From the NCBI GenBank assembly GCA_019358975.1, contig JAHHIL010000050.1, positions 1 to 43,825 on the forward strand: a stretch of DNA of 43,825 nt, written 5' to 3'. Below are positions 1 to 43,825 of the stretch, one piece after another (the first letter of the stretch is position 1; every line of letters begins with the position of its first letter). Made by a program: the position numbers and the translations under genes. This DNA comes from Trichocoleus desertorum ATA4-8-CV12. GTDB lineage: Bacteria; Cyanobacteriota; Cyanobacteriia; FACHB-46. The notes beneath the pieces were generated by a model, which was not told the origin of the DNA, ran no database searches, and was given only the letters and a program-made list of their open reading frames with translations.

Positions 1-133
1 GAGAGGCAGGAGATAGATAACGAGTCGGTAGCCGACGCCGGGGCTGGCGACACGGTTTGATGAGGGCGCTCAGGTGTAGCCCGATCGCTAGAATGGCAAA
101 CCCAACAATACTAAGAGAACAGAATTCAGTCAT
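1..133 (-). CDS. Small membrane protein, cut by window edge
   Basis: The frame opens at ATG (131-133, minus strand) and runs off the left edge after about 44 codons, so the C-terminus is missing. The first 25 residues (MTEFCSLSIVGFAILAIGLH) form one hydrophobic segment followed by a basic stretch rich in Arg and Pro, which suggests a single-pass membrane protein with its basic side in the cytoplasm. It starts four bases after the stop of the upstream small gene and is probably the third gene of the parM-fragment transcript. The family is not recognised. The short length and the edge truncation limit confidence. Confidence 0.45.
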   Translation of the reverse strand, partial: MTEFCSLSIVGFAILAIGLHLSALIKPCRQPRRRLPTRYLSPAS

Positions 134-136
134 AAC

Positions 137-280
137 CTAAAAATCATCTAGAACTTGATTCAAATCCACGTCGCTCAGACTTTCCCGCATCTGGGTGATT
201 GTCGTTTCAACAGCAGATCCATCTTCAGTTGGAGTTGGGTTGCTAGCTAGGAAAGCAGATCGCTCTAACTTTGCCATCAT
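137..280 (-). CDS. 47-residue protein coupled to parM-like fragment
   Basis: The start is chosen at the ATG at 278-280. It overlaps the TGA of the upstream frame in an ATGA arrangement and is preceded by a strong GGAGGTGG ribosome site lying inside the upstream coding sequence; a longer frame reaching 319 is open but unlikely. The product is small and acidic (ends LSDVDLNQVLDDF), with a few basic residues at the N-terminus. In plasmid partition operons the gene after parM is often parR, a small DNA-binding adaptor; the position suggests such a role, but no ribbon-helix-helix pattern is evident. The function is therefore unassigned. Confidence 0.5.
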   Translation of the reverse strand: MMAKLERSAFLASNPTPTEDGSAVETTITQMRESLSDVDLNQVLDDF

Positions 281-648
281 GCCACCTCCGCGATTTGAGC
301 AAATTTCATCGCTAACCACTTAGCTCCCCCAAAACAATCAGCAAACCGAGCCTGATTGGCTTCGGTTGGAATTCTCAATACTGTTGCCAGTTCTCGCGAC
401 AGATCTGGCATCCAGTTAATTGTGGCTCCTGGCAGGTTACTGAGAAATGATTCTAACTGAGGTCTTAGCTCAGTCAAGGCAGTTCCACCGCCCACCAGCA
501 CTTCATATCGCGGGACATCGAGCGCGGCAAACTTATCGCTCAGATGATGCCGAACTTGTTCCCAGTAGTAAACTTCTGCCTTCTGACGGCGATCGACTAG
601 CTCAAAAACTTTTCCCGGTTGATCCGGAAAAGCAACGGTAAGCAGCAA
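277..648 (-). pseudogene. C-terminal fragment of a ParM/StbA-like actin-type ATPase
   Basis: About 120 residues remain of what would be a protein of roughly 330-400. The piece holds the glycine-rich segment EVLVGGGTALTELRPQLE, which resembles the adenosine/phosphate-2 region of actin-like ATPases, and the ending RFADCFGGAKWL, similar to the RFAD-x-x-G tail of cyanobacterial plasmid ParM-like proteins. Upstream, the frame meets a TAG at 652-654 at once; the listed TTG at 646-648 is not a convincing start, so the N-terminal nucleotide-binding half is absent. Intact members polymerise to push plasmid copies apart. Here the gene appears broken at a junction near 630-650, where an oppositely oriented gene fragment begins. 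The family call rests on these short motifs only. Confidence 0.5.
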
Positions 649-1056
649 CCCCTAAGTGAGAAGGCGTTGCAGGCAATGGCAAAAGACCAAGCGAAGTGGG
701 TCGCCCAGATCGAAGCGGTCGTTGACCAGGCTGAAACCATTCTGGCCCTGAAGGGGCAACCAATGGCAGGGGGCATGTTTTATGGCAGTCAGCAATGCCT
801 CCTGTTTGAACGCGACGGCTTGCTGGCAGCGACGGCTTCAGGGCGGGGAGTACAACCGACCGAGGGCGATCGCCAGCAACTCCCCACCGAGATGTGGTCC
901 TGGGGACGGGGGTTAATCCTCAAAGTGGAACAGGGCACGGTTGATTGCAAAGCGACCCGAGTTACCAATAGCGATGCCGCTCGATTTGAACGGTTTGCTC
1001 ACCAGCTTCAGTTAGAGGCACACAACCCAGCAGTCATGGCGAGTTATGAGCGCTAA
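619..1056 (+). CDS. Hypothetical protein, possibly a C-terminal fragment
   Basis: An open frame of 145 codons. The first possible start is TTG at 619 and the first ATG is at 676. The sequence upstream of that ATG (KQQPLSEKALQAMAKDQ) already looks like coding sequence, so the true protein may have been longer and lost its front at the same junction that truncates the minus-strand parM-like piece. The N-terminal part is helical and charged; the middle has a GGMFYGSQQCLLFERDG segment suggestive of a beta-rich domain. The family is not recognised and no partner is evident. Confidence 0.45.
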   Translation: MIRKSNGKQQPLSEKALQAMAKDQAKWVAQIEAVVDQAETILALKGQPMAGGMFYGSQQCLLFERDGLLAATASGRGVQPTEGDRQQLPTEMWSWGRGLILKVEQGTVDCKATRVTNSDAARFERFAHQLQLEAHNPAVMASYER

Positions 1057-1101
1057 AAATAATACCTGAACCAAGCGGAGCAGCGCCGCCGTATGAGAGT
1101 G

Positions 1102-1641
1102 TCATGCTACGGCTGGATCACTAGGAGTTTGCCTCGCCTTCAAAACCTGAGAGGCAATGGATTGCGAAGCAGCATGGGCGACCATTTGCCAGTCTTCTGG
1201 GCTCAACAGCTCAGTGAGCACTGCCACCACTTGGGGCTGAGTCAGTTTGTGAGCGCGATCGCCTGGAGCCAGGGCTGCCGAAATGCGTCCGATCGCTATC
1301 TGTTGGCTGGGAGTTGGCGCGACAAGATGCTCCCGAATGAGGCGGCGCGCCACAGTATAGGCCTCTTCAAACCCTGCGCCTAAATTCCAGGATGCCATCC
1401 ACTGCTGCAAGCCTGTAAACAAAATCGATTGCACCTGCATCTGCTGCCGCATTGGTTGGGATTGCCCCGGCTCCATTGCATTGACGGCGCGATGATATCC
1501 TTGCATCGCCAGCCCCGCTTCCACCTGACCCCTGACAGCTTCTTCCATTTGAGCTGATTCGTGCAACCAGGCAACCCCGCCGCACAGATCCATCAGATCG
1601 CCCGTTTGGGCATATTGGATAGCAAGTGTCTGGTCGTCCAT
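1102..1641 (-). CDS. Hypothetical 179-residue helical protein
   Basis: Predicted soluble, largely helical and rich in Gln, Ala and Met (for example MRQQMQVQSILFTGLQQWM at about residues 64-82). No signal peptide or membrane segment. The frame has an ATG start and an embedded HIP1 site, as in the window's clear genes. It lies directly downstream of a minus-strand acetyltransferase gene with a 34-bp gap and is probably cotranscribed with it. I do not recognise the family. Confidence 0.5.
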   Translation of the reverse strand: MDDQTLAIQYAQTGDLMDLCGGVAWLHESAQMEEAVRGQVEAGLAMQGYHRAVNAMEPGQSQPMRQQMQVQSILFTGLQQWMASWNLGAGFEEAYTVARRLIREHLVAPTPSQQIAIGRISAALAPGDRAHKLTQPQVVAVLTELLSPEDWQMVAHAASQSIASQVLKARQTPSDPAVA

Positions 1642-1675
1642 GCAGGATTGTTTCCCAAGGAATGATGCTTTGAGT

Positions 1676-2218
1676 CTAGCCTCGAATCAGGCTGTACTCA
1701 AAGTATATCAAGCCTGCTTTGTCAGAGTCTGGCCCATATTCCGCCATCTGATTGCGGCGGTAAAAGCCTTCTGAACCGGGAAGTGCATGCAGCCCCACTC
1801 GACCGCCATAGCCCAGTTCTAGGCTACGTTGTCGCGCAAACAGCAGAAGAGTTCGGCCTACCCCTTGCAAATAAGGGGGATTTTCGAGAAATCGACGATT
1901 CCAAGGGGCCACCGCCAAAGCTTCCACATAAACCAGGCGATCGCGCTGCGGTAATTGAGAGCGATGCCATTGAGTCTCCAACCACATCAGCCCCTGCGTT
2001 AAGCTGTCTACTTCGATTGCATAGGCTTCATATCGAACTGCTTGATCGGCTTGTTGCAGTTTGTAATTCCATCGCCAATCGCGATCGGCTTGGTCTGTAA
2101 GACGCAGGGTTCCTTGCCAAATTGTTTCAAAATCTTCCAGGTGGCGTTCCTGCATGTCACAGAGCCATCCAGAAATGATTTCTCCTGTGCCGCTCAGTAG
2201 TTGAATCGCTCGTCGCAT
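1676..2218 (-). CDS. GNAT-family N-acetyltransferase
   Basis: The C-terminal half carries the GNAT core: a beta strand VYVEALAVAPWN (residues 97-107), then the acetyl-CoA pyrophosphate-binding loop YLQGVGRTLL with Gln118, Gly119 and Gly121 in a Q-G-x-G arrangement, then a long helix. The ending LHALPGSEGFYRRNQM is typical of the strand/helix that holds the substrate Tyr. The N-terminal 60 residues are less conserved. The length of 180 is normal. Such enzymes move acetyl from acetyl-CoA to an amine; the substrate cannot be read from sequence. It is transcribed away from the peptidoglycan-hydrolase operon across a 216-bp divergent spacer. Confidence 0.8.
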   Translation of the reverse strand: MRRAIQLLSGTGEIISGWLCDMQERHLEDFETIWQGTLRLTDQADRDWRWNYKLQQADQAVRYEAYAIEVDSLTQGLMWLETQWHRSQLPQRDRLVYVEALAVAPWNRRFLENPPYLQGVGRTLLLFARQRSLELGYGGRVGLHALPGSEGFYRRNQMAEYGPDSDKAGLIYFEYSLIRG

Positions 2219-2434
2219 CCTAAAAAGACCGGGTTGACCCTCTAACTCTTAAAACTTAGTTGCAACCATTCTCTTGCCCTGATGTGGAAGCAGAACAATT
2301 TCTCACATCGTACGATTCGACAACTGAGAAAAAGCAGAAATGACACACCAATTCCATCTGGCAATCCGCTCAAGTCCATTTCTCTGACATCTCAGGTTTC
2401 TACAGTGGCAGCGTGACTCATTTCCTCTAGTGTC

Positions 2435-4807
2435 ATGCGGCTCCTGTTCAACCGAATCAAATCGATCCTGCTCGGCCTGTGTCTCGTTCTGGCACTGGTA
2501 CTACTTGGCGCATCGCCAGTTAGGGCACAAGTTGGCTCAGAGCTACCGGTGACTGCTGATTCGACAGGACACCCCACACCTGCATGGGATCAAGTATCTT
2601 TTTCCGCTTTGCCCGCTTTTGAGAGTGCCGGAGGGCTGGATATCCCAGAAGATGCCACCAGGGATCTTGGCTACAACTTGTCACGCTCCTGGCAAGCGGG
2701 AGATTCTGTTCTAAACGTGCTGAAACTAGGGGATGTTCAGGATGCCTTTGCTTTAGGCAACTTCAGGCTCGGAGATTCCGTGCACTGGGGTGGACTTGAT
2801 CCAACGACCTTGAGCTTGAGCAACTTTAGTTTTCTCACGGATGAAACCGTTGCTGAGCTGGTGAGCCAGATACCGGCGATCGCGGGATTCAAAATCAGCG
2901 AGGTCAGACCGCTCTATGACCTGATAACCCAAAGCATCCCCAATGTTGCCCAAACTCTTTCACGAATGAGTAATTTTAGGGTCTGGACAGAGCAGCCGAT
3001 CGCTGCTTTAGCCCAACTGCCAGAAGTCGGCAATCTATCCCTCAATCACCTGGACTTGAGTCAGTACAGCTTCAGGCAACTGCCAGGGCTGGAAGCGGCA
3101 ACCTTGAGCAGCATTCGGGATTGGAAAAACCTCCATCTGGCCGAAATCCTAGGGCTGAGCAATGTCCCTTTTTCTGCCTTCTTCAATCCTGGTCAGTTCC
3201 TGGGCCTGATCGCCATCCATGACGTGACCTATGGGGGTGATAACGCACACCAGGAGTCCCGCTGGACACCCACCCAACACAGCATCACGGGCAGCTATAA
3301 GGTGGGCTTCAATCATGAGTGCGCTCAAGCCCAAGGGTGCGATTACCTGGAACTGAGTTCACCGATTTCGCTGGGAAGCGCAGGTGACCCGACCAGACTG
3401 CATGGAGCCAGATGGATTCGAGGAGGCTACGGCGCGGGGAGACAGATGGTGCCAGGAGGACATGGGGTGTTAGGAACGATCAATGGAGGTCAAGAGCCCA
3501 CAGGAAGACACCCATTTGGCAAAGCCTTTAAGGTCGTGCTGACGGATACAGACGAATCGACGGGAACGGGAAAGTTCGGACTGTACTTTCGGGTCTGCCA
3601 TCGCAGCGCCTTTGTCGATCTCGGCTGTACCCCCTACTTCATTGGTCCAGTTCCCTGGTTTCCCACTCACGAGAAGGGTGGGGTACTAGTCGGATTGACT
3701 GAGATCCCACCCCCATCCGGGATTCAGGAGCCTGAGATTCCTCCTGAAGTGCAGGAAATGATCGACCAATATGATCCAGGCACAAATTCAGGCAATGATG
3801 CACAAACCTGCAAAATTGATCCCAGCAAACTTGATCCCCTCAGTCGCTCCCTAGTTTCCTCTCTTTCTGATATTAGAGAGCAACTACGAGGATCACAATT
3901 TATCCCCCACATCCTCAGAGCCTGTGCTAAAGCAGGCGTGACTGATTCTGCTCAATTGGCGTACATCCTAGCAACTGCTGAACACGAGACCAACCACTTT
4001 CGGACGATGGAGGAATACCAAAAAACACCTTACGACAGTGGTGGTGTGGGAGAGGGGATGATTCAGGTAACCTGGTGCGACAAGAAACAGTTTGTTTTCC
4101 AGAAACTAGGACTGTCTGCCTATCGAGGAGTCACTGACAAACGGCTACAACAACCTACGATTGCGGCAGATGCACTCTGTCGAGGCATAAAAGAGGGGTG
4201 GTATGGGCAAATGCGCCCAATTGGGCAGTGTATATCAGGAAGACAGGCGGACTACGGTTGTGCCAGGCAACAAGTCAATGATCACGACCGAGTCGAAGAG
4301 ATTGCCAACTATGCCAGAAACTTTCGACGGGCACTGCAAAAGTCAGGAACGAGCGCTGCTGGTGGAGCGCTCACTTGCAGTTCACCAGCAGCCAATACAA
4401 GTGGAACAGCCAAAACGCGATCCATTTATCAAACCGCAGAAAACATGCAGGGCTTTAGTACCGCTGATAGCCCCACTGGAGGCAACGTCGCCTGTGCTTG
4501 GGCAGTCAACGAAGTGCTTTACAAAACGATTGGCAAACGAATTGGAGATAACCCAAACTATGTCCCCTCTGTGCAGTCCGCACTCGCAAGGGAGCAGGGA
4601 GTAGAAATTCCAGCCTCTCAAGCGCGTCCCGGCGATCTCGCAATCGCGAAAGACATGCAACATATTGGCATCTGCACCGCGAATGGATGCAATCAAATCC
4701 TGTCAAACAGTAGTAGTCGCTCGAGTTTTAGCTGGCGTTCCAACGGCAACTTTGATGGCTCTTACGACCAGTATGGAGGCACGACTCACTACTACCGTGT
4801 CAAGTAA
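2435..4807 (+). CDS. Exported two-domain peptidoglycan hydrolase (lysozyme-like plus CHAP/NlpC-like)
   Basis: A 790-residue protein. It begins with a Sec signal (basic MRLLFNRIK, hydrophobic LGLCLVLALVLLG, cleavage near VRAQ). Residues about 40-430 have Leu-rich and beta-rich stretches of unknown role. Residues about 480-650 resemble GH19/lysozyme-type hydrolases: AYILATAEHETNHF contains the probable catalytic Glu (516 or 518), followed by GEGMIQVTW and paired cysteines. The last 130 residues look like a CHAP or NlpC/P60 amidase: Cys687 in NVACAWAVNEV, then RPGDLAIA and His743 in DMQHIGICT. Two such activities would open the cell wall locally, as VirB1-type enzymes do for secretion systems. 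It heads an operon of exported proteins; the next gene begins 24 bp downstream. The domain calls are from motifs. The N-terminal part could be an adhesin. Confidence 0.75.
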   Translation: MRLLFNRIKSILLGLCLVLALVLLGASPVRAQVGSELPVTADSTGHPTPAWDQVSFSALPAFESAGGLDIPEDATRDLGYNLSRSWQAGDSVLNVLKLGDVQDAFALGNFRLGDSVHWGGLDPTTLSLSNFSFLTDETVAELVSQIPAIAGFKISEVRPLYDLITQSIPNVAQTLSRMSNFRVWTEQPIAALAQLPEVGNLSLNHLDLSQYSFRQLPGLEAATLSSIRDWKNLHLAEILGLSNVPFSAFFNPGQFLGLIAIHDVTYGGDNAHQESRWTPTQHSITGSYKVGFNHECAQAQGCDYLELSSPISLGSAGDPTRLHGARWIRGGYGAGRQMVPGGHGVLGTINGGQEPTGRHPFGKAFKVVLTDTDESTGTGKFGLYFRVCHRSAFVDLGCTPYFIGPVPWFPTHEKGGVLVGLTEIPPPSGIQEPEIPPEVQEMIDQYDPGTNSGNDAQTCKIDPSKLDPLSRSLVSSLSDIREQLRGSQFIPHILRACAKAGVTDSAQLAYILATAEHETNHFRTMEEYQKTPYDSGGVGEGMIQVTWCDKKQFVFQKLGLSAYRGVTDKRLQQPTIAADALCRGIKEGWYGQMRPIGQCISGRQADYGCARQQVNDHDRVEEIANYARNFRRALQKSGTSAAGGALTCSSPAANTSGTAKTRSIYQTAENMQGFSTADSPTGGNVACAWAVNEVLYKTIGKRIGDNPNYVPSVQSALAREQGVEIPASQARPGDLAIAKDMQHIGICTANGCNQILSNSSSRSSFSWRSNGNFDGSYDQYGGTTHYYRVK

Positions 4808-4831
4808 TCCTCATCAAAGGAAGACAACCTG

Positions 4832-5242
4832 ATGGCTCACTTCAAGTACTATTTGATTCTGCTGATCGCCACCTTCAGTCTCAGCATCATGCTACCCACG
4901 ATCGCGGGGTGGTCGGCTCACACCCTACCGCCTACGCCTGCCGCTTCACAGCAGCTTTCGGTCATTCAAGCATTCGCAGCTGATTTTTATCACCGAAATG
5001 GCACCCAAAGGACTGTTTCAGTCCGCAGGTATGCGGTTGAGGGCAATTATGCGCTTCTAGAGTGGACTTCTGGAGAAATGGGAGGCATGGCGTTGCTATT
5101 GAAAGCAAGCACCCAGTGGACACTCATTGACCAAGGGGGTGGAGCGATGGATACCAACACCTTGATTCAAGCAGGCGTACCCCCAGCCCAAGCCCGCCAA
5201 CTTTACCAGGCTTTCCAGCAGCAAAAACTCAATCCTTTATAA
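4832..5242 (+). CDS. Exported protein, 136 residues, function unknown
   Basis: The N-terminus (MAHFKYYLILLIATFSLSIM) is a signal peptide or membrane anchor. The mature part has an alternating beta pattern (VRRYAVEGNYALLEWTSG and MALLLKASTQWTLIDQGG), then a helix ending QARQLYQAFQQQKLNPL. The AGGAAGACAACCTG upstream gives a good ribosome site. It is the second gene of the exported-protein operon, with short gaps (24 and 21 bp) on either side. The family is not identified. A periplasmic accessory of the neighbouring cell-wall hydrolase is an inference from position only. Confidence 0.65.
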   Translation: MAHFKYYLILLIATFSLSIMLPTIAGWSAHTLPPTPAASQQLSVIQAFAADFYHRNGTQRTVSVRRYAVEGNYALLEWTSGEMGGMALLLKASTQWTLIDQGGGAMDTNTLIQAGVPPAQARQLYQAFQQQKLNPL

Positions 5243-5263
5243 ACTCCTAACAACAATAAAACG

Positions 5264-5884
5264 ATGCGACCCAGATTTCGATTCAGCTTTGGCGCTTTTC
5301 TACTGTTCCTTGCCTTCGCTGCCAGTAGTCTAATGTTCCGGGCCAACCCCCAAATCCTACAACCCTCACTTCCTGACACAGCGGCCCTGTTTACATCACT
5401 TCGTCCTGCGTTAGAGCGAACGGCGGTACCTTTACGCTTACCCAGCTATATTCCCATTGATGGGCAAAGGCAACCCAACCCCCAGCTTCCTCAACTCCAG
5501 GTTTACGCTGTTTTGGATAAAATTCAGTTCGACCAGGGATACCAAATCACGTTGGGCTACACACCGGATTGTTCGGGGGGCAATGCCTGTCGTTTAGGCA
5601 CCCTCTCTGGTGAGATCAAACCCCACCAATCGATTAAAGACACTTATGATTTTATGCGCGATCCCAACTTTAAAGGGCGGAGGTCTCAAGAGGCAATGGC
5701 TCCTGTCAGCCTATCGAGAGGAATTCAAGGTTGGTTTATCCCCTGGATTTGTGGAGCCAACTGTAATGATGCGAAAGTAGTCTGGGAGGAAAATATCTAC
5801 CGCTATTCGGTGGGTATCAAGCTGGGCGATCGCGCTTCCTTGGTTAAAATGGCAAATTCTGCAATTGAGGCAGGTAATCTGTGA
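5264..5884 (+). CDS. Exported conserved cyanobacterial protein, 206 residues
   Basis: It starts with a hydrophobic segment (FGAFLLFLAFAASSLMF) after a basic MRPRFRF, so it is exported or anchored. The pattern VPLRLPSYIP, then an alternating strand, then DCSGGNACRLGTLSGE recurs, as I recall, in many uncharacterised cyanobacterial exported proteins. The cysteines in CSGGNAC and CGANC could form disulfides, which fits the DsbA-like oxidoreductase encoded next. Its stop overlaps the GTG start of that gene (GTGA), so the two are translationally coupled. The role is unknown. Confidence 0.65.
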   Translation: MRPRFRFSFGAFLLFLAFAASSLMFRANPQILQPSLPDTAALFTSLRPALERTAVPLRLPSYIPIDGQRQPNPQLPQLQVYAVLDKIQFDQGYQITLGYTPDCSGGNACRLGTLSGEIKPHQSIKDTYDFMRDPNFKGRRSQEAMAPVSLSRGIQGWFIPWICGANCNDAKVVWEENIYRYSVGIKLGDRASLVKMANSAIEAGNL

Positions 5885-6624
5885 AAATTTGGCAATGCTT
5901 CGTCGTTCTCTGCTGCTGTGTTCTCTGGCTATGCGGAACGCTTCCTGTTGAAGCTGTGAGCAAAAACCTGGAACAAGCGGTTCTAGAAATTATTGAGCGA
6001 CATCCGGAGGTCATCCTCAAATCCCTTGCAGATTACCAACAACAACAGCAGGCGCAGCAAAAACAGGCGCAGGCAGCAGCGATCGCTGGGATGAGACCTC
6101 AGCTCGAGGAGATCATCCGCGCTGCCCCCGCGCTCGGAAATGTTCAGACGACCAAAGTCACCTTGATCGAATTTGCCGACTTTGAGTGTCCTTTTTGTAT
6201 TCAAGCTCATCCAGCGCTGAAGCAATTTCTCGCGGGGCATCCTCAGGTGGCTTTGATCTACAAGCACTTTCCCCTTTCAGACATTCATCCAGAGTCTCTA
6301 CCCGCCGCAAAAGCAGTTTGGGCCGCTGGGGAGCAGGGGAAATTCTGGCAGTTTCATGATGCCCTGTTTGAGCGAACAGACAACTTGAACGACACCCTCT
6401 ACCAAACGATCGCCACTCAGCTAAAACTGAACCTCAAGCAGTTTAACCACGATCGCAATAGCGATGCTGCAACTCAAGCGATCGCTCAGGATATGCCACT
6501 GGCCAATAATTTGAAAATTGAAGGAACACCTTCTTTCCTGGTACTCACTTCCCAAACCGTGGAATTAATATCCGGTGCAGATTTTCAAGCACTGATTAAA
6601 GTTGTGAATCGGGTTACTCCATAG
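5881..6624 (+). CDS. DsbA/BdbD-like thiol:disulfide oxidoreductase
   Basis: A thioredoxin-fold protein of 247 residues with a GTG start overlapping the previous stop by four bases. The signal/anchor is residues 1-25, followed by a Gln/Ala-rich linker (52-70). The DsbA-like domain starts near residue 90; the active site CPFC is at 103-106 within FADFECPFC, and the cis-proline loop is GTP at 215-217 in IEGTPSFLV. This layout matches thioredoxin_4/DSBA members of the BdbD type that oxidise or isomerise cysteines in exported proteins. The two upstream genes encode Cys-containing exported proteins, which are plausible clients. It is the last gene of the 2435-6624 operon. Confidence 0.88.
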   Translation: MKIWQCFVVLCCCVLWLCGTLPVEAVSKNLEQAVLEIIERHPEVILKSLADYQQQQQAQQKQAQAAAIAGMRPQLEEIIRAAPALGNVQTTKVTLIEFADFECPFCIQAHPALKQFLAGHPQVALIYKHFPLSDIHPESLPAAKAVWAAGEQGKFWQFHDALFERTDNLNDTLYQTIATQLKLNLKQFNHDRNSDAATQAIAQDMPLANNLKIEGTPSFLVLTSQTVELISGADFQALIKVVNRVTP

Positions 6625-6649
6625 ATCATCAACAGCCAGTTATCAGATT

Positions 6650-6802
6650 TTGAACAGGAACAGTCCATCAAAGCTGGCGATCGCGATTGAGCAACTGAAA
6701 ATTTCTAATCTACAGTTAGTTGCATCAGGCTTATCCTCAAAAGTAGGACATCAAGAATGGCAAAATGCATACAGCTTGCTTGCAGAATGGGATCGCCTGT
6801 GA
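6650..6802 (+). pseudogene. Short coding-like frame without a clear start
   Basis: The frame is open from the TAG at 6622-6624 to a TGA at 6800-6802. It reads with natural composition (LAIAIEQLKISNLQLVASGL, ending YSLLAEWDRL) and contains a HIP1-like GGCGATCGCGATT. The only candidate start is TTG at 6650. It is probably the 3' remnant of a lost gene. The rest of the gap up to 7017 shows no other gene-like signal beyond the inverted repeat at 6980-7004. Confidence 0.25.
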
Positions 6803-6979
6803 TCGAACCAAAAACTATCACTGGCAGCAAGATGCAACCCACGAGAAAACTCTGCCCTAGAACTCAAGTCATACTAAGCAAGGTTGAATACCTACTGCAC
6901 AGGCGATGCACAAATATCCTGGGCTCCCATACCTTAAATTGTTTATGGGTGGCTGAATAAACTTCATCTCCTTGAACAC

Positions 6980-7004
6980 CCATCCGATAGAATCAATAGG
7001 ATGG
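6980..7004. promoter_or_regulatory. Inverted repeat CCATCC/GGATGG before the YhcG-like gene
   Basis: CCATCC (6980-6985) and GGATGG (6999-7004) flank 13 bases, ending 13 bp before the ATG at 7018. The right arm overlaps the ribosome-site region (GGATGGAAG). It could be an operator or a hairpin that masks the ribosome site of the nuclease gene; no factor is known. Confidence 0.3.
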
Positions 7005-7017
7005 AAGTAAAATATCA

Positions 7018-8130
7018 ATGGGTAGCGATCTGTCAAAGTTGGGCTACGAAGAGTTTCTCAGGGAACTAAAAGAGCGCATCCGGAACGCTCAGGTCAGAGC
7101 GGCTCTCGCAGTCAACCGTGAGTTGGTTCTTCTTTATTGGCAAATTGGCAAAGAGATTCTCTACCAACAACAGCAACAAGGTTGGGGAGCTAAGGTCATC
7201 AATCGGCTAGCAACGGATCTCCGTAAAGCCTTTCCAGATGTCAAAGGATTTTCAGCCCGTAACCTGCTCTACATGCGCGCTTTTGCAGAGGCTTATCCAG
7301 ACGAGCAAATTGTGCAACAAGTTGTTGCACTAATTCCTTGGGGACACAATATGCGAGTTTTGGATGCGGTGAAGACTGCTGAGGAACGGATGTGGTACAT
7401 CCAACAAACGATCCAATATGGCTGGAGTCGCAATGTTTTAATCCATCAGATCGATAGCCAGCTCTACCGTCGCCAAGGCAATGCGATCACCAACTTTAAC
7501 CGGGTACTTCCTGCTCCCCAGTCTGAGTTAGCTCAGCAAATTGTCAAAAGTCCTTACTCGTTCGATTTTTTGAGCCTGGGCAAAGAGGCACTGGAGCGAG
7601 AGCTGGAAACTGCTCTGATTCAACACATTCGAGAGTTTTTGCTGGAGTTGGGGGTTGGGTTTTCCTTTGTAGGTAGCCAGCATCCCCTGATTGTGGATGA
7701 GAAGGAATATAAAATCGACTTGTTGTTCTACCACTTTCGCCTGCACTGTTTTGTGGTGATTGACTTGAAGGTGGTGGAATTCGAGCCAGAATTCTCCGGG
7801 AAGATGAATTTTTACGTGTCCGCTGTCGATGATCTGCTGCGGAGCCCTGAAGATAAGCCTACAATCGGCATCATCCTCTGCCGCACCAAGAGCAAAACAG
7901 TGGCAGAGTATGCCTTGCGCGATGTTCATAAACCCATTGGAATTTCCACCTACCATATGGGCACACCCTTACCCGAAGAGTTCCAGAGCAGCTTGCCGAC
8001 CATTGAAGATTTAGAAGAAGAACTCGAAGCGATCGCTGCCGAAGTCGAGCAGACTCTAGCATCTCAGGAAGTAGAACAGCTTTCCCTATTTGCAGACCCC
8101 GCCACGATTCAAAAGATTGAATTGCCTTGA
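7018..8130 (+). CDS. YhcG/DUF1016-type PD-(D/E)XK nuclease-domain protein
   Basis: 370 residues in the two-part layout of this family. The N-terminal domain (about 1-165) has the hallmark stretch NRELVLLYWQIGKEIL, then FSARNLLYMRAFAE and VALIPWGHN. The C-terminal nuclease fold (about 185-340) has Asp234 in EYKIDLLFYH and the motif VVIDLKVVEF with Asp249 and Lys251, followed by FSGKMNFY. Family members are endonuclease-like proteins often linked to mobile elements, restriction or anti-phage loci; the biochemical role is poorly known. An ATG follows a GGAAG ribosome site. It is convergent with the iteron rep gene and shares a terminator hairpin with it. The catalytic core looks intact. Confidence 0.88.
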   Translation: MGSDLSKLGYEEFLRELKERIRNAQVRAALAVNRELVLLYWQIGKEILYQQQQQGWGAKVINRLATDLRKAFPDVKGFSARNLLYMRAFAEAYPDEQIVQQVVALIPWGHNMRVLDAVKTAEERMWYIQQTIQYGWSRNVLIHQIDSQLYRRQGNAITNFNRVLPAPQSELAQQIVKSPYSFDFLSLGKEALERELETALIQHIREFLLELGVGFSFVGSQHPLIVDEKEYKIDLLFYHFRLHCFVVIDLKVVEFEPEFSGKMNFYVSAVDDLLRSPEDKPTIGIILCRTKSKTVAEYALRDVHKPIGISTYHMGTPLPEEFQSSLPTIEDLEEELEAIAAEVEQTLASQEVEQLSLFADPATIQKIELP

Positions 8131-8165
8131 TCTACTCCCACGAATTCAAGTCGTAGGAATAGATC
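8129..8165. terminator. Shared hairpin between convergent yhcG-like and rep genes
   Basis: GATCTACTCC (8129-8138) pairs with GGAATAGATC (8156-8165) with one mismatch, and inner CACGA/TCGT bases extend the stem. It spans both stop codons of the convergent genes, so it likely acts on both strands. No long T-run is present on either side. Confidence 0.5.
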
Positions 8166-9249
8166 AATGAGGACAACACAACTTTTCAGGATTAATTTGA
8201 AACTGAACATTAGCCGTCTTCTTCTTACGAGGTAATTCCTGTGCTCCCAAGATGTAACCTTCTTGCTTCAACTCATCAACTGTGCGCCAAAAGATCTGGT
8301 TGTTGCGCGAAAGGTTGCTTCCCAGGAGATCAAGATTTTTGAATAGATATTGCTTTGAGATGACCAAGTATTGGCCATCCTGCGGGGTGTCCCATTTCAT
8401 CCGGCTAGCTAGGTAAACTAGCAACTTAGTCTTGTAGTCATTCTTTGCGTTGCTGCCTAACTTCTGAGTAATGTCAATATCGTTTGCAAACAACACATAG
8501 TCCCCAGTCCGTCCTGGTCCATCAAAGAACTCCAGAGATACCGTGTAAGCATCCGCTAACTCATAGGTATAGTCAGCCGCTTTCACCAGATCAAAATCCC
8601 GAGGGACATGATCAATCTCAAAATCTTTAATCCGCAAGATACTCTTGATCGTTACCTTGGCACCAATATTCTCTCCTTTACGGAGTGACTGGGCAAAGAC
8701 TAGCTCAGTACGATGTAGAGCAACTAAATCCCGGTTGAGTTGCGATCGCACCTTAGAAGCAAATCCACCATCCTTGGTGCGAGTGTAACCGAGGCTCTCC
8801 AGCAAGTCATTTGAGCGGAACGAAACGGTTGCTCCAGTCTGCTGACAGGCAGCCTCTTTATAAAGATAGAGAATAATCGCAACCTGACGTGGGTTGAGGA
8901 ACGTCAGCAACGCCATAAATAAACGTTGAATTTTCCGGTCTTGAATTTTCTCTAGTCCTTTGCTGAGCCCTTGGTCAACACAGTCCCTCAAATCTAACTT
9001 GGCATACTGCGCTTTCAATTCCTCCCATTCCTCGGTTGAGAGATCGGCAAGGGGCATCCGGCGGATTACTTCCACTTCACTTAGATCAGAAGCATCCGGC
9101 TCCACTCGCATCTCAAGGTAGTAGCCCTCTGGATCAGAGCGAAGAATTGGCAGCTGCACATCTGGGTTGTGAATCGAAGCCCCTGCCCTCGGCAACACCA
9201 TCAAAAGTTGCCCATCAATTGGAAAGGTTAGATCTTCACTGTCACTCAC
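8164..9249 (-). CDS. Plasmid replication initiator, iteron-type (winged-helix Rep-like)
   Basis: 361 residues, no signal peptide. The region from about residue 100 looks like tandem winged-helix domains: IQRLFMALLTFLNPRQVAII, then VSFRSNDLLESLGYTR, a recognition-helix-like SNDLLESLGY, then DYVLFANDIDITQKLGSNAK and YKTKLLVYLASRMKW. This resembles iteron-binding initiators of the RepA/TrfA type, although I cannot assign a named subfamily. The strongest evidence is context: the gene is transcribed away from ten 19-bp iterons 130 bp upstream of its start. Such proteins bind iterons as monomers, open the origin and repress their own promoter. It ends in LCCPH. Confidence 0.72.
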   Translation of the reverse strand: MSDSEDLTFPIDGQLLMVLPRAGASIHNPDVQLPILRSDPEGYYLEMRVEPDASDLSEVEVIRRMPLADLSTEEWEELKAQYAKLDLRDCVDQGLSKGLEKIQDRKIQRLFMALLTFLNPRQVAIILYLYKEAACQQTGATVSFRSNDLLESLGYTRTKDGGFASKVRSQLNRDLVALHRTELVFAQSLRKGENIGAKVTIKSILRIKDFEIDHVPRDFDLVKAADYTYELADAYTVSLEFFDGPGRTGDYVLFANDIDITQKLGSNAKNDYKTKLLVYLASRMKWDTPQDGQYLVISKQYLFKNLDLLGSNLSRNNQIFWRTVDELKQEGYILGAQELPRKKKTANVQFQINPEKLCCPH

Positions 9250-9380
9250 TGTCTATACCCTGAGCCTGAGCAAATTCTAGCAGCGATCGCGCTGGAATGC
9301 TGTGTTCTATGAGTTTAAAGCCTTTGACCTTATTGAAGAAACTGACTTTGAAACAACTATGTAAACTTAAGTAACACAGC

Positions 9381-9692
9381 ACCTGTAACTCCGGCGTACG
9401 TTTTTAGAGGATTTACCTGTAACTCCGGCGTATAGTTTCACCTGTAACTCCGGCGTATAGCTATTCGTTTACCTGTAACTCCGGCGTATAGTTTTGCCTG
9501 TAACTCCGGCGTATAGTTTTAGAGCGCGCTAATTTTTTTTGCTTGCTGAGTCTGAGTTTGAACAATCAACCTGTAACTCCGGCGTATAGTTTCACCTGTA
9601 ACTCCGGCGTATAGCTATTCGTTTACCTGTAACTCCGGCGTATAGTTTCACCTGTAACTCCGGCGTATAAGCCACCTGTAACTCCGGCGTAT
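9381..9692. repeat. Replication origin iterons: ten copies of a 19-bp repeat
   Basis: The unit is ACCTGTAACTCCGGCGTAT. Copies start at 9381, 9415, 9440, 9471, 9496, 9569, 9594, 9625, 9650 and 9674; nine are identical except at the first or last base. They form two sets of five separated by an AT-rich stretch containing AATTTTTTTT (about 9530-9540). Spacings of 25 and 31 bp recur, and the block 9415-9495 is almost exactly repeated at 9569-9649, so one set arose by duplication of the other. No convincing DnaA box was found. All copies face the same way, as in iteron origins bound by a cognate Rep. Confidence 0.9.
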
Positions 9693-9968
9693 TCACATGT
9701 CAGAGTCAATTTCAGCATCTTGTGTTTTATAGTTTTCGATGTTTAATATGTTGCAGTCGAAGCGGTAAAGCTTGCGACTTTGAGTCAGTCAAGATGAAAG
9801 CTTAAGCGACCAACCCTTAACGTTTGAGCAGTTGTTTCGATTCACTCTAACAAAAGGTTTTTCTCTAAACCTTTTGGGCTACCTTCAGATCTACTGGTTG
9901 CACTACCCTTCGGATCTGCTGATTGCATGTTGACGTATGTAACAGGGAGGAGAGGCAAGCAAAAAGAA

Positions 9969-9993
9969 ACCCTCCAGAACAGTTTTGGAGGGT
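9969..9993 (+). terminator. Hairpin in rep leader (ACCCTCCA/TGGAGGGT)
   Basis: A perfect 8-bp stem (9969-9976 and 9986-9993) with a 9-base loop, followed after a few bases by GGTTTTATT. An AAACC/GGTTT extension can form around it. It is a plausible attenuator or the terminator of a small RNA in the rep leader. Confidence 0.45.
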
Positions 9994-10098
9994 AGTGGTT
10001 TTATTGAATTGAAACTTGTTATGGACTCTAACTTGTCCGCCAGCCAAGCACCAAGTTAAAGAGTCCAAGAGATAACTACAGGAGAAGCCATGTAGTTG

Positions 10099-10125
10099 AG
10101 ATTATGTTTTCAATAAGCATAATCT
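10099..10125 (+). terminator. Hairpin in rep leader (AGATTATG/CATAATCT)
   Basis: A perfect 8-bp stem with an 11-base loop, followed at once by ATTTTATC. It is AT-rich, so only weakly stable. It lies 117 bp before the rep ATG and could be an attenuator or an operator. Confidence 0.35.
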
Positions 10126-10242
10126 ATTTTATCTTGCTTAATTTTAGGGTTGTTTTGGCAGATATGGCAAGACTTCTGCAAACATCTCTAGCTGCTGCAT
10201 GGAAACTTCTCCCTCAAGCCATCAAAGGTAGGGAGATCAATA

Positions 10243-13200
10243 ATGTTTACTCTGGGTACAAAAGTTGCTTTCAAGGGCTCTGCTGCAAAAAGAAGCAATG
10301 TGAAGCCCCTTATAAGACAAGAACATAGTTCTCCGGTAGAGTTTGCTCAGCAAATTCAGCAAGAATTTGTAGAAGGTAGCGCGATCGCGCCCTGCCTGTA
10401 CCACGTTGCAACCCGATTGGTTGGCGATACTGAATCGCTCCCGGGTGGTGAGGTTACCTATCCCATCCACGAAGCGTTGAATTGGCATGTGACTCGCTTT
10501 GGGTATCAGGCCCGTACCAATTTGTATGCCGTGCTACTCATCAATGAAGATGGTTCCTGCTGGCAGGCAAAACTGAGTCATCCCCGGCACAATAGCAAAG
10601 GCAAAACTCAGAAATACGAAACTCCTGTCGGCAATGGTTCCCGTGCCTACCTGCCCCCGGTTCCTCCTGAAATTCGACAGTTAATCGGTCGGCGTTATGG
10701 CGTAGAAGTTCCTCTGTTTGGCTCCTTCTGGGATTGGGTTGAGGCACACCCTGAAATTCCCATGGTCCACACTGAAGGTGGTAAAAAGGCGCTCTCGCTA
10801 CTGAGTCAGGGTTTCGTGCCCTTGGCGTTCTACGGGGTCAACGGCGGTTATCAAAGGTTACTCGATGGCACTCGACGGTTGATTCCCGATGCTGCAAGAT
10901 TTGCTATCCCGGATCGCCGCTTCGTTTTGGCGTTTGACCAGGACGAAAAGGAAGCGACCCAACAACGAGTGTCCGTGGCCCTGTATCGCTTGGGAGGATT
11001 GCTAGGTCAAGCAGGCAACTTAGTCAGTGTCGCAACGTGGAAAGCGGCTCAAGGCAAAGGGGTCGATGATTTGATGGTGCGCTGTGGCGCTGCCGCTTGG
11101 CAGAGTGCTTACGACCAGGCACTGCCTTTGCAGCACTGGTTGATCTGGCAACGCTTAGAGCATCGGTTGACCTATCCCGCCGCAGTTAAAGTCACCACCG
11201 CTGACCTGTCCACTCTCGTCCTCAACCATCTTCCTGACAGCGGCATTGTGGCGATCGCGAGTGCCAAAGGCACTGGGAAAACCAAACAAATTCAGGCACT
11301 ACTCCAAGATTCTGAAAAAGCGATCGCGGGAGGGCACCGCATCGCACTGATGCGCAACCTGTCCGCTCGCTTGGGACTGGACTACAAAGGGGATCTCGAT
11401 AAGGTCAAGGGAGAGTTTATCAATGGAGCCGGTTACACCCTGCGAGTCGGACTGTGTGTGGACTCCTTACTCAGCATTGATCCCAACAAGTTCAGCGAAT
11501 GTGATCTCATCCTCGATGAAGTGGTGCAGGTCATCCGCCACCTGCTGACGAGTTCGACCTGTGCCAAGGATGGCAAACGTCCGGTGCTGCTATCCCGCCT
11601 GCGCGAACTGATTCGAGTGGCTCGTCGCGTCATTGTGGCTGACGCTGATCTCGACAACGCGACTCTGCATTACCTGAAAGAGTTGCGAGGGGATGACACC
11701 CCCATTTTCTTAATCCGCAACGCCTACCAGTCCGCAGGCTACCCCGTGCGCTTTATTCGCTCGCCCGATCGCAGCGCCATTACTGGAGAACTGCTGGCAG
11801 AGATGCAATCATTGGCACCCGGCAAAGTTCTCTTCATCGCCACTGATAGTAAGGGAACCAGTAAGGCGATCGCCCGCCTGATTGCCCAAGCGGCTCCCCA
11901 CCAGCGCGTGTTGCTCGTCAACTCCGAAACCAGCGGAGGGGATTGCGAACGCGAATTTATTCAAACTCCAGACGTGGTGCTGCAACGAGGTGAATATGAC
12001 CTGATTATTTGTTCTCCCTCAGTGGCCACGGGAGTCAGCATTGAAGCTCAAGGCATCATCTCCAAGGTTTACGGCATTTTTACCGGAACCTCCAGCACCG
12101 ATGCGGATATGGCCCAGGCCCTGGGGCGAGTTCGAGAACCCGTTGAGCGTGTGGTTTGGTGTGCCCAGCGAGGTAGTAACTTCTCGAAGGTGAGTCGTTC
12201 CCCCAATATCCTGGAGCTCAAAGACCATCTCCAGCAACGCACTACGGCCACCATTCAACTGATTCGCTCCAGCTTGAAAGAAGATGTCACCGGGGAAGTC
12301 ACTCACTACGACTGGCAGAGTGATCCGCATCTCAACCTGTTTTGCCGGATTGCTGCTGAACAGAACTTCGCCATGTATCACTTGAGGGATGCCCTGCTAG
12401 TGCGACTGCGATTTGAAGGTAATCAAGTGAGCATCGAAGATCGGGAAAACAACTCAGCGATGAAAGCGCTGCTGGCGATCGCTCGCCAAGAACAGCAAGA
12501 GGTGGATGCACGAGCCCTGTTGAATGCAGCGGATTTAACCTTTAGCGAAATCTTCAAGCTCGAACAAAAGGAAGGACTGGGGCGAGAAGAATCGTTAGCA
12601 GTCGCTAAGTTCTACTTCCAAGAGTTCTACTGCCTCGATTGCCTGCACCTGGAGGATGTGTTGTGGGACAAAGAAGGCAGACGGCGGGGAGAGCTCCTGA
12701 ACCTGGAGATGCAACTGTTTCCAGGCGTGGCGAGCGATCGCAGTGCGAAAGCATTGGAGAAGCAGGCGACCTGGAACCAGGGGTATTGCCCTTGGGACAT
12801 TTCCGGCTCCGAACTGCGACGTTGGCTGCGCTCAAACATTGGCATGGATGAATTGATCGCCAAGCTTCGTTCTGGTTGGCAGTGGTGCAAGTACGACTTG
12901 AAACCCTACGCTGATCGCGCCCGAGCCCTGACAGCACCAATCAAAGTCGCACTCCACTACACCATTACCAGCGCGATGAGTGACACTCAGATCATTCACC
13001 AGCTCCTCTCCCAAATGGGTATTAAGTTAACCATGCACTGGTCTCGCTCCCATCCCGGCTACGAGGGGGAGAAACTCAGGGTGTACAGTCTGGATCTGGC
13101 TCATTGGCAGCAGGTGTGGGGGATTCTGCAACGGCGACAGGAGAAACGGCAGCAACTTCAGCAGCGTTTAGAGATAGAGCCAGAGGTTGGATCACCTGCC

Positions 13201-13350
13201 CGGTTTAAGATTGAATCTCCTGCGGGTGATCCAGGCGGAGAGCCTACAACTGAGTCAGATTCCTGGCTCAATGAAGCGGTCTCAAGTGATATGAGGGAGA
13301 GCTTAGAAGCCTATGGGACTGACTCTAGAGGATCGGAAGTTAAAGACTGA
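10243..13350 (+). CDS. CyRepA1-family plasmid replication protein (DUF3854 plus SF-type helicase)
   Basis: 1035 residues. The N-terminal region (about 40-300) matches the DUF3854/Toprim-like part of this family, with VHTEGGKKALSLLSQG near 174-189 and RFVLAFDQDEKEAT near 225-238. A helicase core follows: Walker A ASAKGTGKTKQ (about 339-349), the Walker B/DE box DLILDEVVQ (about 422-430), the motif IICSPSVATGVSI near 590-602 and motif VI MAQALGRVREP near 622-632. The C-terminus is charged. CyRepA1 proteins are replication proteins of small cyanobacterial plasmids, uniting primase-like and helicase functions. The ATG follows AGGGAGATCAATA. It is independent of the iteron Rep and transcribed in the opposite direction. 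It appears intact. Confidence 0.85.
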   Translation: MFTLGTKVAFKGSAAKRSNVKPLIRQEHSSPVEFAQQIQQEFVEGSAIAPCLYHVATRLVGDTESLPGGEVTYPIHEALNWHVTRFGYQARTNLYAVLLINEDGSCWQAKLSHPRHNSKGKTQKYETPVGNGSRAYLPPVPPEIRQLIGRRYGVEVPLFGSFWDWVEAHPEIPMVHTEGGKKALSLLSQGFVPLAFYGVNGGYQRLLDGTRRLIPDAARFAIPDRRFVLAFDQDEKEATQQRVSVALYRLGGLLGQAGNLVSVATWKAAQGKGVDDLMVRCGAAAWQSAYDQALPLQHWLIWQRLEHRLTYPAAVKVTTADLSTLVLNHLPDSGIVAIASAKGTGKTKQIQALLQDSEKAIAGGHRIALMRNLSARLGLDYKGDLDKVKGEFINGAGYTLRVGLCVDSLLSIDPNKFSECDLILDEVVQVIRHLLTSSTCAKDGKRPVLLSRLRELIRVARRVIVADADLDNATLHYLKELRGDDTPIFLIRNAYQSAGYPVRFIRSPDRSAITGELLAEMQSLAPGKVLFIATDSKGTSKAIARLIAQAAPHQRVLLVNSETSGGDCEREFIQTPDVVLQRGEYDLIICSPSVATGVSIEAQGIISKVYGIFTGTSSTDADMAQALGRVREPVERVVWCAQRGSNFSKVSRSPNILELKDHLQQRTTATIQLIRSSLKEDVTGEVTHYDWQSDPHLNLFCRIAAEQNFAMYHLRDALLVRLRFEGNQVSIEDRENNSAMKALLAIARQEQQEVDARALLNAADLTFSEIFKLEQKEGLGREESLAVAKFYFQEFYCLDCLHLEDVLWDKEGRRRGELLNLEMQLFPGVASDRSAKALEKQATWNQGYCPWDISGSELRRWLRSNIGMDELIAKLRSGWQWCKYDLKPYADRARALTAPIKVALHYTITSAMSDTQIIHQLLSQMGIKLTMHWSRSHPGYEGEKLRVYSLDLAHWQQVWGILQRRQEKRQQLQQRLEIEPEVGSPARFKIESPAGDPGGEPTTESDSWLNEAVSSDMRESLEAYGTDSRGSEVKD

Positions 13351-13724
13351 CCCTCCCGCGAAGTGGACATTACTCATTAGCTCTCTCCTTTGGTAATGCT
13401 GGCACTACAATCAATTTCCCCGTTGCCAAAATAGGCGAACCAGCGTGCGTCCCAAGCTTCCCCATCCATACAGTCGTACTGCTTAGCGAGTACGTTCTCA
13501 TCCCTCCTGGACTGGCAGTTGAGCAATTGGAGCTCATGGGTGATTGGCGATCAAAGCAATCTCGCCTCCGACTGATTGGAGCTGAGCTATCCGGTAACAG
13601 AAGGCAAGTGCGCGGCATCACGCGACAAGGGTGTGGCAAGAAGGCGTTAGGTATGGCGCAAAATCAAGTTGTTGCGGTCGTGTCTTGGGGTAGCGATCCC
13701 AACCAAGGTGGGACATCAGCTTGA
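13344..13724 (+). pseudogene. Coding-like open frame without a good start, behind CyRepA1
   Basis: A plus-strand frame is open from just after TAA (13341-13343) to a TGA at 13722-13724. It reads with natural protein composition (for example SFGNAGTTINFPVAKIGEPA and YVLIPPGLAVEQLELMGDW). No ATG lies before 13527; only CTG at 13347 or a late ATG is available, and it overlaps the end of the CyRepA1 gene. It looks like a fragment fused behind CyRepA1 by rearrangement. The family is unknown. If the ATG at 13527 is used, the product is 65 residues. Confidence 0.3.
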
Positions 13725-13835
13725 CTAAATGAAGACGGGTGGAAGGCGATCGCTCTGCGGATAAAACTGGAAATTGTGTTTGCCAATGGAGGAGTGTTTG
13801 TAGACCTCTATAACCTCAGTTTTAGGATTCAAGCG
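13725..13835 (+). pseudogene. Copy 1 of a diverged, codon-conserved 37-residue segment
   Basis: Translated, it reads about WKAIALRIKLEIVFANGGVF then VDLYNLSFRIQA. It matches copy 2 (14491-14604) with mostly synonymous third-position changes and one in-frame three-base gap, which shows past selection on a protein. No complete gene surrounds it. Downstream to about 14040 only decayed frames are seen. Confidence 0.4.
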
Positions 13836-14102
13836 GTCAACACTCAACAGGGAGACGGGTCAGCAGGCAGCAGTCATGGGGTGCTCTTGCAGGGGGAAAA
13901 GATGTTAATGGAGCGAGCGTTCACGAATTCTGGTCGCTTGTGGGTCAGCGGCAAGCACCCCAGAGGCGGCGAGTGGATTGGGACCCCAAAGATTTGATTG
14001 ATGTAGAAGAGGCGCGATCGCGACAGGGCTGAACTAAGCTGCCAGTAGTCCTAGAATAAACTTGTGAAGGATGCCATTTGTACTTTTGTACTACCCATAA
14101 CA

Positions 14103-14130
14103 CTCCTAACCGCACAGCTAGGGGTTTTTT
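14103..14130 (+). terminator. Rho-independent terminator
   Basis: CTCCTA (14103-14108) pairs with TAGGGG (14119-14124, one G-T pair) around a 10-base loop and runs straight into TTTTTT. It would end transcripts entering from the decayed region behind CyRepA1. Confidence 0.6.
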
Positions 14131-14140
14131 AATTCACACA

Positions 14141-14174
14141 AACTGCGTCAAGAGTGCGTCAGAAGTGCGTCAAA
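14141..14174. repeat. 11-bp tandem repeats (GTGCGTCA), set 1
   Basis: Three head-to-tail units of about AGTGCGTCA(A/G)A, one per helical turn, directly after the terminator. A second set lies 82 bp downstream. Between the sets is unstructured sequence with no gene. Confidence 0.65.
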
Positions 14175-14223
14175 AATCAATCGTAGAAGTCGATGAAGCC
14201 GAATTAATGGCTCCTAAGGACTA

Positions 14224-14258
14224 GAAGTGCGTCAAGAGTGCGTCAGAAGTGCGTCAAA
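14224..14258. repeat. 11-bp tandem repeats (GTGCGTCA), set 2
   Basis: Three units identical to set 1, in the same order (CAAG, CAGA, CAAA endings). The helical phasing suggests either a cooperative protein-binding site or simple slippage. No protein partner is apparent nearby. Confidence 0.65.
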
Positions 14259-14490
14259 GTTGAGCTGCGACGAAAATTGCTGCAATGGATATGGGGTAGA
14301 TCGACTCAGTGTCGCGCTTACGCGACAGGGATGCCGCAGTCACGCGACCGTCACGCGACGAGAGGCGTTAGGTATGGCACAAGACTAAACCGCCGTCGGG
14401 CTTATGGGGAAGCGATCACCCTAAGGTGAGGCAACGACAATCTTGCGCCTACAGACTGAGTTATGGACTTTGGGAAATCCAGACCATTGG

Positions 14491-14604
14491 CTAAGTAAAG
14501 ACGGTTGGGAGGCGATCGGCATGCGGATAAAACTGAAGGAAATTGCGTTTGCTAATGGGGCATTGTTCGCAGACCTCTATAACCTCAGTTTCAAGGTTCA
14601 AGCG
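14491..14604 (+). pseudogene. Copy 2 of the diverged 37-residue segment
   Basis: Translated, it reads about GWEAIGMRIKLKEIAFANGA then LFADLYNLSFKVQA, in frame with an upstream WTLGNPDHWLSKD. It corresponds to copy 1 at 13725-13835. Further upstream, GAGGCGTTAGGTATGGC (about 14361) also matches the sequence before copy 1 (about 13641), so the duplicated unit was larger. It runs into the end of the crtI-like remnant on the other strand. Confidence 0.4.
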
Positions 14605-14623
14605 CTCGTCAGTTGGGTCATCA

Positions 14624-15030
14624 GGGGAACCCTTTCTCAAACACTTGTTCCGAGGCTTAGTAGAAGCGCCGATAGCCTGCGACATCAGCAGGGTTGAACT
14701 GGCGAATTTGCTCCACTAAGTAATCGCGATCGCCGTTGTACTGGAAGACAGAGCCATCTTCAAAGCGGACATTGTAGAAGGGGTCAAGCGGCACCAAGGT
14801 GACATAGTCCTCGATGGAGCGATCGCTCAACTGAAACAATTCCTGAATCAAGTAAGGAGCTGTGATGATGGTGGAACCCGCTCAAAGGTGAATCCCTCCT
14901 GCTTAAACACAGAGGCCCGTCCTCCGGGTTGATCCCGCTTTTCCACAATCGTCACCTGGTGTCCCTGCGCCTGGAGTCGGATGGCTGCCGACAACCCACC
15001 AAACCCGCTGCCAATCACCACAATCTTCAT
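14624..15030 (-). pseudogene. Broken crtI-like carotenoid desaturase gene (5' part only)
   Basis: ATG at 15028-15030 begins MKIVVIGSGFGGLSAAIRLQ, the dinucleotide-binding motif of CrtI-type FAD desaturases, followed by VEKRDQPGGRASV. The frame is lost near 14877-14886 by what looks like a one-base deletion (family sequence expects FD-A-G; here FERV). It resumes in the next frame as YLIQELFQLSDRSIEDYVTL and LDPFYNVRFEDGS up to GYRRFY. There TAA (14657-14659) replaces an expected Gln codon, and ASEQVFEKGFP still follows before homology ends near 14624. Only about 130 of some 500 residues remain. Intact enzymes desaturate phytoene or related carotenes. This copy cannot be functional. Confidence 0.8.
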
Positions 15031-15348
15031 GCCACTTGTCCCAAGCCCGCCAAACTCATTAGACCAGAAGGAGCTTGAGGTCACGCCTGAGGCAGCACCG
15101 AATTTGAGCGAAACTGTGAGTTCAGTTCCCGTTCTACACCCATCCTGAAGGCGATCGCCTCTCCATCAGTGTCGTCTCATCTAATACAGCCCTGCTGTTG
15201 AACTATTGCGGCAATGGCAAAGTTATTCCTTGGCGGGAATTGGGTACTTTGTTTCCTAAGGTGTTTTCCTCCCTTAGAAGTGAATTTCATCGTTTCCTCA
15301 CATTCGCAAAGTTTACGCCCCAGATAGTAGCCAAGTACCAAGGACAAA
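15031..15348. other. Spacer between crtI-like remnant and ethylene-forming-enzyme gene
   Basis: No gene is seen in these 318 bp. There is one HIP1 site near 15150 and an AAGGAC ribosome site just before the ATG at 15349. A promoter for the downstream gene should lie here, but no hexamer pair is convincing. Confidence 0.4.
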
Positions 15349-16368
15349 ATGACTGATTTACAGACATTCTCCCTGCCCGAATCTGTGACTGGGACACAAG
15401 CTGATATTGAGATTGCCCGCCAGATGATTCAGGTGTGGCAAAGCGATGGCATCTTTCAAATTGCTTTGAATCTAACTCAGGATCAAACTACTAAAAATGC
15501 CTTTGAGACCAGCCAGCGATTCTTTCGTTTGCCACTCAAAAGCAAATCCCAATGCATTAGCGACCTGAGTTATAGCGGCTATATCGCTGTCGGAGAAGAG
15601 GTGACGGCTGGCGAAGCTGACCACTCTGAGATCTTTACAATTTGCAAAGATATCCCGTTCCACGATGTCAGCGTCCAGACTCAATGGCCCTGTCATGGCC
15701 CCGTACCTTGGCCTGATCAGAACTATCAACAAGGCATGAAAACTTATATGGATGAGTTGGGGGCGATCGGTGAAAAAATGTTGAGATTGGTAGCTTTAGG
15801 TTTAGAACTCAATGACATCAATGCCCTCACCAACTTGACCAAAGATGGCTGGCATCACATGCGCGTTTTACGATTCCCTGCGTTATCTGAAAGTGCCACA
15901 AAAGGGATCGGAGCCCATACTGATTATGGCTTGTTAGTCATTGCCTCTCAAGACGATCGCGGTGGTCTTTATATCCGTCCCCCTGTGCCAGGAGAACAGC
16001 GTCAGCGAAATTGGTTATCTACTGAAAGCTCTGCGGGGATGTACGAAAACGATGACCCCTGGACATTTGTCAAACCTGTACCCAGCGTACTTACTGTCTT
16101 TCCAGGTGATATTTTGCAATTCATCACTAACGGCCATCTCCTCTCCACCCCTCACAAAGTCAAGCTGAACCCTAGGGAGCGATTTGCCCTAGCGTACTTC
16201 CATGAACCCAACTTTAATGCTGAAATCCGCCCCCTATTGGATGCTGATAGTGATGCCTCCATTCATTACGGCACCCACTTTACCAATATGTTCATGAGGT
16301 CCTATCCGGAGCGAATCACCACCCGCCGCATTGTTGATGAAGATCGACTCTCACGTTTAGCCCTCTAA
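15349..16368 (+). CDS. efe: 2-oxoglutarate/Fe(II) oxygenase, ethylene-forming enzyme homologue
   Basis: 339 residues that align almost end to end with my recollection of Pseudomonas syringae EFE (about 350 residues), including SDLSYSGYIAVGEEVTAG, WPCHGPVPWP, DGWHHMRVLRFP, GIGAHTDYGLLVIA and YFHEPNF. Iron ligands are His190, Asp192 and His269; Arg278 would bind 2-oxoglutarate. The L-arginine pocket residues Glu84, Thr86, Arg172, Tyr193 and Arg317 are kept (numbers +1 relative to EFE after a one-residue insertion near 155). Differences include Ser318 for Cys317 and Asp236 for Glu235, and the C-terminal tail is about 15 residues shorter. EFE converts 2-oxoglutarate to ethylene and CO2, and also hydroxylates arginine to guanidine and pyrroline carboxylate. 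It is monocistronic, with AAGGAC before the ATG. The alternative is a non-ethylene-forming arginine hydroxylase of the same clade. Confidence 0.88.
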   Translation: MTDLQTFSLPESVTGTQADIEIARQMIQVWQSDGIFQIALNLTQDQTTKNAFETSQRFFRLPLKSKSQCISDLSYSGYIAVGEEVTAGEADHSEIFTICKDIPFHDVSVQTQWPCHGPVPWPDQNYQQGMKTYMDELGAIGEKMLRLVALGLELNDINALTNLTKDGWHHMRVLRFPALSESATKGIGAHTDYGLLVIASQDDRGGLYIRPPVPGEQRQRNWLSTESSAGMYENDDPWTFVKPVPSVLTVFPGDILQFITNGHLLSTPHKVKLNPRERFALAYFHEPNFNAEIRPLLDADSDASIHYGTHFTNMFMRSYPERITTRRIVDEDRLSRLAL

Positions 16369-16526
16369 ATTAGAGGCTTAGAGCTGGGAAGTGGACTGGG
16401 ACATAAAGTTTGCGCTTCTCTAGCTGCTTATTTCAAAGCTGACGTTGTACTTCGTTGCAGCAGGGTATTCAGGGGCAAGCCCTACCAAGGTAAACCTTGA
16501 TCCTAATCTCTGATCGGTATCCTTTC

Positions 16527-16922
16527 CTAGCCTCTGCCAAAGAAGCGCTTCAGGGGGTTGGAGGCAATTTGCCCTAACCCTCGAGAGGGGTGGTGCTGAG
16601 CAGCTTGAACTGGGTCTGAATCTGTGAGAATTTGGATAGCATGTTCCCGAAGCTGGGTACTATGCTCTTGATTTGTGGAGACCAGGGTTGCACCTTGGTT
16701 GCCTTTGTCTGTTTGGGGATCAGCTAGAGCTGCCTGGTAGGCGTGATCTAAATTTGGGAGGCTGGCTGCAATTACGGGTAGCTCCACAACCCGAGCCTCC
16801 AGATTCTGACCAATAGCCTGGAGTTGTTTTTGTAGTCCCAGAGGCAAAGATTCCTCTTGCTGAGCTAGGGCCGCCACAAAAGCCATAAGGATTTTTTCTT
16901 GTTCAGCGGTTAAAGAAGACAT
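16527..16922 (-). CDS. Hypothetical 131-residue protein
   Basis: A soluble, helix-rich protein: MSSLTAEQEKILMAFVAALA and PLGLQKQLQAIGQNLEARV form likely amphipathic helices, then a polar disordered middle and a basic end NPLKRFFGRG. No catalytic motif. The ATG sits behind a weak AGAGACC site. It is convergent with the ethylene-forming-enzyme gene. The family is not recognised. Confidence 0.5.
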   Translation of the reverse strand: MSSLTAEQEKILMAFVAALAQQEESLPLGLQKQLQAIGQNLEARVVELPVIAASLPNLDHAYQAALADPQTDKGNQGATLVSTNQEHSTQLREHAIQILTDSDPVQAAQHHPSRGLGQIASNPLKRFFGRG

Positions 16923-17057
16923 AGTTGAAAAGGTCTCTTGATAGGAATAAAACGGTTATAAGAATTCAAAGCTGATTCTTCGATAGTAAAAAATTTCCTG
17001 ACCTTTGATCTTGGAAGTTGGGATGAATCTAACTTTTGGCGTAAAAGAGTTTAGTTT

Positions 17058-17228
17058 TTACTCCAGGCAAGCAACTTTTACACGTTTATACACCTGGTTG
17101 CTGCTGAGATCGACTGCCAAGATGATTTGCAAGCCGTCAGCCCAATTTTGGATGTCCGCCATAAAGGGGTCTCGTCCAGCTATCTGACGAGCACCCCAGA
17201 GCACCACAAGCCAAGAGCGTATCTGAGC
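17058..17228 (-). pseudogene. Coding-like remnant in the 16.9-17.4 kb gap
   Basis: A minus-strand frame between TAG (17229-17231) and TAA (17058-17060) reads naturally (GRDPFMADIQNWADGLQIIL, then AVDLSSNQVYKRV). It has no ATG start before the internal Met. A second natural-looking stretch (MAQVEFFASRKYFRAEKATD) lies upstream in another frame, which suggests one frameshifted gene. Otherwise the 514-bp gap shows nothing. Confidence 0.25.
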
Positions 17229-17436
17229 CTAGGACAATCGGTAGCCTTTTCGGCTCGGAAATACTTGCGACTCGCAAAAAATTCCACTTGGGCCATCTGC
17301 ACAAATGAATGCTCGCCCTCTAGAAGCGGACGAAGCAGAATGGCAGAGACAAATCATGCCATGACTTCATGACTGGTGAAAGCGCGATCAATTGCTTAGG
17401 ATGAAAAGCATCCCCAGCGACTGAAGCGGAGGTCGT

Positions 17437-17838
17437 GTGAGTAGTTCGGATGTGGTCAGCAAACTAAAGGCAGCATGCAGTGGCTTGCAATTCATGAGTG
17501 AGTCTGATTACCCCTTTGAAGTGTTCATCTGGGAAGGAAAAGCTCAAGAGACCTGGACTCCAGAAAAGGTCGCTCAGCACACTGGGCATCCAGCAGATAC
17601 CTCAGTGAAGGTAGTGACTTTAGTTGACTTCTTTCGGCCTGCCACCGAAGAGCAGGACTGGTTCGGCCTGCAAGAGCAGGAGAGTGCTGCCAAGTTCAAA
17701 AACCTAGAGAGCGCGATCGCCAGCACGCTGCACAATGTCAAAGTGTATCGCGTTGGGCAAATCGAGATTGATGTTTATATTCTTGGCACTTGCGGCAATG
17801 ATTGCGTCGGCCTCTCCACCAAACTAGTCGAAACCTAG
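17437..17838 (+). CDS. nuiA: NuiA-like inhibitor of the NucA nuclease
   Basis: 133 residues, close to the 135 of Anabaena NuiA, whose sequence I recall as sharing FMSESEYPFEVFLWEG, the QQTGH segment, a VV-x-x-x-x-FF region and the ending STKVVET. Here the matches are FMSESDYPFEVFIWEG, AQHTGHPAD, VVTLVDFF, DWFGLQEQ and STKLVET. NuiA binds NucA tightly and blocks its active site through its C-terminal residues (ET), which are present. The start is GTG after a GGAGGTC ribosome site. The stop lies next to that of the convergent nucA gene. It lacks a signal peptide, so it acts in the cytoplasm as a safeguard before nuclease export. Confidence 0.92.
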   Translation: MSSSDVVSKLKAACSGLQFMSESDYPFEVFIWEGKAQETWTPEKVAQHTGHPADTSVKVVTLVDFFRPATEEQDWFGLQEQESAAKFKNLESAIASTLHNVKVYRVGQIEIDVYILGTCGNDCVGLSTKLVET

Positions 17839-18738
17839 CTATTGACTATCCACATTCGCTTCCATTACCGCTTGAACCGATCGCGGCACGCTGCTCAAGA
17901 AGTCATACTGAGTTTTTGCTTCAAGTTGGTCTACTGACGTTTTGAACGACTGCCAGCTATTCCTCTTAATGCCCTGTTGATTCGGCATGTCCACCGCAAT
18001 GACTCGTGTTTTGGTAGTAATGCCTTTCAGTCCAGCTCCTGGTTGATCAAGCACTACAATCACTTTCCAAGTGCTAGCTGGAATCACAACCTTGCCTGCT
18101 GCGAGCGTGGTCATTGGTCCTTGTTCACCCACCCCGCCTTGACCCCTGCCTCCTGCAATAATGTAAAGCTCTTTTCCTTGCCTGACTAAACCTCGGCAGT
18201 ATTCCTCCAACGCCACCCACGGCCCTCGATTGTTATCTGGTGCTTGGGGAATGATGTTGGTCATCAAGAAGGTGGCAGAGTTCGCCTCAACCGTTCCGCC
18301 TCGATCTTCAGAGGAGGTGAGATGGCCGCGATCGAAGCCACTGTTGGTGTAGTCTCTAGGACTCACTCGATACCAGCCAACAGGCAGCTGGGGGTCTGGA
18401 CGGAAGTTATTCTGCCGCTCCGTCTCTCCCAACCAGGTTGAATTCAGTTGCCAGCTCACCCAGTTTGGGGTGCCTTTACTGCGGTTGTAGGAGAGGGCGT
18501 ACTGCGGCTTCACCATCAAGTAGTTATCTGGCTTGGCTACATTGGCCACCGCATTACTAGGATTGCCCAACCGTAGGTGAACACTTCTAGAGGTTGGAGG
18601 GGGAGGGGAAGGACTAGGGGTTGGTGTAGGAACTGAGGGTGGACTCTCAATGGGAGGAGCGAGCACGCATCCGGACAAGATCAACAACAGCCCCATCAAG
18701 CACGCCAAAAAATTGATGCGCACGTTACGCCTCCACAA
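17839..18738 (-). CDS. nucA: NucA-type DNA/RNA non-specific endonuclease, lipoprotein
   Basis: 299 residues. A lipoprotein signal has its lipobox LSGC at 21-24, followed by a Pro/Ser-rich spacer (31-50). The nuclease domain follows: SPRDYTNSGFDRGHLTSSED with the DRGH motif at 136-139 and catalytic His139, then MTNIIPQAPDNNRGPW with metal-binding Asn (169/170) and a Glu in the next helix (ALEEY). It cleaves single- and double-stranded DNA and RNA with a Mg or Mn ion. It should sit on the outer face of a membrane, for nutrient scavenging or defence against incoming DNA. It is convergent with its inhibitor gene, with which it shares the end region. All key residues are present. Confidence 0.92.
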   Translation of the reverse strand: MWRRNVRINFLACLMGLLLILSGCVLAPPIESPPSVPTPTPSPSPPPPTSRSVHLRLGNPSNAVANVAKPDNYLMVKPQYALSYNRSKGTPNWVSWQLNSTWLGETERQNNFRPDPQLPVGWYRVSPRDYTNSGFDRGHLTSSEDRGGTVEANSATFLMTNIIPQAPDNNRGPWVALEEYCRGLVRQGKELYIIAGGRGQGGVGEQGPMTTLAAGKVVIPASTWKVIVVLDQPGAGLKGITTKTRVIAVDMPNQQGIKRNSWQSFKTSVDQLEAKTQYDFLSSVPRSVQAVMEANVDSQ

Positions 18739-18825
18739 AGCTGCACCTTCTCACTATCTTAGGCACCTAGTAGGCCATCCACCACTGCTTCAGATAGCGT
18801 AATGACCCCCTGAGGCAACGAGGAC

Positions 18826-19206
18826 TTAAGGGTTGAGCCTCTTAAAATCAGCACATTCTTCACAGGGCCCCTCTGGATTAATGCCACATCGGATGTAAGG
18901 CGATCGCGCTGAATGAACGCAGTTTGGATCGCCTAAGGGCTTTGGGAACGCTGCCATATGTGCCCTTAACCGAGCTTCCCTGGAAGCGACCCATGCCTTG
19001 TAATGCTGCCATTGCTGCCAGATTCTGAATAAACCTAATGGAAAGGAGGTGACAAGGCAGACAAGAGCGATGGGAAGCATCAGTTCTTGGGGTCCGATAC
19101 CGAATCGAACGCAGAGACTAGTCACCAGAATGGTAATGAAAAGGTAAGTATCAATCCTGGTTCGATGTCGCCGTACTAAGGATTGAATGGCTTGTTGGAT
19201 ACGCAT
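18826..19206 (-). CDS. DUF6464-like cyanobacterial membrane protein
   Basis: 126 residues with two membrane segments (about 20-38 TYLFITILVTSLCVRFGIG and 41-63), a basic amphipathic linker, and a C-terminal Cys motif: DPNCVHSARSPYIRCGINPE followed by GPCEECADF. This pattern (four to five Cys around S-P-Y-x-R-C and G-P-C-x-x-C) matches the small cyanobacterial family I know as DUF6464. The cysteines probably bind a metal or form disulfides. The function is unknown. Confidence 0.7.
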   Translation of the reverse strand: MRIQQAIQSLVRRHRTRIDTYLFITILVTSLCVRFGIGPQELMLPIALVCLVTSFPLGLFRIWQQWQHYKAWVASREARLRAHMAAFPKPLGDPNCVHSARSPYIRCGINPEGPCEECADFKRLNP

Positions 19207-19332
19207 AATTAAAGCCTACTTCTTTCACTAAGCTACAAGCTCCTTCACTAGCAGGCCAACTCTGCACCTTCCCTGCGATCGCGCTACCCACCTCGAGCGG
19301 GTACCCTAAGCCTGTCCTCTGTAGGGATTTCC

Positions 19333-19395
19333 ATGAATCAACTTTTGATGTTGGCAGTCGCGATCGCTTTTCATCTTGATGGAATTCTTGTATGA
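19333..19395 (+). pseudogene. Possible signal-peptide remnant of a thermonuclease-like gene
   Basis: ATG at 19333 gives MNQLLMLAVAIAFHLDGILV, then TGA overlapping the next gene's ATG (ATGA at 19392). Its DNA (ATGAATCAACTT, then GCAGTCGCGATCGC) resembles the start of the thermonuclease gene at 42473 (MNQLLALAAAIALILP). It may be a decapitated paralogue or a short leader for the pilin-like gene. Confidence 0.25.
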
Positions 19396-19913
19396 ATTCG
19401 GATTCTCAAAATCACTCCTCTTTTGCAGGAGGCTGCTTGCTGCGACTACTGGCAACTATCATTGCAGCGCCCGTAGTGGGGTATTTCCTGCTTTTCGGTA
19501 CTCCGGGCCACTGCAACGGTTTCATTAACAAAGTTTGTAAGGCGAAGCAGTGGGAGGGGAAAGCTTATGCAGGGGCAATCAATCGGGCACAGCAAAGCTA
19601 CTATCTAGATCATCAAAAATTTACCAGCGGAACTGAAAACCTTGGCTTGGGCATCCAGAGTAAAACGAATTCATATGAATACTCAATTCACATCACATCA
19701 GAATCAGCACTGGTTTATGCCGTACCGATTGGAGAACTCACAAAAGTAGGCTATGTAGGAGGTGTTTTTCTAGGGAAGACCGAGCAAGGGAAAAGCACTA
19801 CATTAGCTATTCTTTGCGAGGCTAAAGGGCAGGGAGCAACCCTCAAAGTGAAGCCCTTACTTAAAAACGGATCTCCTGCTTGCCCTAGAGCAAGCTCCCA
19901 AGTAAAGCGATGA
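19392..19913 (+). CDS. Type IV pilin-like G/H family protein
   Basis: 173 residues. One hydrophobic segment (RLLATIIAAPVVGYFLLFG, about 18-36) is followed by the signature of cyanobacterial pilin G/H-like proteins: YAGAINRAQQSYYLDHQKF, then the LGLGIQSKTNSYEYSI pattern. The C-terminal part has two Cys (about 141 and 164). Unlike true pilins, the N-terminus lacks a clear prepilin peptidase site (G|FTLIE), so it is more likely membrane-anchored. Its role is unknown in general. It is convergent with the following minus-strand pair. Confidence 0.75.
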   Translation: MNSDSQNHSSFAGGCLLRLLATIIAAPVVGYFLLFGTPGHCNGFINKVCKAKQWEGKAYAGAINRAQQSYYLDHQKFTSGTENLGLGIQSKTNSYEYSIHITSESALVYAVPIGELTKVGYVGGVFLGKTEQGKSTTLAILCEAKGQGATLKVKPLLKNGSPACPRASSQVKR

Positions 19914-19918
19914 GCTTC

Positions 19919-20284
19919 TTACACTGAATCATCCTGCCAGCCACAGCACCCACAATCCCAATGGATGTTTGAAGTTTCTAAAGCAATGCCAGCCTCACAG
20001 TGAGGACATCGGCCCGTAAACAGTGGGTGGGATTCGAGTAGTGCCAACTTTTCTAAGCGAGACCAACGCTGTTCTGGAGTCACGATCAACTCGCCGTTGT
20101 AGTAGCTAGCTCCCTCCGGTTCCCACAATTCTTCTAGTTCTGCTGTGGGGTCGCACTCAAAATTTGAGCAAGCATCACCACTCACCCCACTCGGATGATT
20201 GGTACAGACCAGATGAGGATCGCGAGCATAAAAAATGCAGCGATCGCATTCGGGTAGCTTCCGTCTAATACTCAGACTCATCAA
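19919..20284 (-). CDS. Cys-rich zinc-ribbon protein, 121 residues
   Basis: Two cysteine clusters suggest two metal sites. The N-terminal one is CDRCIFYARDPHLVCTNHPS, ending CSNFECDP. The C-terminal ribbon is RCPHCEAGI, then WDCGCCGW. A similar CxxCxFY-x-x-(D/N)P-x-L-x-C pattern is, to my memory, common in small cyanobacterial proteins of unknown role. It overlaps the upstream gene's stop by four bases (20281-20284), so the two are translationally coupled. Confidence 0.65.
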   Translation of the reverse strand: MMSLSIRRKLPECDRCIFYARDPHLVCTNHPSGVSGDACSNFECDPTAELEELWEPEGASYYNGELIVTPEQRWSRLEKLALLESHPLFTGRCPHCEAGIALETSNIHWDCGCCGWQDDSV

Positions 20285-20673
20285 TCCTCATCTTTGACTT
20301 CTAGCTGATAGATGCGGTTGGAAGGGTGTTCTGCCATTAAGCGCCAATAGTAGCCATTGGGTAGCAGTTGCACTCTAGCGCCACAACGATAAAGCAGAGT
20401 GGGCTCATCCTTCCTAATCCCATCCTTGACTGCTTTCTCTAGATAGGGATTGGGGGGTACCGCATCGTTATACCAGATGAGGTGAGCGGTACCAGAGTAG
20501 CCAGCATTCAGAAGGCTTGCAAACAGCCATTCCATGATGGGTTGCATCTCCTCCCTCGGCACACCAGAATCACCTTGACCATAGCTGCTGATTGTGGGGG
20601 TGCGTTCCCTGCTGTTTGACCTTGTTACCAAGGGTGTGAGGAAGGAACGAGTAAGGGTAAGAAATCTGCTCAT
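20281..20673 (-). CDS. Hypothetical 130-residue protein coupled to zinc-ribbon gene
   Basis: No signal peptide is evident. The N-terminal 45 residues are Ser/Thr/Arg-rich and may be disordered. The rest looks folded: IMEWLFASLLNAGYSGTAHL (about 46-65), then RCGARVQLLPNGYYWRLMAE, a beta-rich end. It is the first gene of a two-gene transcript whose second member is the zinc-ribbon protein. The family is not recognised. Confidence 0.5.
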   Translation of the reverse strand: MSRFLTLTRSFLTPLVTRSNSRERTPTISSYGQGDSGVPREEMQPIMEWLFASLLNAGYSGTAHLIWYNDAVPPNPYLEKAVKDGIRKDEPTLLYRCGARVQLLPNGYYWRLMAEHPSNRIYQLEVKDED

Positions 20674-21010
20674 ACTTGGAAGTTGTGAGGGCTAGATTAC
20701 AAGGTTCCCTATCTCTATGGTTTGAGAACAGTAGCCGCTGTGGAAGAGTTTTGATGCTGACCCGGATCAGCTTTCAGCATCAATTGAGGCCAAGTCCTTG
20801 AATGCTTTGCATGAGCTGTTTACCTAAAATTGCCAACCCACATCTTAAACATTCAAGCTTACTGAGCCAAGCGTTATTCAATGAGACATACGATTAATTC
20901 TCAACTTAAAAAACGATTTGGCAGCGATCGTTCCTTTGCGGGCATCCAGATAAAAGTCCACAGGTTACAGAACACTCGATCAAGCGTAGCGATCGCTTGC
21001 GAAGTTAGCT
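20674..21010. other. Intergenic stretch, no gene seen
   Basis: About 340 bp without a supported frame. It contains HIP1 sites near 20920 and 20990 and probably the promoter of the minus-strand pair ending at 19919, but no clear hexamers. Confidence 0.4.
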
Positions 21011-21063
21011 CAGACAAATAGCGATCGCACCCCTAAGACTAGAGAGCGATCGCTATTTGTCTG
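21011..21063. terminator. Perfect 18-bp inverted repeat containing HIP1 sites
   Basis: CAGACAAATAGCGATCGC (21011-21028) pairs perfectly with its complement at 21046-21063 around a 17-base loop. On the plus strand it is followed by TTTTAGG, but the adjacent gene is on the minus strand and ends 10 bp away. It may be a bidirectional 3' hairpin protecting or ending that transcript. Confidence 0.6.
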
Positions 21064-21072
21064 TTTTAGGAG

Positions 21073-21441
21073 TTAGAGCCCGACGAAGTCAGCACGTTCT
21101 AAACCTACAATTTGTTGAGCGATTGCCGCGATCGCCTCAATCTTAGCCACCGAGAACTCGTTGCGAGCACGCTCCAACTCGGCCATTGCTGTGGATTTCT
21201 GATGCATGAGATTTTCCAAGTCATCCAATAGTTCTTGATACTTGCTGCTAATGTCAAGCAAATAGAATCGTTCAGCTTGACGAGCTACATCACTCTGGAG
21301 GTTCGGGTTCGTCGCGACTTTGGCATCCGCTCTACATTCAATTCGAGCAATTTGCCGTCTGACTTTGGTAATGTCAAGCTCTAAATCGTTAAGGGCTTGG
21401 GCAGCTGAAGCGATTGCGGTGGGGTACTGATTTAATTCCAT
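21073..21441 (-). CDS. Hypothetical coiled-coil protein, 122 residues
   Basis: Almost entirely helical with heptad-like spacing: AAQALNDLELDITKVRRQIA, later KYQELLDDLENLMHQKSTAM and ELERARNEF. No signal peptide, Cys cluster or enzyme motif. It is probably a small soluble dimer. ATG start; the stop is 10 bp from the strong hairpin at 21011-21063. The function is not known. Confidence 0.5.
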   Translation of the reverse strand: MELNQYPTAIASAAQALNDLELDITKVRRQIARIECRADAKVATNPNLQSDVARQAERFYLLDISSKYQELLDDLENLMHQKSTAMAELERARNEFSVAKIEAIAAIAQQIVGLERADFVGL

Positions 21442-21538
21442 AACCGTGTTGATTAAATAAGTGAAGTTCCATCTGAAGCGATCGCCCCTTTGGGTAGATG
21501 GAGGAGCGATCGTTTTCCCTGGGGTTAGCTAGAAGGGA

Positions 21539-21669
21539 CAAGCATCTTGAGGTGCCCAGGTCTCAGAGATTTTCCAGTGGGAATCAAAATGGTTGCGGAT
21601 GATGCGAGTAATAAAGGCAAAGCGATCGTTATTCGTGACGAGGTCAACTAAGCGCTCATTACCTTGGTC
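21539..21669 (-). pseudogene. 3' remnant of a gene cut by the Tn3-family element
   Basis: The minus-strand frame leaves the transposon end and reads DQGNERLVDLVTNNDRFAFI, then TRIIRNHFDSHWKISETW and a stop at 21539-21541. The composition is clearly coding. The 5' part is absent: the matching flank is not found on the other side of the transposon. The frame continues open into the transposon repeat as far as a TGA, giving a few extra codons but no start. The family is unknown. Confidence 0.5.
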
Positions 21670-21705
21670 GGGTATGGCAACGATTCGTGTAAAAATGTAT
21701 CACGA
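21670..21705 (+). repeat. Tn3-family left inverted repeat
   Basis: 36 bp starting GGGTATGGCAACG and ending ATGTATCACGA, matched perfectly by the complement at 27452-27487. TnpA binds such ends. Confidence 0.92.
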
Positions 21706-21876
21706 TAGCCCTTAAAGCTATATATACCAGTACTTTTGAAGATCCATTTTTTGAGACGCGTAAACCGTTTTGTCGTCCGCCTCAATGGGTGTCTTATTTT
21801 CCATCAGCAGAGTAGTAGCCATACTCTGTTGCAGATAAAGCTTGAAGCTCAAAAGTAAACAGAAGTACCCATTTAA

Positions 21877-22776
21877 TCACGGCTCATGGTTACTTGTCTG
21901 CAATAGCTTAAATGCATTCTGGGCTGCCACTTCTGCTCGCTCAGAAGTAACCTTCTGATAGCGTAATGTGGTTTGAATATTTTCGTGCCCCATCAGCGCC
22001 CGTAATTCTTCGATACTGATTAACCCGACTCTCTCCGTTGCAAAGGTATGGCGCAGATCGTGAATGCGAACCTCTTTCAGTAGCGGATCTAATTGTGTGA
22101 ACTGCCGCCAGTAGGTGTACACGGTGCGATAGCTCAAGCGCGATACTGCCTGCGTTAGAGGATGCTGAGCCGTAAATAAAGCCATGCACTCCTGATGGCG
22201 GTAGTACCGGAGGTATTGGTTCAGCACCAGTTCTGCATCCTCGTTATAAAAGCACCAGCGCTGTTTGTTTCCCTTACCAATCACTTGAAATCGGCGATGA
22301 GCCAGATTCATGTCTGCTAAGTTCAGCGCTAACAGTTCTGCAATTCTTGCCCCTGTGCGATGGAGTAAATGCACTAATGCACTCAGGCGAATATCTGGGG
22401 CAACAACCTGGTACAGTTGCCGCAACTGCTCAGGGGTCAGATAACGAATGACCTGGTCACTTGATACTTCTCCTTTGGCTGGGTCAGGTCTGCGATGCCG
22501 CAAGCGAGCAATGGGATTGGTAGACAGATGACCCTGATCAACGGCGAAATTAAACAATGCCTGGATCACAGCTTGATGCCGCTGGTGGGTGGTGTAAGCC
22601 AAATGGGTCAATCCATTCAAATAAGCTTCAATAGTCGGGCGAGTGAGCGACTCAATCGGGTCGCTTCCGTACGCCTGTAAGAAAGGCATCAAGGTTAACT
22701 CGTAAGACTGCTGAGTCTTTTGAGCTAGTCCTAGACGATCCAAAAACTGAGTGGCGACAGTGGCAAGCGCAATCAA
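21877..22776 (-). CDS. tnpI: Tyrosine recombinase, TnpI-like cointegrate resolvase
   Basis: 299 residues with a normal two-domain build. The N-terminal SAM-like core-binding domain (about 1-90) has YELTLMPFLQAYGSDPIESL. The catalytic domain has Arg144 in HRTGARIAELLAL, a beta-strand Lys region GKGNKQRW, His239-x-x-Arg242 in IHDLRHTFATE, His264 in LMGHENIQTT and the nucleophile Tyr273 in LRYQKV. All key residues are present. Inside a Tn3-family element this enzyme would resolve cointegrates at an internal site. It is transcribed away from the regulator and tnpA; the 83-bp spacer carries a candidate crossover site. Confidence 0.88.
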   Translation of the reverse strand: MIALATVATQFLDRLGLAQKTQQSYELTLMPFLQAYGSDPIESLTRPTIEAYLNGLTHLAYTTHQRHQAVIQALFNFAVDQGHLSTNPIARLRHRRPDPAKGEVSSDQVIRYLTPEQLRQLYQVVAPDIRLSALVHLLHRTGARIAELLALNLADMNLAHRRFQVIGKGNKQRWCFYNEDAELVLNQYLRYYRHQECMALFTAQHPLTQAVSRLSYRTVYTYWRQFTQLDPLLKEVRIHDLRHTFATERVGLISIEELRALMGHENIQTTLRYQKVTSERAEVAAQNAFKLLQTSNHEP

Positions 22777-22810
22777 GAAACCAAGGTTTGTGTTAAGGGA
22801 AGACGTATTT

Positions 22811-22840
22811 TGCTTTAGCAGCAGTATATCTTTAGCTGCA
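22811..22840. promoter_or_regulatory. Candidate TnpI resolution site/promoter region
   Basis: Between the divergent tnpI and regulator genes, CTTTAGCAGC and CTTTAGCTGC form an imperfect direct repeat 17 bp apart. GCAGC (22818-22822) and GCTGC (22835-22839) form an inverted pair around AGTATATCTTTA. In Tn4430 the resolution site also lies next to tnpI and has paired core repeats. The assignment is by position. Confidence 0.4.
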
Positions 22841-22859
22841 CATTAACCAGCATCGTTTT

Positions 22860-23330
22860 GTGAATACTTTAGAAACAGAACAGGTACCTCATCCTCAAGA
22901 ATCCTTAGCGCAGTACATTCGCCGGGTTCGCCAGGAGCGAGGTTTGAGTCAACAGGCACTGGCAGAGCGAGCCGGTGTGCATCTGCACAGTATTGGCAAG
23001 TTGGAACGAGGGAAAACAGCCAGGCTCAACCGCAAAACCCAAAGCGGATTAGCGGTTGCATTGCAAGTTCCACCGGAGCATCTCGAAGCGGTTGAACGGG
23101 GTCTAGCCATTGAGCCGTCCCCCCGCTTGAAGTTCTGCCCCCACTGTTGGAAACCAGGCAACCCCACAGATCCCCTTTGGGCGGAGGTTCGAGCAAAATA
23201 CTGCTGCTTATGTGGCAGTGCGCTTCGTCATCAGTGCTGGCAGTGCAAGGCACCGATTGGGTCGCTCAAACATCGCTTCTGTCCGCATTGTGGCATGGCA
23301 TATCAGTCCCAACAGCCCTCATCGATTTAG
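22860..23330 (+). CDS. XRE-family regulator fused to zinc ribbons
   Basis: 156 residues, GTG start. Residues about 15-75 are a Cro/C1-type helix-turn-helix: IRRVRQERGLSQQALAERAG, then HLHSIGKLERGKTARLN. The C-terminal part has three CxxC pairs, FCPHCWKPGN, CCLCGSAL with CWQCKAPIG, and FCPHCGMAY, so two zinc ribbons are likely. It lies 16 bp before tnpA and is probably cotranscribed. It may repress transposition genes or aid end recognition. The fusion of an XRE domain to zinc ribbons next to tnpA is uncommon in my knowledge of Tn3 elements. Confidence 0.75.
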   Translation: MNTLETEQVPHPQESLAQYIRRVRQERGLSQQALAERAGVHLHSIGKLERGKTARLNRKTQSGLAVALQVPPEHLEAVERGLAIEPSPRLKFCPHCWKPGNPTDPLWAEVRAKYCCLCGSALRHQCWQCKAPIGSLKHRFCPHCGMAYQSQQPSSI

Positions 23331-23345
23331 TATCAGGAGGGTGTC

Positions 23346-26066
23346 ATGCCCAGTGTTCAAGAAACTGCCTATCCTCGTCAAAAGAGCCATCTCACCGTTA
23401 AGGAACTGACAACCATCTACACCCCAACCGTTGAGGAGTTAGCCTTTGCGAAAGGAGCCACGGCAAGCGGGAGTGGGACACGGCTGGGCTTGCTGATCTT
23501 GCTCAAAACATTTCAGCGACTGGGTTATGCGGTTTCTACCCAAGTCGTACCCAACAGCATTATTCGCCATATTGCGGCGGTTGCCCATCTCGATGTTTCC
23601 AGTCGGCAATTAGCAGACTATGATGCTTCGGTCACCCGACGGCGACACTTACAGATCGTTCGAGACTACTTGCAGTTGCATCCCTACAATCGGGCAGCAG
23701 CGGTCGTGATGGAGGAAGCCCTGCGTAAAGCCGCACTGACCAAACAGGATTTAGCAGATCTGATCAATGTTGCAATTGAAGAATTGGTGCGCCAACGGTT
23801 TGAACTACCGGCTTTTAGCACCCTCAAACGGGTTGCACAGCAAATCCGAGCGCAGGTGGCGACCGCCTTTTATCAACAGGTCAATGCTCATTTAACGGTT
23901 GCCAGTCGCCAACAAATTGATGCCCTGTTTGAAATCACCACCGATGCCACCAGCACTCCCTGGAATGAACTCAAACAGGATGCAGGCAACCTGACGCTCA
24001 CGCATCTGCGAAGCTGGATTGAGCGATTGCAGAAATTGCAGCAGTTGCAGTTTGGACAAGCTGCTTTAATCGGCATTCCAGAGGTCAAAGTCAAACACTT
24101 CGCCCAGGAAGCGATGACGCTGGATGCGGCTCGGATGAAGCAGATGGAGCCGTCTAAGCGATATACCCTGGCGGTTGCCCTGCTGAGCGTTCAGTCTGCT
24201 CGCACCCTGGATGATTTGGCAGAGATGTTTATCAAGCAGATGCAGCAAATGCATCACAAAGGCAGAACTGCGTTGGCAGAGTATCGAGTCGAAATGCAAC
24301 CCCGCACCGACGAATTGATTGCGACCCTGCGGGAAGTGGTGCTGGCATATCAGAAACCCGGCGAAATCCCAAATCGCTTTGCTGCCATTGAGTCCATCAT
24401 TGGGGATCAAGGCGATGCCTTGGTAGAACAGTGCGATGCTCATCTGAGCCATGTAGAAAACAACTACTTCTCGTTGATGCAGAACTTCTACAAAAACTAC
24501 CGAGCTACTTTATTTCGGCTCATCGAGGTGCTGCCCTTACGCTCCAGTACACAGGACACGACCCTAGAAGAAGTGATTGATTTTTTGCTGAAACATCGGC
24601 ATCATCGGCAAGCAGACTTGCCGGTCGTTCGAGTAGAAAACGCTGGCACTGAGGCAGAGCAAAGAGTCCAGCCCATTGACTTAAGTTGGATTTCCTCCAA
24701 ATGGTGGCAATTAGTTACGGGGCAACGTGCCCGCGCCCCAGTGCCTCAGAGCGTTCATCGTCGCCACTTTGAAGTTTGCGTTTTCTCACAGATCTTCCTG
24801 GAACTGAAGTCCGGCGACCTCTACGTTGAAGGAAGTTCTGACTACGGCGATTACTACAGCCAACTCATTTCGTGGGAGGAATATGAGGCTGCCCTGGCAG
24901 AGTATGGGCAGCAAGTGGAATTACCAACCGACCCTCAAGCCTTTGTCGTTCATGTGCAACGGTGGCTGATAGATTGCGCGACCACGTTTGATGATGCCTT
25001 TCCCGCCAACGCGGAGGTCGATTATCAACAAGACCGCCTGGTGATTCGCAAAGCGAAAGCAAAGACGGTGCCTGGAGCAGCTCAACTAAAAGCTCGTATC
25101 GCTGAACGCATTCGCCCCGTGAATTTGCTCGATACCTTGATTGACACAGAACTGTGGCTTAACTGGACACGCTTCTTCAAACCTAAATCAGGACACGATA
25201 GCAAACTAGATCGTCCGGTCGCTCGGTATTTAGCAACCACCTTTTGCTATGGCTGCAACTTGGGTCCTTCCCAAGCCGCGCGGTCGCTCAAAGGATTTGA
25301 CCGACGGCAGGTGTCCCATGTGCATCAACGGCATATTGATTTAGATAAGCTGCAAGCAGCCATTACTGCCATCATTGATGCGTATAACCGTTTCAACTTG
25401 CCAAAGTATTGGGGAACTGGGAACCAAGCCTCAGTCGATGGCACCAAGTGGGATATCTACGAAAACAATTTACTGGCGGAGTACCACATTCGTTACGGCG
25501 GCTATGGCGGCATTGGCGACTATCATGTCTCAGACACTTACATTGCACTGTTCAGTCACTTTATTCCTTGTGGAGTTTGGGAAGCGGTCTACATTCTCGA
25601 TGGCTTGCTGAACAATCAATCTGAGATCCAGCCGGACACCATTCATGGCGACACCCAGGCTCAAAGTGCAACCGTCTTTGCCCTGGCATATCTGCTGGGC
25701 ATTACTTTGATGCCTCGCATCCGCAACTGGAAATCCTTGACGTTTTACCGCCCAATGCGATCTGTGCGCTATCAGCACGTTGATTCGCTGTTTACCGATA
25801 CCGTCAACTGGAATCAGATTGAGACCTATCTGCCAGATATGCTGCGGGTTGCATTGTCCGTTAAGGCAGGCAAGATCAATGCTTCAACCGGGTTGCGGAA
25901 ACTCAGCACCAACAGTACCAAAAACAAGCTCTACCAAGCATTTCACGTCTTAGGCTGTGCAGTCAGAACGGGTTTCTTGTTGCAATATCTCAATGATGCA
26001 CAACTGCGAGCGACCATCCATGCGGCGACCAACAAGAGTGAGGCTTTTAACCACTTCGTACAATAA
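23346..26066 (+). pseudogene. tnpA: Tn3-family transposase TnpA, 5' part (split by IS)
   Basis: 905 codons of an original roughly 1005. The N-terminal DUF4158-type DNA-binding region has EELAFAKGATASGSGTRLGL. The RNase-H-like core has Asp near 698 in SVDGTKWD, Asp near 769 in IHGDTQAQ and Glu near 899 in ATNKSEAFNHF; all three catalytic residues lie before the break. The frame stops because an IS element enters at 26065 and supplies TAA. Codons resume at 27122 in the same frame. ATG start after AGGAGGGTGTC, a strong ribosome site. A truncated product lacking the last 100 residues is unlikely to be active, since that part is conserved in the family. Confidence 0.9.
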
Positions 26067-27119
26067 ACCTTATTGGAAATAGAGAGGGACAGTGATCAAG
26101 TCACTCCTTGCCCTCTGGATCTGCAACTAAACCGCTTGGGGCGTCTGCTTCGCTTTTTGAGAACGGTGGGTGAGTCGAAAGTTATGCAAGCCGCAAGCCG
26201 TTTCTAGGACATCATCAAGATAGTAGTCAACCCAATTGCGGAACTTGTGCAACAGAATTTGACAGCGCTTGATCCCTCCAATCTGGTGCTCGATCTCGAC
26301 TCGAGTCCTCGATATCTGACGGTTGTGAGCTTTCTCCTCTAGCGTGAGTGACCCATTTCGGGGTTTCTTCTGCGGTTGTCGAATCGTCAGACCTTCGGGA
26401 GCGAAGCCCTGAAACCCACTATCCTGCCAGAGGGTGCTGCCTGGGGGAAAGCTCAAGCCTTCCTCATCCGCAATTTTCTTGTCGTGTTTTTTGCCTTCGT
26501 AGGTGTCACTCAGGAACATAACCTTGCCTCCGCGTTCGCTGATCACCAGGTTGTTGACGGTATGAGTTCTCTTCTTGCCGCTGTAATAGGTTTTGCGATC
26601 GTCTTGATCTTGGGGTCGATTAATCGGTCGCTCGGTCCCGTCAATCATGAATTCTAGGCTTGGACAAGCCCGCAGCACTGTCTCTAGCTTGGCTGGGTCT
26701 CGCTCGGGCAACTGCTGTTCATACCCCAAGGCGCGATTAAGGATGGCGCTCAATCGATGAATCCATTCATTCGCTTGGGCTTGGCTCATCCCAAAGAGAA
26801 ATCCCTGCACCATCTGTGTGGGGTAGAGTCGGAAGTAGACCAGGATGAACAGCAGTTTATCCTCGAGCTGTTTGAGGTGAGCTTTTCGACCTGCCCCGAA
26901 GGCTCGTTGGCGCGCTTGATGCTGGAAGGTCTCTTTGACAAACGCCTCCCAAGCAGCCTGAAAGCTCTCTAACAAAGCCTCAAACTCTTTGGGGGTGAGC
27001 CCTGTTAAACTACACAAGACCTGCGGTTTGGTTCGTAGTTCCGCATACGTCATTTTCATCTACCGACCTCATCCCAGGTGCACCGTATTAATTCTAAAGT
27101 CTAATTTCCGATAAGGTTT
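26065..27119 (-). mobile_element. IS5-like insertion sequence, 1055 bp
   Basis: The ends are AAACCTTATTGGAAATAGA on the left and, reversed, AAACCTTATCGGAAATTAGA on the right, an imperfect terminal repeat of about 18 bp. AAT is duplicated at 26062-26064 and 27120-27122. Removing the element and one AAT restores the tnpA frame exactly (CAA TGG). It carries one transposase gene on the minus strand. The length and single gene suit the IS5 family. Confidence 0.9.
26127..27059 (-). CDS. IS5-family-like DDE transposase
   Basis: 310 residues. The N-terminal helix-turn-helix Tnp4-type domain (about 15-130) has LTGLTPKEFEALLESFQAAW and LFGMSQAQANEWIHRL. The DDE_Tnp_4 core has Asp in FMIDGTERPI followed by RPQDQDDRKTYYSGKKRTHT, a second Asp in LWQDSGFQGF, and Glu in RTRVEIEHQIGGIK. 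The residues look intact and the frame is unbroken, so the element may still be active. It occupies nearly the whole IS. ATG start. Confidence 0.88.
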   Translation of the reverse strand: MKMTYAELRTKPQVLCSLTGLTPKEFEALLESFQAAWEAFVKETFQHQARQRAFGAGRKAHLKQLEDKLLFILVYFRLYPTQMVQGFLFGMSQAQANEWIHRLSAILNRALGYEQQLPERDPAKLETVLRACPSLEFMIDGTERPINRPQDQDDRKTYYSGKKRTHTVNNLVISERGGKVMFLSDTYEGKKHDKKIADEEGLSFPPGSTLWQDSGFQGFAPEGLTIRQPQKKPRNGSLTLEEKAHNRQISRTRVEIEHQIGGIKRCQILLHKFRNWVDYYLDDVLETACGLHNFRLTHRSQKAKQTPQAV

Positions 27120-27121
27120 AA

Positions 27122-27421
27122 TGGTTGTCGTTTGGGGGAGAAGGTGTCATTTCCTCGAACAACCGAGAAGAACAGCGAAAGATGATTCGCTATAACCACC
27201 TGGTGGCAAATTGCCTGATCTTCTACAACGTTTTTGAGATCAGTCGAATTCTCCATGAATTGCGGCAAAAAGGCTATCCCTTAGAACCAGAGGTCGTTGC
27301 TGCCCTTAGTCCCTACTGGACGCAGCATGTGAATCGCTTTGGACGGTACGATCTCAACCTTAATCGTTGCCCACCTCCCATTGATTATGACCTTCCGGTA
27401 GTACAAACGATTGATCCTTGA
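27122..27421 (+). pseudogene. tnpA: Tn3-family transposase TnpA, 3' part (split by IS)
   Basis: Continues the tnpA frame after the IS: WLSFGGEGVISSNNREEQRK, then YNHLVANCLIFYNVFEISRI, the conserved C-terminal helix bundle of Tn3 transposases, and a normal ending at 27421. There are no further frameshifts, so the IS insertion is the only lesion. Confidence 0.9.
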
Positions 27422-27451
27422 AACGTCTCTCTAATAAAGCTTTGATGCCCC

Positions 27452-27487
27452 TCGTGATACATTTTTACACGAATCGTTGCCATACCC
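27452..27487 (-). repeat. Tn3-family right inverted repeat
   Basis: Perfect complement of 21670-21705 over 36 bp. The outside base run continues as GAATG into the IS1-like insB fragment. Confidence 0.92.
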
Positions 27488-27605
27488 GAATGTCAACCCC
27501 GACAATCTCACGAGTGTCTGCATCAAGGGCTAGCCAGACCCACTGTTTGTCCCCCTTGCGCTCTACAAAGGACCACAGTTCATCACACTGAATCGTTAGC
27601 TTCCC
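27488..27605 (-). pseudogene. IS1-family insB, 5' fragment
   Basis: In the -1 frame after the A7G4 run (about 27600-27610) it reads KLTIQCDELWSFVERKGDKQ, then WVWLALDADTREIVGVDI, the start of the IS1 catalytic domain with its first Asp. It ends at the Tn3-family repeat, so the catalytic core is incomplete. Confidence 0.75.
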
Positions 27606-27895
27606 CTTTTTTTGGGTGTCACCTGCACGCTTTGGGGCACCTTGGCATATTTTTCATTGACGTAGGTTTGAAGCCATTGCTCAGACACTTGTACCGCACG
27701 GGCAATGCCAGCTAGGGAAATGCGCTCCAGCAGCAATCGGTCAATCAGTTCGTGTGTCGCTAGGTCGATCACTTTTTGGGTCGGTTGTTCAATGAACTGT
27801 CGTCCACAATCGCGGCATTTGAAGCGTTGTTTACCGTTATGGATGCGACCATTCTTAACCGTTTGAGCAGACGTATACAGAGGACAGGCAGGCAT
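27596..27895 (-). CDS. IS1-family transposase InsA-like protein
   Basis: The start is taken at ATG (MPACPLYTSAQTVKNG); a GTG 21 bases earlier is also open. The N-terminal zinc-ribbon pattern has TVKNGRIHNGKQRFKCRDCG, but the usual CPxC first pair is CPLY here, so one zinc ligand seems lost. The helix-turn-helix follows: ISLAGIARAVQVSEQWLQTY. The frame ends TPKKRGS-stop. A -1 shift at the A7G4 run continues into insB. InsA alone binds IS ends and represses; the fused InsAB' is the transposase. Confidence 0.8.
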   Translation of the reverse strand: MPACPLYTSAQTVKNGRIHNGKQRFKCRDCGRQFIEQPTQKVIDLATHELIDRLLLERISLAGIARAVQVSEQWLQTYVNEKYAKVPQSVQVTPKKRGS

Positions 27896-27966
27896 GGGAG
27901 GAGAACAGCAAGGCACTCTACTTCTCCATCATCATATCTTGAGCACTATTCAAAGTTTTTAAGTAG

Positions 27967-28794
27967 TTGTACTACCGTTCCATTGATAGAGGCTATGGCT
28001 TGGTATATCTTTCATTTCTCAGAGGGGACACCAAGCTGTTAGATCTTGAGCCAGAGGCTAATCCCACTTCGGCGCCCAGGTCTGAGCTTCAAACGATCGC
28101 ACCACAGCAGATTGTAGAAGCTCTGCAAGAGCAAATGGCTTTTGAAGCAGAGGAGATGGGCGAATCGGAAGTGGAGGAGGGGATCATCGAACTGCTGTGG
28201 GACTATGACGTGATGACCGCTCATGTTGCTAGCAGTACCCAGATTGATTCATCAGCTTTAATTGAAGCAATGAATTTTCGCACTGATGTATTGGTTTTGA
28301 CTGCATTGGTTGATGAGGAGTGGCGATCGCCAACACAAGGATCAAGAGAAGAATGGCTGCCCCTCACTTTTCAAGTGGAACTTCTATTAGTATTTCTGAC
28401 AACCACGTTACTAGATGCGCGAATACTCCCAAATAAGCCAAGTATTGATGATATGAATGCCAAACCAATTAAAGCAGTTAGCAGTCGGACTTCAATATTA
28501 CTCGATGCTGGTTTGGACAAATCAGCAAGCTTTCCGAAGAAGCTCCCATATAACATACCTGCGCTCGCAGCAAATGAGGATGAAAAGGCACACAAGCGAG
28601 GAACAGATGGTCGAGCCATAAGGATTGCTGTTACAACAAGCGGTAATCCTACGAAGAAGTCATCTAGAACAAAGAGTAGGTTTCGCCCCTGCCCCCAGCT
28701 CCGGATAGTTTCGCCAATCATCAAAGATAGACCGAGGAGAATTGCCCAGACTCTCCAAAACTTCATCACTGATACTCCTTCAAACAAGCCATAA
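27967..28794 (+). CDS. Hypothetical frame, only first half looks real
   Basis: The frame is open from TTG at 27967. Residues 1-135 read like a real acidic protein (QQIVEALQEQMAFEAEEMGE, then VEEGIIELLWDYDVMTAHVA). From about 28371 it is exactly antisense to a much better minus-strand membrane-protein gene and is then rich in Lys, Pro and Arg. The likely explanation is a gene fragment abutting the IS1-like remnant, whose natural stop was lost. No family recognised. Confidence 0.3.
   Translation: MYYRSIDRGYGLVYLSFLRGDTKLLDLEPEANPTSAPRSELQTIAPQQIVEALQEQMAFEAEEMGESEVEEGIIELLWDYDVMTAHVASSTQIDSSALIEAMNFRTDVLVLTALVDEEWRSPTQGSREEWLPLTFQVELLLVFLTTTLLDARILPNKPSIDDMNAKPIKAVSSRTSILLDAGLDKSASFPKKLPYNIPALAANEDEKAHKRGTDGRAIRIAVTTSGNPTKKSSRTKSRFRPCPQLRIVSPIIKDRPRRIAQTLQNFITDTPSNKP
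28371..28766 (-). CDS. Four-helix membrane protein, unknown function
   Basis: The start is chosen at the internal ATG (28764-28766), which gives MKFWRVWAILLGLSLMIGET; a longer frame from 28805 is less likely. There are four hydrophobic segments: 5-20, about 33-52 (FFVGLPLVVTAILMARPS), about 62-78 (SSFAASAGMLYGSFFG) and about 92-114. The loops are short. It resembles small bacterial integral membrane proteins of unknown role. Monocistronic by context. Confidence 0.6.
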   Translation of the reverse strand: MKFWRVWAILLGLSLMIGETIRSWGQGRNLLFVLDDFFVGLPLVVTAILMARPSVPRLCAFSSSFAASAGMLYGSFFGKLADLSKPASSNIEVRLLTALIGLAFISSILGLFGSIRASSNVVVRNTNRSST

Positions 28795-29058
28795 CCCCAC
28801 CTCAATTTTCGCGATTTGCCTCAACGTAACCAAGAAATGACTATTTGTGGGCAAGTTCTTACCTCAAAACTGCTTGAAAAGCTGATTCTACCCTAGCTTT
28901 CGTAAGCAACCCAGCTATCATTTACGGGCAAGTTTCAGTTTTCAGGATTCTTTGTTGAATTCCCTACTGTTCAAACTTTTAAGCGATCGTATGGCACTTC
29001 GTTGCAGCCTTACCTTACTAACTTTACCCCAAGTAGATGGAGTAGCAGTCAAACTTTG

Positions 29059-30060
29059 TCAAAGCCTCGTTTGCCATCTTTCTAGGGCAGCATCAACTAT
29101 TGGTATCAAGGAAGAAGTACTTTCTTTACATCCAAGCCTAGTTGAAAGCTCTGAATGAAAAGAATCGGCAATAAGGCTTCTTCCCATTTCTAGGTGCTTT
29201 CGTGGCCATTTATTTTGGGGAATCTGCTTCCATTCCTCACGAGTCTTCGCCTGCCCCAGCCCTGTAGGAACATGAGCCCAGAATAAAATCCGCTCCCAAT
29301 CGGTCCAAATTCGGTGGCGACCAGTGGCATTTTTCTCATAGCGCCAGAGTTGTAGCCATAGGAATAAAATTGGGCTTTGCTGCTTTTTGTCAAAGTACAA
29401 CTCTGCACAGTTTTGTTTTCCCCGACCGTAATAAATGGATTGACCACTAACTGTTTCTTGCATTCGTGGGTCAGAAAGAAGAATGCGTTCACGCAACTTA
29501 AAAATGTTTTGCTGAGCCTCAATAGGCCATCCTCCTAAGCGATCCAGTAGCATCTGAGGTGGTTTTGGTAAGCCTGAAGATTGGGAGACCTGCACTTGGG
29601 TGTAGGCTAGTTTAATAATTTTGCTCTCTTGGGCTTCTATGGATTGCAGTTGCAAGGAAAAAATCTCATCAGACTGAATAATCTTACAAGTAAAAAACTC
29701 CAGATCTAGACGAAGATATTTTTGATCAATGAAGTTGTGCCGGTGAAAGCTAGGCGCGATCGCGATGAGTCGGACAGGTCGTGAATAATCAATTTGTTTA
29801 GGTAGAGGCCTTTCCTGAATCAGATTGTCATAATAACGAGTAAGTTGCTGAACAATATAGCGATCCTCAGAATTTTTCAGCTCTAAAATAACTAAACCGT
29901 TATTAGCATCACTGGCAACAATGTCACAAATCTCTCCTTGGCACTGATATTGCCGTTTAAGGGGAGCTAGTGAGAATAAAGATCCGAGATTTTCCCACAC
30001 CACGGTTTCTAAAGCGAGTTCGCTTTCAAAACACCATTGCGCTTTTGTTTTGACTAGCAT
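29059..30060 (-). CDS. NucS/RecB-like PD-(D/E)XK nuclease-domain protein
   Basis: 333 residues. The N-terminal half holds a restriction-type nuclease core: Glu near residue 43, Asp46 in GEICDIVAS, then the ELK motif in GLVILELKNSEDRYIVQQLT, followed by RYYDNL, an arrangement seen in NucS/DUF91 and RecB-like domains. The C-terminal half (about 180-333) is a separate, Trp-rich alpha/beta region (LFLWLQLWRYEK, then RIWTDWERILFW). There is no helicase partner next to it. It could belong to a solitary restriction or repair activity; the substrate is unknown. It lies convergent to nothing and 170 bp from the next plus-strand gene. Confidence 0.72.
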   Translation of the reverse strand: MLVKTKAQWCFESELALETVVWENLGSLFSLAPLKRQYQCQGEICDIVASDANNGLVILELKNSEDRYIVQQLTRYYDNLIQERPLPKQIDYSRPVRLIAIAPSFHRHNFIDQKYLRLDLEFFTCKIIQSDEIFSLQLQSIEAQESKIIKLAYTQVQVSQSSGLPKPPQMLLDRLGGWPIEAQQNIFKLRERILLSDPRMQETVSGQSIYYGRGKQNCAELYFDKKQQSPILFLWLQLWRYEKNATGRHRIWTDWERILFWAHVPTGLGQAKTREEWKQIPQNKWPRKHLEMGRSLIADSFHSELSTRLGCKESTSSLIPIVDAALERWQTRL

Positions 30061-30106
30061 ACTGACTTGATTTAGATTATTTCCTGTTTTGAAATAAATC
30101 CGTAAT

Positions 30107-30135
30107 TTGACTTATTGCAGTATATGATTTATAGG
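30107..30135 (+). promoter_or_regulatory. Candidate promoter for the 30.2-31.4 kb gene pair
   Basis: TTGACT (30107-30112) and TATAGG (30130-30135) are separated by 17 bases. A 7-bp inverted repeat AGATGCA/TGCATCT follows at about 30157-30187, ahead of a TGGAGGC ribosome site. The hexamers are a fair match to the sigma-70 type consensus. Confidence 0.4.
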
Positions 30136-30229
30136 CATAAGATAACTTAGTTAACAGATGCATTTAATCAAAATCAAAGTGCATCTAAATATTTAGCCTC
30201 GATCGCCACAACTGGAGGCAATTCAATTC

Positions 30230-30844
30230 ATGGAATACTTAATCGCTGGAGCACTCTTAGCTCTGGTAGGAACGATCGCGCTGGTCGTTGTTGCTTACCG
30301 CAAAGGATGGCTCGAACGAATTTCGGATAAGCTTCTGGGCTCGGGTGAAACGACAGGCCGGGAGCGGGTTGAAGAATTTATTCGGCAAGGCCGAGAAGTC
30401 CGAGCGGCCATCAAAGCTTTTGCCGATCGCTACCAGGACCCTGACCAAATGGTGCTTGCTCTGAAAAACCTACGGTTTAACGAGGTAGAGCGTCACGTCG
30501 GTGAAATCAACACCTTAGTGTTTGATATTGACGAGGCTAGTGCAGAGTTCAAACGGAGCTGCAACTACGCGATCGCCCTCATCAATAAAAAGAGTAAGCT
30601 GACTCCTGAAAAAGAAGAGCCAGCTAAGAGCACAACAACTAAGGTAGAGGTACAACCTCAGGCATCCCAGTCATCAAAAAAGTATGATGATGCCACCTAT
30701 TACGCTTATCGGCAGGCAGGAGCCACTAATGTTAGCTTTGCTTCTGGTGCTCAACTCAATGACCTAATTCGCAAGGGTTCTGTTGATGGGCGAGATTTTT
30801 TTGTAGTAGGGCTGGCGTCAGAGTTCAACGGCACCTCCCAGTAG
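30230..30844 (+). CDS. Membrane-anchored hypothetical protein, 204 residues
   Basis: A single N-terminal membrane segment (YLIAGALLALVGTIALVVVA, residues 3-22) is followed by a basic stop-transfer RKGWLERIS and a helical cytoplasmic region (about 43-125) such as FIRQGREVRAAIKAFADRYQ. After that come a Lys/Glu-rich linker and a C-terminal piece ending FFVVGLASEF. ATG after TGGAGGCAATTC. It is followed 30 bp later by another membrane-protein gene, likely as one transcript. Family unknown. Confidence 0.6.
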   Translation: MEYLIAGALLALVGTIALVVVAYRKGWLERISDKLLGSGETTGRERVEEFIRQGREVRAAIKAFADRYQDPDQMVLALKNLRFNEVERHVGEINTLVFDIDEASAEFKRSCNYAIALINKKSKLTPEKEEPAKSTTTKVEVQPQASQSSKKYDDATYYAYRQAGATNVSFASGAQLNDLIRKGSVDGRDFFVVGLASEFNGTSQ

Positions 30845-30874
30845 GCACTGCCAGCCCAAAGGCCAGAGGTTCTA

Positions 30875-31390
30875 ATGCAACCATTCCTCAAACTGCAACG
30901 ATTGTTCAAGGGGATCATTACAATCGGTCTGGGGCTCCTCAATTTGACTGGAATTCTCTACATCACCCAGTCAGCTCAGAATGCAGTATTCTGCTCAGGC
31001 CTGATGGAGATGTTGGCAAGCCTAACCACTCCATTTCAGATACTGCCTTGGGTCAGAGTTGCTCCAATCAGACTCATTCCCCTGCTCAGCAATCCCACTC
31101 AAGTACTAGCTCTGTGCTCCTACACCAATGTGGGAACAGCAATATTTCTGTCTGCGTTAGTAACGACTCTATGTGTCGGACTGACAACGTGGATGATCAC
31201 GATCGACATCCCCCACTACTGCTCCCGGCTGGTCATGAGACTCCGAGCTAAGCGGGCGAAACGGAGAATCCAATCGCTTCGAGCCGATCTTCAGAAAATT
31301 GATCTGCGCGAACTATCAGCCGAAGATGCGGCGATATTGGAACCGTTTGTGAAAGCTATTAAAATCAGCTTTTCTGGGGCAAAAGGTTAA
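30875..31390 (+). CDS. Two-pass membrane protein with basic coiled tail
   Basis: 171 residues. Hydrophobic segments lie at about 13-31 (GIITIGLGLLNLTGILYIT) and 87-108 (AIFLSALVTTLCVGLTTWMI); a loop of about 55 residues between them has two Cys. The C-terminal 50 residues are basic and helical (LRAKRAKRRIQSLRADLQKI). It is the second gene of a pair with the upstream anchored protein. No known family is evident. Confidence 0.55.
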   Translation: MQPFLKLQRLFKGIITIGLGLLNLTGILYITQSAQNAVFCSGLMEMLASLTTPFQILPWVRVAPIRLIPLLSNPTQVLALCSYTNVGTAIFLSALVTTLCVGLTTWMITIDIPHYCSRLVMRLRAKRAKRRIQSLRADLQKIDLRELSAEDAAILEPFVKAIKISFSGAKG

Positions 31391-31456
31391 TTATCCATTC
31401 GTGCAGGGAGCGGCTCCTACTCTCCCTGCACGAATTAGTTCCGGAGCGATCGCCTC

Positions 31457-32095
31457 TCATATTGACCAACGAAGTTGCCTAAATCGTTCATGATTCAGCT
31501 TGGTGTATTTAACTGTGTGTTGGATGTTTTCGTGCCCTAGATAATCCTGGATAAGGCGCGTATCGTATCCTTGGTTTGCTAGCCAATACCCGCAGCTATG
31601 TCTCAGCATGTGGGCATGAACCTTGATACTGAGATCACTCACTTCCCCTACACGGGCAACAATCCTGGAAATACCAGGTGCTTCGTCTGCTCGTCCTGGT
31701 ATCTTGGCGGGAACCAAAAAAGATCGCCCTCGTTCATTGACAAAAATCTGAGGGATATTGTTCTGACGAATTTTCAAAATAATATTTCTCTCATCTTCCA
31801 ACAGTGGATGAACGCCAGAGCGACTGCCTTTGACTCGTTTGATATAAATGCTGTTCTGGCTTAGGTCAATATCCTTCCATTCCAACATGCCTGCCTCGGA
31901 TGCTCGTAGACCGTGGCGAAACATCATAAGAATGAGAGCATAGTCCCGATCTGGATAACGGCTGTACGTTTTGGCAGTTTCCAGTAAGGTAATGACCTCG
32001 CCAAGTAGCAGATACTCCCGATTCCGCAGCTTGCTGTTGGGCAGCCGCCGCGATCGCCCACCGTCAAGAACCCGTTTTCCTTTCCGAATTGCCAC
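31457..32095 (-). CDS. Small tyrosine recombinase, FimB/FimE-like
   Basis: 212 residues, consisting of the catalytic domain with almost no N-terminal core-binding domain, as in FimB/FimE. Key residues: Arg64 in FRHGLRASEAGML, the Lys region IKRVKGSRSG, His162-x-x-Arg165 in HAHMLRHSCGYWL, His188 in YLGHENIQHT and nucleophile Tyr197 in VKYTKL. All are in place. FimB-type enzymes invert a promoter segment between inverted repeats. A perfect 11-bp inverted repeat lies 12 bp upstream of the start. Whether it controls a switch here is inferred only. It is convergent with the membrane-protein pair. Confidence 0.82.
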   Translation of the reverse strand: MAIRKGKRVLDGGRSRRLPNSKLRNREYLLLGEVITLLETAKTYSRYPDRDYALILMMFRHGLRASEAGMLEWKDIDLSQNSIYIKRVKGSRSGVHPLLEDERNIILKIRQNNIPQIFVNERGRSFLVPAKIPGRADEAPGISRIVARVGEVSDLSIKVHAHMLRHSCGYWLANQGYDTRLIQDYLGHENIQHTVKYTKLNHERFRQLRWSI

Positions 32096-32106
32096 ACTAA
32101 ATTACC

Positions 32107-32140
32107 AACTGTTCATAAAAGGGCCGTTCTATGAACAGTT
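32107..32140. repeat. 11-bp inverted repeat upstream of the FimB-like gene
   Basis: AACTGTTCATA (32107-32117) and TATGAACAGTT (32130-32140) flank 12 bases (AAAGGGCCGTTC). It lies in the recombinase promoter region. It could be the operator, a promoter hairpin or a recombinase core site. No second perfect copy was found in the window. Confidence 0.55.
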
Positions 32141-32177
32141 TACGATGAGAAACTTACTTTCAAGCTGAGGTTGCACT

Positions 32178-32397
32178 GTGACTGAACCTCTCAACCAAAT
32201 CCAACAACTCATTGCTCAACATATGCATGATAGAAGTGGCTGTTCTGCCTGGATTGACAGGAGATCTACCTCTACTATCCTCTCAAGGCCTGCAAGGATT
32301 ACCTCCCTGCTCCATCACACCCGTGCCCAAGCTCAAATCTTCAAATCCCCAGAACCAAAATTCTTCTCTTCCGCAGAGTGACGACGAGTTGGCATAA
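32178..32397 (+). pseudogene. Decayed small gene with frameshift
   Basis: GTG at 32178 gives MTEPLNQIQQLIAQHM. After about 20 codons the natural reading moves to another frame (LPGLTGDLPLLSSQGLQGLP, then PQNQNSSLPQSDDELA) ending with TAA near 32395. A diverged copy of the 3' part lies at about 34397-34440 (H-Q-N, stop, NHLLPQSNDEYG). The combination of frameshift and duplicated tail suggests degradation. From 32398 to 32701 no other gene is seen, only one HIP1 site. Confidence 0.4.
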
Positions 32398-32701
32398 GTT
32401 AGCTTTCTAGCGATCGCTTTAGTGGGGGGCGACTGCCGGAGCGCTGAGCTACTGTATTGGCCTAGTTGCAAAGTAGAAAGGAAAAACCTTAGGTGTTAGT
32501 GAGCATCTGTGAATAAATGGGCCATTGGAAAAAGTGAATTATTCCTTTAAGGAACTTGGAACACGCCTAACCAATGTTACGCGGCCAAAACTGCTCCATG
32601 CTAAACCTTATTTAATTTGACTTGGCTGTATCAAATCACACATCGCACTGATTATAAGTGCCAAAGTGTTCGATGGTAAGCATCTATCTCGGACACCCGT
32701 A

Positions 32702-34258
32702 ATGACTAAGACCTTCGATTTTCGTTCAGTTGCAGTACTAAAATATATTGCCTTAGCTACCGTTGGCATCTTTAGTAGTGTGGGGTTAGTTCTAGCACTA
32801 TCAATTCCTTCACTAGCCACGACTACAAGCGATTTAGATGGCGACGGCAAATCAGATGTCTTGTGGCGTCATGCCGTAAGCGGTTCTGTGGGTGCTTGGC
32901 TGATGAACGGCCTTAGCCGCAGAGAGGCACGTGAAATTGCTGTTGAGCAGGATCAGAACTGGAAAGTTGTTGGGGTTGGTGACTTAGATGGTGACGGCAA
33001 ATCAGATGTTCTATGGCGTCATGCTGTAAGCGGTTCTGTTGATGGTTGGTTGATGAATGGTTTCAGTCGCAAAGCCGCAGGTACAATTCTTGTTGAGCAG
33101 GACCAGAACTGGAAAGTTGTTGGGGTTGGTGACTTAGATGGTGACGGCAAATCAGATGTTCTATGGCGTCATGCCGTAAGCGGTTCTGTGGGTGCTTGGC
33201 TAATGAACGGCCTCAGTCGCAGAGAGGCGCGTGAAATTGCTGTTGAGCAGGATCAGAACTGGAAAGTTGTTGGGGTTGGTGACTTAGATGGTGACGGCAA
33301 ATCAGATGTTCTATGGCGTCATGCTGTAAGTGGTTCTGTTGACGGTTGGTTGATGAATGGTTTCAGCCGCAAGAGCGCAGGTACGATTCTTGTTGAGCCA
33401 GACCAGAACTGGAAAGTTGTTGGGGTTGGTGACTTAGATGGTGACGGCAAATCAGATGTTCTATGGCGTCATGCTGTAAGTGGTTCTGTGGGTGCCTGGC
33501 TAATGAACGGCCTCAGTCGCAGAGAGGCACGTGAAATTGCTGTTGAGCAGGATCAGAACTGGAAAGTTGTTGGGGTTGGTGACTTAGATGGTGACGGCAA
33601 ATCAGATGTTCTATGGCGTCATGCTGTAAGTGGTTCTGTTGACGGTTGGTTGATGAATGGTTTCAGCCGCAAGAGCGCAGGTACGATTCTTGTTGAGCCA
33701 GACCAGAACTGGAAGGTCTTACCCTCGCGCAGCGATACTGGACAGATTGGTCTTCCTTTCGCAAACAACCAAACTTGGTATGTTTGTCAAGGTTATCAAG
33801 GATACATATCACATCAAAGCACGTTTGGATTAGACCTTTCAGTAGCTCAAGATTTCGGAACGAACTCTTGTTATGCTGCGGATGGAAATGTTAACAAGTC
33901 TGCTGGTCAACCGATTTTAGCACCTGCTGCTGGCACAATTTCTTACATCAATTCAGATTTAGTATGCTTGCAAATTGGTCCAGATCGGAGTCTTTTAATT
34001 GGTCATATGGATCGTCGTGTTGCTAACGGAGCTGTAGTAACTCAAAATAGCTTGTTAGGAACTGTATCTCAGGCAGCAGATGCAAATGGAGGGTTTGCTC
34101 ATATTCACGTTGAAGCTCGTAAACATCCCACTTGTGCTATAAGTACTTCGGTTCCATTTACCTCTGCTAATGGGTTCCAGTTTGATGGAGTTGAAAATTT
34201 GCCAGATCTTACAGAGCGCAATGACTACTTTAAGAAGTCATTAACGAAACCTTACTAA
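32702..34258 (+). CDS. Exported repeat protein with M23-like C-terminal domain
   Basis: 518 residues from ATG at 32702; a GTG 36 bp earlier is possible but would lengthen the signal peptide unusually. Signal: YIALATVGIFSSVGLVLAL with cleavage near SLAT. Six 50-residue repeats follow (about 44-343), each starting DLDGDGKSDVLWRHAVSGSV; D-x-D-G-D-G-x-x-D is a calcium-binding loop as in FG-GAP/VCBS propeller repeats. The repeats alternate between two types. The last 170 residues resemble LytM/M23 peptidases: STFGLDLSV, APAAGTISYI, LLIGHMDRRV, then HIHVEA with the H-x-H pair. One zinc ligand position (H-x-x-x-D) is atypical, so activity is uncertain. It is likely an extracellular cell-wall or adhesion protein. 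Confidence 0.8.
   Translation: MTKTFDFRSVAVLKYIALATVGIFSSVGLVLALSIPSLATTTSDLDGDGKSDVLWRHAVSGSVGAWLMNGLSRREAREIAVEQDQNWKVVGVGDLDGDGKSDVLWRHAVSGSVDGWLMNGFSRKAAGTILVEQDQNWKVVGVGDLDGDGKSDVLWRHAVSGSVGAWLMNGLSRREAREIAVEQDQNWKVVGVGDLDGDGKSDVLWRHAVSGSVDGWLMNGFSRKSAGTILVEPDQNWKVVGVGDLDGDGKSDVLWRHAVSGSVGAWLMNGLSRREAREIAVEQDQNWKVVGVGDLDGDGKSDVLWRHAVSGSVDGWLMNGFSRKSAGTILVEPDQNWKVLPSRSDTGQIGLPFANNQTWYVCQGYQGYISHQSTFGLDLSVAQDFGTNSCYAADGNVNKSAGQPILAPAAGTISYINSDLVCLQIGPDRSLLIGHMDRRVANGAVVTQNSLLGTVSQAADANGGFAHIHVEARKHPTCAISTSVPFTSANGFQFDGVENLPDLTERNDYFKKSLTKPY
32831..33730 (+). repeat. Six 150-bp tandem repeats, alternating A/B types
   Basis: Units start at 32831, 32981, 33131, 33281, 33431 and 33581. Odd units encode GAWLMNGLSRREAREIAVEQ; even units encode DGWLMNGFSRKAAGTILVEQ or a close variant. 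Units of the same type are nearly identical in DNA, so a 300-bp double unit was amplified recently, giving three copies. Confidence 0.95.
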
Positions 34259-34288
34259 TTCTACTTAGCTGATAAGGTTTCAAAAAGA

Positions 34289-34353
34289 CGAAAAATAGCA
34301 GACTATTACCCAAAGCCTCAGTGTAATAGTCTGCCAACTAAAGCTATTTTTCG
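34289..34353 (+). terminator. Large two-part hairpin after the repeat-protein gene
   Basis: The outer arms CGAAAAATAG (34289-34298) and CTATTTTTCG (34344-34353) are perfectly complementary. The inner arms GCAGACTATTAC (34298-34309) and GTAATAGTCTGC (34323-34334) form a perfect 12-bp stem. It lies 30 bp after the stop and has a T-run in the 3' arm, which fits a terminator. Confidence 0.7.
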
Positions 34354-34396
34354 CCATTCTTTAGTGAAGGATGTTCCTTGAATAAACATCAAAACT

Positions 34397-34467
34397 AAAA
34401 TCATTTGCTTCCGCAGAGTAATGATGAATATGGATAAGTTAGATTCCTGGCGATCGCTGTCATTGAC
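34397..34467 (+). repeat. Diverged copy of the 32.35-32.43 kb sequence
   Basis: CTTCCGCAGAGTAATGATGA, then ATAAGTTAG and GGCGATCGCT, matches CTTCCGCAGAGTGACGACGA, then ATAAGTTAG and AGCGATCGCT at about 32366-32420. The copies flank the repeat-protein gene in direct orientation. Otherwise 34354-34589 holds no gene; CGTTAT/ATAACG (34555-34570) is a short hairpin just before the next gene. Confidence 0.5.
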
Positions 34468-34589
34468 TCAATCAATTCAGAGATTTTATAAAGTCTTTAT
34501 CTACCTAAAGTAGGAAAATGGTGGGCGATCGCTTGTACTATGAATTATCATAAGCGTTATGTTTATAACGTTGTAAGCGGTTGCTCCCA

Positions 34590-34886
34590 ATGATGGCATC
34601 ATTTTGGGCTTATACAGATATTGCTCTTCCAAGCGACAAAGTAACCCTCAAAAGCTCTCCTGAGAAAACTTTAGTAACGGTTGAGTCGGAGCGCTTTGGC
34701 CTTAAAACACTTGAGATAGAAGGGAAACTTCTTTTATGTGAGGCAACCGCTAAAAGTGCTTATTTAACGGCCTTAGGCTTTCAGGATGATGCTTCCGTCT
34801 CTGTCGTAGTTACTCCAATAATTCAATACAACGACGATGAGGACGGCGAAGATGAAGATGATAGATTTTGGTGGCAGAAGGACTAA
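34590..34886 (+). CDS. Small acidic protein upstream of HEPN pair
   Basis: 98 residues from the first ATG (two in a row at 34590 and 34593; a TTG nine bases earlier is also open). It is beta-rich (KTLVTVESERFGLKTLEIEG) with a very acidic tail NDDEDGEDEDDRFWWQKD. A CGTTAT/ATAACG hairpin lies just upstream and may be regulatory. The gene is 100-120 bp before the TIGR02391-like gene and may share its transcript. Highly acidic small proteins can mimic nucleic acid or bind basic partners; that is speculation here. Confidence 0.5.
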   Translation: MMASFWAYTDIALPSDKVTLKSSPEKTLVTVESERFGLKTLEIEGKLLLCEATAKSAYLTALGFQDDASVSVVVTPIIQYNDDEDGEDEDDRFWWQKD

Positions 34887-35009
34887 AAGCAACTGCCCCT
34901 ATTACATACGGTGGACAGTTAATTTGTGAGTGAAAGTCGTCACAGGTCACAAAAATCTTAATCATGGGAGCAATCTAGAAACTATTTGTACTCATATCAA
35001 CCCTTAAAT

Positions 35010-35744
35010 ATGCAAGCTTTGAATTTAACTGAAACCCAGAAAACCCTTCTGCAATGGTTAGTAGAACAAGTACGTGCTGGAATGCTTAATGAGGAAGAAA
35101 TCTGGTTTGTTTGGTCATTTGATGGGGCAAGTTTAGTAGGCTACCAAGGGAATGTTCCTGAAGTAAAGACGACAACTCTCAATGCTTTGCACAGCAGTGG
35201 TTGTCTCTCATGTGACCGAAGTCGTCCAAATCAGTATAAGTGCGCTTTGACTAATCGAGCCTATGAAGCAGTAGATTCTAATTTTGGTGCCCCCAACTTG
35301 TCTGCTACTCTCCATTTAATTCCTCTAACTGAAGTTCAGCACTTAGATCCTGAATTGTGGGATAGATGTCGCTTTTCATTGAGTTCTGGTGGAGATGATC
35401 CGAAAGCTTGGGACAAGGCTGTTCGCACGGCAACAGTAGTTTTAGAAGAACGCTTGAGAAAACTTGGAAAAACTGAGGCTATCAATCCAGATGCTACTGG
35501 CGAAGGTCTCGTGAATATCATTTTTGCTGGTAAGAATCCAGTGTTGAGCAGCAAGCTAGATGATAAGCAACTTAAGGCATACCGTGATTTGTATGCAGGT
35601 ATGATGGCAGTTTTTCGCAATCTTTATGCCCATCGAGTTATAGATCCGAGTCCAGAAGTGGGTGGAGCGATCATTGTATTCATTGATCTGCTCTTGAAAA
35701 CGCTAGATGACATAGATTGGGATTCAAATGGAGGTGAGACATAA
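35010..35744 (+). CDS. TIGR02391 (Ymh-like) protein with HEPN motif
   Basis: About 244 residues from ATG at 35010; an in-frame TTG at 34986 would add eight. The C-terminal 110 residues match the Ymh/TIGR02391 pattern: GEGLVNIIFAGKNPVLSSKL, then LYAGMMAVFRNLYAHRVID. In the latter, R-N-x-x-x-H (Arg203, His208 from this start) is the HEPN ribonuclease-type motif. The N-terminal half looks like a winged-helix (TTTLNALHSSGCLSCDRS). HEPN proteins commonly cut RNA in abortive-infection or toxin systems. A second HEPN-motif protein follows 42 bp later. I see no matching nucleotidyltransferase antitoxin nearby. Confidence 0.75.
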   Translation: MQALNLTETQKTLLQWLVEQVRAGMLNEEEIWFVWSFDGASLVGYQGNVPEVKTTTLNALHSSGCLSCDRSRPNQYKCALTNRAYEAVDSNFGAPNLSATLHLIPLTEVQHLDPELWDRCRFSLSSGGDDPKAWDKAVRTATVVLEERLRKLGKTEAINPDATGEGLVNIIFAGKNPVLSSKLDDKQLKAYRDLYAGMMAVFRNLYAHRVIDPSPEVGGAIIVFIDLLLKTLDDIDWDSNGGET

Positions 35745-35786
35745 CATTTTAAGAAAAATGTAATCAACTTACGGAAGTAGTTTCTG

Positions 35787-37604
35787 ATGCTGCAAAAGAT
35801 CTATTGGTTGGGCCATAGTCAAAGCGAGCATGTCAGGGCCACTCAAGAGTCTCGAACTCTTTTTTGCAAACATGAGTGTCCACATCTGACCTTCTCCAGT
35901 CCAGCTTTTGCTATAGTTCGTGGAGGTTTAGTATCTAACACTTATGCCTGGACATTGGTCATTAATAACTGTTCGATTATTGTTGGTGCTGGTTCTGTTC
36001 ACACACCAGTAGATGATGTAAGCGAGCAGATTCGCCGCCTCTTGATCCTGCGAATGAATTTGCTTTTCGCTCAGTCACCAGAAGAAATTGAAAGGCACTG
36101 CAATACATCACGTTCTATAGGAAGTAGCCTCGTCCCGAAAAAAATTTTACCCGATGTTTTCAGTGATACAACAAGGTCGCTCTATAAAGAAGTAGAGGTT
36201 CTTGGCTCTTGGTTTCAGAAAGTCTTATCATTACCTCGACAAAAATATCGTGCTCTTTGTCAAGCTCTCGCTGCTTATGAGCGCGCACTTCATGTCCTTT
36301 CCAGTGATCCCGCCCTTTCTTACTCGCTGCTTGTGTTTGTCATTGAGGCAATGGCAAATAGCCAGGCAGAATATCATGCAACTTGGAATGATGTGCGAGG
36401 CGAACCTAGGAGGCGTTTTGATACCCTCTTTGAAGATGAGCGCATTTCTTCCGTTGATAGTAGTTGGACTGAAGATTTACGTAATGTTTTAGTTGATGTG
36501 CTGCATCCAGGAGCCACAAGAAGGTTTGTTAGGTTTGCACTTGATCATATCTCTACAGATTTATATGATGCATCACACAGTACTTCAAGCTATCCATTAA
36601 GGCGTTCTAGGATTGAAGAAGGCATCCAAAATGCTTACGTTCTAAGATCATCTTTCTCTCATGCGCTGATACCACTCACACAGCTTCTTATTAGTGAATC
36701 GCATCGTGCTGAAGAGATTGAGCAGAATAGCCAGTCCTATTTAACATTGCGGGGACTATTTCGCCTGGTGCGTTCCATCATGTTGGAGTTTATTGAGCGC
36801 CAAGAAACTGAGGATTTGCTTTTCCATCCCTGGATCGAAGAATCAGGTAATGGTGTAGTGAGCGGATTTCGTATACCAGCGTATGTCCGCATGAAAGATT
36901 CTGATGGGCAGCTCTACGAAATTGAAGCTCAATATGCTAGAAACTGGTTTGAAGACATTCTTCAAGTTTACCAAGATAACTACATTGAATGTCTTCACAG
37001 CCAAAAAACAGAAAGCCAAGCGAATGCAGATTGCTTCTTGGGTGTAGCGACTTCTGGTTCTTGGGCAGGTAGGTTTCTCTTCCGTTTTGATCCCAACCCA
37101 TCCTACAACTGGAAATTCCTCAGGGAGCAGTCGCTCCATTTGATAGCACAAGCAAAGAAAGCTGAAAAAGCATACCTCCAAGCTATTGCGTTACTTTGTG
37201 CTCATCTCACAATGATGGATGGTGAAGAGGCAATATGGGATGATACAGTAACAGCACGTACTTTTGGTGATCCTTTGCTGGGGCTTGAACGTTTTGTTGT
37301 GGATGTGATTCATGATAGAACGCAACACTGGTCCAGCAAACAAGCTGAAAAGATTTTCGAAAAACACTTAAAGAACAGAAGAGTCTTGCTTCCAGCTCGT
37401 GTGGAAGTAGCATGTATGCTTGAACTGGCCCGACTTTTCAAAAGCGAAGGTTCGGATGAAGGACGGCAAAAGTGGTTGAATGTTGCCTATGGAGATGTAG
37501 CACTTTATCCAAGTCTTCAGAGCTTGATACAACATGCACTAGATTCCGATGATGTTGTGATTGAACCCCGAGACGTTTTGAATATTCCTGATTTTCATCT
37601 TTAG
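35787..37604 (+). CDS. 605-residue protein with possible ApeA-like HEPN motif
   Basis: No signal or membrane segment. The first 110 residues are beta-rich. A helical block (about 145-300) has YSLLVFVIEAMANSQAEYHA and later AYVLRSSFSHAL, with Arg287-x4-His292 in the HEPN R-x4-6-H spacing. The remainder is helical, partly ARM-like (KAYLQAIALLCAHLTMM and ARVEVACMLELARLF). The length and layout recall ApeA-like HEPN proteins of defence loci, but the match is to motif and helix pattern only. It follows the TIGR02391-like gene closely, probably as one operon. Its codon use looks more AT-rich than the left part of the window, and few HIP1 sites are present, hinting at transfer. Confidence 0.6.
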   Translation: MLQKIYWLGHSQSEHVRATQESRTLFCKHECPHLTFSSPAFAIVRGGLVSNTYAWTLVINNCSIIVGAGSVHTPVDDVSEQIRRLLILRMNLLFAQSPEEIERHCNTSRSIGSSLVPKKILPDVFSDTTRSLYKEVEVLGSWFQKVLSLPRQKYRALCQALAAYERALHVLSSDPALSYSLLVFVIEAMANSQAEYHATWNDVRGEPRRRFDTLFEDERISSVDSSWTEDLRNVLVDVLHPGATRRFVRFALDHISTDLYDASHSTSSYPLRRSRIEEGIQNAYVLRSSFSHALIPLTQLLISESHRAEEIEQNSQSYLTLRGLFRLVRSIMLEFIERQETEDLLFHPWIEESGNGVVSGFRIPAYVRMKDSDGQLYEIEAQYARNWFEDILQVYQDNYIECLHSQKTESQANADCFLGVATSGSWAGRFLFRFDPNPSYNWKFLREQSLHLIAQAKKAEKAYLQAIALLCAHLTMMDGEEAIWDDTVTARTFGDPLLGLERFVVDVIHDRTQHWSSKQAEKIFEKHLKNRRVLLPARVEVACMLELARLFKSEGSDEGRQKWLNVAYGDVALYPSLQSLIQHALDSDDVVIEPRDVLNIPDFHL

Positions 37605-37787
37605 AGCAAAGCTGTTAAGACGTACTAGAGGCGATTGCACTAGTGACGCAAACTTTAGATCAGAAAATTGTGGATTTTGAACTGAGTTCTTGGTAGGGCA
37701 GAGCGATCGCTCTGTTGGAGTGGAGAGAGGCAGAGGGGCGATCGCTGAGCTAGATTAGTAGCACCATAGATAAATCAAAGAGGAAGC

Positions 37788-38255
37788 ATGGGAGAGGCTA
37801 AACGCCGCAAGGCTCAAGATCCTAATTTTGGCAAGGAAACGAGTCTGATCAAGGGGATTGCCAAGGTGCTATCAACCCATTTCCTCATCAACACATTGGA
37901 GATAGCATGCACTAGTTTTGTGCAACTGAAGCTCAAAGACATTGTTTATGTAAACCTACGAGCTGATGCGGATGCCCGTAACGAGCTGAGGCAGCAAGGT
38001 GTTAATCCTGACACCATGAATCACCCAATTTTAATTAGGGCTTACCAGAGAACTGATACGGACCTTCCAGAGATTCCAGATCTTCGTCACTTAGCTCAGG
38101 AAGCTGATTTCGAAAAAGAACGAATTTTGGCAATGTGGTTCCCTGACGATGTTGCACTCCCCAATCCACTACAGCCAGACAAGCCGCTAAACACTTGGTT
38201 AATGACTATTCCATTGTCAGTTGTTGAGGAAGAACTAAAGAAAATAAAAGGTTGA
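37788..38255 (+). CDS. MGEAKRRK-type cyanobacterial protein, 155 residues
   Basis: It starts with MGEAKRRKAQDPNFGKE, a signature found at the start of several uncharacterised cyanobacterial proteins. The middle has IVYVNLRADADARNELRQQG and the end VVEEELKKIKG is helical. ATG after GAGGAAGC. Soluble, role unknown. A related N-terminus (MGKAKRRR) occurs in the minus-strand gene at 39957-40370. Confidence 0.65.
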   Translation: MGEAKRRKAQDPNFGKETSLIKGIAKVLSTHFLINTLEIACTSFVQLKLKDIVYVNLRADADARNELRQQGVNPDTMNHPILIRAYQRTDTDLPEIPDLRHLAQEADFEKERILAMWFPDDVALPNPLQPDKPLNTWLMTIPLSVVEEELKKIKG

Positions 38256-38308
38256 TTGAAACAGATGCTGGGATTAAGCAAGCTGAATTTATCCTCTCGA
38301 TCGCATTA

Positions 38309-38743
38309 CTATCCCAGCATCTGTTTCAATCGCGCCACAGGGAAAGCCGCAGCCAGTGAACCCCAAGGCTCCCACTCATCCTCATTGGTCAGAACGTATT
38401 GCTCTCCTCCCATCATTTGACTGGCAGTAACTAACCGGAGTTTGTAGGCTAGGTCAAACCACCCTTTGAACCCTGGCTCTGCTGCCTTGGCTGATTTGGG
38501 GTGCTTACTGGCTCCTGTTTTCCAGCACTGGCTGATCGCATCTCGAAGTAAGCCGATCGGATTCCTCACCTTATGAGTCGAGCAATACTCAACAGCCGCA
38601 GTTAACGCATCTGCAACCACATCAAGAGGGGTCGCTAACACCTCAGCTTTCAGATGGCGAGTTAGCGGGAATCCTGCTCGTTCAATTTTTTCAAAAACTT
38701 CTGCTTGAGCAGCGGAATAGCCGTCCTCTGCAACCTGTGTCAC
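38309..38743 (-). CDS. Hypothetical 144-residue protein
   Basis: GTG start at 38743. The N-terminal part, YSAAQAEVFEKIERAGFPLT then LDVVADALTAAVEYCSTHKV, is helical with a winged-helix-like feel; the C-terminal part is EPGFKGWFDLAYKLRLVTAS then EWEPWGSLAAAFP. The frame stays open upstream of the chosen start, overlapping the fragment at 38761-38925 in a different frame, so the start is uncertain. Similar helical domains occur in replication-associated plasmid proteins, but I cannot name the family. Confidence 0.5.
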   Translation of the reverse strand: MTQVAEDGYSAAQAEVFEKIERAGFPLTRHLKAEVLATPLDVVADALTAAVEYCSTHKVRNPIGLLRDAISQCWKTGASKHPKSAKAAEPGFKGWFDLAYKLRLVTASQMMGGEQYVLTNEDEWEPWGSLAAAFPVARLKQMLG

Positions 38744-38760
38744 TTTTGACCCAGATGCGT

Positions 38761-38925
38761 TTAGAACGGGTTGAGACTCAAACGGGTAGAGCCTTGCCAG
38801 TCTGAGCTGATATTTTCCAGCATCACAGTCTTTTGCCGTGTTCCACCTTTGTTCATCAGTTCGCCAATATCGTCAAAGAACTTGCTGACGTGTTTATTTA
38901 ATAACAGTAATATGAAAATGCGATC
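38761..38925 (-). pseudogene. 3' fragment of an unidentified gene
   Basis: A minus-strand frame ending TAA (38761-38763) reads NKHVSKFFDDIGELMNKGGT, then VMLENISSDWQGSTRLSLNP. It looks coding but has no start and loses sense near 38930, where GCGATCGC sequence begins. It sits 18 bp before the gene at 38309-38743 and was probably its operon partner. Confidence 0.4.
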
Positions 38926-39067
38926 GCACCAGTGGCAAGTCGCGCCCTAAGTGAAGGAGATTTGATGCTTTTTCGCTTAGCTCTGGGGACAGCATAAGGC
39001 CATCAACAAAGCGTTGGAGTATGGCGTCTGAGCCGTTCGACTCGGCAAGACTGGCACCGATTATCTA

Positions 39068-39149
39068 CTGCATGCAGCTCAGGAATTCTCCCCAGCAGGG
39101 CTAGATACCGTGGATGGCAGAGGACGTGAGTTCGATCCTCACCATGCAG
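39068..39149 (+). tRNA. Degenerate tRNA-like sequence (possible pseudo-tRNA, class II size)
   Basis: A 7-bp acceptor-like stem CTGCATG (39068-39074) pairs with CATGCAG (39143-39149). A perfect T-arm is directly adjacent: GTGAG, loop TTCGATC, CTCAC (39126-39142). An anticodon-like arm CAGGG-CTAGATA-CCGTG (39089-39105) has one G-G mismatch; it would place AGA as anticodon. The total of 82 nt suits a class II tRNA (Ser/Leu). The D-arm is poor and no variable-arm stem is seen, so it is probably non-functional. The surrounding 38936-39253 has no gene; an imperfect hairpin with TTCGACT loop lies near 39019-39045. Confidence 0.35.
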
Positions 39150-39253
39150 TAAGCGGCAACGGTGAGAGCGATCGCACCAACAAAAAATAGTTGGTCATGG
39201 GATTCTAGAGTATTTGTCAACAAAGTCCACTTAAATCTGTCACGGTCAATCCT

Positions 39254-39448
39254 ATGAACGTTTATGAATTTCAATCAGATGAAATAACTGCCTTGGTTAC
39301 AAATATCCGTCAAGGTCGTTATGGTTTTTCGCTGGCGTCGGTACATCGCAATTTGAAAGCATCTAACATTCCTCACGATGTAGCTAGGGCGGCGATCGCT
39401 CAATCGGGCATTTTCAGCTTCATGCTGCACCAGCTACAAAATAACTGA
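39254..39448 (+). CDS. Small hypothetical protein, 64 residues
   Basis: ATG after a weak site; reads MNVYEFQSDEITALVTNIRQ, ending FSFMLHQLQNN. It looks like a compact helical protein and contains a HIP1 site in frame (AAIAQ). It is the first of three small plus-strand genes spaced within 500 bp. No family recognised. Confidence 0.45.
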   Translation: MNVYEFQSDEITALVTNIRQGRYGFSLASVHRNLKASNIPHDVARAAIAQSGIFSFMLHQLQNN

Positions 39449-39499
39449 GCAGCTCCCTCAAGGGTTTAACTCGCGATCGCTCCTTCAGTCAGAACTTTA

Positions 39500-39730
39500 A
39501 TGAGCAAGCGCATTAGAATCACTGATCCTGAGAATCCTGCTCTCTATATGGATCTTTCCGTGCAGGGGGAGTTGACGCCTGAAGAGACGGCAGCGTTCGT
39601 TGCTCTCATGCGAGCAGCTTCTGAGACATTTGGCGATCAGCAACCAATCTCAAGTTCAATTCTCAGTTCTATTCAAGAGCGAGTGAGGCAACAAAATGGC
39701 AACCAAAAAAGAACCGCAAGCTCCAACTAA
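39500..39730 (+). CDS. Small hypothetical protein, 76 residues
   Basis: Begins MSKRIRITDPENPALYMDLS, then a helix LTPEETAAFVALMRAASETF. The C-terminus is polar. It overlaps the following gene by 35 bases in another frame, which suggests coupled translation. No recognised family; soluble. Confidence 0.5.
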   Translation: MSKRIRITDPENPALYMDLSVQGELTPEETAAFVALMRAASETFGDQQPISSSILSSIQERVRQQNGNQKRTASSN

Positions 39731-39911
39731 AATCACCGCTGGTGAAGTGAAGCAGGGCGATCGCGTGAAGGTTGAGGGAGATGAGCAATGGATGCAGGTA
39801 GTTTCTGAACCCGTTAGCCAAGAAGAGGCAAGGTCCTGGCAGTTTATGTACGGCGAGTCAGGCCCTCATATTTGGAGCGGTCTGAATAGTGTAGATCTAG
39901 TCAAACAATGA
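39696..39911 (+). CDS. Small hypothetical protein, 71 residues
   Basis: MATKKEPQAPTKITAGEVKQ leads into a small beta-barrel-like segment GDRVKVEGDEQWMQVVSE and ends WSGLNSVDLVKQ. The GDRV-x-V-x-G pattern recalls short SH3-like folds. It starts inside the previous gene behind GAGTGAGGC. The function is unknown. Confidence 0.5.
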   Translation: MATKKEPQAPTKITAGEVKQGDRVKVEGDEQWMQVVSEPVSQEEARSWQFMYGESGPHIWSGLNSVDLVKQ

Positions 39912-39956
39912 TTTAGTGCTGCTATAAGGCGGTCTCTTAGAAAGAAGCTGTCAAGA

Positions 39957-40370
39957 TTACGGGGCCACACACAAAGAGCCATCAGCGTGCATTTCAAAGG
40001 AATAGACGTTTTTCAAGTGCTCTGCTCGTTTTGGGTTCCACTGAATAGACCAAGTCTCCTCTTCGTTTTCTGCATAGCCTGTTGATAAACACTGTTTATA
40101 AGCAAGGGTTTTTTCCGTGTCTTCGATTTCTATCAGTCCGAGACATTGTTCAAGGGTATTGACTGCTATGTACTCATTGCCAAAATCACAAACCCAATTC
40201 TTGGAGTAAGCGTCGAAAGGCGCTTGCATCTGTGCTTCAGCAACTGCTTCGATCACCCCTTTCTGCTCAAGTAGTTTCATTTTGCTAGCAACGTTTTTCT
40301 CCTGATATTGTTGCTGCTTCCCAAAGCCGAGAGCTGGAGCTAGATTTCTTCTACGTTTTGCTTTGCCCAC
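39957..40370 (-). CDS. MGKAKRRR-type hypothetical protein, 137 residues
   Basis: The basic N-terminus MGKAKRRRNLAPALGFG is similar to the MGEAKRRK start of the gene at 37788. A charged helix follows (KMKLLEQKGVIEAVAEAQMQ), then a mixed domain with Cys and Trp residues ending SFEMHADGSLCVAP. No signal peptide. It is divergent from the helicase operon across 225 bp, which shows no clear promoter. Confidence 0.6.
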   Translation of the reverse strand: MGKAKRRRNLAPALGFGKQQQYQEKNVASKMKLLEQKGVIEAVAEAQMQAPFDAYSKNWVCDFGNEYIAVNTLEQCLGLIEIEDTEKTLAYKQCLSTGYAENEEETWSIQWNPKRAEHLKNVYSFEMHADGSLCVAP

Positions 40371-40595
40371 AAATCTTTCCTACAACATCGATCGCTAGTG
40401 TAAACGAAAGTTTTTAGAACGTTAGATTTAGCTTGAAGCAAACTCTGTAATCATCAGTGGGTCGAGCCGCAAACTATGACTTCCTCTATTCTTTATAGAA
40501 GAAAGCTTTTGACCAAGCAGCAATCGCTCGAAATATAAACAGTTCGATGCTATTGGGGAAGGCTAATCTAGAACCTTTTTGAAGCACGTCTAGAT

Positions 40596-42476
40596 ATGGC
40601 AACCTTAATCCCGTCCCTCAATAGCTGCCTACCTCGCATGACCAATGGCGAGAAGCGACTGGCTGAGAGACTGGAGCGGAAACTGGAGGAAGACTACATA
40701 CTCTGGTACGACGTGGCAGTAGGCACAAAGCAACTGCACCCAGACTTTATCGTTCTGCATCCTGGCCGAGGGTTGTTCATTTTAGAGGTTAAGGACTGGA
40801 AGCTAGAGAATATTCAACGGATCACTCAGGCCACGGTTGAGCTACTCACCCCGAACGGCATCAAAGAGGTCAAGAACCCCCTAGCCCAGGCGAGAAATTA
40901 TGCCTTAGCTGTGAATGAGACCCTAGAGCGCGATCGCCTCCTAGTGCAGACAGAAGGACGCTATCAAGGCAAGTTGGTGCTGCCTTATGGCTATGGTGTT
41001 GTCTTCACCGAGATTACCCGCAAAGCTTTTGAACAAACTGATTTAGGCGAAGTCTTCGATTCGAATCTAGTCATTTGCAAAGACGAAATGACGGAAAAGG
41101 TTGATCCAGAGGAATTCCAGAAACGGTTTTGGGACTTATCTCCCTATCAATTTGGCAAAGCACTCACCTCGGAGCAAATCGATCGAGTGCGCTGGCACCT
41201 TTTCCCTGACCTACGAATTTCAGCCAAGCAATTGTCACTCTTTGGTAAGGATGTTGTAGAGGCAGAGGTAGAGCCACAGCAACAGGAACTGATCCCAGAT
41301 CTAATCAGAATTATGGATTTGCAGCAGGAGCAGCTTGCCCGCAGTCTAGGAGAAGGGCACCGAGTCATTCACGGTGTTGCTGGTTCTGGGAAAACTTTAA
41401 TTTTGGCTTACCGTTGCCAGCACTTAGCTCAGCAAACAACCAAACCCATCCTTGTGCTCTGCTTCAATGTCTCATTGGCTGCTCGGCTACGGCAAATGAT
41501 GGAGGAGAAAGGACTGAGCGATCGCGTTAGAGTGCGTCACTTTCACGGTTGGTGCGTCGATCAGCTCAAGCAATATGGGCTAATTCTCCCCAACAAACAG
41601 CGATATCAAGGAGACGACTATGTTGAGCAGCTCGTGCAGCGAGTTATTCAAGGTGTAGATCAAAACCGCATCCCAGCGGGGCACTATGGTGCTGTCATGA
41701 TTGATGAAGGGCACGACTTTCAGTCTGAGTGGCTCAAGTTAGTTGTGCAAATGGTTGATCCAGAAACCAATTCACTATTGGTGCTCTACGATGATGCTCA
41801 AAACCTCTACGGTGAGGACAAAAAACAGAAGTTTAGCTTTAAGAGTATTGGCATCCAAGCTCAGGGGCGGACTACTATCCTCAAGCTCAACTATCGCAAT
41901 ACGGCAGAAGTACTGACTCTAGCTTACGAGTTCGCTAAAGAAGTTATGGCTCCCACGGATGACCAAGAAGATGGGCCAGTTCTAGTTTCTCCTCAAAGCG
42001 TTGGTCGCCACGGCCCTACTCCGGAACTGATTCGATTACCTAGCTTTAAGCACGAAGCTGACTACTTAGTGGAGCGAGTGCAACAATTTAATGAGCGTGG
42101 CACTGCTTGGAATGAAATGGCGATTGTTTACCGCTCTAAGTTTATGGGCGATCGCATCCATCAACAGCTGCAACAGGCTCAAGTTCCAGTTGAGTGGGTT
42201 AACGCAACGACTCAAAGTAGAAATTTCCACCCGGATGAGCAGAGCATCAAACTCATGACCATGCACTCAAGTAAAGGTCTGGAGTTTCCGGTGGTTTTCA
42301 TCCCTGGCGTAGGTTATCTACCAAATCAGTACGGTACAGTGCAGGAGGAAACTCGGCTGTTCTATGTTGCGATGACTCGTGCCGTCGATCAATTAGTACT
42401 AACGTGCGATCGAGATTCAGAGTTTGTAGACAGAATCCAGATAGCATTGAGCAGAACATCTCGCTTGGCTTTATGA
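40596..42476 (+). CDS. NERD nuclease-UvrD/SF1 helicase fusion
   Basis: 626 residues. The NERD domain (about 15-130) has the PD-(D/E)XK residues Asp50 in HPDFIVLHPGRG and Glu64-x-Lys66 in LFILEVKDW. The SF1 helicase has Walker A GVAGSGKTLILAY (about 259-271), motif II IDEGHDFQSEW (about 369-379), motif IV/V regions LKLNYRNTAEVL and MTMHSSKGLEFPVVF, and motif VI RLFYVAMTRA (about 590-599). Such fusions unwind and probably cleave DNA and occur in plasmids and defence islands. The stop overlaps the start of the thermonuclease gene (ATGA), so the two are coupled. All helicase motifs seem intact. The target is unknown. Confidence 0.88.
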   Translation: MATLIPSLNSCLPRMTNGEKRLAERLERKLEEDYILWYDVAVGTKQLHPDFIVLHPGRGLFILEVKDWKLENIQRITQATVELLTPNGIKEVKNPLAQARNYALAVNETLERDRLLVQTEGRYQGKLVLPYGYGVVFTEITRKAFEQTDLGEVFDSNLVICKDEMTEKVDPEEFQKRFWDLSPYQFGKALTSEQIDRVRWHLFPDLRISAKQLSLFGKDVVEAEVEPQQQELIPDLIRIMDLQQEQLARSLGEGHRVIHGVAGSGKTLILAYRCQHLAQQTTKPILVLCFNVSLAARLRQMMEEKGLSDRVRVRHFHGWCVDQLKQYGLILPNKQRYQGDDYVEQLVQRVIQGVDQNRIPAGHYGAVMIDEGHDFQSEWLKLVVQMVDPETNSLLVLYDDAQNLYGEDKKQKFSFKSIGIQAQGRTTILKLNYRNTAEVLTLAYEFAKEVMAPTDDQEDGPVLVSPQSVGRHGPTPELIRLPSFKHEADYLVERVQQFNERGTAWNEMAIVYRSKFMGDRIHQQLQQAQVPVEWVNATTQSRNFHPDEQSIKLMTMHSSKGLEFPVVFIPGVGYLPNQYGTVQEETRLFYVAMTRAVDQLVLTCDRDSEFVDRIQIALSRTSRLAL

Positions 42477-43177
42477 ATCAACTTCTTGCCCTAGCAGCCG
42501 CGATCGCGTTAATTCTCCCTACTCCGCTCCTGGCCCAAACCAATCTGCCAGCTACTGTGATTAGTACTGGTGATGGAGATACACTGCGGGTTCAAGTCAA
42601 TGGAAAACCTATAACTGTGAGACTCGTCTGCGCGGATGCGCCGGAGGCAGCACAAGCAGGTGGCAAGGAATCAGCCGCACGCCTCAGTCAACTCCTACCC
42701 AAGAATCAAAGCGTGGAGCTACGGGTAGTAGAGAAAGATCGCTACGGGCGTAGCGTGGGTGAGGTATTTAAGGGGGGTCAATCAGTTAACCTACAAATGG
42801 TACAGGAAGGTCGAGCCGTAGTTTATCGGCAGTACTTGAGCGGTTGTGCTAGCACTCAAAATCGATACCTGCAAGCAGAAGCTAAAGCCAAGCAACGCAG
42901 GCTAGCCTTTTGGAGTCAAGCAAATCCAATAATGCCCTGGGATTTTAGAGCAGGTAAACGTGGAACTTCTGCTCCAGCTCCCACAATCACTCGTCCTACT
43001 ACTCCATCACCAGCTACTCAGACCTCTAACTGTTCCTCTGCTTACCCTAACGTGTGCATCCCGCCAGGCCCGCCTGACTTGGATTGTGGGCAGATTCCAC
43101 AGAAGCAATTCACTGTTTTGAAACCTGACCCACATGGTTTTGATAGAGACGGTGACGGCATCGGGTGTGAAGGCTGA
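42473..43177 (+). CDS. Exported thermonuclease (SNase-like) with excalibur motif
   Basis: 234 residues from ATG at 42473 overlapping the helicase stop (ATGA); a longer frame from 42404 lies inside the helicase gene and is rejected. The signal peptide is MNQLLALAAAIALILPTPLL with cleavage near LAQT. The SNase core has TGDGDTLRV, then VRLVCADAPEA (catalytic Arg and Asp/Glu region) and EKDRYGRSVGEV with the second Arg. A Pro/Thr-rich linker follows (about 165-185), then an excalibur calcium-binding end DRDGDGIGCEG. Such nucleases degrade extracellular DNA. Coupling an exported nuclease to a cytoplasmic helicase gene is unusual. Confidence 0.9.
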   Translation: MNQLLALAAAIALILPTPLLAQTNLPATVISTGDGDTLRVQVNGKPITVRLVCADAPEAAQAGGKESAARLSQLLPKNQSVELRVVEKDRYGRSVGEVFKGGQSVNLQMVQEGRAVVYRQYLSGCASTQNRYLQAEAKAKQRRLAFWSQANPIMPWDFRAGKRGTSAPAPTITRPTTPSPATQTSNCSSAYPNVCIPPGPPDLDCGQIPQKQFTVLKPDPHGFDRDGDGIGCEG

Positions 43178-43235
43178 TTACAGAGCGATCGCTGATTTAT
43201 ATTAGTGCTTGAGCAAAGCTTGGATGAGTTGATCT

Positions 43236-43607
43236 ATGAAGTCTAATTTGCAAAAGTTGGTAATAGCGATCGCTGCTATCACCCTATCTATCTTCGTTAG
43301 ATTCTTTGGAGTGAACCCAAGCATGGCAGCCACTAGTAATTCCATCATGATCTCTCAAAGCGAGTTCGGTGAGGCATGGCCCTTCACGGTGACCAGTGGC
43401 GAGTTGTACTGCATTGGCGAAGGAAATGGGCAGCAAGTTGGTGCTGTGGTGTTCGCTACAGAAGATGAGTCCTACGCAGTCAATGGAACGGCTAAAGCTT
43501 TAGGCTACAAACCAATTGATGAAATCTGGCGCAGTAATCCTGCAATTCCAGGAACCAAAATTAATATCGGACCCGTTATTCAGCGTGGTCTTCAGATCTG
43601 CAAATAA
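43236..43607 (+). CDS. DUF2511 (YebY-like) exported protein
   Basis: 123 residues. Signal LVIAIAAITLSIFVRFFG with cleavage near SMAAT. The mature domain has the family pattern SEFGEAWPFTVTSGELYCIG, then VVFATEDESYAVNGTAKA and two Cys (in LYCIG and the final LQICK) likely joined by a disulfide. DUF2511 members are small periplasmic proteins of unclear role. ATG start, 58 bp after the thermonuclease gene, possibly the same transcript. Confidence 0.82.
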   Translation: MKSNLQKLVIAIAAITLSIFVRFFGVNPSMAATSNSIMISQSEFGEAWPFTVTSGELYCIGEGNGQQVGAVVFATEDESYAVNGTAKALGYKPIDEIWRSNPAIPGTKINIGPVIQRGLQICK

Positions 43608-43610
43608 TCC

Positions 43611-43627
43611 CTTCAGCATGGCTGAAG
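43611..43627. terminator. Hairpin CTTCAGC/GCTGAAG
   Basis: A perfect 7-bp stem with a 3-base ATG loop, four bases after the stop of the DUF2511 gene. No T-run. It could be that gene's terminator or the subterminal hairpin of the IS200/IS605-type end that faces it. Confidence 0.45.
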
Positions 43628-43708
43628 TAAAATCGAAAAGTCAATTAAGTCGGGCGATGCCAACGGTCTTTCTTATAGCCAGCAAAGATCTGTAGCTGTT
43701 GATCCACT

Positions 43709-43729
43709 CCCCGCTCTGAAGAGACGGGG
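43709..43729 (-). ncRNA. Hairpin in probable omega-RNA region of tnpB
   Basis: CCCCG-CTCT and AGAG-A-CGGGG form a stable stem just after the tnpB stop on the minus strand. In IS200/IS605 elements the guide (omega) RNA lies at the 3' end of tnpB and extends beyond it. The assignment is by position and structure; limits are not known. Confidence 0.4.
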
Positions 43730-43738
43730 ATTCGGGAC

Positions 43739-43825
43739 TCAAGCAGAGATTGCAGGCTGAGCCTGACTTATATCTCCTAATCCCCAGGTTGAAATCCCAA
43801 CCTGTTTGATATTCACTGCGGCGTT
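43739..43825 (-). CDS. tnpB: TnpB C-terminal end, cut by window edge
   Basis: The minus-strand frame enters at the window edge as NAAVNIKQVGISTWGLGDIS and stops at TGA (43739-43741). N-A-A-x-N-I is the conserved last RuvC motif (D-x-N-A-A-x-N-I) of TnpB, the RNA-guided nuclease of IS200/IS605 elements. Only 28 codons are visible, so the state of the enzyme is unknown. Confidence 0.7.
   Translation of the reverse strand, partial: NAAVNIKQVGISTWGLGDISQAQPAISA

Follow-up and report, generated by a model that had tools for sequence, protein, structure and literature searches.

The cyanobacterium Trichocoleus desertorum ATA4-8-CV12 appears to carry a functional ethylene-forming enzyme (EFE) on an accessory replicon, a reading based on comparison with characterised relatives and to which we assign a probability of roughly 0.87. 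The gene (here efe) lies on a contig of 43,825 bases that was analysed whole (the window) and that belongs to a 6.06-Mb draft assembly in 90 contigs:

15349..16368, + strand: efe, ethylene-forming enzyme, 339 aa, intact, ATG to TAA

Identification of the efe product

Among solved structures searched with phmmer, the efe product is most similar to Pseudomonas PK2 EFE (residues 1-337, 508 bits, E-value: ~1e-151), a similarity that chance could not account for. Outside the natural EFEs, scores drop to ~105 bits or less, as for the reconstructed ancestor Anc357 (9ovh, 105 bits) and 6jyv (81 bits). In a MAFFT alignment the protein is 64.9% identical to PK2 EFE across 336 columns, that is, about 65% over the whole length, which bears out the full-length EFE homology proposed in a preliminary description of this DNA. 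It is 76% identical to the homologues of Scytonema NIES-4073 and Nostoc ATCC 43529. Nonsynonymous differences in efe are 0.14-0.17 per site and synonymous differences are 0.72-0.92 and saturated; because the former are low relative to the latter, the protein has evidently been maintained by purifying selection.

The conserved domains of the protein are PF03171 and PF14226, both generic to the isopenicillin-synthase-like superfamily, and no EFE model fires in an NCBIfam search. These results would suit some other isopenicillin-synthase-like oxygenase that is not an EFE, but this assignment is extremely improbable given the 65-76% identity to active EFEs or to homologues in the same strains, the complete L-arginine pocket described below and a phylogenetic tree that refutes it at the level of homology. 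In this tree, the efe product is placed inside the EFE group and apart from cyanobacterial IPNS-like oxygenases (branch support 100/99). The shortest paths from it lead to Nostoc, Scytonema, Westiellopsis and Fischerella. Branching order among phyla within the EFE tree is poorly settled, and the AU test (p 0.48) neither favours nor rejects one cyanobacterial clade.

Active site and predicted fold

Residues of the efe product are given in window numbering, with PK2 EFE numbering in square brackets. The iron ligands H190, D192 and H269 [189, 191, 268] are conserved, as are R278 [277] and R172 [171] of the 2-oxoglutarate site together with PK2 positions F283 and A281. The L-arginine pocket is complete (E84, T86, D91, Y193 [192] and R317 [316]). 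Every residue that had been named for the iron triad, the 2-oxoglutarate arginine and the L-arginine pocket is thus present in the alignment.

The best AlphaFold model of the protein has a pLDDT of 85; the remaining four of the five models (pLDDT ≤63.5) are not confident. The best model matches EFE crystal structures with and without L-arginine, among them 5lun and 6vp4 (the latter a complex with Fe, 2-oxoglutarate and L-arginine), with Z ~47 and 1.6 Å over 338 residues, compared with Z 30 for 6jyv, a non-EFE IPNS-like protein of P. aeruginosa. The efe product is therefore predicted to take the EFE fold.

Substitutions near the pocket and the C-terminal tail

Two changes near the pocket had been put forward as tuning the balance between ethylene formation and arginine hydroxylation: Cys317 of PK2 is replaced by Ser (S318 in window numbering) and Glu235 by Asp (D236). 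Both changes are real, but a tuning role is disfavoured because Ser317 occurs naturally in the active EFE of Myxococcus stipitatus (PMC9101411), a swap of residue 317 in a fungal EFE left the partition ratio as before (PMC12060275) and E235D in Pseudomonas EFE had no significant effect on the amount of ethylene formed (PMC4202696). In the alignment, Ser317 is also found in both Frankia homologues and in the Oculatella homologue. On this published evidence, C317S and E235D are probably neutral.

Two further changes, A199S and E213P (PK2 numbering), were overlooked in the preliminary description. Positions A199, V212/E213 and I304 are correlated with ethylene output (Johansson 2014), and in Pseudomonas EFE both A199G and V212Y/E213S clearly cut ethylene (PMC4202696). 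The efe product keeps V212 and I304, and its changes at 199 and 213 are not exactly those of the published mutants. In the set of 38 compared sequences no other has Ser199, while Pro213 is frequent in the Streptomyces homologues. The tail is indeed shorter than that of PK2 EFE, as had been remarked (339 residues versus ~350, a difference of ~11), but this is not unusual, one Frankia and one Nonomuraea homologue each ending at 340.

Comparison with known EFEs and distribution

The efe product resembles the EFE of Pseudomonas savastanoi/syringae PK2 (P32021; 5v2y, 6vp4) in full-length sequence (65% identity), in all Fe, 2-oxoglutarate and L-arginine ligands and in fold. It differs from it by C317S, E235D, A199S and E213P, by one residue inserted near 155 and by its cyanobacterial host. 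The Pseudomonas gene was originally isolated from an indigenous plasmid (PMC3946592).

The EFEs of Scytonema NIES-4073 and Nostoc ATCC 43529 come from the same phylum and, as given above, the homologues in these strains are 76% identical to the efe product. Unlike it, the Scytonema, Nostoc and Microcoleus asticus EFEs keep Cys317 (PMC9101411), and A199 and E213 are unchanged in the homologues from Scytonema and Nostoc. In Scytonema the gene is part of a 9.4-Mb record, interpreted as the chromosome, whereas efe lies on a putative plasmid. Identity of the efe product with the M. asticus EFE, judged by the description of the latter, was considered and rejected: the SQ and NALT motifs are common, but Cys317 and a 10-residue offset differ (PMC9101411). 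The Penicillium digitatum EFE (9eir, 9eis) is of the same family (Z 39-40 with the AlphaFold model), but has an N-terminal extension and Asn in place of Cys317 (PMC12060275). A Streptomyces clavuligerus homologue, WP_003958676.1, is likewise plasmid-borne and shows 45% identity. It is probably not an EFE, because the alignment shows Fe-ligand and L-arginine positions replaced (Pro at Fe ligand 189; Ala, Gly and His at L-arginine positions 86, 91 and 192).

A search of public genomes found 37 close loci, which belong to cyanobacteria, to actinobacteria and myxobacteria, and to Hahella. Six named cyanobacteria are represented (Scytonema, Nostoc, Oculatella, Fischerella, Westiellopsis and a Pleurocapsa bin), and the other hosts include Frankia, Pyxidicoccus, Streptomyces, Lentzea, Kibdelosporangium and Hahella. 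EFE is rare and patchy in cyanobacteria, since it is absent from 388 of 390 sampled cyanobacterial genomes and from both sibling species of the host genus (two of its three species). A natural cyanobacterial EFE had been expected to be notable in itself. This does not hold, because such enzymes are already known: Cui et al. 2022 (PMC9101411) obtained ethylene, both from the purified proteins and in E. coli cells, with the EFEs of M. asticus, Scytonema sp. NIES-4073 and Nostoc sp. ATCC 43529, and close loci occur in several phyla. These three had the lowest in-cell activity among the six EFEs tested (PMC9101411). What is new here is a further, very probably plasmid-borne EFE with A199S and E213P, in a host that also has ethylene-receptor-domain and guanidinase genes. 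No report of EFE-derived ethylene from a wild cyanobacterium was found among the open-access papers searched.

The efe replicon and gene neighbourhood

The features of the window that bear on its replication and on the surroundings of efe are as follows:

10243..13350, + strand: CyRepA1-family plasmid replication protein, 1035 aa (NCBIfam NF042913, 366 bits, cut-off 200; Pfam DUF3854)
14141..14258, no strand: iteron-like 11-base direct repeats GTGCGTCARRA, in two clusters between rep and efe
14663..15031, - strand: frameshifted remnant of the N-terminus of a CrtI-type phytoene desaturase, upstream of efe (from translation; first 50 aa compared with 4dgk)
17437-17838, + strand: NuiA-type nuclease inhibitor
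17839-18738, - strand: NucA-type non-specific endonuclease
23346..26066, + strand: Tn3-family transposase (NF033527, 583 bits, profile positions 4-873 of 954)
26061..27123, - strand: IS element with 20-base terminal inverted repeats and a DDE transposase (26127-27059)

The contig is read as a plasmid because it has a CyRepA1 gene scoring well above the model cut-off, iteron-like repeats and a length of only 43,825 bases. The plasmid location that had been claimed for efe is accordingly well supported by the gene content. The repeat clusters at 14141-14258 are a possible plasmid origin. No terminal overlap of the contig was found, and a search of PLSDB for related plasmids gave no near match beyond a 106-base piece. 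A second CyRepA1 gene, 97% identical, is located on another contig of the assembly (C28, 16836-19847), which may be a sister plasmid, or else the replicon may have been duplicated. Between rep and efe there is also a pair of direct repeats (13721-13838 and 14487-14607; 84% identity, 766-769 bases apart) resembling a duplicated, degenerate short gene.

The efe gene stands alone, followed on its 3' side by a small uncharacterised gene and then by the nuclease/inhibitor pair. The NuiA-type inhibitor and NucA-type endonuclease genes are arranged tail to tail, as a toxin/antidote-like pair on the plasmid. None of the window genes beside efe recurs beside EFE in other loci. The position next to transposons that had been suggested is a loose description: transposase genes are first met at 23346, ~7 kb downstream, and do not flank efe. 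The 3' end of the Tn3 transposase gene is probably cut by the adjoining IS element. Carriage of efe as transposon cargo was considered and rejected, as the flanking inverted repeats are only short and imperfect, several of them being built on the common GCGATCGC word. Elsewhere in the window, a NERD-UvrD helicase fusion (40596-42476) is a full-length match to PADLOC model C3a187 (814 bits) and is a possible defence gene, and the region 32666-34258 encodes a protein in which an M23 peptidase-like domain is joined to near-identical FG-GAP repeats.

The possibility that efe is a silent or decaying plasmid passenger, with no expression under normal conditions, must be weighed at this point. In a scan limited to sigma-70 consensus sites, no sigma-70-like promoter was found directly upstream of efe, a degenerate crtI remnant adjoins the gene (its first 50 aa match phytoene dehydrogenase 4dgk at 1e-13) and, as noted above, efe is missing from two of the three species in the genus. 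The scan has little power, however, because it covered this one consensus and returned fewer sites than in shuffles, and efe has an unbroken reading frame under strong constraint. Silence of the gene is thus considered unlikely. No Rfam RNA, riboswitches included, reaches the gathering score in the 43,825-base window.

Proposed reactions and host guanidine and ethylene-sensing genes

The proposed reactions of the efe product, drawn from characterised relatives, are as follows. With Fe(II), O2 and L-arginine as a bound effector, the enzyme would convert 2-oxoglutarate to ethylene and CO2 (PMC12060275). In a minority of turnovers, it would instead hydroxylate L-arginine at C5. The hydroxylated L-arginine would fall apart to guanidine and pyrroline-5-carboxylate (P5C), and the co-substrate would be converted to succinate (PMC12060275).

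The host genome contains a guanidine-I riboswitch ~0.1-0.4 kb ahead of a guanidinase gene. The encoded guanidinase scores 763 bits against 7esr, which we take to be the Synechocystis Sll1077 guanidinase, and the genes that follow are read from their sequences as hypA and hypB. Sll1077 shields EFE-expressing cyanobacteria from guanidine (PMC8390497). A second guanidine-I riboswitch is found on contig C80, with same-strand genes that are judged from sequence to be ABC transporter, SsuA-like, creatininase-like and glutamine-synthetase-like. Three genes of the host genome encode the ETR1_N ethylene-binding domain, in which the YYSIP and ACGTTH motifs are kept. Ethylene concentrations in the nanolitre per litre range are enough to elicit a response in cyanobacteria (PMC6682694).

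These traits are not specific evidence for EFE, because the EFE-less sibling species and roughly half of the class likewise have the riboswitch/guanidinase trait and the ethylene-receptor domains, and four of six EFE carriers lack the riboswitch. A link between EFE and guanidine sensing was rejected on these grounds, as the riboswitch does not track EFE (two of the six carriers tested versus 63 of 116 sampled cyanobacteria). The ethylene-receptor domain is found in all six EFE carriers, compared with 59 of 116 genomes in the class; this association is suggestive at most, because EFE carriers have large genomes.

The same genes bear on whether the efe product might be an EFE-family arginine C5-hydroxylase, yielding mainly guanidine, P5C and succinate with little ethylene and serving nitrogen or arginine metabolism. 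Such a role would be in keeping with A199S and E213P, which lie at positions affecting ethylene output (PMC4202696), and with the riboswitch and Sll1077-like guanidinase; guanidine nitrogen could be recovered, because the host has a riboswitch-preceded guanidinase with hypA and hypB. Nevertheless, the partition ratio is near uniform in reconstructed EFE ancestors (PMC12329707), P213 recurs in Streptomyces homologues and the guanidine riboswitch, present in so few of the carriers, does not follow EFE. A predominantly arginine-hydroxylating enzyme is therefore very unlikely, and an ethylene-forming enzyme is the preferred reading of the efe product.

Significance

Photosynthetic ethylene production is modelled in cyanobacteria engineered to express a foreign EFE, and guanidine is toxic to these strains. 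A natural host that has its own EFE, alongside ethylene-receptor domain genes and a guanidinase under riboswitch control, would offer a test of ethylene making and sensing in the wild. The efe product also adds to the family an EFE with two natural substitutions (A199S and E213P) at positions linked to ethylene output. A broader and quite doubtful proposal is that the plasmid makes its host a natural ethylene emitter, the mobile gene supplying an ethylene signal for the host itself or its neighbours and the host being pre-adapted to the toxic by-product. If this is true, the emitter would itself carry ethylene-receptor domain proteins, encoded by three ETR1_N genes, as well as a guanidinase that responds to guanidine.
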